Source of the DNA: Patescibacteria group bacterium
GTDB taxonomy: Bacteria > Patescibacteria > Microgenomatia > Levybacterales > UBA12049
DNA length: 51,521 bases
Direction of reading: 5' to 3'
Assembly (NCBI GenBank): GCA_023379465.1
Contig: JAMCTM010000007.1
Coordinates: forward strand, 1-51,521
A program made the position numbers and the translations under genes. Below the pieces are notes generated by a model, which saw only the letters and a program-made list of their open reading frames with translations, was not told the DNA's origin and ran no database searches. Shown piece after piece: positions 1 through 51,521 of the stretch (position 1 is its first letter; each line of letters starts with the position of its first letter).

Positions 1-26
1 GGGCTTGTTTAAAATGCGAAGACTGA

Positions 27-76
27 ACTTTTTACTTTTGAATTGTGTCTTTGATTTTTGCATTTTGACTTTTGAG
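27..76. repeat. degenerate 7-bp (TTTTGAC-like) repeat tract
   Basis: The stretch is built from spaced units such as ACTTTTT, ACTTTTG, TTTGATT and ATTTTGACTTTTGA, the same heptamer family found inside gap, pgk, ruvC and rpiB. No convincing gene is seen in bases 1-250. Confidence 0.6.
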
Positions 77-250
77 TTTTTTCTCTATATCTAGCGCAAA
101 AATAATCTTATGCCACTAAATCTATTGTGTCAACTAGAAATTTCTGTATCAAAAATGGTCAATGATGCCTTCTTGCCTCAAATTGAGGGCAGAGGAAAAT
201 TGCAATTTTAAAACGAACAATTATTTAAATCTTTCCGCTAATTTTGTATT

Positions 251-793
251 CTATTTACGAATGATTGACTTAAGCATATTTCTAAAGTTAATCATTCTCT
301 GCTGGTCTTTGGCAAATTCCGCCTTAAGATTTTTAGATGATTTGGCGGAAATACCGCTAATCACTTCCTGCTGTTTCATCGAGGAAAGAATCATTTTATT
401 AACCAGGCTCTTTGTGTCCTCTCCTTGTTTTCTTGCCTCTCTTAAGGAGGAGATTGCCTGGTCAAGATAGTTTTCGCCTTTGGATATGGTGGTTTCCGCT
501 AGTTGGAATTCTCCTTTTCGGGAAAGATATAGTCCCGCGTTAGTCCTTTTTTCCGATTGAAGAAGGTTAAATTCCGTCTTTTTAAGGGAATCGGAGATCA
601 AAAAACCCACTATTCTGTCTCTGATCATCTTTAAAAAGTACAATGGATTATCGGGCAAAAGGCCGGGATAGGGCAGCTGATAATCTATCTTATGTCCGTT
701 AAAAGAAGCACCTGCCTTATCCTGACTAAAGGCTTGAGGCATAACCAAGACGGTTAACAAGAAAAAGGTTGCTATGACTAAAGTTTTTTTCAT
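251..793 (-). CDS. secreted DUF5667-like protein
   Basis: A 180-residue protein with a signal peptide at about residues 1-23 (MKK start, hydrophobic core, AFS-QD cleavage region), so probably exported. The motif PGLLPDNPLYFLK followed by a charged helical region (about 43-150) matches my recollection of DUF5667, a family common in CPR and actinobacterial exported proteins. The family has no known biochemical role. The remainder is predicted helical and rich in K, E, Q and S. It lies about 55 bp downstream of the CBS-methyltransferase gene on the same strand and may be cotranscribed. The family call is moderately sure; the function is unknown. Confidence 0.75.
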   Translation of the reverse strand: MKKTLVIATFFLLTVLVMPQAFSQDKAGASFNGHKIDYQLPYPGLLPDNPLYFLKMIRDRIVGFLISDSLKKTEFNLLQSEKRTNAGLYLSRKGEFQLAETTISKGENYLDQAISSLREARKQGEDTKSLVNKMILSSMKQQEVISGISAKSSKNLKAEFAKDQQRMINFRNMLKSIIRK

Positions 794-847
794 TGTTATA
801 GATCAATCTATTAAATCTTAGGCCATAAACCGCCTATCGTCAATACC

Positions 848-2116
848 CTATCTCTCGGCTACCGCATTTAGCCAATCGCTCTCCAGCCTATCAAATTTAT
901 TGGTAAAAGACAATTTGCCATATTCTCCCTGGTACTCTCCCATGTTTCCCGCTATGGAAATTTTATTAAAACCTGATTCTTTTAAGGCTTGGAGAAGGAT
1001 ACGATCTGTTATGTAATGAATTTTTATTGTTGTTATACCTTTAAAGATCCAATTTTCTCCGTCACTATCAAATATTACCGTGTGGTGAAAAAGAATATTG
1101 CCTGCTTTCCTGTCAAAAAACTCCATAAGCAAATGTTCTTTCTCATCGTTAGTCCTTGATTTTTGTATCTTAAAATTTAAGAGTCTATCTTTTTTAATCA
1201 AAAGCTTCTCAAGATTAAGAGTCTGAATAATAAATATTCCGTTTTTCTTATCTAGCAACTGATATATCTGTTTAAACAATGTTTTTAGCGATACAGGAAT
1301 ATAAGGCAGAGAATTACCCATACATATTGCCGCATCAAATTTCCTACTGATTTTATCAGAAAAGTTAGTAAAATCGGTCAGCATAAAATCAACTCTCTTT
1401 TTATACTGGCTAGCTAGCTTATTCCTTTCTTTATTTGCGATATCAACCATAATCTCATTGTGATCTAATCCTAAAATCTTATAATTTGTCTTCTTAGCTA
1501 ACTCTAACGTATATCTTCCGGTCCATACTCCAATATCCAATATTGACTGTGCATTATTAGTTTTTAGCAGATTTAAAAGCACAGGAAATTCATAATTTAG
1601 ACGCTTTCCCCAGTTAACCATCAAATTGTAATAACGCGCAACAAAACTGGCATAGCTTTGTGTCTCCAATTTAGGGAGCTCATTTTTTATAAGTTGCCTA
1701 AAGATATCTCCTTGCGAAACAATGCCTAAAAGGTGACCTTTCGCATCAATAACAGGAAGCCTGCTAACACGATTTATAAGCATTTTTGATTGCGCCTCCA
1801 TAAGAGAAACATTAGGAGATACGCTAATTACCTGTTCGTTCATCAATTCTTTAATAGACATGTCAAAGATGTTTTTTAGGTTGTGCTCCATCGCTTCGAA
1901 GCTCTTGGCATGCACATAGTCTTCTATCAAATCCTGCATAGAAGGATAAAGTTTTATGAGAATATCTTGTTCCGTGACTATGCCAATCAGTTTTCCACCT
2001 TTAACAACAGGAACCCCTGATATGCCCAAGTTAAAAATAATTCTGGCAACCTCCTTTATCTTTTGATCAGGAGAGACAGTTACTACTGTTTTCTGCATTA
2101 TTTCCAGGAGTTTCAT
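848..2116 (-). CDS. tandem CBS domains fused to a SAM-dependent methyltransferase
   Basis: Residues 1-60 and about 85-143 are two CBS motifs (GIVTEQDIL and GIVSQGDIF mark the ends of each), a Bateman module that usually senses adenine nucleotides or SAM. Residues about 145-410 form a class I methyltransferase: motif I is ILDIGVWTGRY, then GLDHNEIM as the acidic strand-2 loop and CMGNSLPYI as the motif IV region, which resembles glycine/sarcosine-type N-methyltransferases. Motif I has V-W where most relatives have C-G, so SAM binding may be altered. The substrate is unknown. Only 9 bp separate it from the upstream GNAT gene, which suggests an operon. The architecture is clear; activity is inferred. 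Confidence 0.8.
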   Translation of the reverse strand: MKLLEIMQKTVVTVSPDQKIKEVARIIFNLGISGVPVVKGGKLIGIVTEQDILIKLYPSMQDLIEDYVHAKSFEAMEHNLKNIFDMSIKELMNEQVISVSPNVSLMEAQSKMLINRVSRLPVIDAKGHLLGIVSQGDIFRQLIKNELPKLETQSYASFVARYYNLMVNWGKRLNYEFPVLLNLLKTNNAQSILDIGVWTGRYTLELAKKTNYKILGLDHNEIMVDIANKERNKLASQYKKRVDFMLTDFTNFSDKISRKFDAAICMGNSLPYIPVSLKTLFKQIYQLLDKKNGIFIIQTLNLEKLLIKKDRLLNFKIQKSRTNDEKEHLLMEFFDRKAGNILFHHTVIFDSDGENWIFKGITTIKIHYITDRILLQALKESGFNKISIAGNMGEYQGEYGKLSFTNKFDRLESDWLNAVAER

Positions 2117-2125
2117 ATAGTTTTA

Positions 2126-2878
2126 TTATGCAGCTATTTTAAGATTCTCGCAAGGCGCAATCCTAGGATTTACCGTCTTTTTCCTTTTATAAAATTCAGG
2201 GGTCTCACGAAGATATATTGCGTCTCTATCGGTCTTTATTCCTCTTTTTTCAGCATACTCAGGCCAATGCGGAACGCTAGGCACAATCTGGAAACCTAAT
2301 CCTCTAAAGAATTGATAATTTCTGCTCCAAGATCCGGCACGCTCATCGCTCATTACCCAAGCTCGGACTTCCCTTGCGCCTTTACCGCCATAACCCCTAT
2401 GTCGATAAAATGCATACTCTAAAGCAGTTGCAACCAATGTGGTCCCTACACCACATCTTTGGCTTTCAGGCCTAACAATCAACCGTTCTAAAGATGCTAT
2501 GCCCGATGCTAAGTCCACAGATGGGTCGCCTCGCCATCGTAATGTCTCTACTCCTAATAATTCCCCCAAAGGATTAACTGCCGCCAAAGGTGTTATTTTT
2601 TTTGGCTCACCAGAGTTTGTGTAATAATTCCACAGCTCAACGCAACAAGCCGACACCTCATTCGTATCTGCCCAATTCTTCGGTAAGCTAGGTACAGGAT
2701 CTAGATGTTTTCTTATTTCTGGATCAGCTGCAATCCATTTCAAAATATGCTGCATATCACCAAGTTCTATGCTTCTAACTTCTGCAACCCTAGACCTTTC
2801 CTGTCTTTCCTGTTCTGTTGGCCTTCGAGGAAAAATAGCCTTAAATGAACCCCTAAACTCCTCAATAAACCTGCTCAT
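2126..2878 (-). CDS. GNAT-family N-acetyltransferase
   Basis: A 250-residue protein whose centre carries the GNAT acetyl-CoA loop (RLIVRPESQRCGVGTTLV, R/Q-x-x-G-x-G/A type, about residues 133-150) followed by the usual helix (ATALEYAFYR). The roughly 55 N-terminal residues and the C-terminal tail fall outside the core fold. The acceptor substrate cannot be predicted. It has its own good promoter (TTGACA, 17-bp spacer, TATAAT) and heads a minus-strand unit with the CBS-methyltransferase gene. Confidence 0.75.
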   Translation of the reverse strand: MSRFIEEFRGSFKAIFPRRPTEQERQERSRVAEVRSIELGDMQHILKWIAADPEIRKHLDPVPSLPKNWADTNEVSACCVELWNYYTNSGEPKKITPLAAVNPLGELLGVETLRWRGDPSVDLASGIASLERLIVRPESQRCGVGTTLVATALEYAFYRHRGYGGKGAREVRAWVMSDERAGSWSRNYQFFRGLGFQIVPSVPHWPEYAEKRGIKTDRDAIYLRETPEFYKRKKTVNPRIAPCENLKIAA

Positions 2879-2905
2879 AAGAAATTACGTAGATAAAGTT
2901 AAGGC

Positions 2906-2934
2906 ATTATATTATAATGGTATAGGCTTGTCAA
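2906..2934 (-). promoter_or_regulatory. sigma70-type promoter of the GNAT gene
   Basis: Reading the minus strand, TTGACA (2934-2929), a 17-bp spacer and TATAAT (2911-2906) form a near-perfect housekeeping promoter. The start codon is 27 nt past the -10, so a short leader of about 20 nt is expected here. Confidence 0.75.
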
Positions 2935-2938
2935 AAAT

Positions 2939-3352
2939 ATGAATAAACCCTTAATGCTCATCTTTGGTGCTACCTTTCTTTGGGGACTTTGGGCATTCTT
3001 TGCCAAAATCGCATCAGATAAAATCGGTGTGCAAGCCAGTTTATGGGATTCCATTACCTTAATCTTCGCGATTATTATTTATTTAGGCTTAACCAAGGAG
3101 CTTTCTAATCTAAAGGCTGACAAATTCGGCATTACAATGGCTCTTCTGGCAGGACTGTGTGCGGGAGTAGCCTCTGTTTTCTTTTTTATTGTTATACAAA
3201 AAAAACCCGCTGGAATAGTTATTACATTAAGTTCCTTGTATCCAATTATCACTATACTGCTCTCGCTAGTCTTTCTTAAAGAAAACCTAACTTTAAATAA
3301 AATATTGGGTTTTATCTTTGCGTTTATTGCTATCTTTCTTTTGAATCTTTAA
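2939..3352 (+). CDS. EamA/DMT-family membrane protein, half-size
   Basis: A 137-residue, very hydrophobic protein with about five membrane segments (roughly residues 3-22, 31-50, 63-85, 91-112 and 116-135). The N-terminal LIFGATFLWGLWAFFAKIA and the late P-x-x-T-x-x-L-x-x-x-F-L-K-E-x-L pattern are typical of one EamA repeat. Full-length drug/metabolite transporters have two such repeats, so this one would need to dimerise. The substrate is unknown. It is divergent from the GNAT gene and its last 23 bases overlap the 3' end of the convergent kinase gene. Confidence 0.8.
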   Translation: MNKPLMLIFGATFLWGLWAFFAKIASDKIGVQASLWDSITLIFAIIIYLGLTKELSNLKADKFGITMALLAGLCAGVASVFFFIVIQKKPAGIVITLSSLYPIITILLSLVFLKENLTLNKILGFIFAFIAIFLLNL

Positions 3353-3932
3353 TCCCCAGCTCCTCAAGCACTATCTTTAATGTTTCATCTTGGTTGTGGG
3401 AATAGGTATTTATGACCAAATCGTAATATTTTTTGTCCCAGTAAACCCATTCTTGATTTCCGTTTGCGTATATTCTCCTCCACTTGTCCAAATCATTTTT
3501 TTCTCTCTCAAAAACCTCCTCCTTTGCCTGTTCAACCGATATGCGCTCCCTGTTAACAAGCCTGTCTATGCGTATCTGTGTCTGATCATTTCCCTGGGGA
3601 TCATCACAGACAACGCCTATTTTAAACACGCCGTCTATGCCCTGGGCATTAAAACCCGCCAGTTTTGTTTCAAGAATAATATTCTTCCCATTTTCAAGTA
3701 TTCTTTTAAGCGAAGCGTCAAAATCCTCATCGTTCTTGTCGGGACGAAGATTTGTGTCTTTCTCCGAAAGCCCAAGCTTGGCACGCAAAGCCTCCCAAAA
3801 AACCTCTCCCCCTTCAATATGACGCCAGCCCAGGTGAAGAGCTAACTTATGGGCAAGGGTCGTAGATCCTGAGGCAATCCTGCCTGATACGGTTATAATT
3901 TTAATTCCAGGAAGATCAATTGGACTATCCAT
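3330..3932 (-). CDS. cytidylate kinase-like (Cytidylate_kin2-type) P-loop kinase
   Basis: A 200-residue P-loop protein beginning GIKIITVSGRIASGSTTLAH, in which the loop is GRIASGST and lacks the Walker A lysine. Cytidylate_kin2 proteins commonly show such a loop (GSGG/GSGT type). A KLALHLGWRHIEGGEVFWE segment follows, as in archaeal CMP-kinase-like proteins. Later RIDRLVNRERIS and a C-terminal Y-Y-D-L-V-I-N-T strand fit nucleotide monophosphate kinase folds. It may phosphorylate CMP/dCMP, but the substrate is not established for this subgroup. It converges on and overlaps the EamA gene. Confidence 0.7.
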   Translation of the reverse strand: MDSPIDLPGIKIITVSGRIASGSTTLAHKLALHLGWRHIEGGEVFWEALRAKLGLSEKDTNLRPDKNDEDFDASLKRILENGKNIILETKLAGFNAQGIDGVFKIGVVCDDPQGNDQTQIRIDRLVNRERISVEQAKEEVFEREKNDLDKWRRIYANGNQEWVYWDKKYYDLVINTYSHNQDETLKIVLEELGIKDSKER

Positions 3933-3996
3933 AAATGCTAGATGCTACTGATTCTCTTTATTTAACAATTTTACAATCAAAACACACAATAATCCT

Positions 3997-5076
3997 TCAC
4001 TTTCCTACCATTATAACCTCTTCCACCAGCCGGTTGGCATATCCCCACTCGTTATCATACCAGGCGACAATCTTAGCCAAATTACCGCCAACCACTTTTG
4101 TTAAAGAGAGATCCGCGATTGAGGAATGGGAATTGCCTACTATATCGGATGAAACAAGCGGGTCCTCCGTTACCGCGAATATGCCTTTGTAAACAGGATT
4201 TTCCGCTTCTTTTTTTAAAACTCCATTGACCTCATCGGCAGTGGTCTCTTTTTTCAAAAGAAAGGTAAAATCCGACAATGAGCCAACTGCCACGGGAACC
4301 CTAATTGATAATCCGGCAAAGATGCCTGCTAATTCCGGCACCGCTTCGGACGCGGCAATGGTTGCGCCGGTTGATGTGGGAATAATATTTTGAGCAGCCG
4401 ATCTTGCCCTTCTGTAATCTTTGTGCCCCCCATCCTGGAGTCTCTGATCCGAAGTGTATCCGTGAATAGTGGTCATCATCGCCTTTTCAACGCCAAAATG
4501 ATCAACCATGATTTTGGCAACAGGGGCTATGCAATTGGTTGTGCAGGAGGCATTGTTTATCAGGGCCTCGCCCTGATATTTTTCATCGTTGACCGACAGA
4601 ACATAGGTTGTTACGTTGCCGCCTTTAACCGGTGCGGACAAAACAACCTTTTTGGCCCCGGCTTCAAGATGAAGCTTTAACTTATCCTCTGTTCTGAAAT
4701 GCCCGGTTGATTCAATAACCACGTCCACCCCCAAATCCTGCCAGGGCAGAAGACTCGGATCCTTCTGGGAAAAAACAGGAATCTCTTTTTCATCAATAAT
4801 TAAACTCCCAATATAATCGTCTCTATTTTGAACATTTGGAATTTGTCCGCCTGAATTTGATTTGAGATTTGAAATTTGAGATTTGAAATTTAAGGCATGA
4901 TTCTGAAGCATGCCATATGAAGAATCATATTCAAGAAGATACATCCAGCCTTTAATATCGGTTGAGGAACCGGCGTTGATGGCAACCACCTCTATTTCGG
5001 ATAGATGTTTTTCCAGAATCACCCGATGCGCTACCCTTCCGATTCTTCCGTAACCATTAATCGCCGCCCTTATCAT
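3997..5076 (-). CDS. gap: glyceraldehyde-3-phosphate dehydrogenase, type I
   Basis: Oxidises and phosphorylates glyceraldehyde 3-phosphate with NAD(P). The N-terminal dinucleotide fold is INGYGRIGR (residues 7-15), the catalytic cysteine sits in ASCTTNCIAPVAK, and the C-terminal WYDNEWGYANRLV is canonical. At 359 residues it is about 20-25 longer than usual. The excess is a hydrophilic insertion at about residues 62-84, after DSSYGMLQN, encoded by 7-bp repeats (4827-4892). The strand continues normally afterwards (YIGSLIIDEKEIPVF), so the frame is kept. It has its own promoter ending 6 nt before the ATG, which predicts a leaderless mRNA, and lies downstream of pgk. Confidence 0.97.
   Translation of the reverse strand: MIRAAINGYGRIGRVAHRVILEKHLSEIEVVAINAGSSTDIKGWMYLLEYDSSYGMLQNHALNFKSQISNLKSNSGGQIPNVQNRDDYIGSLIIDEKEIPVFSQKDPSLLPWQDLGVDVVIESTGHFRTEDKLKLHLEAGAKKVVLSAPVKGGNVTTYVLSVNDEKYQGEALINNASCTTNCIAPVAKIMVDHFGVEKAMMTTIHGYTSDQRLQDGGHKDYRRARSAAQNIIPTSTGATIAASEAVPELAGIFAGLSIRVPVAVGSLSDFTFLLKKETTADEVNGVLKKEAENPVYKGIFAVTEDPLVSSDIVGNSHSSIADLSLTKVVGGNLAKIVAWYDNEWGYANRLVEEVIMVGK
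4827..4892. repeat. 7-bp repeat insert inside gap (ATTTGAA/ATTTGAG units)
   Basis: The right part (4867-4892) is ATTTGAA, ATTTGAG, ATTTGAA, ATTTA in register. Degenerate TTTGAA, TTTGGAA and TTTGATTTGAG units extend left to 4827. In the gap frame the tract encodes K/S/N/Q-rich residues. The other strand would hit TGA in every frame. Confidence 0.85.
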
Positions 5077-5082
5077 AGTTTT

Positions 5083-5111
5083 AGTATAAAAGTTTAACCG
5101 GATTTTAGCAA
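5083..5111 (-). promoter_or_regulatory. promoter of gap, leaderless spacing
   Basis: On the minus strand TTGCTA (5111-5106), a 17-bp spacer and TATACT (5088-5083) precede the ATG by exactly 6 nt, so transcription should begin at or within one or two bases of the start codon. No Shine-Dalgarno sequence could fit. Confidence 0.7.
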
Positions 5112-5140
5112 GAGAGAATCCACCCGCAGAAAAACAGTTT

Positions 5141-6301
5141 TTATTTTACAAGGGCCGCAAGTCCCGGCAGTTTTTCGCCCGATAGAAATGAAAGCATTGC
5201 GCCCCCTCCGGTTGAGACAAAATTAAATTTATCAATCAAGCCGATTTTTCTCAAAAACTCTGTTGTGTCCCCGCCGCCGACTACTGAATAAGCACTGCCC
5301 TTGATAACCGCCTCGGCGATTCTCCGCGAGGCATGATTCAAATCGTCTTCATCCAACTTTTGACTTTTGACTTTTGACTTTTGACTTATCTTTCCCATTG
5401 TTCCATTCCAAACAACTGTTTTCGCCCGATCAATAACCTCGATAAAATTTACAATGCTGTTTTCCAAAATCCCTGTCCCCTCGGGGTTTAAATCGGCAAC
5501 CAAAAGAAGGGCATTTGCTTTACTCTTTTGATGCTCGAGCCGGATAAAGGTCTTCGACTCCTCGGCTATTTTCCCTCCAACCAAAACATAATCCGCCAGG
5601 CCGTACATTTTTATAACCAAAGGAAGTTTGGTTTCTATCTTTTTCCCGCCGATAACAACAGCCAGCGGTCTTTGGGGATTTTTAATAACCGAGTCTAAAC
5701 GCGAAACCTCCTCTTCCAAATGAAAACCGGCAAAACAGGGCAGAAGTTTCGGCACACCGACTATCGAAGCATGAACCCTATGACAAACCGAAAACGCGTC
5801 GTTCACATAAATATCCGCCAGGCCTGCCAGTTTTTTGGCAAAATCAGGGTCATTCTCTTCCTCTCCTCTATAAAATCTTAGATTCTCAAGCAAAAATAGC
5901 CGAGTACCAATCTCCCAGCCAGCAAACTCTCCCAATTTCTTAAATCTTAAATCATAAACCTTAAATCTATCCGCCAACCACTTTGCCACCGGCTCCAAAC
6001 TAAACTGTTTATTTTCTCTGGACATTTGAAATTTGATATTCTTGTCCTGAGCTTGTCGAATGGATGATATTTGATATTCCGGGCGCGGTCGTCCGAGATG
6101 CCCTCCGATAATAACCTTTGTCTTATTCCCAAGAAGAAAGTTTAAAGTTTCCAGTCCCGCTTTAAGCCTCGCATCGTCCTCTATTTTGTACTTTTGACTT
6201 TTTACTTTTGACTTTTGACTTATCATTGGTACATCCAGATCCAACCTTAAAAAAACCGTCTTTCCTTTAACATCGGCTCTTTTAGCAACAGGCAAATTCA
6301 T
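5141..6301 (-). CDS. pgk: phosphoglycerate kinase with three repeat-encoded inserts
   Basis: Transfers phosphate from 1,3-bisphosphoglycerate to ADP. Family marks are VFLRLDLDVPM, GGHLGRP, YVNDAFSVCHRVHAS, WNGTMG, VVGGGDTTEF and STGGGAMLSFLSG. Three hydrophilic inserts interrupt otherwise alignable sequence: residues about 27-39 (SQKSKVKSQK), about 75-97 (heptamers around a REP-like core encoding IRQAQDKN), and about 305-316 (SQKSKVKSQK again). All keep frame and fall in loops between conserved blocks. The gene starts 1 nt after the toxin stop (TAATATG), so it appears to be read from the toxin-antitoxin promoter or by translational coupling. Confidence 0.96.
   Translation of the reverse strand: MNLPVAKRADVKGKTVFLRLDLDVPMISQKSKVKSQKYKIEDDARLKAGLETLNFLLGNKTKVIIGGHLGRPRPEYQISSIRQAQDKNIKFQMSRENKQFSLEPVAKWLADRFKVYDLRFKKLGEFAGWEIGTRLFLLENLRFYRGEEENDPDFAKKLAGLADIYVNDAFSVCHRVHASIVGVPKLLPCFAGFHLEEEVSRLDSVIKNPQRPLAVVIGGKKIETKLPLVIKMYGLADYVLVGGKIAEESKTFIRLEHQKSKANALLLVADLNPEGTGILENSIVNFIEVIDRAKTVVWNGTMGKISQKSKVKSQKLDEDDLNHASRRIAEAVIKGSAYSVVGGGDTTEFLRKIGLIDKFNFVSTGGGAMLSFLSGEKLPGLAALVK
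5356..5388. repeat. four perfect ACTTTTG heptamers inside pgk (C-terminal domain)
   Basis: Exact units occupy 5356-5362, 5363-5369, 5370-5376 and 5377-5383, ending in ACTTATC. The minus strand reads S-K-V-K-S-Q-K per 21 bp and is open in all frames. Confidence 0.95.
6022..6079. repeat. REP-like core flanked by 11-bp direct repeats inside pgk
   Basis: The core contains TCCTGAGCTTGTCGAA (6045-6060). It is bracketed by an 11-bp direct repeat ATTTGATATTC at 6031-6041 and 6069-6079, which looks like a duplicated target or heptamer-derived flank. More TTTGAA-type units lie at 6022-6030. The pgk frame stays open across it. Confidence 0.8.
6190..6222. repeat. heptamer array inside pgk (N-terminal domain)
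   Basis: Units are ACTTTTG (6190-6196), ACTTTTT (6197-6203), ACTTTTG (6204-6210) and ACTTTTG (6211-6217), ending in ACTTATC as in the other pgk array. Both arrays therefore begin with the same junction on the coding strand. Confidence 0.93.
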
Positions 6302-6302
6302 A

Positions 6303-6704
6303 TTAGTTTCTTAACTTTTCAGGGTCAAATAAACGAAGACCGGGAATTTTAGCAAAATCTTTTTTATTGTTGGTCGCTAACTTAGCATTAAGATAGATTG
6401 CGGTTGAGGCGATAATCAAATCCGCCAGACTTGCCCCTGATGTATACATCTTTCGTCGTAAAATCATACCTAAAATATAGGCAATCTCTTCATTTAAGTC
6501 TTGTGTTTGAAACCATGATAGATACTTTTTTGACTCCTTTTCACCCAGCTCTGTTTCCGCTTTCTTATCGTTGAGATACTCTGCAATAACAATCGTTGGC
6601 ACCACTAATCTTACATCCTCTAATTGAAGAAAAAGCTTAACCCACGGAGCAAAACCATATATATTATCAATAAGAATATCCGTATCTAAAACAATTATCT
6701 TCAC
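6303..6704 (-). CDS. VapC-like PIN-domain toxin
   Basis: A 133-residue PIN domain. IIVLDTDILIDNI carries the first acidic pair (D7, D9), a mid Glu lies in VIAEYLND, and the third acidic cluster is in SLADLIIASTAI. The segment LATNNKKDFAKIPGL is typical of the VapC C-terminus. Such toxins are Mg-dependent RNases. The GTG start (6704) overlaps the antitoxin stop (GTGA). The stop lies 1 nt before the pgk start, an unusual position for a toxin. Family call strong; target RNA unknown. Confidence 0.88.
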   Translation of the reverse strand: MKIIVLDTDILIDNIYGFAPWVKLFLQLEDVRLVVPTIVIAEYLNDKKAETELGEKESKKYLSWFQTQDLNEEIAYILGMILRRKMYTSGASLADLIIASTAIYLNAKLATNNKKDFAKIPGLRLFDPEKLRN

Positions 6705-6997
6705 GTAATTATACCTTTGGAGAGATTTTCAAGATATTTACGTTCTTTTTTCTTCCAGGCGGGAGCATCAAGCACCGACCAATATTTTCTCTTCTTGTAT
6801 TTGCCAAAAACTCTCCGTAACTTAGCCAGCGTCTCCTCTATTTCTTCTGCTGTTGGCCTTTTTCGCGCTTCCGGAATAATTCTCACGCTTCCCGCATGTT
6901 CTTTTTCCACAATAAACTCCTCGCCTTTAAAAATAACAGCGTTGAGAATCTCAAAAAAATTATTCCTTGCCTTGGTTGCGGAGATGATATTTTTCAT
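6701..6997 (-). CDS. Phd/YefM-type antitoxin
   Basis: A 98-residue protein. The N-terminal MKNIISATKARNNFFEILNAV is the Phd/YefM DNA-binding module, followed by GEEFIVEKEHAGSVRIIP. The basic C-terminal half (KRKYWSVLDAPAWKKKERKYL) would wrap the PIN toxin. It heads the operon antitoxin-toxin-pgk. The promoter holds a TGTACA-TTA-TGTACA inverted repeat between -35 and -10, a plausible autoregulatory operator (inference). Confidence 0.85.
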   Translation of the reverse strand: MKNIISATKARNNFFEILNAVIFKGEEFIVEKEHAGSVRIIPEARKRPTAEEIEETLAKLRRVFGKYKKRKYWSVLDAPAWKKKERKYLENLSKGIIT

Positions 6998-7006
6998 AAC
7001 AGATTA

Positions 7007-7035
7007 AGTGTACATAATGTACATCGCATTGTCAA
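7007..7035 (-). promoter_or_regulatory. promoter and operator of the vapBC-like/pgk operon
   Basis: On the minus strand TTGACA (7035-7030), a 17-bp spacer and TACACT (7012-7007) lie 9 nt upstream of the ATG. The spacer contains TGTACATTATGTACA, a dyad. The neighbouring CvpA-CAP gene stops at 7036, directly against the -35. Confidence 0.75.
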
Positions 7036-8076
7036 TCAGTTGGTAAACTCCTGGCAAAACATTTCTCCATATATTCCCCCGTCAATTACCCCGATTCCTA
7101 CCCTGCCAAAATTGACAGAGAGAATGTTTGCCCTGTGCCCGGGACTCTTCATCAAACCCTGCATGGCCAACTCCACGTTTGGCGCAAAGGCAAGGTTTTC
7201 CCCCGCGTAGGTAAAGGAAATATCCGCCTCGCCCATTCTGTCAAACGGACTTAGCCCCTCCGGTGTGTAATGAGAAAAATAGCCCCTTTTAAACATGTCC
7301 TCGCAATGGGCCCTGGCAACAGCCTGAAGCCTGGCATCAAGGCTTAACGGCTGAATATTTCTTGATGTTCTTTGGGCATTAACCATGCTAAACATTTTCC
7401 GCTCCGAAGCATAATCAATATGAAAATTAGAGGTTTTAAACGAAAGCTTTATCAGTTCGTTGCTTTTTGGTTCAACTGTTAAAAAATTCAGCGTCTCATC
7501 CAAACCCTTGCCAAAAACGTTTCTTAAATCCTGTTCAACGCCCTGCGTATTAATCAAAAGACTGCTGCCTATTTTTGATTTATAGATTGTCTGCTTTAGA
7601 AACGGAGAAAACGGAAGCGCGACTATTAAGGTTAAGAGAAAAGAGACAAGAACAGCCGAGGAAATCAACGCAGGCACTATGCCTAAAAAATGATTTACGC
7701 GGACAAAAAATAAACCCGGCCTGCTAAGGGATAGGTTTTGAACTTTTGAAGCGTAGAATGGTCTGGCCACTTTTACGAATAAGCTATTAATAATCATTTC
7801 TGCCAGAATAGCCGCAATAAAAAATCCAAGCGCGTTGGCAAAACCCGAAGGCATCAGGACAAGAGAGGAGAGAAGCTTGCCGAAAAAAGAATAAAACTTA
7901 AGTCCGACCAAAAACGAAGTAACAAAACCTATCAGGTCAATCAAGGATAAGACAAATCCCCGTTCAAAGCCTTCAAAGGCATAGAACAGAAATACAATGA
8001 TAATAATAAAGTCAAGCCAATTAAAAACGGTATATATCCTATGTATTGAATCAAGAAACGGCAAAAGAATATGCAT
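7036..8076 (-). CDS. CvpA-like membrane domain fused to a CAP/SCP extracellular domain
   Basis: The N-terminal half has four membrane segments of CvpA type (AFEGFERGFVLSLIDLIGF motif). The C-terminal ~120 residues are a CAP (CRISP/Antigen-5/PR-1, YkwD-like) domain: MVNAQRTSRNIQPL, ARAHCEDMFKRGYFSHYTPEG, YAGENLAF and MKSPGHRANILS with the usual His/Glu set. CAP domains outside the membrane may act on the wall or bind lipid; the exact role is unknown. I take the ATG at 8076 (346 aa) because an extended -10 (TGCTATAAT) ends 7 nt before it. An ATG at 8145 would give 369 aa but would place the promoter inside the gene. Confidence 0.8.
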   Translation of the reverse strand: MHILLPFLDSIHRIYTVFNWLDFIIIIVFLFYAFEGFERGFVLSLIDLIGFVTSFLVGLKFYSFFGKLLSSLVLMPSGFANALGFFIAAILAEMIINSLFVKVARPFYASKVQNLSLSRPGLFFVRVNHFLGIVPALISSAVLVSFLLTLIVALPFSPFLKQTIYKSKIGSSLLINTQGVEQDLRNVFGKGLDETLNFLTVEPKSNELIKLSFKTSNFHIDYASERKMFSMVNAQRTSRNIQPLSLDARLQAVARAHCEDMFKRGYFSHYTPEGLSPFDRMGEADISFTYAGENLAFAPNVELAMQGLMKSPGHRANILSVNFGRVGIGVIDGGIYGEMFCQEFTN

Positions 8077-8083
8077 GTTAATC

Positions 8084-8092
8084 ATTATAGCA
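8084..8092 (-). promoter_or_regulatory. extended -10 (TGCTATAAT) of the CvpA-CAP gene
   Basis: The minus strand reads TGCTATAAT at 8092-8084 with 7 nt to the ATG at 8076. There is no good -35. It supports the shorter start and a leaderless transcript. Confidence 0.5.
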
Positions 8093-8136
8093 TTACTTAA
8101 TCGCTCTTTCGCGGAAATAGTTATATTTAACCTTTG

Positions 8137-8165
8137 TTGTAACAAAATCCGTCAAATGCTATGAT
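8137..8165 (+). promoter_or_regulatory. promoter of the first PBP gene, leaderless spacing
   Basis: TTGTAA (8137-8142), a 17-bp spacer and TATGAT (8160-8165) lie 6 nt before the ATG. The AGGTGG between -10 and ATG resembles a Shine-Dalgarno but would be upstream of the expected start of transcription. Confidence 0.6.
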
Positions 8166-8171
8166 AGGTGG

Positions 8172-10334
8172 ATGAAAAAGATCCTCAAGGGACATCAACG
8201 GGTCTTCGGATTAATAGCAAGATATTGGCCAGTTCTAAGCATTCTGGTTGTTTTAATAGGGCTTTTTTATTACTATATCCTTTCGGATCTTCCCTCCCCA
8301 ACCAAACTGGCAAGTCAAAATATTTCTCAGTCAACTGAAATTTTTGATCGAAACGGAAAGCTTCTTTACACCATTTACGCTCAAAAAAACCAAACCTTTA
8401 TTCCTTTATCCGAAATTCCCAAAAGCCTCCAGGAAGCAACCATTGCCATCGAAGACAAAGACTTTTACCACCATGGGGCAATAGATCTCAAAGGCATATT
8501 AAGAGCAGCCTTTGCCATAATCTTCCATCATCAGATACAGGGAGGATCAACCCTTACCCAGCAATTAGTCAAAAACTCGCTGCTTAATCCCCAGCAGACC
8601 ATCGTGAGAAAATTAAGAGAAATAATTCTCTCATTTGTAACCGAGGCCCTTTATTCTAAAAATAAAATTCTTGAGATGTATCTTAACCAGATCCCCTATG
8701 GCGGGACAGCCTGGGGAATAGAAGCGGCGTCAGAGACTTATTTCGGCGAACACGCCAAGAATTTAGATTTGGCACAGTCCGCCCTGCTGGCAGGACTGCC
8801 GGAGGCGCCAAGTGCATTTTCTCCTTTTGGCTCTCATCCTGAACTGGCGAAGGCAAGACAGGAAGAGGTGCTTAAAAAAATGTATGAACAGCATTATATC
8901 AGCAAAAACCAGATGCAAAAAGCGGAGGAAGAAAAACTTAACTATAAATCCTTGGGGAATAACATTAAGGCTCCCCATTTTGTTCTTTACGTAAAAGATC
9001 TTTTGGTAAAAAAGTACGGGGAAAGAATGGTTGAGGAGGGAGGGTTAAAAGTAACAACCTCTCTTGATTTATCTATTCAGGACTTTGCCCAAAAAGAGGT
9101 AGCAAACCAAATTGCCCATCTCAAAGGATATCATGTTACAAACGGAGCCGCCCTGGTAACCGATCCCGCAACAGGCGAAATCCTGGCCATGGTCGGTTCA
9201 AGGAATTATTTTGATAGAAAAATAGACGGCAATGTCAACGTAACCCTTGCCCGCAGACAGCCTGGTTCGTCAATTAAGCCCATCAACTACGCCGTGGGGC
9301 TTTTGAACGGATATACCGCGGCAACCCCGTTCGTGGATGAACCCATCTGTTTTCCAAATCCCGGACGCGCGTCTTACTGCCCCGGCAACTACGATCATAA
9401 ATGGCATGGGGTTGTTCAAATGCGTTTTGCCCTTGCCAACTCTATTAATATTCCGGCTGTAAAAATGCTTAAACTAAATGGGGTTAAGGCAATGATTGCC
9501 ACCGCATCTGCCATGGGAATAACCACGTTCACCAATCCTAACCGATACGGCCTCTCGCTTACCCTGGGAGGCGCGGAAGTAACCATGCTCGATATGGCCA
9601 CGGCCTATGGTGTTTTTGCCAACGAAGGCTACAGGGTTAATTTGCATCCTGTCTTAAAAGTTATGGATTCAAAAGGAAACATCCTTCAGCAGTATAATCC
9701 GCCCCAAAGTCCGATTTTCGGCAAAAAGATTTTAACATCCGGGGTTGCCTATATCATCTCAAACATTTTAGCCGATAATAACGCCAGATCCATGGAATTC
9801 GGCACCAATTCTCCGCTTTTCATACCGGGGCACACCGTTTCGGTCAAAACCGGCACCACCAATGATTTTCGCGATAATTGGACAATCGGCTATACTCCAA
9901 AATACGTAGTTGCGGTTTGGGTGGGCAATGACGACGATTCGCCAATGCAGGGACTGGTCTCCGGTATAACAGGGGCAGCGCCTATCTGGCACGGCATTAT
10001 GGCGCATCTGTTAGACGACAGGCCATCGGAAAGCTTAGCCCGCCCGGGAGACATCGTACAGAAAAAAATCTGCGCTACATCCGGACTTCTGCCCCCGCCG
10101 CCCGGTACACCAAACCGCTGTCCGACAAGATTTGAATATTTTATAAAAGGAACGGAGCCAAAAACCATTGATCCCGGAGCGCAAAAGGTTTGGATTGATA
10201 AAACAACCAATGACCTGGCAAAACCGGGACAAACAAATAATCTTGAACTGAAAGATGAAATCGTTGTCCAGGATCCTACCGGAGACAGGTTTTGCCTTAC
10301 CTGCCCCCACCCCACGCCTACCCCGCAACCCTAA
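8172..10334 (+). CDS. class A penicillin-binding protein (PBP1A-like), copy 1
   Basis: A bifunctional peptidoglycan glycosyltransferase and transpeptidase of 720 aa. A membrane anchor (about residues 18-40) is followed by the GT51 domain with EDKDFYHHGAIDLKG (catalytic Glu) and GGSTLTQQLVKN. The transpeptidase has SSIKP (SxxK), SIN (SxN) and KTGT (KTG). The short C-terminal tail is rich in Pro, Thr and Gln. It is followed 73 bp later by a paralogue and shares DNA tracts with it (41 identical bp at 9939-9979), pointing to gene conversion. It acts outside the cytoplasmic membrane in wall synthesis. Confidence 0.95.
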   Translation: MKKILKGHQRVFGLIARYWPVLSILVVLIGLFYYYILSDLPSPTKLASQNISQSTEIFDRNGKLLYTIYAQKNQTFIPLSEIPKSLQEATIAIEDKDFYHHGAIDLKGILRAAFAIIFHHQIQGGSTLTQQLVKNSLLNPQQTIVRKLREIILSFVTEALYSKNKILEMYLNQIPYGGTAWGIEAASETYFGEHAKNLDLAQSALLAGLPEAPSAFSPFGSHPELAKARQEEVLKKMYEQHYISKNQMQKAEEEKLNYKSLGNNIKAPHFVLYVKDLLVKKYGERMVEEGGLKVTTSLDLSIQDFAQKEVANQIAHLKGYHVTNGAALVTDPATGEILAMVGSRNYFDRKIDGNVNVTLARRQPGSSIKPINYAVGLLNGYTAATPFVDEPICFPNPGRASYCPGNYDHKWHGVVQMRFALANSINIPAVKMLKLNGVKAMIATASAMGITTFTNPNRYGLSLTLGGAEVTMLDMATAYGVFANEGYRVNLHPVLKVMDSKGNILQQYNPPQSPIFGKKILTSGVAYIISNILADNNARSMEFGTNSPLFIPGHTVSVKTGTTNDFRDNWTIGYTPKYVVAVWVGNDDDSPMQGLVSGITGAAPIWHGIMAHLLDDRPSESLARPGDIVQKKICATSGLLPPPPGTPNRCPTRFEYFIKGTEPKTIDPGAQKVWIDKTTNDLAKPGQTNNLELKDEIVVQDPTGDRFCLTCPHPTPTPQP
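9939..9979 (+). repeat. 41-bp tract identical to PBP copy 2
   Basis: Identical to 12469-12509, with one further mismatch in the next 12 bases. It lies just after the KTG motif. Silent positions elsewhere differ freely between the paralogues. Confidence 0.85.
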
Positions 10335-10407
10335 AATCAACCTTTCTATTTAATCTTGCCTATAGTATAATAGGCTTATTCCCTGCCTCTTTTTAGATCT
10401 TAAAGCT

Positions 10408-12687
10408 ATGTCTGATATTCTATTTTTGGTCGTTAAAATTCTTACGGCTATAGGAGATGCCGTAATTTTTATAGCGGGCTTTTTTATAAAAAAAATAATC
10501 GGGGTGTTCAAGATGCTCTTAAAATTCACAAAAGCAACCCTTGGCAGCCTCCGGAATTTGGCAGGCATAATCTCTCAAAAACTACCGGCAAATATAGCCT
10601 TAAACATCAAAAAGAAATTGTCCAAACCGTTTCCCAAAAAGCGGCTTAGAAAAAAGCGGGAAATCTATAGCTTAAAAAAAGCCGCCCGGTCTTTTAGCTT
10701 TATCGCTAAGCTTAGGTATTTCATCTTGGGTTTTCTGTTTTCTTTCCTGTTCATATTTATTCCACTCTTATCCCTTATCTTTATCCAAGAGCTTCCCAGT
10801 CCGAGAAGCCTTTCCTTAAGACAAATTCCCCAAACAACCAAAATCTACGACCGAAACGGAATTCTTTTGTATCAGATTTACGCTAATCAAAACAGAACCC
10901 TTGTGCCTCTAAGCGTAATTCCGGCCTATCTTAAGCAGGCAACGATTGCCATTGAGGATAAAAATTTTTACCATAACCCGGGGGTTGATTTCGCGGCCAT
11001 CATAAGGGCTGCCATAAATGACCTGGAGGGAAAAAGCCTGGAAGGAGGATCAACCCTTACCCAGCAATTAATAAAATCTTCCCTTTTAACGCCTAAAACC
11101 AATATGATGAGAAAAATAAAAGAAGCGATACTGGCTTTATGGGCGGAAAAAATATACACCAAGAATCAAATACTTGAAATGTACTTTAATCAGATTCCGT
11201 ACGGAGGAACTGCTTGGGGGGTTCAGGCCGCGGCGCAAACCTATTTCGGCAAAAATGTAAAAGATTTAGATCTTGCCCAATCTGCTTTCTTAGCCGGCAT
11301 GCCAAGGGCGCCAACCTTATACTCGCCCTTCGGACAAACGCCAACGCTTTGGAAGAGACGCCAAAAAGAGGTGCTCGACAGAATGGCTGCCCTAAAATAC
11401 ATAACCAAACAGCAGGAAAAAAAAGCGCTTTCGGAAAAGCTGACATTTAGGCAGCCGGAAAACCCGATACGCGCTCCGCACTTCTCCATGTACATCAAGG
11501 ACCTTCTGATAAAAAAGTATGGTCTGCCAATGGTTGAGAAAGGAGGATTAAAGGTTGTTACAAGCCTTGATCTTAAACTGCAGGACAAGGCACAGGAAAT
11601 TGTTTCAAAGGAGGTTGCCAAAGATAATTACCTAAATCTCACTAACGGCGCTGCACTTATTACGAATCCCGAAAATGGTGATATTCTGGCAATGGTGGGA
11701 AGCCATGATTATAACGACCCAAACGGGGGGCAGGTAAATGTTACCACCTCTTTCAGACAGCCGGGCTCCTCCATAAAAGCGGTCATGTATTCAGCGGCTC
11801 TTTCCGACGGATTTACCGCGGCTACCATCCTTAACGACTCGCCGGTTACCTATTTTTCTCCCGGAGCGCCTCCCTACTCCCCTGTTAATTATGATCACAG
11901 GTTCCACGGAAAGGTTTCCTTAAGAATAGCATTCGCTAATTCCTTTAACGTGCCCGCTGTTAAAACGCTAAACCGAATCGGCATTCCTGCCATGGTTGCC
12001 ATGGCCAAAAAAATGGGCATCAAAAGCTGGGGGAATCCTAAACAATACGGTCTGTCTCTAACCCTTGGCGCCGCGGATGTTACCATGCTTGATATGGCAA
12101 ATGTCTACGATACCCTGGCTAACCAAGGCGTAAGGGTGAGTCTTAATCCGCTTCTTAAGGTAACGGATGCCAGAGGCGATGTTTTGGAAGAAAAGGCTGC
12201 GGGTAAGTTCTCCAACAAGACCTGGCCGTGGGCGCAAAATCAAAATCCGGGAAAACGCGTGCTTGATCCGGGGGTTGCCTTTATCATCTCTAATATTCTG
12301 GCTGATAATAACGCCAGATCCGAAGAATTTGGATTAAACTCTCCCCTTTTTATTCCAGGACACACCGTTTCGGTTAAAACCGGCACATCGGATAACATAA
12401 GGGACAACTGGACAATCGGCTATACCCCTAACTGGGTTGTAACAGTCTGGGTGGGAAATGATAACAACTCGCCAATGCAGGGACTGGTCTCCGGTATAAC
12501 AGGGGCAGCACCTATCTGGCATAGCATTATGGCCTATCTGCTGAATATTAAACCGGAAAAACCCATTCCCGTCCCGTCCGATGTAATAGAAAAGCCTTGT
12601 CTTGGCAGAATGGAATATTTTATCAGGGGAACGGAAAATTCCGTCAACTGCGCCTATATCGCTCCGACCCCAAGCCCACAAAAGTAA
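10408..12687 (+). CDS. class A penicillin-binding protein (PBP1A-like), copy 2
   Basis: A tandem paralogue of the upstream gene, 759 aa, with a longer N-terminus. An amphipathic/hydrophobic segment (residues ~5-45) and a basic stretch (KKKLSKPFPKKRLRKKRE) precede the main anchor at about 105-130. GT51 motifs are EDKNFYHNPGVDF and GGSTLTQQLIKS. Transpeptidase motifs are SSIKA (SxxK), SFN (SxN) and KTGTS (KTG). Both active sites look intact. A TATAAT at 10366 suggests it can be transcribed separately. The extra N-terminal segment may alter membrane placement or partner choice (inference). Confidence 0.94.
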   Translation: MSDILFLVVKILTAIGDAVIFIAGFFIKKIIGVFKMLLKFTKATLGSLRNLAGIISQKLPANIALNIKKKLSKPFPKKRLRKKREIYSLKKAARSFSFIAKLRYFILGFLFSFLFIFIPLLSLIFIQELPSPRSLSLRQIPQTTKIYDRNGILLYQIYANQNRTLVPLSVIPAYLKQATIAIEDKNFYHNPGVDFAAIIRAAINDLEGKSLEGGSTLTQQLIKSSLLTPKTNMMRKIKEAILALWAEKIYTKNQILEMYFNQIPYGGTAWGVQAAAQTYFGKNVKDLDLAQSAFLAGMPRAPTLYSPFGQTPTLWKRRQKEVLDRMAALKYITKQQEKKALSEKLTFRQPENPIRAPHFSMYIKDLLIKKYGLPMVEKGGLKVVTSLDLKLQDKAQEIVSKEVAKDNYLNLTNGAALITNPENGDILAMVGSHDYNDPNGGQVNVTTSFRQPGSSIKAVMYSAALSDGFTAATILNDSPVTYFSPGAPPYSPVNYDHRFHGKVSLRIAFANSFNVPAVKTLNRIGIPAMVAMAKKMGIKSWGNPKQYGLSLTLGAADVTMLDMANVYDTLANQGVRVSLNPLLKVTDARGDVLEEKAAGKFSNKTWPWAQNQNPGKRVLDPGVAFIISNILADNNARSEEFGLNSPLFIPGHTVSVKTGTSDNIRDNWTIGYTPNWVVTVWVGNDNNSPMQGLVSGITGAAPIWHSIMAYLLNIKPEKPIPVPSDVIEKPCLGRMEYFIRGTENSVNCAYIAPTPSPQK
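12469..12509 (+). repeat. 41-bp tract identical to PBP copy 1
   Basis: Counterpart of 9939-9979. A second 27-bp identical tract links 8541-8567 and 11044-11070 around the GGSTLTQQL motif. Confidence 0.85.
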
Positions 12688-12692
12688 CAGCT

Positions 12693-13325
12693 CTACTCCT
12701 TAAAAAGATCCAAAAGAAGATCATATTGCCTTCGCGGATTATCGGAGGCAAAAATAAAGCTGTTGCTTACAAATCTTTGCGCGCCGAAGGACTTTGCCTC
12801 TAAAATGGTTTTATCATTAATACCTCCGTCTATTTCAATCGGTATCCAGGTTTTATCCTTAACCGACAAAATTTTCTTAGCATATTCATCAACAAATTCC
12901 TGATGGGAAAATCCGGCGTCTATACTCATTACTAAAAGATTGTCCAGATCCGCAAGATCAACTCTAATATTTTCTAATGGAGTTTTTCCGTCCAGAGCCA
13001 ACCCCACCTCTCCCAGTAACTGTCCCTTGGCGATAAACTCGGCCTGGTCGGACATTCTTTCAACATGACCTATAAACCTTCTAAAACCGGCCATAAAGAA
13101 TGAGTCAAGGTATTGAATCGGTTCATCAACCATCATATGAAGTTCTAAAAAAACCTTGCTTGAGTATTTTTTAAAAGGGCCTGGATCCAAAAAAGTGGTG
13201 TTTGGCGCAAAAACTCCGTCTATTATATCTATATGGACACTCTTGGCAAAAGGCAAAACCTGCTCTATTTTCCGCTCTATCTTGCTCCAATCTTTTTCTA
13301 GAATACCGGGAATAACTTCAAACAT
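12693..13325 (-). CDS. rpe: ribulose-phosphate 3-epimerase family protein
   Basis: A 210-residue TIM barrel. VHIDIIDGVFAPN carries the metal-binding His/Asp, LELHMMVDEP is the second strand, and IEIDGGIND is the phosphate-loop region. The family interconverts ribulose 5-P and xylulose 5-P; allulose-6-P 3-epimerase (AlsE) is a close relative and cannot be excluded. It is the last gene of the minus-strand sugar operon, separated from rpiB by about 75 bp of heptamer repeats. It converges with PBP copy 2, with 5 bp between stops. Confidence 0.85.
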   Translation of the reverse strand: MFEVIPGILEKDWSKIERKIEQVLPFAKSVHIDIIDGVFAPNTTFLDPGPFKKYSSKVFLELHMMVDEPIQYLDSFFMAGFRRFIGHVERMSDQAEFIAKGQLLGEVGLALDGKTPLENIRVDLADLDNLLVMSIDAGFSHQEFVDEYAKKILSVKDKTWIPIEIDGGINDKTILEAKSFGAQRFVSNSFIFASDNPRRQYDLLLDLFKE

Positions 13326-13329
13326 AAAA

Positions 13330-13443
13330 CAAATTCAAAATGCAAAACTACAATTCAAAAGCAAAAAGTTAGGATTTGTGCATTTTTAAACTTTTGACTT
13401 TTTACTCGAAATTTTGACTTTTAAATTTTAACTTTTGACTTTC
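13330..13443. repeat. heptamer-rich region between rpe and rpiB, running into rpiB
   Basis: Left part reads in AATTCAAAA/GCAAAAAGT orientation (13334-13370). Right part is in ACTTTTGACTTTTTAC and ATTTTGACTTTT orientation (13390-13443), giving an imperfect inverted arrangement. The right arm crosses the rpiB stop at 13402 and encodes its last ~12 residues. Confidence 0.75.
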
Positions 13444-13887
13444 TTCTATCTTCTTTATTTTCTCAATTCTTCTCTTGTGTCTCTCTTCATTGGAAAATGG
13501 GATTTTAAGGAAAAGTTCTATTGCCCTAAGCGCTGTTTTTTTATCGGTGAATCTTGCTCCTACAGATAACATATTCGCGTCGTTGTGCGTACGGAAAAAC
13601 TTAACCATAGACGTATCGCTGCCAAAAAAAACAGAGCAGCGGATATTTTTATATTTATTTGCGACAATTGCCTCTCCCTGGCCGGAGCCGCCAAAGATTA
13701 TGCCAAGATCCCCAAGTGATCGGGAAACCTTTTGTGCCGCTTTTGATATTAAATCCGGGTAATCATCGTCCTTGTTAAAAGAAAACGCGCCGCAATCCTC
13801 AACCTCATATCCCTTTTCCGCAAGATGATTCTTTACCCTTTCTTTTAACTCAAATCCGGCGTGGTCCGCGGCAAGGTATATTTTCAT
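13402..13887 (-). CDS. rpiB: RpiB/LacAB-family sugar-phosphate isomerase
   Basis: A 161-residue protein with AADHAGFELKE at the start and an active-site loop FGGSGQGEAIVANK. The catalytic Cys of E. coli RpiB is absent; the GGSGxGE form resembles actinobacterial RpiB, where a Glu is the base (family knowledge). LacA/LacB and allose-6-P isomerases are in the same family. The C-terminal tail after KIKKIEE (about 12 residues, SQKLKFKSQNFE) is encoded by heptamer repeats and looks like an add-on. The start overlaps the end of the aldolase gene (ATGA). Confidence 0.88.
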   Translation of the reverse strand: MKIYLAADHAGFELKERVKNHLAEKGYEVEDCGAFSFNKDDDYPDLISKAAQKVSRSLGDLGIIFGGSGQGEAIVANKYKNIRCSVFFGSDTSMVKFFRTHNDANMLSVGARFTDKKTALRAIELFLKIPFSNEERHKRRIEKIKKIEESQKLKFKSQNFE

Positions 13888-14185
13888 CTGCCCTCCATTC
13901 CTTTCTTAAAGAGGGTGTAAAAATGGATAAAGTTAGCGGCAATTTGATCTGCCGCCTCTTCTTCCGAAATTCTCTGATCTCTAAAAGAAACAAGCGGTTC
14001 CCAGAAAACCGTTCTGCCCACGGCAAAACCAATAACCCCGGGAACCCCCGCGGCCTCATAAATCCATTTCTCAACCTGGGAAGGCTTGGCTCCCCTTCCC
14101 AAAACAACTACCCCGACATCATTTCCGCCGTCTGCTTTAGCTTGGTTTACCAACTTTTGGTAACTATCTCTTGTCTCCATGCCCT

Positions 14186-14208
14186 CCATGACAGAACTCG
14201 CTCAAGAT
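14186..14208. repeat. 23-bp direct repeat, copy that carries the TGA
   Basis: Identical to 14356-14378. This copy sits where the WKLEG motif should be and introduces the stop codon at 14202-14204. Confidence 0.93.
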
Positions 14209-14355
14209 ATCCCTGCCTCTTGAAATTCCGAAACCACGTCAATGGCCAAAGACGGCCTTGTGTTTCTGTCGTAAAGACTTTTATCCCCGTTAGCTTTTTT
14301 TAGCTCTCCTTCCGTTGGTTCTATCAAAACCTCAACCAAAAATTTATAGCCCTGG

Positions 14356-14378
14356 CCATGACAGAACTCGCTCAAGAT
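14356..14378. repeat. 23-bp direct repeat, probable source copy
   Basis: In this copy the frame encodes ILSEFCHG, which fits the family sequence, so it is the likely donor. Confidence 0.9.
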
Positions 14379-14803
14379 CTTAAGTTTTTGTCTCTGTCTA
14401 TCTTTTAAATCCTGCGGATCCTCAGGGTTATACCGCACCAATGCCTTGGCAAAATCAGGATTAAATTTTTTTATATGTTCTCCAAAATCACTTCCATACT
14501 CAAGAGCAAACTCTTTCTGTCCGCTTTTTTCAACCGTTAAAAGCGTGATTATACCCGAAGAAACCGCATCCTTTAATATCTCTTCTCCAAACTGCTCATC
14601 AACTAAAATTGCCGCATCTTCTTTTTTAATGGTTTTTTCAATTGCTTTTTTAAACCCTTCATAAATTATCCGCTTTAGCCCTTTTATCGTCCGTGTTTCC
14701 TCGTTGGTTGGAGGTCTTCCATCAATCCCAAACATTCCCTTCATAAAAGTTGACCGATGGTCAAAGGGAAGAATAAAAAGAAACTTATTATAGCCTAAAT
14801 TAT

Positions 14804-15784
14804 TCATTGCAAGATCTTCTCTATTTCTTGTCTGGTTAAAAGTCCGGGAGTTGAACCTATCTGTCCGATAACAGATCTGGCGTTTTCCCCTCCCCACCTC
14901 ATTGCCTCGTTAAAATCTTTGCCTAATAATACCGCTGATAAAAATCCCGAGGCAAAAGCGTCGCCCGCCCCTGTTCTTTCAACGATTTGAATTTCTTCCT
15001 GTGAAGATACTGCGCTCATCTGCCCATTCTCATCAATTAGAAAAGCTCCTCTGTCCCCGTCTGTTAAAACAACTGTTTTGGGACCGATTTTCCTGACTTC
15101 TTTAAGAATAGTCTCTGTTTGAACCCTGTACTCATCATCACCCGAAGCTTTCTCAAAAACAAGTTGGGCAATTTTCATTCCCTCTTCTTTATTGATAAAC
15201 AAGATCTCTGTTTTCTCAAGCACATTTTTAAAACTTTCAGCTCCCTTCGCAAGCTGCAGGGTTCCCGGGTTAAACGCAAGTTTAATATTATTTTCGCTAA
15301 TATAATCCAAGGTTTTTTTATAAGCATCTTCCCACCTATTCCCCATTGAAGTTAGATAAATCCAAGAAGTTTTAACATTCTCAAAAGAAAAATCGTGAGT
15401 CCTCTCTGCGTGCTCTTCGAAAATTGTTCTGTCCTTCCTGTAGTTAATGATTACCGAAAATGAGGAATCCTTTTCTTCTCTTTTAATAAATTTATCAGAA
15501 ACATTCTCTTTTTTAAGCGCGTTGGTTACTATATCCGAAAATTCATCCGAGCCAAGTTCCGCAACTATTGCAGTTTTAAAACCCATACGAGCAATTCCAA
15601 CTGCTACATTTGCCGCATTTCCCCCGATTAAAAATCTTGAGCTGTCAACCGTTATCTTATCTCCCAGCTTTATACAAAATTCATTTGTTGGTGAACTAAA
15701 GCGAAAATGCCGATTGGAAGATAACATTTGAAGAAATATATCCACTTTACCGTTTCCGACCGTTACCACATCAAATACATCCAT
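14804..15784 (-). CDS. PfkB-family carbohydrate kinase
   Basis: A 326-residue ribokinase-fold protein. Signature 1 is GGNAANVAVGIARMG and signature 2 is ERTGAGDAFASGFLSAVL with the catalytic Asp of GAGD. It is followed by an overlapping DUF2090 aldolase gene, then rpiB and rpe. Kinase plus DUF2090 aldolase recalls IolC, and kinase-aldolase-RpiB recalls LacC-LacD-LacAB, so a hexose- or ketose-phosphate substrate is likely (inference). No standard phosphofructokinase is seen in the window. A TTGACC-like -35 lies upstream without a convincing -10. Confidence 0.88.
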   Translation of the reverse strand: MDVFDVVTVGNGKVDIFLQMLSSNRHFRFSSPTNEFCIKLGDKITVDSSRFLIGGNAANVAVGIARMGFKTAIVAELGSDEFSDIVTNALKKENVSDKFIKREEKDSSFSVIINYRKDRTIFEEHAERTHDFSFENVKTSWIYLTSMGNRWEDAYKKTLDYISENNIKLAFNPGTLQLAKGAESFKNVLEKTEILFINKEEGMKIAQLVFEKASGDDEYRVQTETILKEVRKIGPKTVVLTDGDRGAFLIDENGQMSAVSSQEEIQIVERTGAGDAFASGFLSAVLLGKDFNEAMRWGGENARSVIGQIGSTPGLLTRQEIEKILQ

Positions 15785-15857
15785 ATATAATCATGGTACA
15801 CAAAAAGGCACAAATGGTCAATGTCGTTTAAATCGGGACAAGTGAGTTCCTACCTTT

Positions 15858-15884
15858 GAGTTCCCACCTTCCAGGTGGGAACTC
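15858..15884. repeat. perfect 12-bp stem REP-like hairpin
   Basis: GAGTTCCCACCT (15858-15869), loop TCC, and AGGTGGGAACTC (15873-15884). A partial copy (GAGTTCCTACCTTT) sits directly upstream at 15844-15857. It has no U-tract, so it is not a standard terminator. It resembles REP elements moved by REP-associated tyrosine transposases. Confidence 0.85.
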
Positions 15885-15957
15885 GGATCACGTCGAAAAA
15901 ATCTAATCAACCCCTAGATTTATCTTGCGCTTTAAGACTATAATAATACTGCCGAAA

Positions 15958-17760
15958 ATGAAAAAAATTACCTTTTTAATAGCTATCTTTACAGCTGCGT
16001 TAACTTTTATTTCCGTTTCCTTTCCCTTCTCTTCAAAAGCCCAAGACGCCCGATGCAGCGCAAGTGCTTTAAGCGGTGAAAGCGACAGCCAATTTTTAAT
16101 AGACGGACAATCTTGTCTTAACAACCTAAATCAAGCCCTGACTATGTCCGAAAACGCGACAAAGCCTTTGGAATCACAGGTTAGCTCCATGCAAGCGCAA
16201 ATAGAGCAAATAAAAACCAGGGTAGGAGAGATTCAGCAAAACCTCATCGTTAAAAAACAGCAAATAGACCAAGGCTACAAAGATCTAGAAAAACAGGAGC
16301 TTATCCTGGAGGCAACTATCAGGGATTTTTATATCAAAAGCTATTTTAACTCTCCCCTTCTTGTGTTTCTGTCGGAAAGCTCCGCGTCTCAAGTTACCCG
16401 GATTCTCGCCTACCAGAAAGCGGCCGCCAATGAGGATAAATCAATCATTACCAACATCGCCCTTTCCATACAGGATTTGGAAACAAAACGAAAGGATCTC
16501 CAAAACGAACAGACACGTCTTTCCGCCCTAAAGGCAAATCTCAACGACCAATCGGCAAAACTTGACAAAGTAATTGAAGGAGCAAAGGCATATCAGGCAA
16601 GCCTCAATAACCAAATAGCCGAAATCTCCGCCAGACAGAGCCAAATTTTGGCACAGCGTCTTGCCAGCTTGAATATTCCTTTAACAGCCTATGCCGGTTT
16701 AGGCGGAGGGTGTTCTTCGGATCTAACAAACGGCAAAAACCCGGGCTTTTCTCCCGCTTTCGGATTTTTTACCTATGGCGTGCCAAACAGGGTGGGATTA
16801 AACCAATATGGGGCTTTAGGCCGCTCGCAAGCAAACCCCGGCGTAAGCTATTGGGATATTTTACATGCTTATTACAATTTTTCTCAAGGAACTTCCGGTA
16901 ATCCGAATATCCATGTGGTCGGAACAAACAATTATGGAGAAAATATTGATATGACTTTGCCTTTGGAGCAATATCTCCAGCATATTTACGAAATGCCTGC
17001 AAGCTGGCCGGCGCCCGCTTTGGAAGCGCAAGCCGTGGCGGCCAGATCTTATGTACTTGCCTACACAAACAATGGCGCGAACCCGATTTGCCCTTCGGAC
17101 CACTGCCAGGAATTTAAAACAGAACTTAACAGTCAGTCCTGGATCAACGCGGTCAACGCAACCGCAAATCAAACAATGACCTATAACGGTAGCCCAATTT
17201 CCGCATGGTTTTCCTCAACTCATGGAGGCTATGTTCACGCTTCTGGAGGAGATATTTCCGGAGGCCCATGGACAAAAAATGCGGTTGATACGCCGTCGGG
17301 CACAGCCGGAAGTTTCTCCGACCTGCAAAATAACGCCTACGATAAAAACTCTCCCTGGTTTTACTGCGACTGGGGATCAAGAAGCCAGTACGACGGCACC
17401 GCCTGGCTTACGTCAAGCGAAGTCGCGGATATTGCCAACGTGCTTCTTCTTGTCCAAAAAGACCCAAGTGTTAAGGAACATCTCTATCAAACAGATAAGC
17501 CAAACCCGGCCGGAACAGATACCTGGAGCGCGGATCAGGTTAAGCAGGAGTTAAGAAACAGAGGGGGAACACCATTTAATTCTGTGTCAAATATTTCCGT
17601 TAGCGCTGATTTCGGAAGCGGAGTAACCACATCGGTTAACGTAACAGGAGACGCACCCTCGCAAAGCTTTTCCGGATCGGATTTCAAAACCTATTTTGAT
17701 CTTAGGGCGCCTGCCAATATTCAAATTGTCGGACCATTATACAATGTTGAGCAAAAATAA
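15958..17760 (+). CDS. secreted coiled-coil protein with SpoIID/LytB domain
   Basis: About 600 aa. The ATG at 15958 gives a clean signal peptide (MKKITFLIAIFTAALTFI...SKAQDA); a GTG/ATG-type start at 15925 would add 11 residues ahead of it. Residues ~45-235 are a long Gln/Lys-rich coiled coil like those of PcsB/CwlO wall-hydrolase regulators. The C-terminal half is a SpoIID domain: VGLNQYGALGRSQ, LEQYLQHIYEMPASW, EAQAVAARSYVLAY and a later STHGG motif. SpoIID is a lytic transglycosylase that cuts glycan strands lacking stem peptides. It heads an envelope operon with the next three genes. Confidence 0.85.
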   Translation: MKKITFLIAIFTAALTFISVSFPFSSKAQDARCSASALSGESDSQFLIDGQSCLNNLNQALTMSENATKPLESQVSSMQAQIEQIKTRVGEIQQNLIVKKQQIDQGYKDLEKQELILEATIRDFYIKSYFNSPLLVFLSESSASQVTRILAYQKAAANEDKSIITNIALSIQDLETKRKDLQNEQTRLSALKANLNDQSAKLDKVIEGAKAYQASLNNQIAEISARQSQILAQRLASLNIPLTAYAGLGGGCSSDLTNGKNPGFSPAFGFFTYGVPNRVGLNQYGALGRSQANPGVSYWDILHAYYNFSQGTSGNPNIHVVGTNNYGENIDMTLPLEQYLQHIYEMPASWPAPALEAQAVAARSYVLAYTNNGANPICPSDHCQEFKTELNSQSWINAVNATANQTMTYNGSPISAWFSSTHGGYVHASGGDISGGPWTKNAVDTPSGTAGSFSDLQNNAYDKNSPWFYCDWGSRSQYDGTAWLTSSEVADIANVLLLVQKDPSVKEHLYQTDKPNPAGTDTWSADQVKQELRNRGGTPFNSVSNISVSADFGSGVTTSVNVTGDAPSQSFSGSDFKTYFDLRAPANIQIVGPLYNVEQK

Positions 17761-17765
17761 AAGCC

Positions 17766-18392
17766 GTGCCTGATATATTTACATCTAAAAATTCCCCGCT
17801 GCCTGATAATCAGCCAATTCCATCCGATGGGCCGAAATCTATCCGTGCCCTCTCCAGCTTCTGTCCAAATCCTATCGGGGTATCATTCCGGGACCAGGAG
17901 ACGGACGAAAAGGTTCTTTTATTCTTAAGGAAGCACTTGGTTACCAATCTCCCCTGGGCCGCAGGGACAATTATACTTTTGTTAATTCCGTTTCTTTTAA
18001 CAACGGTTAACAAGGGATTTTCCGTCATTGATCCCTCTTCCTTATCCCTGCAATTAAAAATCATAATTGCCGTCCTCTACTATTTAATAGTTTTTGCCTA
18101 TGCCTTTGCCAATTTCGTAACCTGGTATTTTAATATTTCACTTGTTACCACAGAAAGGGTAGTTGATATAGATTACTCCGATATGGTCTATAAAAATATC
18201 TCCGCCACCAAACTTACCCTGGTGCAGGATGTCAGTTTTACCCAAATAGGATTTTTTGCCTCGCTGTTTGATTACGGAGATGTGCTTGTCCAGACAGCCG
18301 GAACTCTTGATAATTTTGATTTTTTTAAAGTGCCTCATCCCGATAAAGTTGTAAAAATAATAGAGGGCCTAATCGGCAAGGAGGGATTATGA
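17766..18392 (+). CDS. membrane protein with bacterial PH (bPH2-type) domain
   Basis: A 208-residue protein from a GTG 5 bp after the SpoIID gene. Two membrane segments (about residues 60-80 and 98-120) are followed by a bPH2/YdbS-like domain: YFNISLVTTERVVDIDYSDMVYKNISATKLTLVQDVSF, then a typical DYGDVLVQTAG and a C-terminal V-x-x-I-x-G-L. The N-terminal ~45 residues are Pro/Ser-rich. The role is unknown; related proteins sit next to envelope genes. Its end overlaps the next start (ATGA). Confidence 0.78.
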   Translation: MPDIFTSKNSPLPDNQPIPSDGPKSIRALSSFCPNPIGVSFRDQETDEKVLLFLRKHLVTNLPWAAGTIILLLIPFLLTTVNKGFSVIDPSSLSLQLKIIIAVLYYLIVFAYAFANFVTWYFNISLVTTERVVDIDYSDMVYKNISATKLTLVQDVSFTQIGFFASLFDYGDVLVQTAGTLDNFDFFKVPHPDKVVKIIEGLIGKEGL

Positions 18393-18622
18393 CATTCGAC
18401 CTAACAGCTTTCACCGGTTTCCTAAGTCCCATGTTTTTTATAAAAGCCCTTGTCTTGATATTTACCGGCATGCTGATAGTTTTTATGTTTGTCTTATTAA
18501 CAGAGATTAACTCAATGGAAGATATTATTTCGGAAAAACAAACCTCCTTCCTCAAATTATTGGCCTTTATTCAGATAATCGCCGGCTTTGCTGTTTTTAT
18601 CTATACCGCCTTTGTGCTATAG
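18389..18622 (+). CDS. small two-helix membrane protein
   Basis: 77 residues with two membrane segments (about 15-40 and 55-76) joined by a charged loop (EINSMEDIISEKQTSF). Its size and layout match small membrane proteins often seen in CPR operons (I recall DUF5657; not certain). The start overlaps the PH gene stop by 4 bp and the next gene begins 10 bp later, so it is part of the same operon. Confidence 0.65.
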   Translation: MTFDLTAFTGFLSPMFFIKALVLIFTGMLIVFMFVLLTEINSMEDIISEKQTSFLKLLAFIQIIAGFAVFIYTAFVL

Positions 18623-18632
18623 TACACTTAGA

Positions 18633-20369
18633 ATGTACGAAGAAGGAATAACTACGCTAAAAACATCTAACCTGGTTGTTGCCAAAATCGTTACAACCCC
18701 AACCCTAAACGCCTGGTCGCAGGCATATAACGCAGGAAGCCTTCTGGCAGTACTCTCTCTTAAACGGGAATACCCGGAGGATGGGGCGGACGAAAAAAGA
18801 GACTCCCTGCATCTTCTCGGCAAGGAATTATTTGACGAGCTGGAACAGGAATATTTTACCCTTGAAACCAAAAACCTCGCTTCTATAAAACAGGCAATTT
18901 CTACTGTTTTAAATAAACTTTCCCCGCAAAACCTTGACACGCTTTTAATCGCCTCGATTACCAATAATCTTGCCTATCTTTTTGCCGCCGGACAAGGGAA
19001 AATCCTTTTAAAGCGGGGCGAGACGCTGGCAACAATCTTAAGCTCATCCCAACAACTGGCAAGCGCCTCGGGAAGTCTCGAAAACAATGATATTCTCATT
19101 ATGGAAACCCAATCCTTTACCGATATTATTCCAAATTCTACGCTTTTATCCTCTTTTGACCATATACCTATTCAGGAATTGGCAGAAACGCTAACGCCAA
19201 AAATCCATGAAAAAGAAGACGCGTCTGCCTGCTCATTATTTGCTCAGTACAAAATGCCGGATGGTACAGGGGCGAAAGATGACAACCTAGTATCTCCCGC
19301 AACAGGAGAAGCGGAAATTCCGAAAACAAACCCTTTAAAATCTCTAAAAAATCGCCTGAGCTCTTTACCCCTAACCCATTCCAAAAAGATTCTTTTGACA
19401 ATTGCCGTCATCATTACCTCGGTGTTAATCGCCAGCATACATTTTGCCAATCAAAAAAAACAGGAAACTTTACTAAATAGTCTTTTTCAAAAAGTATATC
19501 CTCCTGCCAAACAGAAGTATAATGAGGGAGAAAGCTTAAAAAGCCTGAATAAAAATTTAGCCAGGGATGATTTTTTAAGCGCGCAAAAAATGCTTTCCCA
19601 AGCCCAATCTAGATTTGCCAAAGGCTCAACCTACTACAAAGAGATTTCGGATCTTCTTGGCAAGACCGATAAAGAACTAACAAGAGTCTCCGATATCAAC
19701 TCCGTCAGCGCCTCCCCTGTTGGCCCGGACAGCAGTCTCTTTTTGGAAACGGAGCAAAAAAACGGAAACGCCCTTTTCCTAACCCAGGATGATAAAAATA
19801 TTTATCTTCTCACGGCAACAGGCGTTGATAAAATCAATAAATCCACCCAAAAAAGGCAAACCATAATAAAAAATAACAATCTATGGACTAACCCCGGAGG
19901 GCTTGGCGTTTTCTACTCAAATATCTATGTTTTGGATAAAAATAAAAATCAGATCTTAAAATTTGTTCCCTCCGGCAGCGGTTTTTCAAAAAGCAATTAT
20001 TTAGCGCGGGGGGTGAATGCTGATTTTGCAAATGCCAGCGACATGACAATTGACAGCTCGATCTATGTGCTTTCATCCAGTGGAACAATTGAAAAATTTC
20101 TCAGAGGCCAGCCTGCCAGCTTTAAAATATCAGGACTTGGTAAGCCTTTTTCAAACCCTTCCAGGATCTTTGCCGATAGAAACACGAATAATGTCTATGT
20201 CCTTGACAACGGCAATTCAAGAATAGTGGTTTTGGATAAAAATGGAGCATATCAGGCGCAGTATAAAGCGGATATTCTAAAAAAAGCCAGAGACTTTGAG
20301 GTTTTGGAAAAAGACAAAAAAATTTATATCCTCTCCGGCGGCAAAGTGTATGAGATTGGGCTAAAGTAA
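18633..20369 (+). CDS. PP2C-like domain, membrane segment and beta-propeller repeats
   Basis: About 578 aa from the ATG at 18633; an upstream in-frame ATG at 18588 would overlap the preceding gene. Residues ~1-210 resemble a degenerate PPM/PP2C phosphatase (SITNNLAYLFAAGQGKILLKRG, then a NDILIMETQSFTDII strand) but lack the usual metal-binding Asp motifs. A membrane helix (ILLTIAVIITSVLIAS, about 250-270) separates it from an extracytoplasmic part with propeller strands (NVYVLDNGNSRIVVLDKNGAY; a second in NIYVLDKNKNQILKF). It may be a receptor-like regulator of the envelope operon (inference). Confidence 0.6.
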   Translation: MYEEGITTLKTSNLVVAKIVTTPTLNAWSQAYNAGSLLAVLSLKREYPEDGADEKRDSLHLLGKELFDELEQEYFTLETKNLASIKQAISTVLNKLSPQNLDTLLIASITNNLAYLFAAGQGKILLKRGETLATILSSSQQLASASGSLENNDILIMETQSFTDIIPNSTLLSSFDHIPIQELAETLTPKIHEKEDASACSLFAQYKMPDGTGAKDDNLVSPATGEAEIPKTNPLKSLKNRLSSLPLTHSKKILLTIAVIITSVLIASIHFANQKKQETLLNSLFQKVYPPAKQKYNEGESLKSLNKNLARDDFLSAQKMLSQAQSRFAKGSTYYKEISDLLGKTDKELTRVSDINSVSASPVGPDSSLFLETEQKNGNALFLTQDDKNIYLLTATGVDKINKSTQKRQTIIKNNNLWTNPGGLGVFYSNIYVLDKNKNQILKFVPSGSGFSKSNYLARGVNADFANASDMTIDSSIYVLSSSGTIEKFLRGQPASFKISGLGKPFSNPSRIFADRNTNNVYVLDNGNSRIVVLDKNGAYQAQYKADILKKARDFEVLEKDKKIYILSGGKVYEIGLK

Positions 20370-20494
20370 TACATTGCCCATCTGTAAAAACCGTCTTTGC
20401 AAAATATAGTGAGCAAATCAAACGATACATCAGGAATCAAAAAGCCATTGCTTCACAAGAAAAGTTATTTGATTAACTAAACTTGAAAAAATAA

Positions 20495-20523
20495 TTGACA
20501 GGTTGTATATGATTATGTACAAT
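20495..20523 (+). promoter_or_regulatory. promoter of the second toxin-antitoxin operon
   Basis: TTGACA (20495-20500), a 17-bp spacer and TACAAT (20518-20523) lie 8 nt before the ATG at 20532. The spacer and -10 share ATTATGTACA with the vapBC-like promoter at 7007-7035. Confidence 0.78.
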
Positions 20524-20531
20524 GTTTATAT

Positions 20532-20828
20532 ATGAACACACTCTCTATTCCGGCATCAAAAGCAAGAGCAAATTTTTTTGATCTCTTGACTCAGGTAGAG
20601 CAAGCCGGCCAAATTCTGATTACTCGCTACGGCAAAGTTAAGGCCGTTCTGGTAAATCCGGATGAGCTGGAAGGTTTTGAAGAGACTCGAGAAATTTTAG
20701 CCATAAAAGGAGCCCTTGCCTCCATTAGACGAGGAGAAAAACAAATAAAAAAAGGGGAAATTGTTCCCTTTACGAAGATAGACAAGAAATTCTGGCAAAA
20801 AACCTCGCATAAAACAAGAAATGGATAA
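20532..20828 (+). CDS. Phd/YefM-family antitoxin
   Basis: 98 residues. MNTLSIPASKARANFFDLL is the Phd/YefM fold start, followed by ILITRYGKVKAVLVNPDELEGF. The C-terminal region (GEKQIKKGEIVPFTK) is the likely toxin-binding arm. The stop overlaps the toxin start by 8 bp. The promoter dyad suggests autoregulation (inference). It is not the same antitoxin as at 6701-6997; sequences differ clearly apart from the N-terminal motif. Confidence 0.88.
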   Translation: MNTLSIPASKARANFFDLLTQVEQAGQILITRYGKVKAVLVNPDELEGFEETREILAIKGALASIRRGEKQIKKGEIVPFTKIDKKFWQKTSHKTRNG

Positions 20829-21072
20829 GATCTTCTTTAACAAAGAGGCGGAGAAACAATATCAAAAAATACCAAAGTCTATAATATCTAGAGTACGAAG
20901 ATCAATCTTAAACTTAGCTAAAAACCCGTACGCAGGGAAAAAACTGCAGGGAAAACTTGCGGGTAATTATTCAGTCCGAGCTTGGCCATACAGAATTATT
21001 TACCAAATTGCAAAAAAATCAAATATTGTGATAATTGTCTCTATTCTTCACAGACAAAGAGCGTATAAATGA
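20821..21072 (+). CDS. RelE/ParE-family toxin
   Basis: 83 residues with the compact RelE/ParE layout: FFNKEAEKQYQKIPKSI, then NPYAGKKLQGKLAGNYSVRAWPYRIIYQI and VIIVSILHRQRAYK. The R-x-x-P-Y-R-I-I-Y strand and C-terminal His/Arg are typical of RelE-type ribosome-dependent RNases. Its TGA stop is directly followed by smpB (1 nt). RelE toxins cut mRNA in the ribosome, and smpB with ssrA rescues such ribosomes, so the arrangement is suggestive. Confidence 0.88.
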   Translation: MDKIFFNKEAEKQYQKIPKSIISRVRRSILNLAKNPYAGKKLQGKLAGNYSVRAWPYRIIYQIAKKSNIVIIVSILHRQRAYK

Positions 21073-21073
21073 A

Positions 21074-21508
21074 ATGAAAATAGCAAACAAGAGGGCTTTT
21101 TTTGACTATAAAATACTTGAACGATTCGAATCAGGCATAGTTTTGACAGGTCCGGAGGTTAAGGCAATCAGGCTTGGACACGCTGATTTAACCGGCAGTC
21201 ACGTCAGGATTATCGGATCGGAATGTTATCTTGTCAATGCCAAAATCTTCCCCTATCAGTACGCCAGACCGGAGAATTACGATGAAAAACGGACAAGAAA
21301 ACTGCTTTTGCATAAAAAAGAAATCATCTCTCTAAAATCCAAGATTGAGGGGCAGGGGCTAACAATTGTTCCTCTTTCTTTGTACACCTCATCTGCGTTT
21401 ATCAAGCTGGAATTAGCCCTGGCAAAGGGAAAAAGAAAGTTTGAAAAAAAAGAAGCGATCAAAAAAAGAGATCTTGCCCGCGAATTAGATAATTATGAAT
21501 TTAGTTAA
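21074..21508 (+). CDS. smpB: SsrA-binding protein SmpB
   Basis: 144 residues from the ATG at 21074, which gives the standard N-terminus MKIANKRAFFDYKILE; an upstream ATG at 21035 lies inside the toxin gene. Family marks are GIVLTGPEVKAIR, VNAKIFPYQYA, RTRKLLLHKKEI and a basic tail KKEAIKKRDLARE. It binds tmRNA and brings it to stalled ribosomes. ssrA lies 3 kb downstream on the other strand. Its last 14 bases overlap murL. Confidence 0.95.
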   Translation: MKIANKRAFFDYKILERFESGIVLTGPEVKAIRLGHADLTGSHVRIIGSECYLVNAKIFPYQYARPENYDEKRTRKLLLHKKEIISLKSKIEGQGLTIVPLSLYTSSAFIKLELALAKGKRKFEKKEAIKKRDLARELDNYEFS

Positions 21509-22859
21509 ATTGCGAAAAAAGCATCCAAGATTTGTTTATGAATCCTATTCTTTAAACCAGGTGGGCAAAAGCCTTAAATTGCAATACCGCTTTAGACTTG
21601 AGCCGGATGCAATGTTTAAACCCGAAGTTATATTGCCTCTTGGCAAAGAAATAGACATAGAGATAATGCGCAATTTTGCCTTTCATATAGGAATGATAGA
21701 ATTGGTAAGCTATTGGAAGCTGGCCTGTCCCCCCGAGGTTTCTATCGAAGCGGGACGGTTGTCGGCCGGGCAAATTACATGGTGGCATAACCTTTTTATA
21801 CACGGGCTTGGGGAATTTTTCTTTCGAAACGATATTGATTTCACCCGGCCGGGTTTTCTTTCTATTACCAATAACTATAATGGCGGTCTTAAATCATCGG
21901 TCCATGAATCACAAAGCGCAAACGGAGACCTAATATTGGTAGGGGGAGGCAAAGATTCCGGCCTTACGCTTGAACTTCTTAAAAAAAGAAAGGGAAGAAA
22001 AACGGTTTTAATGCTTAACCCCACAAGAGCCGCCCTGGAAAACGCAAAGATAACCGGCTACCGGAATCCTATCGTTGTTAAAAGAACTATTGACCCGACT
22101 CTTCTTAAGCTAAACGAAAAAGGCTATCTTAATGGCCATACTCCGTTTTCCGCGTATCTTGCGTTTCTTGGCGTATTCATGGGGGCTTTATATGATTATA
22201 AAAATATCGTAGTCTCAAATGAAAGAAGCGCCTCGGAAGAAAACACTGTTTTCAAAGGAATTAAAATAAACCACCAATACTCAAAGAGCTACCAGTTCGA
22301 AAGATTATTCAGGCGGTACGCGAAAAGATATCTCTCGCACAGTGTGCAATATTTCAGTTTTCTGCGGCCGCTTTTTGATATTCAAATAAGCAGGCTTTTT
22401 GCTCAATGCGGAAAGCTGCATTTCTCTTTTCGCAGCTGCAACGTTAATCAAAAGTTAGATTCCTGGTGCGGCAAATGCCCTAAATGCGCATTTATCTACC
22501 TATCTCTTTTTCCTTACCTTTCACAAAAACAGATTGAAAGGATTTTTGGGAACGACTATTTTTTGAAACCCGAGATAGTAAAACACGTAAGAGATATCGT
22601 TGGGCTTGGAAGGCATAAACCGTTTGAGTGTGTCGGAACAAAAGAAGAAGCAAAACTGGCGATTGCTTTAAGCATTAGAAAATATGAAAAGGAAAAGAGA
22701 GCCGCCCCGCCCTTATTGCTCGGTCTTAAGCGGCAATTAAACATTACGAACCAAACACCCATCAAGATGCTTGAAGACAAACTAAACAGTAAATGGAGCA
22801 ACGAAAACTTTCTTCCGCAAGAACACGCAATACTTCTTAAAAACGCGGTTAATTCCTAA
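21495..22859 (+). CDS. murL: MurL: UDP-MurNAc-L-Ala-L-Glu epimerase
   Basis: A 454-residue protein. The PP-loop-like LVGGGKDSGLTLELL (about residues 151-165) and the Cys cluster WCGKCPKC (about 318-325) match what I recall of MurL, the ATP-dependent enzyme first described in Xanthomonas. It turns the terminal L-Glu of UDP-MurNAc-L-Ala-L-Glu into D-Glu. The gene directly after it is murD, as in Xanthomonas where MurD2 adds L-Glu. No MurI (glutamate racemase) is in the window. Function follows from family and context. Confidence 0.8.
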   Translation: MNLVKLRKKHPRFVYESYSLNQVGKSLKLQYRFRLEPDAMFKPEVILPLGKEIDIEIMRNFAFHIGMIELVSYWKLACPPEVSIEAGRLSAGQITWWHNLFIHGLGEFFFRNDIDFTRPGFLSITNNYNGGLKSSVHESQSANGDLILVGGGKDSGLTLELLKKRKGRKTVLMLNPTRAALENAKITGYRNPIVVKRTIDPTLLKLNEKGYLNGHTPFSAYLAFLGVFMGALYDYKNIVVSNERSASEENTVFKGIKINHQYSKSYQFERLFRRYAKRYLSHSVQYFSFLRPLFDIQISRLFAQCGKLHFSFRSCNVNQKLDSWCGKCPKCAFIYLSLFPYLSQKQIERIFGNDYFLKPEIVKHVRDIVGLGRHKPFECVGTKEEAKLAIALSIRKYEKEKRAAPPLLLGLKRQLNITNQTPIKMLEDKLNSKWSNENFLPQEHAILLKNAVNS

Positions 22860-22864
22860 ACCCC

Positions 22865-24232
22865 ATGAAGGAACTGAAAGGAAAATCGGTATTGCTGTTG
22901 GGCTATGGCCAAGAAAGTCAAAGCACACACAGATATCTCAAAGAGAATCATCCGGATATTTCAATCAGCATTGCCGACAGAAATCCAAAAGCCGAACCGA
23001 TATTTGACGTTGATAACGCATATCTTGGAAAAGATTACCTTGCAAATCTTTTAGGGTTTGATGTTATTGTAAGATCGCCGGGTATCCCCGTTAAAACTCC
23101 GGAGCTTGAGCGCGCCAAAGAAACGGGGATAGAAATAACATCGGCGATGAATATTTTCTTTTCGGAATGCCTTGGCGCCACTATTGGGGTTACAGGTACT
23201 AAAGGCAAAAGCACGACCGCCTCTTTAATAGAAAAAATTCTGGCCCAAAAATACAAGGATGTCCGTCTGGTGGGAAATATAGGCAATCCGGCGCTTGATC
23301 AATTGACGGATTCGGGAAAAGAAACGATTTTTGTTGTCGAACTATCAAGCTACCAGCTTGCGGATCTAAGATTCAGCCCCTCCTACGCGGTGGTATTAGG
23401 AATACTAGAGGAACACCTGGACTACCATGGCAGTCTTTCCGAGTACGTAAAAGCAAAACAGAATATAGTTACCTATCAAAATACAGATAATTATGTAATT
23501 TTTAACGGAGATAATAGTCTCGCCAGATCGTTAGCGCAAAATGCCGAATCAACCAAAATTGCTTTTTCAACAAAAGATAAAAATGAAGCAATAGTCTACG
23601 CAAAAGCCGGAAAGATTTACTATAGACCGGACGCTAAAAATAAATCCAACAAAACAGAAATTATGAATGTTTCAGATATTCCTTTATTGGGAAGGGGCAA
23701 TTTAGAAAATGTTTTGGCCGCTTCCGCCTGCGGAATGTTATTTGGGATTACGCCAAAAAATATTAGAAAAACAGTAAGAGAATTTAAGGCTTTGGAGCAT
23801 AGACTGAATTTCATCGGAGAAAAAGACGGAATTCGTTTTTACGATGATTCTTTGTCAACGATTCCCGCCGCGACAATAAACGCCTTAGAAGCCTTGGGTG
23901 AGAATGTAGAAACATTAATTGCCGGAGGTTTTGACAGAGGGATTAGTTTTGGGGAATTAGGCGAATATCTCACTCATTGCAAATTAAAAAATCTAATACT
24001 GTTTCCCGCAAGCGGAACCAGAATATGGAACGCTGTTAAGCGGCATAACAAAAATGGAAATTTGCCTAAAAAATTTAACGTATCCACAATGAAAGAGGCT
24101 GTTAATACCGCATTGGCTAATACATCGGCCGGCAAAATCTGTCTCCTGTCGCCCGCCTCCCCAAGCTTTGGCATTTTCAAAGATTATAAAGATCGGGGAA
24201 ATCAATTCAGAAGGCGGCTAGGATTTTATTAA
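22865..24232 (+). CDS. murD: MurD-type UDP-MurNAc-L-alanine-glutamate ligase
   Basis: A 455-residue Mur ligase: N-terminal Rossmann part (SVLLLGYGQESQSTHRYL), Walker-type GVTGTKGKSTTASLI, central NIGNPALD and EHLDYHGSLSEYVKAK, and a C-terminal LIAGGFDRGISF with SPASPSFGIFKDYKDRG. It acts in the cytoplasm. Because murL lies 5 bp upstream, this copy probably adds L-Glu (MurD2-like) rather than D-Glu. That specificity is inferred from the neighbour, not from residues. Confidence 0.92.
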   Translation: MKELKGKSVLLLGYGQESQSTHRYLKENHPDISISIADRNPKAEPIFDVDNAYLGKDYLANLLGFDVIVRSPGIPVKTPELERAKETGIEITSAMNIFFSECLGATIGVTGTKGKSTTASLIEKILAQKYKDVRLVGNIGNPALDQLTDSGKETIFVVELSSYQLADLRFSPSYAVVLGILEEHLDYHGSLSEYVKAKQNIVTYQNTDNYVIFNGDNSLARSLAQNAESTKIAFSTKDKNEAIVYAKAGKIYYRPDAKNKSNKTEIMNVSDIPLLGRGNLENVLAASACGMLFGITPKNIRKTVREFKALEHRLNFIGEKDGIRFYDDSLSTIPAATINALEALGENVETLIAGGFDRGISFGELGEYLTHCKLKNLILFPASGTRIWNAVKRHNKNGNLPKKFNVSTMKEAVNTALANTSAGKICLLSPASPSFGIFKDYKDRGNQFRRRLGFY

Positions 24233-24243
24233 GGGAAACTTAA

Positions 24244-24561
24244 TCAGGGCTTTCTCTGGCTCCCTGATTTTGTCAGAAGGGCATTAGCGGCTCGAAGATA
24301 CAATCTTACTTCATAGCCAAGAACGTCTGCACCCTGTAAATCGTATTGTGCCTGGACTTCTTCGGCTTGGGCTATAAATTGACGCGCCAGACTTTCTGTA
24401 CTAGACTCGGACTGATCTTGCGCCTGATATAATTCGGCTAGACGATCATTAATAAAAGCGTTTGCTTCATTATTAACCAGATCTAGCCCCTTTCGATCTG
24501 CTGCCTCTGCAAGTCTGGGTGCGAAAACTTGTTTGATTTCGAAAACGCACCTTTCCAGCAT
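24244..24561 (-). CDS. hypothetical small helical protein
   Basis: 105 residues, not recognised. It is predicted almost wholly helical, rich in Ala, Gln and Glu (QAQDQSESSTESLARQF, EEVQAQYDLQGAD), with no signal peptide or membrane segment. The stop is 11 bp from the convergent murD stop and its 5' end is about 40 bp from the ssrA 3' end, so it could be transcribed by read-through from ssrA. Its coding status is moderately supported by composition. Confidence 0.5.
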   Translation of the reverse strand: MLERCVFEIKQVFAPRLAEAADRKGLDLVNNEANAFINDRLAELYQAQDQSESSTESLARQFIAQAEEVQAQYDLQGADVLGYEVRLYLRAANALLTKSGSQRKP

Positions 24562-24600
24562 ACGCTACAAATACTAAATTATCTCAATCACAAAACACTC

Positions 24601-25013
24601 GGTGGAGATGTCCGGGAATGGCCCGGAGTCCAAAAAATTAATTAAAAAACCTCTACAAGCATAGTCGATCTTTTAAGTCACCTTATTTTGTCCAATCGAC
24701 AGGAATAAATAAAGCCAAGGTCAAAATTATAAATAAGGACAAAACCAACCTTCCTTACCGTTTCTCAACTGTGTTTATGCCCATCTTGCCCCGTTGAGAA
24801 AAGACAAAATGAACAAGACTTAAGCTACTCGGGCGTATGCCCAATTAGCCGGCTGTCTGACACCAAGCTTAGCAAGAATTGCGTCTCGCTCGGCCATTAG
24901 TGCCTCAATGCGGTTTGTGCCAGCATTTATTAGTTTTGATTATGTTTAGCGACTCTTAATCAAAGTCGGCTTGCAGTTTTTTAATGTGCTTTTTGTCGAT
25001 GCGATGCATCCCC
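24601..25013 (-). ncRNA. ssrA: transfer-messenger RNA (tmRNA)
   Basis: On the minus strand the 5' end GGGGATG (25013-25007) pairs with CATCTCC (24610-24604) as a 7-bp acceptor stem with a G3-U70 wobble, the alanyl-tRNA synthetase identity pair, followed by discriminator A; the full CCA is not encoded. Helix P2 forms from ATTAAAAAAC (24985-24976) and GTTTTTTAAT (24650-24641), ten perfect pairs. The tag frame probably starts at GCT (24924-24922) and ends with TAA at 24822-24820. That gives 34 residues ending in NWAYARVA, longer than most tags and not ending in LAA. The T-arm (UCCGG stem) has loop GCCAUUC instead of the usual UUCRANY. Confidence 0.88.
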
Positions 25014-25023
25014 AATAAACAGA

Positions 25024-25053
25024 ATTATACCACTAATCCCTGGCTAAAGTCAA
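25024..25053 (-). promoter_or_regulatory. ssrA promoter
   Basis: Minus strand TTGACT (25053-25048), an 18-bp spacer and TATAAT (25029-25024), ending 10 nt before the mature 5' end. It lies within the last codons of comF. Confidence 0.7.
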
Positions 25054-25734
25054 GCCAAATACTGTCTTTGCTCCCCCTCGTTTGAGAACATTGGCGGCCT
25101 CCGTTAAGGTTGAACCGGTAGTTAGAATATCATCTACCAAGAATGCTGTTTTCCCATGTACGATTTTGGCGGCATATTTTTTGAGTCTAAATGCCCCCTT
25201 CATGTTTTTTATTCTTTCTTTTTCCCTAAGCCCTGCCTGGGAATGGGTATTTTTTGCTCTTTCAAGGGCATCAATTTTAGACAAACCCAATTTTGCCCCC
25301 AGTTCTTGGGCTAAAATCTCCGCCTGATTATAGCCTCTTTTCCTAAACCTTGACGCGTGCAAGGGAATGGGTATGAGTATCGCGGAAGAATCCAATTCTA
25401 AAATTCTGTTGAATGTCTCATTTTGGATAATGCTTTCAAATAAAAAATCAACCAAAATACCCCGTAAATCGGAAACGTAGGGACCGTATTTAAATCTATG
25501 AATCAGTCGCTTCGCGGTTTTGTTGTAAACAATGCCGGAAAAAGCGCCGTCTATCGCGTAGCGGTTTTTGCAAACAGGATGGGTTAAATTATTAAAAGAA
25601 GGACGGCGGCAGACAGGGCAAAAAGAGCCGGTATCAAAAGAGAGGTAGGAAAAACAGTTCTCGCAAAGATATGATCCTATTTTTTTACAACTAACGCAGT
25701 ATTTGGGAAAAATAAAATCAAAAAGTCCCACCAC
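25033..25734 (-). CDS. comF: ComF-family phosphoribosyltransferase-like protein
   Basis: A 233-residue protein. The N-terminal zinc-binding part has two Cys pairs (CVSCKKIGSYLCENC and CPVC) and the C-terminal PRT domain has the PRPP-loop motif FLVDDILTTGSTLTEA. ComF proteins are needed for DNA uptake in transforming bacteria, probably at the cytoplasmic end. comM (32780-34306) in the same window supports a natural-competence role. The start is one of two adjacent GTG codons (25734 or 25731). Confidence 0.9.
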   Translation of the reverse strand: MVGLFDFIFPKYCVSCKKIGSYLCENCFSYLSFDTGSFCPVCRRPSFNNLTHPVCKNRYAIDGAFSGIVYNKTAKRLIHRFKYGPYVSDLRGILVDFLFESIIQNETFNRILELDSSAILIPIPLHASRFRKRGYNQAEILAQELGAKLGLSKIDALERAKNTHSQAGLREKERIKNMKGAFRLKKYAAKIVHGKTAFLVDDILTTGSTLTEAANVLKRGGAKTVFGLTLARD

Positions 25735-25740
25735 CTGATC

Positions 25741-25770
25741 TTAACAGAAAGCGCGAGACGATGATATAAT
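25741..25770 (+). promoter_or_regulatory. probable promoter of tRNA-Ser(GCU)
   Basis: TTAACA (25741-25746), an 18-bp spacer and TATAAT (25765-25770), ending 7 nt before the first tRNA base. Confidence 0.55.
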
Positions 25771-25777
25771 ACCTTTA

Positions 25778-25862
25778 GGAGGGTGACTCAGACGGTAACG
25801 AGAACGGTTTGCTAAACCGTGACCCCTTAAAGGTCCAGTGGGTCCGACTCCCACACCCTCCG
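25778..25862 (+). tRNA. tRNA-Ser (anticodon GCU)
   Basis: Acceptor GGAGGGT pairs with ACCCTCC, discriminator G. Anticodon stem ACGGT/ACCGT encloses TTGCTAA, giving anticodon GCT. A long variable arm (CCCCTTAAAGG region) fits Ser. T-stem GTGGG/CCCAC holds loop TCCGACT, with C instead of U at position 55. CCA is not encoded. Confidence 0.93.
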
Positions 25863-25908
25863 CAGCGTAAGAACGTTTTCGCCAAAGGCGAATTACGTTC
25901 AACGCTGC
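25862..25908. repeat. long imperfect hairpin after tRNA-Ser(GCU)
   Basis: Arms GCAGCGT..GAACGT..TTCGCC and GGCGAA..ACGTTC..ACGCTGC pair around an AAA loop with small bulges, about 19 pairs. There is no U-tract, so it is more likely a mobile-element remnant or processing structure than a clean terminator. Confidence 0.75.
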
Positions 25909-25952
25909 TGAAACGTTTAAATTTATGCAATAAATTTATTACGTTTTGCTTT

Positions 25953-26000
25953 ATGTATTATGTCTATATCCTTCAAGAAACCTATTTAAAAAGCGGATGA
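25953..26000 (+). pseudogene. GIY-YIG nuclease remnant with internal deletion
   Basis: A 15-codon frame. It joins the usual N-terminus of small GIY-YIG proteins (MYYVYILQ) to a piece that resembles their C-terminus (E-x-YLKSG) and then stops at TGA. The intact gene at 26271-26510 has the same two motifs about 60 residues apart. The middle has therefore been lost. Confidence 0.6.
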
Positions 26001-26044
26001 GGATTTAGAAGTATAAAGAGGTTGTTAAAAAGATCCCTATAACT

Positions 26045-26128
26045 GGAGGGTTGGCCGAGCGGTTTATGGCGCTGGTCTTGAAAACCAGTGAGCGCAAGCT
26101 CTCAGAGGTTCGAATCCTCTACCCTCCG
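26045..26128 (+). tRNA. tRNA-Ser (anticodon UGA)
   Basis: Acceptor GGAGGGT/ACCCTCC, discriminator G. Anticodon stem CTGGT/ACCAG with loop CTTGAAA gives TGA. A long variable arm (GAGCGCAAGCTC) fits Ser. T-arm AGAGG-TTCGAAT-CCTCT is standard. CCA is not encoded. Confidence 0.95.
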
Positions 26129-26270
26129 CTTTCACCTCGCCGAAGCGTAAGCGAAGGCGGGCTTAATCTTAAGCATTACTATTCTCTAAAAGTCCATTTA
26201 GATTGTATTGGCGAGGTTACAGCGAGATAAATCCGCTTCGTTTCGTTGGTTTCTTTAAAAAAGGAAAATT
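26129..26270. other. intergenic region with distant inverted repeat
   Basis: ACCTCGCC (26134-26141) and GGCGAGGT (26210-26217) are perfect inverted copies about 70 bp apart. GAAGCGTAAGCGAAGG at 26142-26157 looks like a short dispersed repeat. No gene is seen. Confidence 0.45.
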
Positions 26271-26510
26271 ATGCATTACGTCTATATACTGTTATGTTTA
26301 GATGAAAAAACATACATCGGCTCCGCTAACGATTTGAAAGATAGAATAAGAAGACACCAATCTGGCTATATTCCTGCCACAAAGAATAGACTCCCCATAA
26401 AGTTAATTGCTTATTTTGCATTTAGGGATGAAGCTAAAGCACGTAACTTTGAAAAATATCTTAAATCGGGTTCGGGAAGAGCTTTCCTGAAAAGGCATAA
26501 ATTTGTATAA
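26271..26510 (+). CDS. small GIY-YIG nuclease-like protein
   Basis: 79 residues, the single-domain UPF0213 type. HYVYILLCLDEKTYIGSANDL carries the GIY...YIG strands, DRIRRHQSG has the conserved Arg, and a Glu lies in NFEKYLKSGSGRAFL. Such proteins are often near tRNA or repeats, and some behave as short mobile units. It has an AAGGAA Shine-Dalgarno-like sequence. A deleted relative lies 270 bp upstream on the other side of tRNA-Ser(UGA). Confidence 0.88.
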   Translation: MHYVYILLCLDEKTYIGSANDLKDRIRRHQSGYIPATKNRLPIKLIAYFAFRDEAKARNFEKYLKSGSGRAFLKRHKFV

Positions 26511-26512
26511 TA

Positions 26513-26587
26513 AATAAGCCAAGCGTCCAAACTATGGCTAAAATTGCGAAAGCTCTGGGCGTTTTAATAGAAGAATTGCTAAAATAA
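26513..26587 (+). pseudogene. 3' fragment of an XRE-family HTH regulator
   Basis: The frame from 26513 reads KPSVQTMAKIAKALGV then LIEELLK and a stop. This is the usual last helix pair of XRE/HTH_3 regulators (compare PSLxTLxKIAKALxVSxxELL). Nothing upstream continues the domain; the GIY-YIG stop is at 26510. It is a tail without its gene. Confidence 0.6.
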
Positions 26588-26635
26588 TAGTAAAGGTTGG
26601 TTATTATAAATTTAAGTAGAGAGGAGGTGTAAACT

Positions 26636-26998
26636 ATGACAAACATTTTAGGTCCCGATTTCATCACTTTGCTCGTTGGCAATTTGGAAGCGTCATACAA
26701 ATTCTATAAAGAACAAATTGGCTTGAATGAGTCGTCTGAGAAGCAACCCAATGCGTACGCTTTCGACACCAAGCCTTGTGGGTTGGCAATAAGACAATCA
26801 CCAGACGGCCGTAAGGTCGAAAATCCCGGTCAAGGAATCATCGTATGGTTGCGCACTGCGGATGCAACATCCCTATACAACGAACTAAAGGGGCAAGGAG
26901 TCCCTATTGTTGGCGATCTCCGGAAGAGTCCATTCGGCATGACCTTCTCATTCAAAGATCCCGATGGCTACGTTATTGCCGTTCACGATGGCGGTTAA
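26636..26998 (+). CDS. VOC-superfamily (glyoxalase/dioxygenase-like) protein
   Basis: 120 residues with a VOC fold: DFITLLVGNLEASYKFYKEQIGL at the start, a central NAYAFDTKPCGLAIRQS strand, and MTFSFKDPDGYVIAVHDGG at the end. The reaction is unknown: fosfomycin/bleomycin binding, lactoylglutathione lyase and dioxygenase folds all look alike at this level. It has an unusually strong Shine-Dalgarno (GAGGAGGTG) for this window, unlike the housekeeping genes, which may point to outside origin. Confidence 0.82.
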   Translation: MTNILGPDFITLLVGNLEASYKFYKEQIGLNESSEKQPNAYAFDTKPCGLAIRQSPDGRKVENPGQGIIVWLRTADATSLYNELKGQGVPIVGDLRKSPFGMTFSFKDPDGYVIAVHDGG

Positions 26999-27024
26999 TG
27001 TAATCTCGCTACACTTGTCGAGAA

Positions 27025-27054
27025 AATTTGCCGCCGAAGAAAAACTTGAAATCG
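27025..27054 (+). repeat. gene-tail repeat, copy A (30 bp)
   Basis: Identical over 30 bp to 28397-28426. An open frame across it reads KFAAEEKLEIVL, which resembles the N-terminal segment of IS3-type OrfA but belongs to no complete gene. A TATACT lies downstream, 6 nt before the next start at 27113. Confidence 0.85.
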
Positions 27055-27112
27055 TCCTTTCCGCTCCGGTTCGCGCCAGCCAGTCAACTCTATTTTGTGC
27101 TATACTGCATCT

Positions 27113-27367
27113 ATGAAGAATTGGAATACTGATGCGTCGAAATTTAACAATGATGACGATCGAAAAATCTGGGAGCTTGTTCAGAAAATTGAGTATGGGC
27201 TTGACGGGAAACCCCTTTCCAAAAATGAAGTATTGAAGTATTGGGATAAAATTCAAAATGTGATAGCGCCGGAAAATAAAAGACTTTTAGAATTTTTTCT
27301 ATGGGGAAAACAATACTCACTCCCAACCAACAATTACTTTTGGATAAAGCAGCAGAGAATAAAATAA
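27113..27367 (+). CDS. putative partner (antitoxin-like) of the AbiEii-type gene
   Basis: 84 residues from the ATG at 27113 (a start at 27095 is possible but sits in the -10). It is acidic and helical (NNDDDRKIWELVQKIEYGL, EVLKYWDKIQNVI, ENKRLLEFFLWG), and unrecognised by name. Its last 67 bases overlap the nucleotidyltransferase-like gene, the usual arrangement of a small antitoxin before its toxin. TATACT ends 6 nt before this ATG. Confidence 0.6.
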   Translation: MKNWNTDASKFNNDDDRKIWELVQKIEYGLDGKPLSKNEVLKYWDKIQNVIAPENKRLLEFFLWGKQYSLPTNNYFWIKQQRIK

Positions 27368-27957
27368 TTACGAGTGACTATTATTTGACTGGCGGTACTG
27401 CATTATCCGAATTTTATCTGCAACATCGCTTATCGGAAGATTTGGATTTCTTTACGGAAAACGAACTTAGCGAAACCGATATCGCAGCTTGGGTAAAAAC
27501 AACTGCAAAAATATTACAAACCAAAGTAACGCTCGAAACATTGCGCGGACAGCTAATCTATTACTTTTCTTTTTCTAATGAAACGGTAAAAGTTGATTTT
27601 GCCTATTTTCCTTTCCAGGTTCTTGGGAAGTACAAGAAATACAAAGGGTTGCGAATTGCAAGCTTGGAAGACATTGCAGTCAATAAATTGCAAGCAATCT
27701 TAACGCGTTCTCGCAGCAGAGACTATTTTGATATATACGAAATACTCAAAAACAACAAGTCCACAATTGAACAAATGCGTAAAGATTATCGATTAAAGTT
27801 TGATGTATTTGTGCCTGACGAGCAACTTGCAAGACGATTAACCGCTGTGTTGGATGCAAAAGATCAGCCAAGATTTTTAAAAGCTATGGATTGGAAAATA
27901 ATCGAGCAATTCTTTCTTACGCAAGCAAAGAGTTTGCAGCCGAATATTATTGTTTAA
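27301..27957 (+). CDS. AbiEii/AbiGii-family nucleotidyltransferase-like toxin
   Basis: 218 residues. The core motif YYLTGGTALSEFYLQHRLSEDLDFF (GG..S plus D-x-D, about residues 26-50) is that of the AbiEii nucleotidyltransferase family. VKVDFAYFPF supplies the third acidic residue and IASLEDIAVNKLQAILTRSRSRDYFDIYEI is the characteristic helix. AbiEii proteins are toxins of type IV systems or phage-defence modules that transfer nucleotides, in some cases to tRNA ends (family knowledge). Function in this host is inferred. Confidence 0.83.
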   Translation: MGKTILTPNQQLLLDKAAENKIITSDYYLTGGTALSEFYLQHRLSEDLDFFTENELSETDIAAWVKTTAKILQTKVTLETLRGQLIYYFSFSNETVKVDFAYFPFQVLGKYKKYKGLRIASLEDIAVNKLQAILTRSRSRDYFDIYEILKNNKSTIEQMRKDYRLKFDVFVPDEQLARRLTAVLDAKDQPRFLKAMDWKIIEQFFLTQAKSLQPNIIV

Positions 27958-27991
27958 AATCCCTTTATGAAAAAACCCTTGGAAAATAACC

Positions 27992-28393
27992 ATGAGCAAT
28001 ATGAATCACGCCAAAGGAACATTTGAGGTAAAAATTGAGCCCAAAGAGCAATATAACGCGGGAGACGTTGATTTTGGCAGGTTTTCCGTCACCAAAAAAT
28101 TTCACGGAGATTTGGAGGGAACAAGCACAGTTGATATGCTGACAGCGGTTTCAAAAAGCGGTCCTCGCTCCTATGCCGCGCTTGAGCGGGTAACCGGAAC
28201 CTTAAATGGCAAGCAGGGGTCGTTTGTGCTTCTACAAAGAGGGACAAATATAAAAGACTCTCAAACGCTTACTGTTATCGTTGCACCCGGACTTGGCACG
28301 GGAGCATTAGCCGGACTTGAAGGTGAAATGAAAATCTCTATTGTCGGGAAGGAGCATCATTACGAGTTTGAGCATTGGTTTGCGAAGAAATAA
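27992..28393 (+). CDS. DUF3224-family protein
   Basis: 133 residues (130 if the ATG at 28001 is used). HAKGTFEVKIEPKEQYNAG, FSVTKKFHGDLEGTS, SYAALERVTGTLNGKQGSFVLLQRG and VVAPGLGTGALAGLEGEMKI-like stretches match DUF3224, an all-beta family with an allene-oxide-cyclase-like barrel. Its function is unknown. It is cytosolic, with no signal peptide. A copy of the gene-tail repeat follows its stop after 2 nt. Confidence 0.82.
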   Translation: MSNMNHAKGTFEVKIEPKEQYNAGDVDFGRFSVTKKFHGDLEGTSTVDMLTAVSKSGPRSYAALERVTGTLNGKQGSFVLLQRGTNIKDSQTLTVIVAPGLGTGALAGLEGEMKISIVGKEHHYEFEHWFAKK

Positions 28394-28395
28394 AA

Positions 28396-28431
28396 GAATT
28401 TGCCGCCGAAGAAAAACTTGAAATCGCCGCC
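28396..28431 (+). repeat. gene-tail repeat, copy C (36 bp)
   Basis: From GAATTTGCCGCC to ATCGCCGCC. 30 bp are identical to copy A and 30 of 36 positions match copy J (31350-31385). The frame K-E-F-A-A-E-E-K-L-E-I-A-A runs on to a TAA at 28456-28458, with no gene start in front. Confidence 0.85.
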
Positions 28432-28460
28432 AAAATGGAAAATATGTTACAATCATAATT

Positions 28461-28823
28461 GTGGCGACAAAAGAAACTATTGAAAAGTATTTCGCAGCAA
28501 TCCACAAAGGCGGCTGGGAAGACTATATCGCCGATGATTTTGTGTTCATCAATTCCAATCTTGACAACATCGCCTACGGTAAAAAAGCGTATGTTGACGG
28601 AGCTGGCCGTTTCTTCCGAGTTACCACGTCGGTTGAGATCCGACAGATGATTGTCGAGGGAGCCAAAGCCTGCGTTCTCGCCCGATACCAGCTGCGTTCG
28701 CCAAAAGGAAACATAGGCGCAAGCGATGTGGCAGAGATCTTAACCGTTAAAGGCGATAAGCTCTCCTCATCTGCCATTTTCTTCGACACCAAGGCCTTTG
28801 AAGATTTTATGGCGCAAGGATAA
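28461..28823 (+). CDS. SnoaL/NTF2-like protein
   Basis: 120 residues from a GTG. ETIEKYFAAIHKGGWEDYIADDFVFINSN is the alpha-helical start plus first strand of an NTF2/SnoaL fold; YGKKAYVDGAGRF and ASDVAEILTVKGDKLSSSAIFFDT continue it. The family includes small isomerases, cyclases and ligand-binding proteins, and no specific role can be read. A TACAAT ends 7 nt before the GTG. The next gene follows 7 nt after the stop. Confidence 0.75.
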   Translation: MATKETIEKYFAAIHKGGWEDYIADDFVFINSNLDNIAYGKKAYVDGAGRFFRVTTSVEIRQMIVEGAKACVLARYQLRSPKGNIGASDVAEILTVKGDKLSSSAIFFDTKAFEDFMAQG

Positions 28824-28830
28824 TAAGGAT

Positions 28831-29253
28831 ATGGCGCAAAAGGTACATACCACAAATTACTCGAATGCATTTATTGAAGCTGCTCCGGACTCTCCGGTGC
28901 ATATCGCCGAAGTGCCACCGCAAAAAGGAAATGAAAAAACAATTGCCAGCATTGAGTATGAAATGATTGCCGGAAATCCATATAAATACACCTCGGACGA
29001 GGTGCTTTTCCGGGTTTTTGCGATCAAAAACGATATTGCCGGACAAAATCTGGAAAAAGAAAGGCAGAAATTTTTTTCAAAAGGACAACCCTGTTTCCGC
29101 TCATCTCCTTTAACCAAACGATACGGATGGGGCGTTCACAGCGACGCAGAGGGAAAGATCGCAATTTTTCCGATGGAATCGTCTGAATATAAAAAATTAG
29201 TTAAAGACAAAGGTCTTAAACATTTGCGGGCAATGCGCTCAAAACGGGTTTAA
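28831..29253 (+). CDS. DUF6157-family protein
   Basis: 140 residues from the ATG at 28831 (an upstream ATG at 28798 overlaps the SnoaL-like gene). HTTNYSNAFIEAAPDSP, PYKYTSDEVLFRVFA, FFSKGQPCFRSSPLTKRYGWGVHSD and HLRAMRSKRV fit DUF6157, a small family of unknown function seen in scattered bacteria. Conserved Cys, Lys-Arg and Gly-Trp-Gly suggest a nucleic-acid- or ligand-binding surface, but this is speculation. Confidence 0.78.
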   Translation: MAQKVHTTNYSNAFIEAAPDSPVHIAEVPPQKGNEKTIASIEYEMIAGNPYKYTSDEVLFRVFAIKNDIAGQNLEKERQKFFSKGQPCFRSSPLTKRYGWGVHSDAEGKIAIFPMESSEYKKLVKDKGLKHLRAMRSKRV

Positions 29254-29274
29254 AAAATTGCTGTCAAAATAACT

Positions 29275-29640
29275 ATGGACAAACATTTCTTTAAAGACGC
29301 TTTTGGTTGGGGATTTATTCTCTGGCTTATCGGTTATGGATTAGGCATCATGCTCTTTTCATTCGTACCGCACTCTTTGATCGGCTGGATAATCATGCCG
29401 ATCGGGGTAATCATCACGCTTTGGGTGCTGCTCAATAAAATCAAGGCTGATTCTTTTGGATATTTCGCCTATCTTGCCGCAGTCTGGACATTGATCGCGA
29501 TTATTTTCGACTACTTACTTATCGTGAGGGCGTTTAAACCGGCTGACGGGTATTACAAACTTAATGTGTATTTATACTACGCTTTGACTTTTATCTTACC
29601 GCTTGTAGTTGGATGGCGTAAGAAAGTGGTTCAAAAATGA
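29275..29640 (+). CDS. four-helix membrane protein
   Basis: 121 residues with four membrane segments (about 11-32, 36-56, 63-86 and 96-114) and a basic C-terminus (GWRKKVVQK). I do not recognise the family with certainty; such proteins are widespread in CPR and Parcubacteria accessory regions. The stop overlaps the HEAT gene start (ATGA), so the two are likely cotranslated. Confidence 0.65.
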   Translation: MDKHFFKDAFGWGFILWLIGYGLGIMLFSFVPHSLIGWIIMPIGVIITLWVLLNKIKADSFGYFAYLAAVWTLIAIIFDYLLIVRAFKPADGYYKLNVYLYYALTFILPLVVGWRKKVVQK

Positions 29641-30161
29641 AAAGTATTTTAGAAAAACTGAAAGGCGGCGATTTCCGTTCTATTGGAAAAGCGAATAAAG
29701 TAATGAGATACGTTCTTGGAAACCCGAAACTTTTTAAAGAAATATTTGAGGGAATGACAGACGCCGATCCATTGATAAGAATGAGAGCGGCGGATGTTGT
29801 AGAAAAAATCGGCAAACAACACCCTGAATATTTGCAACCATTTAAACGGCAGCTTATAGACGAAATCGCAAAAATTCCCCAACAGGAAATTCGATGGCAC
29901 ACGGCGCAGATGTTTTCTTATCTTGCGCTTAGTCCAAAAGAAAGAAATCAAGTTGTAAAAATTTTGCTTTCATGGATCGAAAAAGGAAAAAGCAATATTG
30001 TGAAAGTGATGTCTCTGCAATCTCTCACGGACTTTGCCAAACAAGACAGGAAAATAAAAAGCCAAGTTATGCCTCTGCTTCAAAAATTTGTTCTAAGCGG
30101 AAGTCCGTCCCTAAAAAGCAGAAGTAAGAGATTATTGGAAGAATTTGCCGCCAAAGAATAA
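29637..30161 (+). CDS. HEAT-repeat-like protein
   Basis: 174 residues made of helical pairs. DADPLIRMRAADVVEKIGKQHPEYL, QEIRWHTAQMFSYLALSPKER, SNIVKVMSLQSLTDFAKQD and SPSLKSRSKRLLEEF are HEAT/armadillo-type repeats. No catalytic motif is seen, so it is probably a binding scaffold. The last residues (EEFAAKE) coincide with a short version of the gene-tail repeat (30141-30152). Confidence 0.72.
   Translation: MKSILEKLKGGDFRSIGKANKVMRYVLGNPKLFKEIFEGMTDADPLIRMRAADVVEKIGKQHPEYLQPFKRQLIDEIAKIPQQEIRWHTAQMFSYLALSPKERNQVVKILLSWIEKGKSNIVKVMSLQSLTDFAKQDRKIKSQVMPLLQKFVLSGSPSLKSRSKRLLEEFAAKE
30141..30152 (+). repeat. gene-tail repeat core, copy G (GAATTTGCCGCC)
   Basis: The 12-bp core found at 28396-28407 recurs as the last codons of the HEAT gene, in the same frame (E-F-A-A). 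Confidence 0.6.
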
Positions 30162-30180
30162 AATTAGGTAAGGTGTATTT

Positions 30181-30447
30181 ATGAAAACAAATCTTAAGAA
30201 CAACAACTATGTAATATGTATCGGTACCAATAATTTCACTGAAAAGTATTACAAAGATAAAAATGGATGGTTAAAAATATCAGCACGAGGAAACAAGCTT
30301 TATATGACGGCTGAACAAGTATTAAATCACATTTTACCTGTACTTGCGGGTATAAAACCAAATTTGATGGTAAGGGTTGAATATAAAGATCAATCCAAGC
30401 CAAGAGTAGCAAACAGGGCTAAAGAATGTGCCGCCAAACCCTGGTAG
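30181..30447 (+). CDS. hypothetical protein
   Basis: 88 residues, not recognised. A short basic protein with beta-strand-like stretches (YVICIGTNNFTEKYYKD, LKISARGNKLYMTAEQVLNHIL, NLMVRVEYKDQSK). The end (RAKECAAKPW) contains a degenerate copy of the gene-tail core. A GTAAGGTG Shine-Dalgarno-like sequence precedes the ATG. Confidence 0.55.
   Translation: MKTNLKNNNYVICIGTNNFTEKYYKDKNGWLKISARGNKLYMTAEQVLNHILPVLAGIKPNLMVRVEYKDQSKPRVANRAKECAAKPW
30424..30435 (+). repeat. gene-tail repeat core, copy H (GAATGTGCCGCC)
   Basis: One mismatch to the core at 28396-28407, again as the last codons of a gene and again in the E-x-A-A frame. Confidence 0.5.
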
Positions 30448-30490
30448 TACAGCACAGCTGACTACGGGGCAGGAAAAAATCAGCTATAGT

Positions 30491-30925
30491 ATGCGCAAAG
30501 ACAAAGATATAAAACCGGGTTCTCATCTCAAAAATCTCGACAAATTGGTCGGGAAATGGAAAATATCAGGTGACGCAAAAGGACAGATAGAATATAGATG
30601 GGCTGACGGCGGCTTTTTCCTGATTCAAGATGTCGATCTTGAGTATGGCGGAAAACAAATAAGCGGTATTGAGATGATCGGCCACCTTCAAAAGGTAGGA
30701 GAAAAACCAAGTCGCGAAATATGGTCAAGATTTTACCATTTTAACGAAGGTTTAACGCTTGATTACGTTTATGAGCTGGTTGATAACACGCTTACCATTT
30801 GGTTCGGCAGGAAAAATTCAGACAACTTTTATAGAGGGACGTTTAGCGAAAACGGCAACTCGCTTAAAGGCGCATGGCAATGGCCCGGTGGAGGATACAG
30901 CACAGTTGCTAAGAAGATAAAGTAA
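30491..30925 (+). CDS. lipocalin-like/DUF1579-like protein
   Basis: 144 residues from the ATG at 30491 (an ATG at 30428 overlaps the preceding gene). LDKLVGKWKISGDAKGQIEYRWADGGFFLIQDVD is the first half of a small beta-barrel like DUF1579. IEMIGHLQKVGEKPSREIWSRFY and NDTLTIWF-type strands follow, and KGAWQWPGGGY closes it. The assignment is by pattern only; ligand unknown. Confidence 0.62.
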   Translation: MRKDKDIKPGSHLKNLDKLVGKWKISGDAKGQIEYRWADGGFFLIQDVDLEYGGKQISGIEMIGHLQKVGEKPSREIWSRFYHFNEGLTLDYVYELVDNTLTIWFGRKNSDNFYRGTFSENGNSLKGAWQWPGGGYSTVAKKIK

Positions 30926-30935
30926 ACTTACCATT

Positions 30936-31337
30936 ATGAATATTGATTACATTAACCCAAATAACATGATGAAGCCGAGAGGCTATTCCCACGCGGTATC
31001 AGTATCAGGGAGCCGCAAGACACTATATATCGGCGGACAGAATTCCGTTGATGAAAACGGGAACCTGGTCGGCAAAAATGACTTGAAGAAACAAACAGAA
31101 CAAGTCTTGTCCAACATTGAAAAAGTGTTGCAAAGCGCGAATGCAAAGTTAGAAAACATCGTAAAACTCAATATTCACATTCTGCAAGGCCAAAATCCTT
31201 TGGACGGTTTTCAAGCCTTTCAGCAAAAATGGGGCAACAAGCAAGGGTTTCCGGCAGTAACGGTTATATTTGTTGTTGGCTTGGGGAATCCCGAATGGCT
31301 GATTGAAATTGATGCGGTTGCGGAAATACCCGATTGA
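30936..31337 (+). CDS. RidA/YjgF-family protein
   Basis: 133 residues. GYSHAVSVSGSRKTLYIGGQNSVDENGNLVG and the helix KKQTEQVLSNIEKVLQSANAKLENIVKLNIHI are RidA-like. The usual catalytic Arg of RidA (in the motif R-x-C/V) is not obvious: the corresponding strand reads FPAVTVIFVVGLGNPEWLIEIDAVA. True RidA deaminates reactive enamines from pyridoxal enzymes. This could be a non-RidA (Rid2-7) subgroup with another role. Confidence 0.8.
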   Translation: MNIDYINPNNMMKPRGYSHAVSVSGSRKTLYIGGQNSVDENGNLVGKNDLKKQTEQVLSNIEKVLQSANAKLENIVKLNIHILQGQNPLDGFQAFQQKWGNKQGFPAVTVIFVVGLGNPEWLIEIDAVAEIPD

Positions 31338-31349
31338 AAATAGATTGTA

Positions 31350-31385
31350 GAATTAGCCGCCCGCGAAAAACTTACAATCGCCGCC
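31350..31385 (+). repeat. gene-tail repeat, copy J (36 bp)
   Basis: From GAATTAGCCGCC to ATCGCCGCC, 30 of 36 positions as in copy C. The open frame reads V-E-L-A-A-R-E-K-L-T-I-A-A-V-D and ends in TAA at 31392, without an upstream start. It lies just after the RidA stop. Confidence 0.8.
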
Positions 31386-31421
31386 GTTGACTAATTGCCG
31401 CATTTACTATAAAGTAAACTT

Positions 31422-32081
31422 ATGGATCCCCAAAAAGAATTCCCGGAAAAACAGCAAGGCGAACAAGTCTATCTTCCCAAAGAACCGCCGGAACTGCCGA
31501 GGGAACCGGAAGAACTTCCGGCATCCTCAAGCGCCAGGCAAACCCAAACCCCTAACCAGAATATGCAGGATGAAAACCAAGGTTACCAGCATGGGGTAAA
31601 AACGCTTCTTTCCTGGCATGCCCCCGGAAGGCCATTTAGAAAAAGAAGGAGGGAATTTTATTTAAGCTCTCTTCTAATCATGCTTTTTATTGAAATAATA
31701 CTTTTCCTTTTTTCACAATATGTGCTGATGCTGGTTGTTCTTTCCCTTGTTTTTGTTTCCTTTGCCCTGGTAACAATCCCTCCGCATTTATTTCACTACC
31801 GCATATCGTCCGAGGGGATAATGGTTGAGGATCATTTTTTTCTCTGGCAGGAACTGTATGACTTTTATTTTAAAACAAGAGATAATCTTGAGGTTTTGCA
31901 CATCAGAACCCATACCCTTATTCCGGGAGAGCTGACCATAATCCTTGGAGATATACCAAAAGAACACGTAAAATCCATCCTTCTTCCCTACCTTCCTTAC
32001 CGGGAATATATCAAACCAACGTTTATGGAAAAGGCAGGAGATTGGCTTTCCCGCAACTTCCCTCTAGAGAAAAACACATAA
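31422..32081 (+). CDS. membrane protein with Pro/Glu-rich N-terminus
   Basis: 219 residues. The first ~55 are Pro, Glu and Gln-rich and disordered. Two adjacent membrane segments (about 82-103 and 105-122) are followed by a globular cytosolic part (RISSEGIMVEDHFFLWQELYDFYFK) that recalls PH-like or YcxB-type membrane proteins. No function can be assigned. TATAAA lies 8 nt before the ATG. Confidence 0.65.
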   Translation: MDPQKEFPEKQQGEQVYLPKEPPELPREPEELPASSSARQTQTPNQNMQDENQGYQHGVKTLLSWHAPGRPFRKRRREFYLSSLLIMLFIEIILFLFSQYVLMLVVLSLVFVSFALVTIPPHLFHYRISSEGIMVEDHFFLWQELYDFYFKTRDNLEVLHIRTHTLIPGELTIILGDIPKEHVKSILLPYLPYREYIKPTFMEKAGDWLSRNFPLEKNT

Positions 32082-32089
32082 GATAAAGT

Positions 32090-32117
32090 TGATTCAAAAA
32101 GCTGGATAAACTACAAT
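32090..32117 (+). promoter_or_regulatory. probable promoter of the tRNA Arg-Ser-Arg cluster
   Basis: TTGATT (32090-32095), a 16-bp spacer and TACAAT (32112-32117), about 105 nt before the first tRNA. Confidence 0.5.
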
Positions 32118-32133
32118 ACGTATACTTCTTTTT

Positions 32134-32150
32134 AAATTCCGCAGGAATTT
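32134..32150. repeat. short hairpin AAATTCC-GCA-GGAATTT
   Basis: A perfect 7-bp stem with a GCA loop just after the probable promoter. It may be a leader hairpin of the tRNA transcript or a weak terminator of the preceding gene. Confidence 0.45.
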
Positions 32151-32177
32151 TAAGGGGAGCAACGCAGTAATAGTGAA

Positions 32178-32197
32178 GTTTCTAGAGCGCTAGAAAC
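32178..32197. repeat. hairpin GTTTCTAG-AGCG-CTAGAAAC
   Basis: A perfect 8-bp stem with a 4-nt loop, about 25 nt before tRNA-Arg. It could direct processing of the tRNA precursor or be a short palindromic repeat. Confidence 0.5.
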
Positions 32198-32223
32198 GAA
32201 GCATAAAGCTGTGATTGCGACGA

Positions 32224-32295
32224 GCGCCCATAGCTTAACGGATAGAGTAATGGATTGCGGATCCATTGATCCCGGTCCGATTCCGGGTGGGCGCG
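32224..32295 (+). tRNA. tRNA-Arg (anticodon GCG)
   Basis: Acceptor GCGCCCA/TGGGCGC, discriminator G. Anticodon stem ATGGA/TCCAT with loop TTGCGGA gives GCG, read as an unmodified G34 decoder of CGC/CGU rather than the usual ACG (inosine) tRNA. T-arm CCCGG-TCCGATT-CCGGG, again with C55. CCA is not encoded. Confidence 0.9.
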
Positions 32296-32310
32296 CAGAT
32301 TTCGGATTTT

Positions 32311-32397
32311 GGCGGGATGCTGGAGCGGTCTAACAGGCTGGTTTCGAAAACCATGCGGGGTGAAAATCTCACGGGGGTTCAAATCCCTCTCCCGCCG
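32311..32397 (+). tRNA. tRNA-Ser (anticodon CGA)
   Basis: Acceptor GGCGGGA/TCCCGCC, discriminator G. Loop TTCGAAA gives anticodon CGA; the stem has an unpaired C-T at its base (27-43). A long variable arm (GTGAAAATCTCAC) fits Ser. T-loop TTCAAAT. CCA is not encoded. Confidence 0.92.
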
Positions 32398-32402
32398 CCT
32401 TT

Positions 32403-32475
32403 GCGCCTGTGGCTCAATGGATAAAGCACGAGATTCCGGATCTCGGGATTGGAGGTTCGAATCCTCTCAGGCGCG
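32403..32475 (+). tRNA. tRNA-Arg (anticodon CCG)
   Basis: Acceptor GCGCCTG/CAGGCGC, discriminator G. Stem CGAGA/TCTCG with loop TTCCGGA gives CCG. T-arm GGAGG-TTCGAAT-CCTCT. The next three bases happen to be CCA. Confidence 0.95.
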
Positions 32476-32522
32476 CCAAAACTGCCGGCACCGATCCCGC
32501 CCGGAACGCAACTTAAAAAGGC

Positions 32523-32540
32523 TGGCTATTTTTTTAGCCA
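32523..32540. terminator. possible terminator hairpin
   Basis: TGGCTA (32523-32528), six T, TAGCCA (32535-32540). It lies after the tRNA cluster and at the 3' end of the minus-strand small gene, so it may end both. The flanking U-tract is weak. Confidence 0.45.
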
Positions 32541-32690
32541 AAGAATATAGCCAATAACGCCAATGGCTAGGCAGAATGAGACGATGGCAAAGCCAATGGC
32601 AAGTATTTTAAAAAAACTATAGGAATTATTGGATGAATGAGCTTCCAACGCGGACTTATTAACCTGCTGATGCCTGCTATTTAAATCCAT
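32526..32690 (-). CDS. small single-pass membrane protein
   Basis: 54 residues from the ATG at 32690 (an in-frame start at 32717 is less likely because it lengthens a plain N-terminus). A polar head (MDLNSRHQQVNKSALEAHSS) is followed by one membrane helix (FFKILAIGFAIVSFCLAIGVIGYILW) and KK. Not recognised. Coding status rests on the clean head-helix-KK layout. Confidence 0.45.
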   Translation of the reverse strand: MDLNSRHQQVNKSALEAHSSNNSYSFFKILAIGFAIVSFCLAIGVIGYILWLKK

Positions 32691-32779
32691 TACAACTGCA
32701 GTATTGCAAAAAGACAAAAGCGTGTCAATTTAAACCTTTCTTAGAATATCGGGATTAAACGTGTTATTATGAATAATAT

Positions 32780-34306
32780 ATGCTCTCAAAGGTTAATTCC
32801 TCGGCTGTTGTCGGATTGGAGGCAGTGCCTGTTGAAGTAGAGGTTGATATTGCCTCCCAGGGACTGCCTTCTTTTACAATCGTGGGGCTTCCGGATAAGG
32901 CGGTTGAGGAATCAAGGGAAAGGGTAAGAAGCGCCATTAAGAACTCAGGCGCTGATTTCCCGGCCAAAAGAATAACCGTTAATCTTGCCCCTGCGGATCT
33001 GCCGAAAGAGGGCCCAAGCTATGATTTGCCTATTGCCCTTGGAATTCTTATTGCCTCGGGTCAGCTTAACGTAAGCATAAAAGACGCGATCTTTATGGGA
33101 GAACTTGCCCTAGACGGACACCTTAGGCACACCAACGGCGTTTTGTCCCAAGCCATATTAGCCGCTAAAACAAATATTACCCGTATGTTTCTGCCCTCCG
33201 TAAACGCCAAAGAGGCATCGGTCATAAAACATGTTTCCGTATATCCTGTAATAACGCTCTTATCGTTGTTTAACCATCTTGCGGGACAAATGCCTATCGA
33301 AAAACAAAAACCAACCGCCTTTAATAATTATCTTCAAAAAGAATTTTTTGATTTGGATATGGAAGAGATAAAAGGACAGGAAAGGGCAAAAAGAGCGCTT
33401 GAGATTGCTGCCGCGGGCGCGCACAACGTTATATTTAGAGGCCCTCCCGGAGCAGGCAAAACCCTTCTGGCAAGAACCTTTCCATCCATCCTCCCTTCTC
33501 TTACCTTCGATGAGGCGATAGAGGTAACCAATATTTATAGCATTGCCGGACTTTTAGGAAAAGATCCGATTATAACCAAACGCCCGTTCAGATCCCCCCA
33601 TCATACCACCTCTCATATCGGCATTATCGGAGGAGGTGCTGTCCCCAAGCCGGGCGAGATATCCCTTTCCCACAGAGGCGTTTTATTTTTGGATGAGTTT
33701 GCCGAATTCCCAAGGCAGACCCTGGAAGTACTGCGTCAGCCAATGGAGGATGGCTTTGTAACAATATCAAGGGCTAACGGCCGTGTTAGCTTTCCGTCAA
33801 AGTTTATGCTCATAGCCGCCCAAAATCCGTGCCCCTGCGGCTGGCTTGGGGATAAATCGCAAAGATGCAGATGCTCCATCTCTAAAATCCTGCAATACCA
33901 AAAAAGGATTTCAGGGCCGCTTCTTGATCGCATAGATATCCATCTCGTTGTTCCAGCAATAGAGGTAGAGAAATTGACCGCCGACACAAGGAAGGCTGAG
34001 GACTCCAAAACTGTCAGGAAACGTGTTCAGGCGGCGCGATCTACCCAAACTGCCAGGTTCAAGAACTTTAAAAACATCAAGACCAATGCCGAGATGGGCA
34101 ATAGAGAAATAAGACAATTTTGCGCCCTCTCCGAACCATGCAAAAAACTTCTGCGGCTGGCTGTTTTAAAAATGAATCTTTCCGGCCGGTCCTACAACAG
34201 GGTTCTAAAACTTTCCCGGACAATAGCAGACCTTGAAGGATCCGAATCAATTCTGGAAAACCATATCGCAGAGGCGCTTCAGTACAGACCCCAGACAGAA
34301 AACTAG
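32780..34306 (+). CDS. comM: ComM/YifB-family Mg-chelatase-like AAA ATPase
   Basis: 508 residues. The N-terminal ChlI-like domain (VGLEAVPVEVEVDIASQGLPSFTIVGLPDKAVEESRERV) precedes the AAA part: Walker A RGPPGAGKTLL, Walker B LFLDEFAE, and FRSPHHTTSHIGIIGGG. The C-terminal part has NPCPCGWLGDKSQRCRCS (Cys cluster) and LSGRSYNRVLKLSRTIADLEGS. ComM is a branch-migration helicase used when incoming DNA is integrated. With comF it supports natural transformation. Confidence 0.93.
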   Translation: MLSKVNSSAVVGLEAVPVEVEVDIASQGLPSFTIVGLPDKAVEESRERVRSAIKNSGADFPAKRITVNLAPADLPKEGPSYDLPIALGILIASGQLNVSIKDAIFMGELALDGHLRHTNGVLSQAILAAKTNITRMFLPSVNAKEASVIKHVSVYPVITLLSLFNHLAGQMPIEKQKPTAFNNYLQKEFFDLDMEEIKGQERAKRALEIAAAGAHNVIFRGPPGAGKTLLARTFPSILPSLTFDEAIEVTNIYSIAGLLGKDPIITKRPFRSPHHTTSHIGIIGGGAVPKPGEISLSHRGVLFLDEFAEFPRQTLEVLRQPMEDGFVTISRANGRVSFPSKFMLIAAQNPCPCGWLGDKSQRCRCSISKILQYQKRISGPLLDRIDIHLVVPAIEVEKLTADTRKAEDSKTVRKRVQAARSTQTARFKNFKNIKTNAEMGNREIRQFCALSEPCKKLLRLAVLKMNLSGRSYNRVLKLSRTIADLEGSESILENHIAEALQYRPQTEN

Positions 34307-34309
34307 CCT

Positions 34310-36034
34310 ATGCAGAAAACGTTTAAAGCCATAATCTACGCAGCCATTTTTACGCTGGTTTTTATCATGTTTTTCCACCCTATTACCGCCATTACCCAGG
34401 ATTTGGGACGGCATTTAAAAACAGGCGAAATTATTCTATCAACCCATAATGTCCCCAAAATCAATCTTTTTTCCTATACCTATCCTAATTTCCCCTTTAT
34501 AAATCACCATTGGCTCTCTGAGGTAATTTTCTACACGGTGTTCAAATTGGCCGGCTTCAACGGACTTTTAATAATGACTGTTTCGATAGTAATTGCGGCC
34601 TTTCTCATAATCCTTTCCTATCTTGCTAAAGGTACGGATATTGCCGCAGTCGGTATCGCTTCGGTTTTATATTTAGGGATTCTTTTTGAAAGAACAGATA
34701 TCAGACCGGAAATATTCAGCTTTTTATTCCTCTGTTTGTTTACGGTCATTCTTTATAAAAATCAAACAAGATCCACGAAATTAATCTTCCTTTTGCCGTT
34801 AATAGAACTTTTATGGGTCAATATTCATATTTATTTTATAGTGGGTCCAGCGGTCATAGGCTTGTTTTTGGCAGCTGATTTCATTAAAAACCTTAAATCG
34901 GGTAATCTTTTAAATAAATCTGCTATTAGCCTAACAGTTGTCCTTTTGCTTACCTCTCTTGCCACCCTGATTAACCCCAACGGAATAAACGGCGCCTTGT
35001 TCCCTTTTCGCGTTATGCAAAACTACGGCTATACGATTGAGGAAAACCAAAACATATTTTTTATCTGGAATTACTTCCATAAATCAACCACTCTTTATTT
35101 TTTTATTGCCAGCTTGGCTCTCCTAGCTGTTCTTGCCGTAAATCTTAAAAAGACCAGAATTATAGACTGGTTCTTGGGCTTATTTTTCATTTCTTTTGGC
35201 GTATACGCGGAAAGGAATATTGCCCTTTTTGTTTTCGCCACCTTTATTCCTTTTGCGGAAAATCTTTCTTCTGTAATTAAAAAAATTAATCTTGGAAAGA
35301 TAAAAAACTATATCCTTTTAGCCTGCGTTATTCTCTTGATTATCCAAATGCGATCAAGTATTAAGGCAAGGGGTATCGGCTTTGGCGTTGAGAAAGGCGC
35401 GCTTGGGGGGGCAAATTTCTTTCTTAGACAAAAGATAAAAGGACCGATTTTTAACAACTTTGATATCGGCAGTTATCTTGACTACAGATTTTATCCAAAG
35501 CTTAGGGTTTTCGTTGACGGTAGACCCGAGGCATACCCGGCCATTTTTTTTCAAAATACATATATCCCCATGCAGGAAAACGAGGCTATCTTTACAAAAA
35601 TTGATAAAAAATACAAATTTAATGCCGTCTTTTTTTCATACACAGACCAAACACCCTGGGCAAAAACTTTTCTTGGGAATATAACCAAAGATAAAAACTG
35701 GAAAATAGTATATCTGGACAGCTATATTATTATCCTTGTCAAAAACGATAATAAAAATAAAAACCTTATCAAAATATACGGCATAACAGAAAAAACCCCG
35801 GAACTAAAAAAATTTAACACCTATAACACAAGCTCCCTGATAAGACTCGCTTATTTATTCAATTTATTAAATTGGAAAAAACAGGCAATAAACATAGATG
35901 AAAAACTAATTCTAAAACACCCCCATGACTGCTCCGCGATTTATAATCTATATTCTCTCCTGTATCAGGAAAACAATCCCAGCTATTTCATATATCTTGC
36001 GAAGCTTAGAATGTTTTGCGCCGGCCGGTTGTGA
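34310..36034 (+). CDS. polytopic membrane protein, GT-C glycosyltransferase-like
   Basis: 574 residues with about ten membrane segments between residues 5 and 350, then a soluble C-terminal part. The opening QDLGRHLKTGEIILSTHNVPKINLFSYTYP and INHHWLSEVIFY follow the pattern D-x-x-x-H-x-x-x-G of a large family of GT-C-like membrane proteins (first-loop acidic plus His). The C-terminal ~130 residues include GSYLDYRFYPKLRVFVDGRPEAYP, also a family mark. It may glycosylate lipids or surface proteins. It follows comM by 3 bp. Confidence 0.7.
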   Translation: MQKTFKAIIYAAIFTLVFIMFFHPITAITQDLGRHLKTGEIILSTHNVPKINLFSYTYPNFPFINHHWLSEVIFYTVFKLAGFNGLLIMTVSIVIAAFLIILSYLAKGTDIAAVGIASVLYLGILFERTDIRPEIFSFLFLCLFTVILYKNQTRSTKLIFLLPLIELLWVNIHIYFIVGPAVIGLFLAADFIKNLKSGNLLNKSAISLTVVLLLTSLATLINPNGINGALFPFRVMQNYGYTIEENQNIFFIWNYFHKSTTLYFFIASLALLAVLAVNLKKTRIIDWFLGLFFISFGVYAERNIALFVFATFIPFAENLSSVIKKINLGKIKNYILLACVILLIIQMRSSIKARGIGFGVEKGALGGANFFLRQKIKGPIFNNFDIGSYLDYRFYPKLRVFVDGRPEAYPAIFFQNTYIPMQENEAIFTKIDKKYKFNAVFFSYTDQTPWAKTFLGNITKDKNWKIVYLDSYIIILVKNDNKNKNLIKIYGITEKTPELKKFNTYNTSSLIRLAYLFNLLNWKKQAINIDEKLILKHPHDCSAIYNLYSLLYQENNPSYFIYLAKLRMFCAGRL

Positions 36035-36046
36035 TATAAATAAAAA

Positions 36047-36640
36047 ATGAATTTTCTTACCGTATTTATACTTTCGTTTATTACAATTTTTACTTCGGAA
36101 CTGCCGGACAAAACTGCCATCGCGCTTGTCGCCTTATCCATTCGCCATAAAGCGGCCGGTCTTATTCTTGGCGCCTGGCTTGCCTTTGCCATACAAACAA
36201 CAGTCGGCGTGCTCTTAGGCAGTATTCTTTTAAGGCTTCCTCAAAAACCAGTTCATTTTTTAAGCGCCGCTGTCTTTATTGTCTTTGCCATTCTTGTTTT
36301 CAAACGCAATGAAAAACAGGAACTCAAAAAAGAAGAACAAGAAGTAGGAAAAGGTTTTAAGCATCACAGAAAAGCTTTCCTGATAAGTTTTTTGGTTATA
36401 TTCACCCTTGAATGGGGAGACCTAAGCCAAATGGCCACTGCTTTTCTTGTTGCCAAAACCGGTAATCCTCTCCCTGTTGGCATGGGGGCCATACTCGCTC
36501 TCTGGACGGTCGCGGGGATGGCAATTATCCTAGGCAAAAGACTTTCCAAAAAATTGGATTTTCGAAAACTTAATTTGATAAGCGCAATTATTTTGCTGAT
36601 TATCGGTTTGGCAATACTCGCCTCTCTGTTTAAAACCTAA
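36047..36640 (+). CDS. TMEM165/GDT1 (UPF0016) family cation transporter
   Basis: 197 residues, six membrane segments in two repeats. The signature E-x-G/P-D-K-T/S occurs as SELPDKTAIALV (first repeat) and LEWGDLSQMATAF (second). The linker (KRNEKQELKKEEQEVGKGFKHH) is highly charged. Members export Mn2+ (MneA/MntX-like) or exchange Ca/Mn with protons. TATAAA ends 6 nt before the ATG, again a leaderless spacing, with a weak -35. Confidence 0.87.
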   Translation: MNFLTVFILSFITIFTSELPDKTAIALVALSIRHKAAGLILGAWLAFAIQTTVGVLLGSILLRLPQKPVHFLSAAVFIVFAILVFKRNEKQELKKEEQEVGKGFKHHRKAFLISFLVIFTLEWGDLSQMATAFLVAKTGNPLPVGMGAILALWTVAGMAIILGKRLSKKLDFRKLNLISAIILLIIGLAILASLFKT

Positions 36641-36694
36641 AACCTTAAAATTGTTAATGACGGAAAAACAGACTTTGGAATGATTTTTAAATAC

Positions 36695-37735
36695 CTATAG
36701 AAGTTTAGCTTGATTAACTTTCTCCTGCGTCTTAGTAATATTAAGATGGCTGTAAGCTGAGCTTGTGGCAACCCTGCCCCTGGGCGTCCTTTTTATAAAT
36801 CCTATCTGTAAAAGATACGGCTCGATTACTTCCTCTATTGTTCCTATATCCTCGGCTATGCTTGAGGCTATAGTTTCTAGCCCCACAGGCCCCCCGTTGT
36901 GTTTTTCTATAATGGACAGAAGAAAACGTTTATCCGATGCGTCAAGCCCCAGAGAATCTATCTCAAGCATAGCTAAGGCGTTTTTGGTTATAGATGGCGT
37001 AATAATTCCTTCTCCTTTAACCAGGGCGTAATCCCTGGCTCTTTTCAAAAGCTTAAGCGCGATTCTGGGTGTTCCCCTGGCCCTTTTGGCAATCTCTTCT
37101 AAGCTAGATTCATCTATCGAAACCTTTAATTTAAGGGCCGCGGTTTTGATGATTATCGCAAGTTCCCCGGGCGAATAAAAAGAGAGTCTGTGAACAACGC
37201 CAAATCTGTCCCTAAGAGGAGCAGATAAAAGACCAACCCTGGTGGTCGCGCCTATAATGGTAAAAGGTGTAAGATCCAAGCGGAGCGTTTTCGCGGAAGG
37301 ACCCTTACCAAGTATTATATCTAAAGCGTAATCCTCCATTGCCGGATAAAGCGTTTCTTCAACAATCCTGTTAAGCCTATGAATCTCATCTATAAAAAGG
37401 ATGTCTCCCCTTTCAAGATTGGTTAAGATGGAGGCCAGGTCCCCGGCTCTTTCTATGGCAGGACCCGATGTAATCCTAATATTAACCTGCATTTCTTTGG
37501 CGATAATATGAGAAAGGGTGGTTTTGCCAAGTCCGGGAGGTCCATACAGCAACACATGCTCAAGGGATTCCTTCCTTTTTTTGGCAGCGGTGATGGCAAT
37601 TTTCAAGGCGTCTTTAATCGTTCTTTGTCCATGAAAATCATTCCAAGAGTGGGCCCGAAGAGAAGTAAATAACACCTCCTCCTCGGGATCTGGCTGTTGA
37701 TTTTTTACTTTAATCGTGTCTAAAGAATCATTCAT
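36695..37735 (-). CDS. ruvB: Holliday junction branch-migration ATPase RuvB
   Basis: 346 residues. Walker A is [15 protein letters not shown], Walker B is LFIDEIHRL, sensor 1 lies in [20 protein letters not shown], and the C-terminal winged helix has [10 protein letters not shown]. It drives branch migration with RuvA. Its ATG overlaps the ruvA TGA (ATGA). The N-terminal residues up to QPDPEEEV are normal in length for the family. Confidence 0.97.
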
Positions 37736-38319
37736 AGCTCATCGCCCTTGCCCGCGCCCAAGTACTTTAATGCCGTTCTTATTTTATCTTCCGTTTTTAA
37801 ATCAGGAGAGATATTTTTAACTGCTTCTATTGCCTCCCCTTTGGAAAATCCGAAATTTTTTAAGGCTGTTATTACTTCATTATCCGCTTTTTCCCCCCCT
37901 GTCAAATCCAAATCCCCCAATGATCCAAGTTTTGGCCTTAATTCGATAATGATTTTCTGGGCATTCTTACGGCCTAAGCGCGGCACAGAAGAAAAAAACT
38001 CCACATCTCCTTTAATAATGGCGTTTGTGATATCCGAACGTTTTCCAACCGAAAAAATAGAGATAGCTGTTTTTGGACCTACCCCGGAAACGGCAATCAG
38101 TTTTTCAAAGAGATTTAGATCCATAATGTCCAAAAAACCAAAGAGGTCTATCGCGTCATCTCTAACATGGGTATGCACAAAAAGTTTAACCGATGAACCA
38201 ATAGGCATATTTGATGCCGCGCCTGTTGGCACAAGCACTTTGTATCCAACGCCTGAAACATCCAGAGAAATATATGAACCGTTCCTGCTGTCAACAATAC
38301 CTTTTAGAGAAGAAATCAT
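37732..38319 (-). CDS. ruvA: Holliday junction DNA-binding protein RuvA
   Basis: 195 residues. The OB-fold starts [26 protein letters not shown]. The HhH motifs are [17 protein letters not shown] and [19 protein letters not shown], and domain III is [18 protein letters not shown]. It binds the four-way junction and recruits RuvB. The upstream region has no clear -35/-10. Confidence 0.97.
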
Positions 38320-38466
38320 AGCCTAGGCAAAAAAGATTATAGCACACGAAGACAAACAATTTATCGGCAATTCAAGAAATTTGTTTCAGCATTTTTTCAG
38401 GAAAGAGTGTTATTTTTTTCTTAAAATTCTTTATTGGAATATGAAATCCATAAGAGGGATTACGAT

Positions 38467-39627
38467 ATGAAAAAAATTGAGGCAGTCGCGGTTATCGCAA
38501 TAATCTGTGCAATAGGAATATACATTGGGGCACGCAATCCTTGGCTGGTTGATAAAACCAATAAACTAACTTCTCTGTCTCCAAAATCAGGAACGGCAGT
38601 AAAAATAGAATCAGAACAGTCAACAACGATTAATATCGTAAAAAGCGTCGGTCCGTCCGTTGTTACAGTTATTGGGACAGGAACGCTAACCTCTCCGCAG
38701 CCATTATCGCCTTTTAGTCCGTTTGGCAATTTCGGATTTCAGTTTCCTAATCAACCGCAAAAGCAGCAAACAATCGGCTCGGGATTTATTTATTCCTCGG
38801 ACGGCATGATTTTAACGAATAAACACGTTGTTTCAGGCACCAATGAGACATATCAGGTAATTACCGCAAATAACAAAAAATATTCGGTGAAAAATATTTA
38901 CCGTGATCCGACCAACGATATCGCAATTCTAAAAATTGACCCGAGTCAAAACCCCGGCAATCCGCTTCCCCCTGTTACGCTCGGCGATTCAGCCCATTTG
39001 CAGGTAGGACAGTTTGTGGTGGCAATAGGAACTGCCCTTGGACAGTTTAGAAATACCGTGACAACCGGGGTTATCTCCGGACTTGGACGGGGGATAAACG
39101 CGGGGAATCAATTTCAGGGATCAGGGGAACATTTGGATAATGTTATTCAAACAGACGCCGCTATTAATCCCGGAAACTCCGGCGGCCCGCTTGTCAACTC
39201 TTCCGGTCAGGTAATAGGCATGAATACCGCGATTGCCCAAAACGGCCAGAACATTGGCTTTGCCATTCCTATCAACAGTGTTAAAAATGCCTTAAGTAAT
39301 TTTCAGGCAAACGGCAAACAGTTTGCCCAGCCGTTCTTAGGCGTATCGTATATGACCATCCCCCAGTCGCTGGCTATCCTTAATAATGTACCGGCGGGAG
39401 CATATATCCAATCGGTTATATCCGGCTCCCCGGCAGACAAGGCCGGAATTCAAAAAGGAGATATCATCATAAAGATTGATAATACGCGGATTGGCCTAAA
39501 CAACACCCAGCTTGCAACAATTATTGGCCGGCATAAGGTCGGCGACACGATCAGTGTTTCCCTGTGGAGAAACGGAAAAATACTTTCTGTATCCGTAACG
39601 CTTGGCAACGCCGCAAATTTCCAATAA
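38467..39627 (+). CDS. HtrA/DegP-like serine protease with PDZ domain
   Basis: About 386 residues from the ATG at 38467, which gives a membrane anchor right at the start (MKKIEAVAVIAIICAIGIYIG); an ATG at 38434 would add 11 residues in front. The trypsin-like triad is His in LTNKHVV, Asp in TNDIAILKID and Ser in INPGNSGGPL. One PDZ domain follows (GVSYMTIPQ...GSPADKAGIQKGDIIIKID). It acts outside the membrane in protein quality control. An AGAGGGA Shine-Dalgarno precedes it. Confidence 0.93.
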   Translation: MKKIEAVAVIAIICAIGIYIGARNPWLVDKTNKLTSLSPKSGTAVKIESEQSTTINIVKSVGPSVVTVIGTGTLTSPQPLSPFSPFGNFGFQFPNQPQKQQTIGSGFIYSSDGMILTNKHVVSGTNETYQVITANNKKYSVKNIYRDPTNDIAILKIDPSQNPGNPLPPVTLGDSAHLQVGQFVVAIGTALGQFRNTVTTGVISGLGRGINAGNQFQGSGEHLDNVIQTDAAINPGNSGGPLVNSSGQVIGMNTAIAQNGQNIGFAIPINSVKNALSNFQANGKQFAQPFLGVSYMTIPQSLAILNNVPAGAYIQSVISGSPADKAGIQKGDIIIKIDNTRIGLNNTQLATIIGRHKVGDTISVSLWRNGKILSVSVTLGNAANFQ

Positions 39628-39668
39628 TTATTCAGTGCATATCGCAGCCGGGACAATAAATCAAAACC

Positions 39669-40163
39669 ATGGAACAAGACAAAATGAAAATTGAACTGCA
39701 GCCAATAAGGGAAAGCACCGTTCTTTTAGTCGCAAGGATAGTTTTTTTAATGATATTATTTGACGCGGTGTATCTCGTTATTCGCCTGCTTACGCTGGAT
39801 TTAAATAAAAATTGGGTTCCCTCCCGAAACATCACATTTATGTTTTTATTATTTCTCTCCAGTCTCTACATTATTCAGGCAGTTATTGTTTCGTTTTTTA
39901 TTGAAGCATGGACTCATAGGTATTATTTTATTGATGAGGATAAAATAACCGAGATAAAAGGAGTCATAAACAGAAGGGAACGAATATATGAATTAAAAAA
40001 TGTTAAATCAGTCAGGCTATACCAGGGTATCTTAGGGCGCATATTTAATTATGGCACTCTCTACATCACCATTACCTCTCCTAATTTAAGAGAGGATTTA
40101 ATTCTTGTAAACGTTTCGCAGGCAAAAACAATAACGGCGTATATAAAGCGCTATCTTCAATAA
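39669..40163 (+). CDS. membrane protein with bPH2-type PH domain
   Basis: 164 residues with two membrane segments (about 20-42 and 56-78) and then the PH-like domain: YYFIDEDKITEIKGVINRRERIYELKNVKSVRLYQGILGRIFNYGTLYITI. Layout is the same as for the PH protein at 17766, but sequences differ. The next gene starts 3 bp later, so the two are coupled. Confidence 0.78.
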   Translation: MEQDKMKIELQPIRESTVLLVARIVFLMILFDAVYLVIRLLTLDLNKNWVPSRNITFMFLLFLSSLYIIQAVIVSFFIEAWTHRYYFIDEDKITEIKGVINRRERIYELKNVKSVRLYQGILGRIFNYGTLYITITSPNLREDLILVNVSQAKTITAYIKRYLQ

Positions 40164-40166
40164 GAT

Positions 40167-40907
40167 ATGAAATTAACCGCGCGAATGGTAATTTTTGGCT
40201 CACTTTTCACTATTGTATTTTTTACAATACGTTATTTTGATATTATCCCCATGCATGTTCTTCTGGCCGAAACTAACGGAATAGGGCTTTTGTACTCAAC
40301 GATCGGTCTCGTTTTCGGCGTGATCTCCGCGTTTATCATTCAGACTCAGTGGGAAAATTGGAACAATCTGACAATTTCATTGCATGGAGAAATAAAGAGC
40401 CTTCGGCATCTGCTTCTTTTCAGCTCTCACGTTTCTCCGAAGGTTAATAAAATAATCAAAAAACACATAATAAGCTACTTAAATCAAATTATTGAGGATT
40501 GGCATATAGATGACAAGGAAAAATCAACTGCCGAAACCATTTCCCCAATCCAAAAACTACAAGAAACTGTTTACTCCTCGCTAAATCAAAATCCTCTTGT
40601 TATAGAATCAGCCAATCAAATTATTATAAGAATAATAGAATACCACGATGACGTTTTGCATTATAGTTCGCGAAGACTGCCTATGTTAATACAAATCTTA
40701 ATTTTTTTCTCCATGACCTTGGTTATTGTTCTTCCCCTTTTCATTGGAGTAAAAACTCTGTGGCTTGATTACATTATCACCTTATCTATCGCTCTTCTGG
40801 CATTTCTTATCTATTCCGTTATTAACGAACTTGATAATCCTTTGATGTCTGAAAATTGGCATATCTCAAGCAAAGATTATCAAAAACTTTTACAAAACCT
40901 AGTGTAA
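40167..40907 (+). CDS. DUF4239/bestrophin-like membrane protein
   Basis: 246 residues. Two membrane helices near the N-terminus (8-30, 42-62), a long cytosolic helical region (EIKSLRHLLLF...) and two helices near the C-terminus (175-195, 199-218) precede INELDNPLMSENWHIS, the closing motif shared with DUF4239 proteins (ELDxPxxGxWxIS). The family is thought to be distantly related to bestrophin channels. Function here is unknown. Confidence 0.72.
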   Translation: MKLTARMVIFGSLFTIVFFTIRYFDIIPMHVLLAETNGIGLLYSTIGLVFGVISAFIIQTQWENWNNLTISLHGEIKSLRHLLLFSSHVSPKVNKIIKKHIISYLNQIIEDWHIDDKEKSTAETISPIQKLQETVYSSLNQNPLVIESANQIIIRIIEYHDDVLHYSSRRLPMLIQILIFFSMTLVIVLPLFIGVKTLWLDYIITLSIALLAFLIYSVINELDNPLMSENWHISSKDYQKLLQNLV

Positions 40908-40944
40908 GAAGATAACTTGGAAATTTTATATTACGACAGTTTTT

Positions 40945-41427
40945 TTAATTTTCCGTATACCTTTTTGTAAAGGAATGGGTAACAGCAACGGCCAGGGCAT
41001 CGGTAATATCATCGAGTTTAGGAATCTCTTTCAATTTCAATAAAACCTTTACCATTTGTCCTATCTGGCTCTTCTCTGCTCGGCCATAGCCTGTTATCGC
41101 CATTTTTACCTGTAAGGGAGTATAAACAAAAACAGGCAGGCTATTTTGCCCTGCCGCCAAAAGCACCACCCCCCTTGCCTGTCCCACCATAAACGCCGTT
41201 TTCGCGTTGGTGTTAAAAAATAATTCCTCAATTGCCAAAACATCCGGCTTGTATTTCCGAATAATCTGCGTCATTTCTTCGTAAAGAATCGCCAGGCGTT
41301 TCTCGATAGCTAGACTGCTGGAGGTTTCTATGCAGTCAAACATTTGACATTTGACATTTGACATTTGACATTTGATTACCCCCCAGCCTGTCCTGCCAAT
41401 TCCGGGATCTATTCCTAAAATAGTCAT
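40945..41427 (-). CDS. ruvC: Holliday junction resolvase RuvC with repeat-encoded hairpin
   Basis: 160 residues. Acidic residues are D7 in GIDPGIGRTGWG, the Glu of AIEELFF and the two Asp of LDDITDALAVA. K/R contacts lie in GYGRAEKSQIGQM. After GWGVI, residues about 19-29 (KCQMSNVKCQM) are encoded by five exact 7-bp repeats and sit where other RuvC proteins have a beta-hairpin turn before Y/D-x-G-x-I-E-T. So the repeats replaced or extended an exposed loop without breaking the frame. Start overlaps the rplY promoter region on the other strand. Confidence 0.95.
   Translation of the reverse strand: MTILGIDPGIGRTGWGVIKCQMSNVKCQMFDCIETSSSLAIEKRLAILYEEMTQIIRKYKPDVLAIEELFFNTNAKTAFMVGQARGVVLLAAGQNSLPVFVYTPLQVKMAITGYGRAEKSQIGQMVKVLLKLKEIPKLDDITDALAVAVTHSFTKRYTEN
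41340..41374. repeat. five perfect ACATTTG heptamers inside ruvC
   Basis: Exact units at 41340-41346, 41347-41353, 41354-41360, 41361-41367 and 41368-41374. The minus strand is open in all three frames and encodes K-C-Q-M-S-N-V per 21 bp. Confidence 0.96.
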
Positions 41428-41440
41428 AGGTTTTTATTAC

Positions 41441-41469
41441 TTGTCTTCCGGATCCAAGTAAAGTATAAT
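41441..41469 (+). promoter_or_regulatory. promoter of rplY, leaderless spacing
   Basis: TTGTCT (41441-41446), a 17-bp spacer and TATAAT (41464-41469), with 6 nt to the ATG. Confidence 0.72.
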
Positions 41470-41475
41470 ACAACC

Positions 41476-42204
41476 ATGCAACGATTAAAACTTAAGGTTG
41501 AAGAAAGAAAGTTGGTTGGTAAAAAAGTAAAACAACTAAGACGGGAAAAAATCTTACCCGCCAATATTTATGGCAAGGATATAAAATCTGCCGCTGTTAA
41601 GCTTCCTTATGAGGAATTTGAAAAAGTGTTCAAAGAAACAGGAGAAACAGGCTTGATTGATCTTGAGCTAAACGGCGAAATAAAACCTGTTTTAATCCAT
41701 AATGTTCAGCTTGCTCCAATTACGCATACTCCCCTGCATGCCGACTTCTATCAGGTAAATCTGAAGGAAAAAATTAAGTCTATGGTGCCGATTGAAATTA
41801 TTGGTGAAGCAAAAGCGGTAACCGATAAAATCGGGCTTTTAATGCAGACATTATCCGAAATCGAAATCGAGGCATTGCCTGCAGACCTGCCGGAGAAAAT
41901 AGGAGTAAACGTAGAAAATTTGGCAGCGGTAGATGAACAAATAACCGTTGGTGATCTAAAAATTCCGGGGGGTGCAACTGTCTTAACCGATTTCTCCCAG
42001 ATCGTTGTCAAAATCACAGAATTAATAAGCAAAGAAGCAGAAGAACAGGCGGCCCAAGAGGCTCAGGCGGCAGAAGAAGCCAAGACAGAAGCAACCGGAG
42101 AAGAGGTAAAAGAAGGCGAAGCAAAGCCAGAGACTAAATCCGAACAAAAAGAAGGAAAGCAGGAATCTCCAACAGAAACTACGAACCAACAACCAGGCAA
42201 CTAA
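41476..42204 (+). CDS. rplY: 50S ribosomal protein L25/Ctc
   Basis: 242 residues. L25 domain (LKVEERKLVGKKVKQLRREKILPANIYG, residues ~3-90, binds 5S rRNA), then the Ctc C-terminal beta domain (VNLKEKIKSMVPIEIIGEAKAV, VNVENLAAVDEQITVGDLKIPGG), then an acidic Glu/Ala/Gln-rich tail of about 55 residues as in long bacterial L25 proteins. The promoter spacing predicts a leaderless mRNA, notable for a ribosomal protein. Confidence 0.95.
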   Translation: MQRLKLKVEERKLVGKKVKQLRREKILPANIYGKDIKSAAVKLPYEEFEKVFKETGETGLIDLELNGEIKPVLIHNVQLAPITHTPLHADFYQVNLKEKIKSMVPIEIIGEAKAVTDKIGLLMQTLSEIEIEALPADLPEKIGVNVENLAAVDEQITVGDLKIPGGATVLTDFSQIVVKITELISKEAEEQAAQEAQAAEEAKTEATGEEVKEGEAKPETKSEQKEGKQESPTETTNQQPGN

Positions 42205-42230
42205 CCTCAAATTGATAAAATAAATTCATA

Positions 42231-43457
42231 ATGTCAGCAGAAGTAGATTTTAGAGAAGGAATGTTTGGAATTCCAGAAGATATTAAGCAGCAGTACCGTG
42301 ATGTTATTCCTCTTATAATAAAAATAAATCCCCAATTTTCTCCCCAGGAAGCACTGGATCATATTAAAGCTGTAGAAGGCGCGAGAAAAACAATATTATT
42401 TGGGGTGAGATTAAGCGACAAAGCCACAGTTCCACAAAGATGGGTTTTTGACCGAAAACTTTTAAAACTAAAAGAGGAGCTTCAAATTATTTCAGACGAC
42501 GAAAGACAAAGACTGGATAGGCTTAATGGCAATTTTGCCAGCACATCAGAAAAATTGACAAGATTAAGAGGCATTACCCCTGAAGAAGCAGATGATCTTT
42601 TGATGAGTGTTTTAAATTACAGAGGAGTTGGTAATTTTGATGAAGCAATTGAACGGTTAACGAAGGGTCCTAAAATAATTGGATTTGAAAAAACAGATTT
42701 ATTTGAATTTGATTTTTCAAACGACGAACTGCGGGAAATGCTAAAGTCATCTTTTGGTTTAGACGCCATTGTTAAAAGCCGCTTAATGGAGGTGGCAAAA
42801 GTTGGCGGATTTCCGGTTCAATGCAGAGATGTCGAATTTGGCAATCAGTGTGTTACAGAGTTGGGCGCGCGTTGGGAAGGAGGATTCTTAGTTCTTCCCG
42901 ATCGAGCTGCTTACGAACAAGCCGAAATGCAGCTTGAAGACGTAACTGATCCAAAAGATCTTGAGCACTCTTTTAAGCTAAGGGCCGCTACGGATAGCGG
43001 TTCTGGTTTTGCCACTGTTAAAGTTCGCGAGTTTGCAGTTGAGCAATCATCTCATTTTGATTATCTTCAGGGACTTCCTTTAAGGGATCAATGCAAAATG
43101 AGAGCTTATTTCTTAGGTATTATTGCTCATGAGACGGTTCATGCAATGCAGGCCTTTGGAATAGACAAAGAGATCCTTGACGAATACTACGCAGTGGCAG
43201 AAGAAGAAAAATCAGAAACATTAGATCATCAATTTGTTTCCGAATATGTGGATCGCCATTATAAAATTTATAAAAGCAATGAGCATGAAGCCTTAAGCGA
43301 AGATCTTGCCGAAGCTGTAAGGATTTATCTAACTAATTCCAACTATTTAAAACAGCATTTTCCGCAAAGATATGTTTTTATTAAACAAAGGCTCTCATTT
43401 GTAAAAGAAAATGCAATATTAGATTACCTTGCGCCTATTGCCGGAGCATTTCCCTAA
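42231..43457 (+). CDS. hypothetical protein with zincin-like HExxH motif
   Basis: 408 residues, family not recognised. The N-terminal ~200 residues are helical and charged. The C-terminal part has IIAHETVHAMQAF (HExxH, about residues 303-307) and downstream EHEALSEDLAEAVRIYL, which supplies Glu residues at a distance compatible with a gluzincin third ligand. No signal peptide or membrane helix is seen, so it would be a cytosolic metallopeptidase, if active (inference). Its 3' end overlaps the convergent TPR-like gene by 23 bp. Confidence 0.62.
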   Translation: MSAEVDFREGMFGIPEDIKQQYRDVIPLIIKINPQFSPQEALDHIKAVEGARKTILFGVRLSDKATVPQRWVFDRKLLKLKEELQIISDDERQRLDRLNGNFASTSEKLTRLRGITPEEADDLLMSVLNYRGVGNFDEAIERLTKGPKIIGFEKTDLFEFDFSNDELREMLKSSFGLDAIVKSRLMEVAKVGGFPVQCRDVEFGNQCVTELGARWEGGFLVLPDRAAYEQAEMQLEDVTDPKDLEHSFKLRAATDSGSGFATVKVREFAVEQSSHFDYLQGLPLRDQCKMRAYFLGIIAHETVHAMQAFGIDKEILDEYYAVAEEEKSETLDHQFVSEYVDRHYKIYKSNEHEALSEDLAEAVRIYLTNSNYLKQHFPQRYVFIKQRLSFVKENAILDYLAPIAGAFP

Positions 43458-43821
43458 GTTTTAATCCATCCGTAAACCCTGGATCAAGATACAGGACTTT
43501 CCGAAGATAATATTCTGACTTGGCAAAATTTTTTAATCTGTACTCCAAAACTGCCAGTTCGAAATATCCGTCTCTATAATTATTATATTTTGCAACCGCT
43601 TTCTGCCAAAATACAATCCGCTGTTCTATTTTTTTATTTTGAGCCTTAACTGCCTGCAATTTAACCAAGCTAAAATAGACCATCAATAAACCCAAAAGAA
43701 TTGCTACAGTAAACATAACCGAAGCAAAAATAACATAGACCTTAGCTAAAGACAGGTTCTTTAGATAATCGGTAAAAAATCGGTAAATATTCGTTAATTT
43801 ATGGAAAACCAGCCTTTTCAT
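43435..43821 (-). CDS. membrane-anchored TPR-like protein
   Basis: 128 residues. One membrane helix (about 29-52) is followed by a coiled region and one tetratricopeptide unit (GYFELAVLEYRLKNFAKSEYYLRKVLYLDPGFTDGL). The N-terminus is basic and cytosolic, and the repeat would lie outside. It probably belongs to the valS transcript, starting 5 bp after valS stops. Role unknown. Confidence 0.65.
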   Translation of the reverse strand: MKRLVFHKLTNIYRFFTDYLKNLSLAKVYVIFASVMFTVAILLGLLMVYFSLVKLQAVKAQNKKIEQRIVFWQKAVAKYNNYRDGYFELAVLEYRLKNFAKSEYYLRKVLYLDPGFTDGLKLREMLRQ

Positions 43822-43825
43822 ACAA

Positions 43826-45925
43826 TCAACGCGGCCATCTACTAATCATTATTGAATCCCCTCCGCCGAGTCTTTGATAAATCTCCTCTGTTACAAAAGG
43901 CATAAAAGGATGCAAGAGCTTAAGAAGAATTATAAATAAAGAATTAAGAATCAAGAATGAATTTTTATCCATTCTGTTTTTAACGTCTTCTATATAAATA
44001 TCCGCAAACTGATGCCAGACAAATTCATATATGGCCTCTGCGGCAAGGTTGAACTGGTAACGGTCTATATTTTGGGTAACTTTTTTTGTCAGCTCCTGTA
44101 CTTTTTTAATCATTAGCTTATCGCTTTCGTGTTGAGCAAGATTTTTTAACTCCTCAATTGTTAAATAACTATCTGATTCCTGATTCATCTTTATAAACCG
44201 CGCTATATTCCAAATCTTATTTGTAAACCTTCTCCCTGCCTCAAGCTTTGGATAAGACAAAGACTGATCATTGCCTGTTGCGTTGCCATATATAAGCGCA
44301 AAGCGAACGCTGTCCGCTCCGTATTGATCAATTAGATCCATTGGATTAACCACGTTACCTTTGCTTTTGCTCATTTTTTTGCCGTAGGGATCATTTACCA
44401 AACCGTGCAAAACTATATTTTTAAAGGGGACTTTCCCTGTTTCATATATCCCAATCATTGCCATTCTGGCAACCCACCACCGTAAGATGTCATAGCCGGT
44501 TTCCATAACTGATGTTGGATAGAATTTTTCAAAATCACCGGGTTTAGCCGTCTTCAGTGCGGCATATGGCCACTGGGCTGACGAAAACCAAGTATCAAAC
44601 GTATCGCTGTCTTGATGAATATTCCCGGAGCGACACTCAGGGCAAGTCTTTGGCCGCACGCCTTCTGTTACTGTCCACTTTCCGCATTCAAAACACTGCC
44701 ATGCCGGAATTCTTATGCCCCAAACAATCTGCCGTGATATATTCCAATCCCTGATGTTCTCCAAAAAATCAAAATAAACTTTTTCAAACCGTTTAGGATC
44801 AATTTTTATTTTGCCCTCTTTAGCAGCCGCGATCGCCGGTTTCGCCAACTCCTCCATTTTGATAAACCACTGCGGCAAAAGCATGGGCTCAATTGTTGTT
44901 CCACATTTATAACAGGCTTCAATTACATGGGTATAATTCTCGTCAATTTTCTCAACCAGTCCCATCTCTTGCATATCCTGTGCAACTTTTTTTCTGGCTT
45001 CTTTAACATATAATCCTTTATACCTTCCTGCTTTTTCGTTGAGTTTTCCGTCGAATCCGATTACTTGAATAAGTTCCAAATTATGCCTTCTGCCTATCTC
45101 AAAATCTTTCACATCGTGGGCAGGCGTAACCTTGGCAACGCCTGTTCCAAACAAAGGATCTATCAGCCCATCCGCAATTACCTTCATTTTGAATGTCCCA
45201 AGCAGTCCTTTAACCTCAATTTCTTTTCCAACCCATTTTGCATACCTTTTATCTTTCGGATTTACGGCAACAGCCGTATCGCCAAATTTTGTTTCGGGCC
45301 TAACTGTTGCCAAAACAAAAGGCCCGTATCTTAAATAATAAAGGGGGTCTCTTTGCTCTTTATGATTAATTTCAAGGTCAGAAAAAGAGGTCCCGCAACG
45401 CGTGCAGTAATTAACAAGCCTGTCTCCCCGATAAATGTAACCTTCATCATAAAGCCTCTTAAACGTTTTATAAACAATCTTTACGATATCCTTATCCAGG
45501 GTAAATTTTTTTCTGCTCCAGTCCAAGGAGAAACCTAAGCGCCGAAGTTGATTTTCCATCCCCTTTCTGTTTTCCTGAACATATTCCCAAATCATTCTAT
45601 ACGATGTCTCCCGATCAAAATCAAAACGCGACTTCCCCTCTTTAGCCAGTTTTTTCTCAAAAACAAACTGGGTTTCAAATCCGGCATGATCCGCTCCGGG
45701 CAGCCACAGTACCCTATCCCCCTTCATCCGGTGATAACGAACAAGAATATCCTCAATTGTGTACATTGCGTGTCCAAAATGAAGCGGCGCGTTGGCGTTA
45801 GGAGGAGGCAGAATTATGCAGTACGGTTCTCCTTTGAGGTTTGTCTCCGGCTTAAAATATCCGCTTTTTTCCCATCCTTTATATATTTTTTCCTCAACTT
45901 CTTTATGGTTATAGACCTTATCCAC
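43826..45925 (-). CDS. valS: valyl-tRNA synthetase
   Basis: 699 residues, a short ValRS. PPPNANAPLHFGHAMYTIEDIL carries the HIGH motif as HFGH, the editing domain includes ATVRPETKFGDTAVAV, a zinc site is CYKCGTT and CFECGKW..CPEC, and KMSKSKGNVV is the KMSKS loop. The C-terminal coiled coil of E. coli ValRS is missing. The GTG start lies 6 nt after a good -10, so a leaderless mRNA with GTG is expected. Confidence 0.96.
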   Translation of the reverse strand: MDKVYNHKEVEEKIYKGWEKSGYFKPETNLKGEPYCIILPPPNANAPLHFGHAMYTIEDILVRYHRMKGDRVLWLPGADHAGFETQFVFEKKLAKEGKSRFDFDRETSYRMIWEYVQENRKGMENQLRRLGFSLDWSRKKFTLDKDIVKIVYKTFKRLYDEGYIYRGDRLVNYCTRCGTSFSDLEINHKEQRDPLYYLRYGPFVLATVRPETKFGDTAVAVNPKDKRYAKWVGKEIEVKGLLGTFKMKVIADGLIDPLFGTGVAKVTPAHDVKDFEIGRRHNLELIQVIGFDGKLNEKAGRYKGLYVKEARKKVAQDMQEMGLVEKIDENYTHVIEACYKCGTTIEPMLLPQWFIKMEELAKPAIAAAKEGKIKIDPKRFEKVYFDFLENIRDWNISRQIVWGIRIPAWQCFECGKWTVTEGVRPKTCPECRSGNIHQDSDTFDTWFSSAQWPYAALKTAKPGDFEKFYPTSVMETGYDILRWWVARMAMIGIYETGKVPFKNIVLHGLVNDPYGKKMSKSKGNVVNPMDLIDQYGADSVRFALIYGNATGNDQSLSYPKLEAGRRFTNKIWNIARFIKMNQESDSYLTIEELKNLAQHESDKLMIKKVQELTKKVTQNIDRYQFNLAAEAIYEFVWHQFADIYIEDVKNRMDKNSFLILNSLFIILLKLLHPFMPFVTEEIYQRLGGGDSIMISRWPR

Positions 45926-45931
45926 GTGTAA

Positions 45932-45960
45932 ATTTTAGCACAGAAGCTATCTATAGACAA
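45932..45960 (-). promoter_or_regulatory. promoter of valS, leaderless spacing
   Basis: Minus strand TTGTCT (45960-45955), a 17-bp spacer and TAAAAT (45937-45932), with 6 nt to the GTG. It uses the same -35 as the rplY promoter. Confidence 0.7.
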
Positions 45961-45987
45961 TAAAATTAATTCCCGAGAAATAACCGA

Positions 45988-47364
45988 TTAATTACCGAGT
46001 AATTTATATCCTCTTGTTTTTACCGTTTGGATCTTATATTCGCTTTTCTGAAGCCTTAGCTTACTTCTCACCCTGGCCACCAATCTATCTATTGCCCAAT
46101 CCGATACGCCCAGCGCCTCTTCTTCCGGCCAAACAGCATTTATGATATTTTCTCTTTCGCAGATTCGCTCCTTATTTTCCATAAGATAATTAAACAGGGC
46201 GTTTTCCTTTTTGGTAAAGTCAATCACATGGTTCTGATTTTTCTTTCCCAATCCCCGCACATAATAGTCAAACAAAGGACTAAACAATTTCAGGATTTCT
46301 CCTTCATGAACGAAGCCTGTATCCCAAAGGTACTTAGCCTTTTCTTTTTCCTCTGCCGTTGGCTTTTTGCCCTGGACAGCCTTTAACAAAATCTCACGCT
46401 CAAAATCCTCAAGGCTATCCCATAGTTCTTCCGACTGCAAGGCGATTCTCTCATCGGCAGCTAAAAAACGAAACAGCTCTTTTCTGCCGACTATATCTTT
46501 TTTTGTTTCATGAAAAAAAATCAAGGCCAACTGCAGATATTGCACGTAGCCGTCAACCAAATCAAAAAGATTGTCCTCTGTTTTCCCGGACAGCTTAAGC
46601 CCATATTTATTTTTATAGGTTTTATAGATTACTCCCGTGTCTTTCTCCGCCGCCGGTTTAACGTATAAATCTTTGGAAAACAGTGAAAGAGAAGCCTTGG
46701 TAAAAACCTTCGGCGCCAAGGTGTCCAAGCTTCTAAAACTGGTAAAAACATAAGCCAGCTTCCGACCGGTTGCGTCTTTTAATCCCTGCAGATTGGCAAA
46801 AAATTCAGGCGTAGCCATGTCTTTTGTCCGATCAAATCTAACAAAAAAGATAGTGGGCAGGATATTCGACTCTACCATTTTAACTAAGCTTTTTCGGACA
46901 TTATCTATGGTAAAAAATAAATCCTTAGTTTGAATGCTGTCGAGGAATAACGACTCTATATAATCCCTGATTCCGCCCGCCGGTTCTCTCTCTGCCGCGT
47001 CGGCAATCCGCTTAAGAACCAATGCCCAAAAGGGAAACATTTCTTTCTCGATTAAATCATTGAGGTCAACGGGTATAAACAAATGTTTTTGGGTTTTATC
47101 AAGATACGTTTTGACAATATCCTTATGGTTAAGAAAAAAACGCAGAAAATTACTAATCCCCACCCTTTTCATGCCAACCAAAACAATCGAATGACGATGC
47201 CTTAAATGATCTCCCAGGGCAATTGCGTCTTCTTTTCTGAAATCAAGCGGATAATAACTCTCAATCGCTTCCGGCATAACAACGTATTTTACTGTTTTAT
47301 GCATATGCCGCGCAAGTGTCGTGCGAGTCAGAATCCTGTCAGGCAATTGTTGCCATAGAGTCAA
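45988..47364 (-). CDS. AAA-like ATPase with C-terminal OmpR/PhoB-type winged helix
   Basis: 458 residues. The N-terminal ~330 form a STAND/AAA-like module with a Walker-A-position loop GMKRVGISNF, in which the Lys of GKS/T is replaced by Ile, so ATP binding is doubtful. A helical middle follows. The last ~85 residues are a Trans_reg_C winged helix (LMENKERICERENIINAVWPEEEAL...IDRLVARVRSKLRL...TRGYKLL). It is probably a DNA-binding regulator with a signal module instead of a receiver domain. The start is a TTG at 47364; the Met at residue 21 is an alternative. It is divergent from the next gene. Confidence 0.75.
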   Translation of the reverse strand: MTLWQQLPDRILTRTTLARHMHKTVKYVVMPEAIESYYPLDFRKEDAIALGDHLRHRHSIVLVGMKRVGISNFLRFFLNHKDIVKTYLDKTQKHLFIPVDLNDLIEKEMFPFWALVLKRIADAAEREPAGGIRDYIESLFLDSIQTKDLFFTIDNVRKSLVKMVESNILPTIFFVRFDRTKDMATPEFFANLQGLKDATGRKLAYVFTSFRSLDTLAPKVFTKASLSLFSKDLYVKPAAEKDTGVIYKTYKNKYGLKLSGKTEDNLFDLVDGYVQYLQLALIFFHETKKDIVGRKELFRFLAADERIALQSEELWDSLEDFEREILLKAVQGKKPTAEEKEKAKYLWDTGFVHEGEILKLFSPLFDYYVRGLGKKNQNHVIDFTKKENALFNYLMENKERICERENIINAVWPEEEALGVSDWAIDRLVARVRSKLRLQKSEYKIQTVKTRGYKLLGN

Positions 47365-47397
47365 GTAAAAAATTAAATTGATTTTTATACTAAATAA

Positions 47398-47943
47398 ATG
47401 GCTGAAAAGGAGACAGCAAGAAGGATAGATTACGGCAGGGCTTTTTCTGTTTTGCCAAACCCTCAGTACTCAATACTTCGCCGGGAAATCTCCGCGGAGG
47501 AAACTTTACCGCCTTTTATAAAAGAACAGCTGGCGGGCGATTTTAGAAGATGGAAAACGGGAATTACGGGAAAAGAATATCCTGTTCTGCCTAATGCTTC
47601 CTACAGGGTTATTTTTAGCGCGGAATTAGCAATAGCCTTTTTAACCAATAAGCCTATTTCATCCCTGAGAGGAGGATACGAGCTTCCTGTTGCGGGCGAC
47701 GTGGAAACCGCGCTAAGGGTCGGCGGAAACAGCAGGGCCAAACACGCCTCGGAAGGAACAGGAGGGCTGGTGCTAATAGAAATACCCCACGCCAATAGGC
47801 CGCCATATCCGCCGAGAAATGATGATATAGAATACGATGTGGTATTTAAGGCAGGACTGCCTCAGTTAAGCAGGGCATGTCAGGATCACATAGCAAGAAG
47901 GTTGCCCCTATTGTTTTTAGGAGAGCAGATTCATCCAGCCTGA
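47398..47943 (+). CDS. hypothetical protein
   Basis: 181 residues, not recognised. It is mostly polar with several Gly/Pro-rich turns (LRGGYELPVAGD, GGNSRAKHASEGTGG). No membrane segment, signal peptide or known catalytic motif is visible. It is divergent from the AAA-winged-helix gene and may be its target or partner (inference). TATACT ends exactly 6 nt before its ATG. Confidence 0.55.
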   Translation: MAEKETARRIDYGRAFSVLPNPQYSILRREISAEETLPPFIKEQLAGDFRRWKTGITGKEYPVLPNASYRVIFSAELAIAFLTNKPISSLRGGYELPVAGDVETALRVGGNSRAKHASEGTGGLVLIEIPHANRPPYPPRNDDIEYDVVFKAGLPQLSRACQDHIARRLPLLFLGEQIHPA

Positions 47944-47992
47944 GACTCGTTCATTTTCTCTTTACCTGACTACGTGGATCAAGGCGTCAAAC

Positions 47993-50752
47993 CTACTTTC
48001 TGGCAAACTCAACACGATAATCTTTGTCCATATTCAACCTGCTTAGGATGCTTACTGAATTTTTAAAGCTCCTTAATTTATGATTTGAACTAAACACCCT
48101 AAAGCCTGGCGGGTACGATATTGTTAAGGCAAACGGGTCGCTGCCTGTGCCCGGCTGCTTAAACACCTGTAAATCGTAGGTAAAAAATCCGCTGTCAAGA
48201 GCTATTCTTTGCAAAGAAGAATAGGAAAGCGTTACGGTTTTGGTCTTATTTGGATCAACATTTATCAAAAATCCGACAATGCTTTTTCCGTCCTCATTAT
48301 AGACATCAGCCTCCAAACCTTTCGGAGGAATAAAATTTTTTGCCCCATAAATATCCGGGTTGGTTACAGCAGGCACTATCCTTTGTTTTTGCTGGTCTAT
48401 GGTTATCCCATTCACAATGCTGTTAAAAGGAATAATAAAACGCAGATATGCTTTGTAGTCTCCGCCGGGCCAGGCTGAAGATTCATTTGCGTAATTAACA
48501 GTAACCGAACCATCCGCCCTGCCGCTGGCGTCTACGGAAACGTTTTCTGTTATTTTTCTTTTCAAGAAATAGTTTGCTTTATTTGCTCCTAAATTTGCCT
48601 CGTTAACGCCAATAAAGTCATTAAAGGTTGCGCTGTCTGGCTTTCTGCTGTCCCACAGGGACGAAGATGCCCCGTTGGCGGTAAAAATATTCTGCAAATT
48701 CTTATTGGAAAAGGCGAAAAGCAGATGCTTCTGGTTAATGGAATCGTTTATGGCCTTAAAAAGAGCAATGTAAGAAACCTTACCGCTGTTAAATCTTGCC
48801 TCAATTGCTGTTAAAAGCGATCTCAAAAAGTCCTTTTTTTGGGTTGAGCCGGGAAAAAAGTTTTTTTCGGAATGCTCCTCTGTTAATAAATAAACATTGT
48901 TCGGGGTAACATTCTGGTTGTAATCGGGAACATAGACAGAACCGGTTGCCCTAAGAAGGTTTTTTATAAAAGAAACGTCAACGGCAATTACGCCGTCGGC
49001 AATTTCTCCTGTTTCCTGATTTAAAAAGAAGGCAGAGGAAGAGGCGTCTCTGGGAAAATCCACGTCAAAATTACTATCCCGTAAATACCAGTTAGGATTT
49101 GACAGGTAGCGCCGAATTGGATAAGGCGGCTCAACCCGGCCTTTAAGCTGTCCATCCGCGCCATATACATCATGGATGGAAAAGGAGGTTATCTTACCTT
49201 TATCAAAACTCAAAAGACCATAGGATCCGATAAATCCTCCTCCCGGCCGAAGCTCCATGTTATTCTGAAATAAAACCAGGTATGTTTTTTTCCGGGTGAT
49301 TCCAAATAACTCCGGGGCGTTATCTGCTATTCCCCCTGCCAGACCAAACATTTTATGATCGTTACTCAAGCCCCCCAAGACATCGGCAAGGCTACCCGGC
49401 TTAAGGATTGACGCGAATAATTTGTTCGAAGAAAAAGCCCCGCCTGCCTTTAAATCCTCAAGAATAAGCATTGCCTCCTTAATCTTGTTGCCCGCGTCGG
49501 CAAAATCCTTTTGATAATTAGGGTCATTTCCTTCAAAAACAGCCCTTGTCTGCGAGAAAGATACTATTAGCTCCCTAATAAGAGAGGAGCCCTCTTCTCC
49601 GTAAGCTATAATTTTATTTATCCCCGAAGCCTGCCTGTCCAAGCCCAGCAAAGACATTTCCCACCTCAAGGGCACCAAAGAGCTCCTGCCTAGAGAAAAA
49701 GCGTTGCGGGATAAATCGGCATTTGCTAAAGCCCCAGCCAAACTTCCTTTTTCAATCGCTTTTTTGCTGCCCAGGAGCGTATACCATCCGGCAGCAAGGG
49801 AAAAAAAGGTGACCAAAATCGGAAGCAGGACAAGAAATAAAACAGAAAGCAAAACGCCGTAATAATGCCTATTCTTCTTTTTTTTACCTACGCCCTGGCT
49901 CACCGCGCCTGTCTTGGCGTTTTTAAACAAATAGGTTCTTCCGGGTTCGTGTTTTTCGTTTAATAAGCCGGATTCTCTAATTTTTTCTTCAAGACGATAC
50001 CCTTGCCCAAGTAAATATTCCCCTTCTTTGGGTATGTCATATTCTTTTTGCGCTACGCCTCCCTCATTTTCGTCCCTGGTAAAATCTGCTTTAATAAGGG
50101 GATTAATTTTTTTTATAATCCTTGAGAAAGACAAAAGGGTTATCGGATGCCTTGGAAAAAGAAAATAAACACGGGAAGAAAGAATCTCGGCAAACAAAAC
50201 CTTTTCTATCCCCCGCAAAACGTCCTCCAAAAAAACCGGATAGGCCTTGGCCATACCCATGCCCGGTATTTTTAGGCCGGACAAAAAAGACGCCTGATAT
50301 AAAATAGAGCCGGTAGGACTTTCGGTGTCCCAAAGCTCTCCTTTGGCAAAAATCTCACCAAGTATCACCGCATAAACCCCTTTATAGGAATCTATTATTT
50401 TCTCAAGGGGCAGGGTTTTGACATGGGCAAGGTTTGTAATCAGCGCCAATCTGATTTTTTCCCTATCGGCTTTTTTGACAAATTCGTATATATACTCTTT
50501 AACGTCTTCTTCTCCGTTATAAACAACCACCATAGCTTGATATTGATAATCGGGAATTACAGGTATCCCTCCCTTTTTAAGGGGAATAAAAAGAATTTTA
50601 TCCTTATGGCCTGCCTCCGTGAGGTCTTTTCCGCTTAGCAAAACCCTTCTTTCTCCAAAAGATAAGGCCAGGACATTGCCAAGACTTCCCTTCTTGTCAA
50701 AAACAAGAATCGCGCCCTCCCTTGATGTCTGGTACTGCGGGGGTTTTTTCAT
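47993..50752 (-). CDS. large DUF4012-family membrane protein
   Basis: 919 residues. A Rossmann-like N-terminal part (residues ~1-245) resembles a degenerate short-chain dehydrogenase (YKGVYAVILGEIFA, YPVFLEDVLRGIEKVL), a membrane helix follows at about 297-322, then the DUF4012 region: NNMELRPGGGFIGSYGLLSF, HDVYGADGQLKG, and VDFPRDASSSAFFLNQETGEIADGVIAVD. DUF4012 proteins are common in CPR and actinobacteria and are probably surface-exposed, of unknown function. The N-terminal half may be a sugar-nucleotide-type fold (weak). It is followed downstream by nothing on its strand for about 600 bp. Confidence 0.8.
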   Translation of the reverse strand: MKKPPQYQTSREGAILVFDKKGSLGNVLALSFGERRVLLSGKDLTEAGHKDKILFIPLKKGGIPVIPDYQYQAMVVVYNGEEDVKEYIYEFVKKADREKIRLALITNLAHVKTLPLEKIIDSYKGVYAVILGEIFAKGELWDTESPTGSILYQASFLSGLKIPGMGMAKAYPVFLEDVLRGIEKVLFAEILSSRVYFLFPRHPITLLSFSRIIKKINPLIKADFTRDENEGGVAQKEYDIPKEGEYLLGQGYRLEEKIRESGLLNEKHEPGRTYLFKNAKTGAVSQGVGKKKKNRHYYGVLLSVLFLVLLPILVTFFSLAAGWYTLLGSKKAIEKGSLAGALANADLSRNAFSLGRSSLVPLRWEMSLLGLDRQASGINKIIAYGEEGSSLIRELIVSFSQTRAVFEGNDPNYQKDFADAGNKIKEAMLILEDLKAGGAFSSNKLFASILKPGSLADVLGGLSNDHKMFGLAGGIADNAPELFGITRKKTYLVLFQNNMELRPGGGFIGSYGLLSFDKGKITSFSIHDVYGADGQLKGRVEPPYPIRRYLSNPNWYLRDSNFDVDFPRDASSSAFFLNQETGEIADGVIAVDVSFIKNLLRATGSVYVPDYNQNVTPNNVYLLTEEHSEKNFFPGSTQKKDFLRSLLTAIEARFNSGKVSYIALFKAINDSINQKHLLFAFSNKNLQNIFTANGASSSLWDSRKPDSATFNDFIGVNEANLGANKANYFLKRKITENVSVDASGRADGSVTVNYANESSAWPGGDYKAYLRFIIPFNSIVNGITIDQQKQRIVPAVTNPDIYGAKNFIPPKGLEADVYNEDGKSIVGFLINVDPNKTKTVTLSYSSLQRIALDSGFFTYDLQVFKQPGTGSDPFALTISYPPGFRVFSSNHKLRSFKNSVSILSRLNMDKDYRVEFARK

Positions 50753-50793
50753 AAGCTTCCAAGAGGTTAATCTTTAACTATATTTTAGAAGGG

Positions 50794-51210
50794 TTACCAG
50801 CGATTGTCCAGCGCCGCGTTGACAAGCCGATCCGCGTCTTTATTGTTTTCCCTGCCTATATGAAAATACCTAACGGAAAGCCCTATCTTTTCTTCCTTGC
50901 CTTTTAAATCGGCCAGAAGTTTTTTCAAGGCATCATTTTTAACCCGGTAGGCACCAATAATTTGGGAGTGCATAAGCTTTGAATCTGTGTAAAAATTTAT
51001 TGGCTCTTTTCCTGACAGAAAATCCCTATGTTCCAAAACCCAATCAAGGGATTCCAGCAAAGCCCTGTACTCGGCAATGTTGTTCGTGGCATTCCCGATG
51101 CTTTTTCCTTTCGCAAAAAGAATATTTCCTTCTCCGTCTTTTATAAAAACTCCGATTGCAGAGGGGCCGGGATTGCCCCTTGAGCCCCCATCCGTATAAA
51201 TGTTAATCAT
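50794..51210 (-). CDS. ribonuclease HI-family protein
   Basis: 138 residues. INIYTDGGSRGNPGP gives the first Asp, NIAEYRALLESL the Glu, NFYTDSKLM the second Asp, and ENNKDADRLVNAALD the C-terminal Asp. This is the short YpdQ/ARI-like branch of RNase HI that degrades the RNA of RNA-DNA hybrids; some members lack strong activity. The 41-bp gap to the DUF4012 gene on the same strand suggests shared transcription. Confidence 0.9.
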   Translation of the reverse strand: MINIYTDGGSRGNPGPSAIGVFIKDGEGNILFAKGKSIGNATNNIAEYRALLESLDWVLEHRDFLSGKEPINFYTDSKLMHSQIIGAYRVKNDALKKLLADLKGKEEKIGLSVRYFHIGRENNKDADRLVNAALDNRW

Positions 51211-51497
51211 AGTGTTTCACAATACAATTTTTCAATTCTTTTTTTTCAAAACAATTTTAAAAAAAATATTCAAATTCAGCCCTGCGGCAATCCAAACGGA
51301 CTTAGACTAATATAATTAAGCTTAGACAAAAATTGAGCCATTATAATTCAAAACAAGACTTAGTATACGCTTAATCGCTTCGAATTAAAAGGCCCCGAAT
51401 TGCCTCATTAAAAATGTTACTGTAAGATATATCGTTGCCTCACGAATAATTGTTACCCAATCTGATTGATGCTTCTGCCCGGGGAGGAGGTGATTTT
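51211..51497. other. AT-rich intergenic region
   Basis: About 290 bp with no gene. It contains runs of T and A near 51240-51275 and degenerate ATTCAAATTC units reminiscent of the heptamer family. It probably carries the promoters of the RNase H gene and of the gene starting at 51498, but no clear -35/-10 pair was identified. Confidence 0.5.
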
Positions 51498-51521
51498 ATG
51501 AAACCAAAACCGGGTAAACAA
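51498..51521 (+). CDS. 5' end of a gene cut by the window edge
   Basis: ATG at 51498 gives MKPKPGKQ and runs off the window. A strong Shine-Dalgarno GGAGGAGGTG (51483-51492) sits at the right spacing, the best in the window, so this is a real start. The product cannot be guessed from eight residues. Confidence 0.5.

Follow-up and report, generated by a model that had tools for sequence, protein, structure and literature searches.

Heptanucleotide tandem arrays in core enzyme genes of Patescibacteria: shared sites with changing repeat words

Rickettsia palindromic elements are in-frame additions to conserved genes, in which the peptide they encode is retained; their units are longer and palindromic and belong to few families, each set of copies representing one family. 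Long heptanucleotide simple sequence repeats (SSRs) are found in many genomes, heptamers being the commonest long unit, and slippage has been proposed as their cause (Mrazek et al., 2007, via PMC4679880 and PMC4692102; these and the other papers given by PMC number are drawn on in part). Patescibacteria are not among the groups named in connection with such repeats in the parts of PMC4679880 and PMC4692102 drawn on here.

Heptamer arrays in the window and across genomes

The window (the whole stretch of DNA analysed, 51,521 nt) contains arrays of 7-bp units within genes of its minus strand. A period-7 scan together with TRF confirmed the arrays that an earlier note had described in pgk (three places), gap, ruvC and at the 3' end of rpiB, and an array at 43934–43962 in a class I tRNA-ligase gene, probably valS, had been missed; the heptamer observation was right, and the phenomenon is larger than the earlier reader saw. 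Pfam matches identified PGK, GAPDH, RuvC, RpiB and a class I tRNA ligase with an anticodon-binding domain, and the named relatives near the top of the GAPDH and RuvC match lists were records of Ca. Levybacteria and Patescibacteria. The features are as follows.

4856..4894, minus strand: gap array of CTCAAAT/TTCAAAT units, coding for LNFKSQISNLKS in a loop of variable length
5350..5393, minus strand: pgk site 4, AGTCAAA-type array (TRF 4.6 copies, 100% match), coding for KISQKSKVKSQKLD
5937..5968, minus strand: pgk site 3, AGATTTA-type array found as a period-7 run, coding for RFKVYDLRFK
6020..6080, minus strand: pgk site 2, AATATCA-like heptamers broken by a REP-like piece, read from the sequence
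6041..6064, minus strand: REP-like palindromic piece of 24 bp inside the heptamers of pgk site 2, coding for SIRQAQDK
6182..6227, minus strand: pgk site 1, AGTCAAA-type array (TRF 5.3 copies), coding for MISQKSKVKSQKYKI
13412..13442, minus strand: imperfect AAAAGTC-type array at the rpiB 3' end, coding for a C-terminal tail
41335..41379, minus strand: ruvC array of AAATGTC units (TRF 5.1 copies), coding for KCQMSNVKCQM in a hairpin of usual length
43934..43962, minus strand: TTCTTAA-like array in the class I tRNA-ligase gene (probably valS), coding for SFLILNSLF in the anticodon-binding domain

The array at pgk site 2 is interrupted and was therefore missed by the period-7 scan. At the window's edge (27–80), TRF marked an imperfect ACTTTTG array of about eight units, apparently outside the listed minus-strand ORFs of at least 80 aa. 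Beside pgk, two small adjacent ORFs (6303–6997, minus strand) look by eye like a VapBC-like pair of PIN-domain toxin and antitoxin, and two similar large tandem ORFs on the plus strand (8172–12687) look by eye like class A penicillin-binding proteins.

Among tandem periods, 7 (with 14) alone is common in the window: scanning periods 4–21 gave seven runs at 7, six at 14, two at 11, one at 21 and none at the rest, and one first-order Markov resample contained no period-7 run. Period 7 yielded 7–30 runs where other periods yielded few, and 872 kb around ruvC held 59 period-7 runs against at most 14 for any period other than 7 and 14. Synonymous recoding with the window's codon usage (5000 draws) matched the periodicity of the arrays in 0 to 0.2% of draws, and each of the seven genic arrays exceeded the recoding of its own peptide (p<=0.002). 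As recoding rarely attains this periodicity, the repeat is a feature of the DNA and not a shadow of the peptide.

A 7-bp unit stepped by 3 presents the identical seven codons in all frames, giving a peptide period of seven residues, and because 7 and 3 have no common factor, a stop-free array encodes one heptapeptide repeat in every frame. If the length of a unit is not a multiple of 3, its frames are either all open or all stopped, so that the openness in all frames and the seven-residue period to which the earlier note had drawn attention, while true, are arithmetic necessity and no special property; MacGregor made the same frame and stop argument for TAACTGA repeats (PMC4679880). Since a stop on the coding strand of a long array would end the protein, the proposed rule that arrays lie in the stop-free orientation is forced. 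For the consensus units in the window it holds in six of seven, the coding strand being the open one, but the consensus unit of pgk 5937–5968 has a stop on both strands, and that array is open because its units differ among themselves.

In the window and 18 sampled genomes taken together, 62 of 133 arrays lay within crude ORFs. Thirty-seven of these had a unit with a single open strand, which was the coding strand in 29 and the opposite one in 8, the latter being readable because real units deviate from the consensus; 10 more were open on both strands and 15 on neither. ORF calling itself needs an open frame, so the count of 29 against 8 is no independent test. Arrays are depleted in ORFs: crude ORFs contain 5.7 per 100 kb and the remaining DNA 70, a density 12-fold higher. 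The strong enrichment outside ORFs would suit a regulatory role for the arrays, or one as binding sites at the DNA or RNA level, that would preserve them in genes too, by analogy with the proposal for TAACTGA upstream of start codons in Beggiatoaceae (PMC4679880); the words, however, vary between arrays and between genomes, and we consider such a role highly unlikely.

Of the order's 82 genomes, 67 contained four consecutive TCAANNN units, as did 123 of 379 genomes drawn over the phylum. A scan of genome contigs with PGK had returned 17 distant loci only, at 30–35% identity, one of which, from a Berkelbacteria genome, formed the centre of this phylum-wide search. The number of overlapping TCAANNN x4 matches, hereafter the heptamer index, does not count distinct arrays and misses words without TCAA, and its backward-pattern control is imperfect, since other heptamers can fit the reversed pattern. 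Among the 82 genomes, triple words were present for AAAAGTC in 24, AAAATTC in 26, AAAGTTC in 22, AGTTGTC in 1 and ACAGTTC in 2, the same words read backward giving 1, 4, 0, 0 and 0 hits, respectively. Among the 18 genomes sampled, at 20–274 kb each, period-7 arrays were absent from 8 and reached 30 per 100 kb in the densest. Many different units are present in each genome (133 arrays, window and 18 genomes); a mixture fit found the shared motif TYAAWWN (5.04 bits, against 3.55–3.85 for random 7-mers of the same genomes), which may partly reflect base composition, and TAACTGA was absent from the 60 commonest units of the 133 arrays.

Loops of PGK, GAPDH and RuvC among relatives

The arrays of pgk were compared with 120 PGK homologues, of which 60 were aligned and 45 inspected in the alignment. 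Insertions recur at shared places, but their heptapeptides differ (QKSKVKSQ, KLETRNSKLET, SEVRSQKSEVR, RNPKSEIR and HNSSFIIHNSS are examples), and the gap loop is likewise a site common to relatives that bears other heptapeptide words. The earlier note had posed a choice between strain-specific and conserved inserts, and they are neither: the sites are common to relatives, but the unit turns over.

Loop lengths were measured over the 120 PGK and 120 GAPDH homologues. At pgk site 1, 43 proteins had length 7, 11 had 8, 7 had 14 and 43 had 15, the main step being 8, and at site 2, 63 had length 7 and 23 had 14. Site 4 showed paired lengths of 13/20 (31 and 13 proteins), 14/21 (11 and 9) and 16/23 (28 and 10); the gap loop had length 22 in 34 proteins, 28 in 15 and 36 in 23. 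With the four loops summed, pairwise length differences over lags 1–21 were most frequent at lag 7 (3698 pairs), with a second peak at lag 14 (981 pairs against 449 at 13 and 342 at 15). Single loops differ, site 1 peaking at 8, site 4 at 3 with 7 second beyond lags 1–3, and the gap loop having 14, 6 and 1 all ahead of 7. Two of three control segments were invariant in length and the third was variable without a peak at 7. Steps near seven residues (21 bp, three units) are thus real overall and not a strict rule.

The placement on structures for which the earlier note had called was obtained for PGK with an AlphaFold2 model and 1php, and for RuvC with 1hjr. The model of the window PGK (63 sequences, mean pLDDT 88, pTM 0.87) resembles solved PGKs, 1php best. 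For site 1 it predicts a hairpin of two strands (residues 26–30 and 36–40), site 2 lies in a region modelled at low confidence (residues 71–100, average pLDDT 49–57), site 3 overlaps a predicted strand (118–123) and site 4 is predicted to be disordered (pLDDT under 50); by eye, the arrays do not touch the invariant residues of PGK. In-frame insertion, which had been claimed for the arrays in general, describes pgk sites 1 and 4, which add 9 and 11 residues, respectively, relative to 1php, but not ruvC.

The array region of the window ruvC aligned without a gap to E. coli RuvC (1hjr), and the stretch from GWG to CIET had one length in 110 of 120 RuvC homologues (7 had other values and 3 were unmatched by the expression). 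A native hairpin whose length is fixed has been overwritten by about five heptamers, with nothing inserted. A RuvC match was present in 77 of the 82 genomes of the order; with two contig-edge fragments omitted, the hairpin was read in 76 sequences, those of 75 genomes plus that of the window, and all but one, which contains Ns, were classified, giving 75. Hairpins were called periodic at a codon-shuffle p<=0.01 and a lag-7 identity of at least 0.5 that exceeded the other lags tested, which applied to 38 of the 75, the window included; in a smaller set, 24 of 28 ruvC sequences had a codon-shuffle p<=0.01.

The ruvC word differs from genome to genome at this constant length, within a shared register of roughly AAARTTC. 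Units of two genomes were 0.53 identical at the same position and 0.51 at different positions, compared with 0.78 within one genome; because the 35 hairpins compared were chosen for periodicity, the value of 0.78 is partly due to this choice, whereas the comparison of 0.53 with 0.51 is free of it. Two genomes that are starred sisters on the genome tree, G381 and G382 (RuvC 89% and coding DNA 78% identical), carry AGTTGTC and AAAACTC, respectively, and the close pair G433/G434 keeps its hairpin (85% identical). On this tree, which is weak (7 of 73 inner branches starred), the periodic label requires at least 19 changes, compared with an average of 25.4 for shuffled labels (2 of 200 at or under 19), and ruvC periodicity is inherited but labile. 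It is weakly related to the heptamer index of the genome (Spearman 0.34, p 0.003).

Selection on the peptide, by which the hairpin would favour a seven-residue pattern and the DNA repeat would follow, might be read from the non-periodic hairpins of array-poor genomes, which have a similar pattern (for example, EVxGSKxKAxxYG). Since synonymous recoding seldom attains the observed periodicity (p<=0.002) and arrays are denser outside ORFs, we regard this as very unlikely.

Possible origins of the arrays

The reading we prefer, and hold to be somewhat more probable than its negation, is that these are heptanucleotide tandem arrays of a known bacterial class, dense in the Patescibacteria order around Ca. 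Levybacteria, which change by slippage and are tolerated in loops. Strand slippage, offered as a cause in the earlier note, is possible, and as the motor it would give rise to arrays and lengthen them mostly outside genes. Within genes only frame-keeping net changes would survive, namely, gains or losses of about 21 bp (7 residues) or replacements of the same length. Only a handful of loops and hairpins, in pgk, gap and ruvC, would tolerate the arrays; sequence may matter little there and the peptides would be near-neutral, and a genic array would evolve in concert, the word turning over in every unit without a change of site, register or unit number. For a heptamer repeat of five units in S. 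pombe, changes of +7 or -14 arise at about 7e-6 (PMC5427490); if rates were similar here, even an essential gene could bear an array at little cost.

Turnover of whole words would need repeated homogenisation or exchange between arrays, and whole-word replacement between sister genomes is easier by exchange than by slippage. Genic arrays might accordingly be overwritten from arrays of the same genome through ectopic conversion or copying, with preferred words spreading. Unit sharing was 3.0% between arrays of the same genome and 1.2% between those of different genomes (permutation mean 1.5%, 0 of 500), the AGTTGTC triple confined to G381 among the 82 genomes lies in ruvC and once elsewhere, and arrays of the ruvC word elsewhere in its own genome numbered 12 over 8 genomes against 4.0 at random (p 0.039). 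However, shuffling labels among the 8 genomes gave p 0.10, 4 of the 8 had no other array of their own ruvC word, and shared base composition and kinship could produce the same pattern. The evidence for exchange between arrays is suggestive but weak, and we consider this origin unlikely. It is more doubtful still that a copying process rewrites arrays from a genome-wide pool of words, core enzymes included, retyping hairpins with length and register unchanged, its activity perhaps tracking MutS loss and Y1 transposase load.

Across the 82 genomes, MutS absence and the number of Y1 transposase hits both go with a higher heptamer index. The MutS_V cut-off was passed by 10 genomes, 9 of which were counted as bearing full-length MutS after G405 was dropped (two weak matches in a 1203-aa ORF). 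Their heptamer indices were 0, 0, 0, 0, 0, 0, 1, 2 and 7, compared with a median of 7 and nine zeros in the other 73 (Fisher p 0.0009, kinship ignored; kinship pairs were too few). Speaking against a link, a periodic ruvC hairpin was found in 4 of the 9 and in 34 of 66 other sequences, and in S. pombe 7-nt loops are not repaired by MutS-alpha (PMC5427490). The tie between MutS absence and heptamer load is a lead only.

A Y1 (RAYT-type) transposase hit was present in 49 of the 82 genomes, and the number of hits tracked the heptamer index (Spearman 0.51, p 1.2e-6, kinship ignored), kinship-aware pairs giving 1.4 with and 0.1 against, too few to weigh. The 12-base core of the REP-like piece in pgk occurred 12 times in 2.16 Mb and 0 times in one Markov shuffle; a literature text search with this core returned nothing relevant by title. 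REP-like palindromes were also seen nested in the ruvC heptamers of five genomes (G390, G386, G408, G406 and G415) and at the same hairpin in a sixth (G403); they differ in sequence and lie in frame, mid-array or at the ruvC hairpin, as if these were landing sites.

The index correlation, the nested palindromes and the in-frame insertions within conserved genes could point to a mobile element resembling the Rickettsia palindromic element, its body formed by the heptamers. Against this, there are many words per genome, the ruvC array is not an insertion, and 0 arrays lay within 250 bp of 20 Y1 genes, around which density was at background (5 in 68.5 kb, or 7.3 per 100 kb, compared with 6.8 around ruvC), making such an element extremely unlikely. 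The earlier proposal of a replicating element of this kind is not supported, given many units per genome and different units at orthologous sites, and it was rejected for the heptamers themselves; the REP-like piece nested at 6041–6064 in pgk does, to a small extent, justify the likeness drawn to palindromic elements.

The RuvC hairpin in 76 sequences is a natural series separating a repeat-DNA process from protein constraint. The arrays bear on how conserved enzymes gain loop sequence in steps near seven residues, on what makes 7 bp a preferred unit length in bacterial repeats and on which repair functions restrain them. For annotation, heptapeptide stretches such as SQKSKVK should be taken as repeat DNA and not as motifs.

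Comparison with described repeats

Compared with Rickettsia palindromic elements, the repeats described here are short direct 7-bp units of many words, and in-frame insertion of that type was seen at pgk sites 1 and 4 relative to 1php and not in ruvC. RAYT-type REP elements sit beside a transposase gene, whereas the heptamer arrays do not (20 Y1 genes). Borg tandem repeats resemble them in that genic repeats are kept as peptide repeats, but Borg in-ORF units are all divisible by three, as opposed to 7 bp here (PMC9879509). The GGGAATC and GGGGA(C/T)T repeats of Xanthomonas and Nostoc and the tandem heptanucleotides of Calothrix form heptameric arrays that are over-represented in non-coding DNA, as here; the Xanthomonas and Nostoc heptamers are G-rich, with quadruplexes proposed, while the present arrays are A+T-rich (PMC4692102).

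The TAACTGA repeats of Beggiatoaceae, Cyanobacteria and Bacteroidetes share more features: they are 7-bp and mostly intergenic, one strand has stops in all frames and the open strand is read as a heptapeptide in some ORFs (PMC4679880). They differ in that one word recurs across genomes, in place of many words per genome, and in that their in-ORF cases are mostly at protein ends, whereas the arrays here are also found within PGK, GAPDH and RuvC (PMC4679880). A search of the literature on Patescibacteria or CPR and repeats, covering mostly papers outside subscription, gave no such description by title or start of abstract. With the long heptanucleotide SSRs the arrays share direct tandem 7-bp units, here above chance and above other unit lengths, and over-representation outside coding DNA. 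They differ from them in lying within core enzymes, at shared sites, with word turnover at constant length. What is new is that, in core enzymes of Patescibacteria, the repeat word turns over while its site and length stay fixed.
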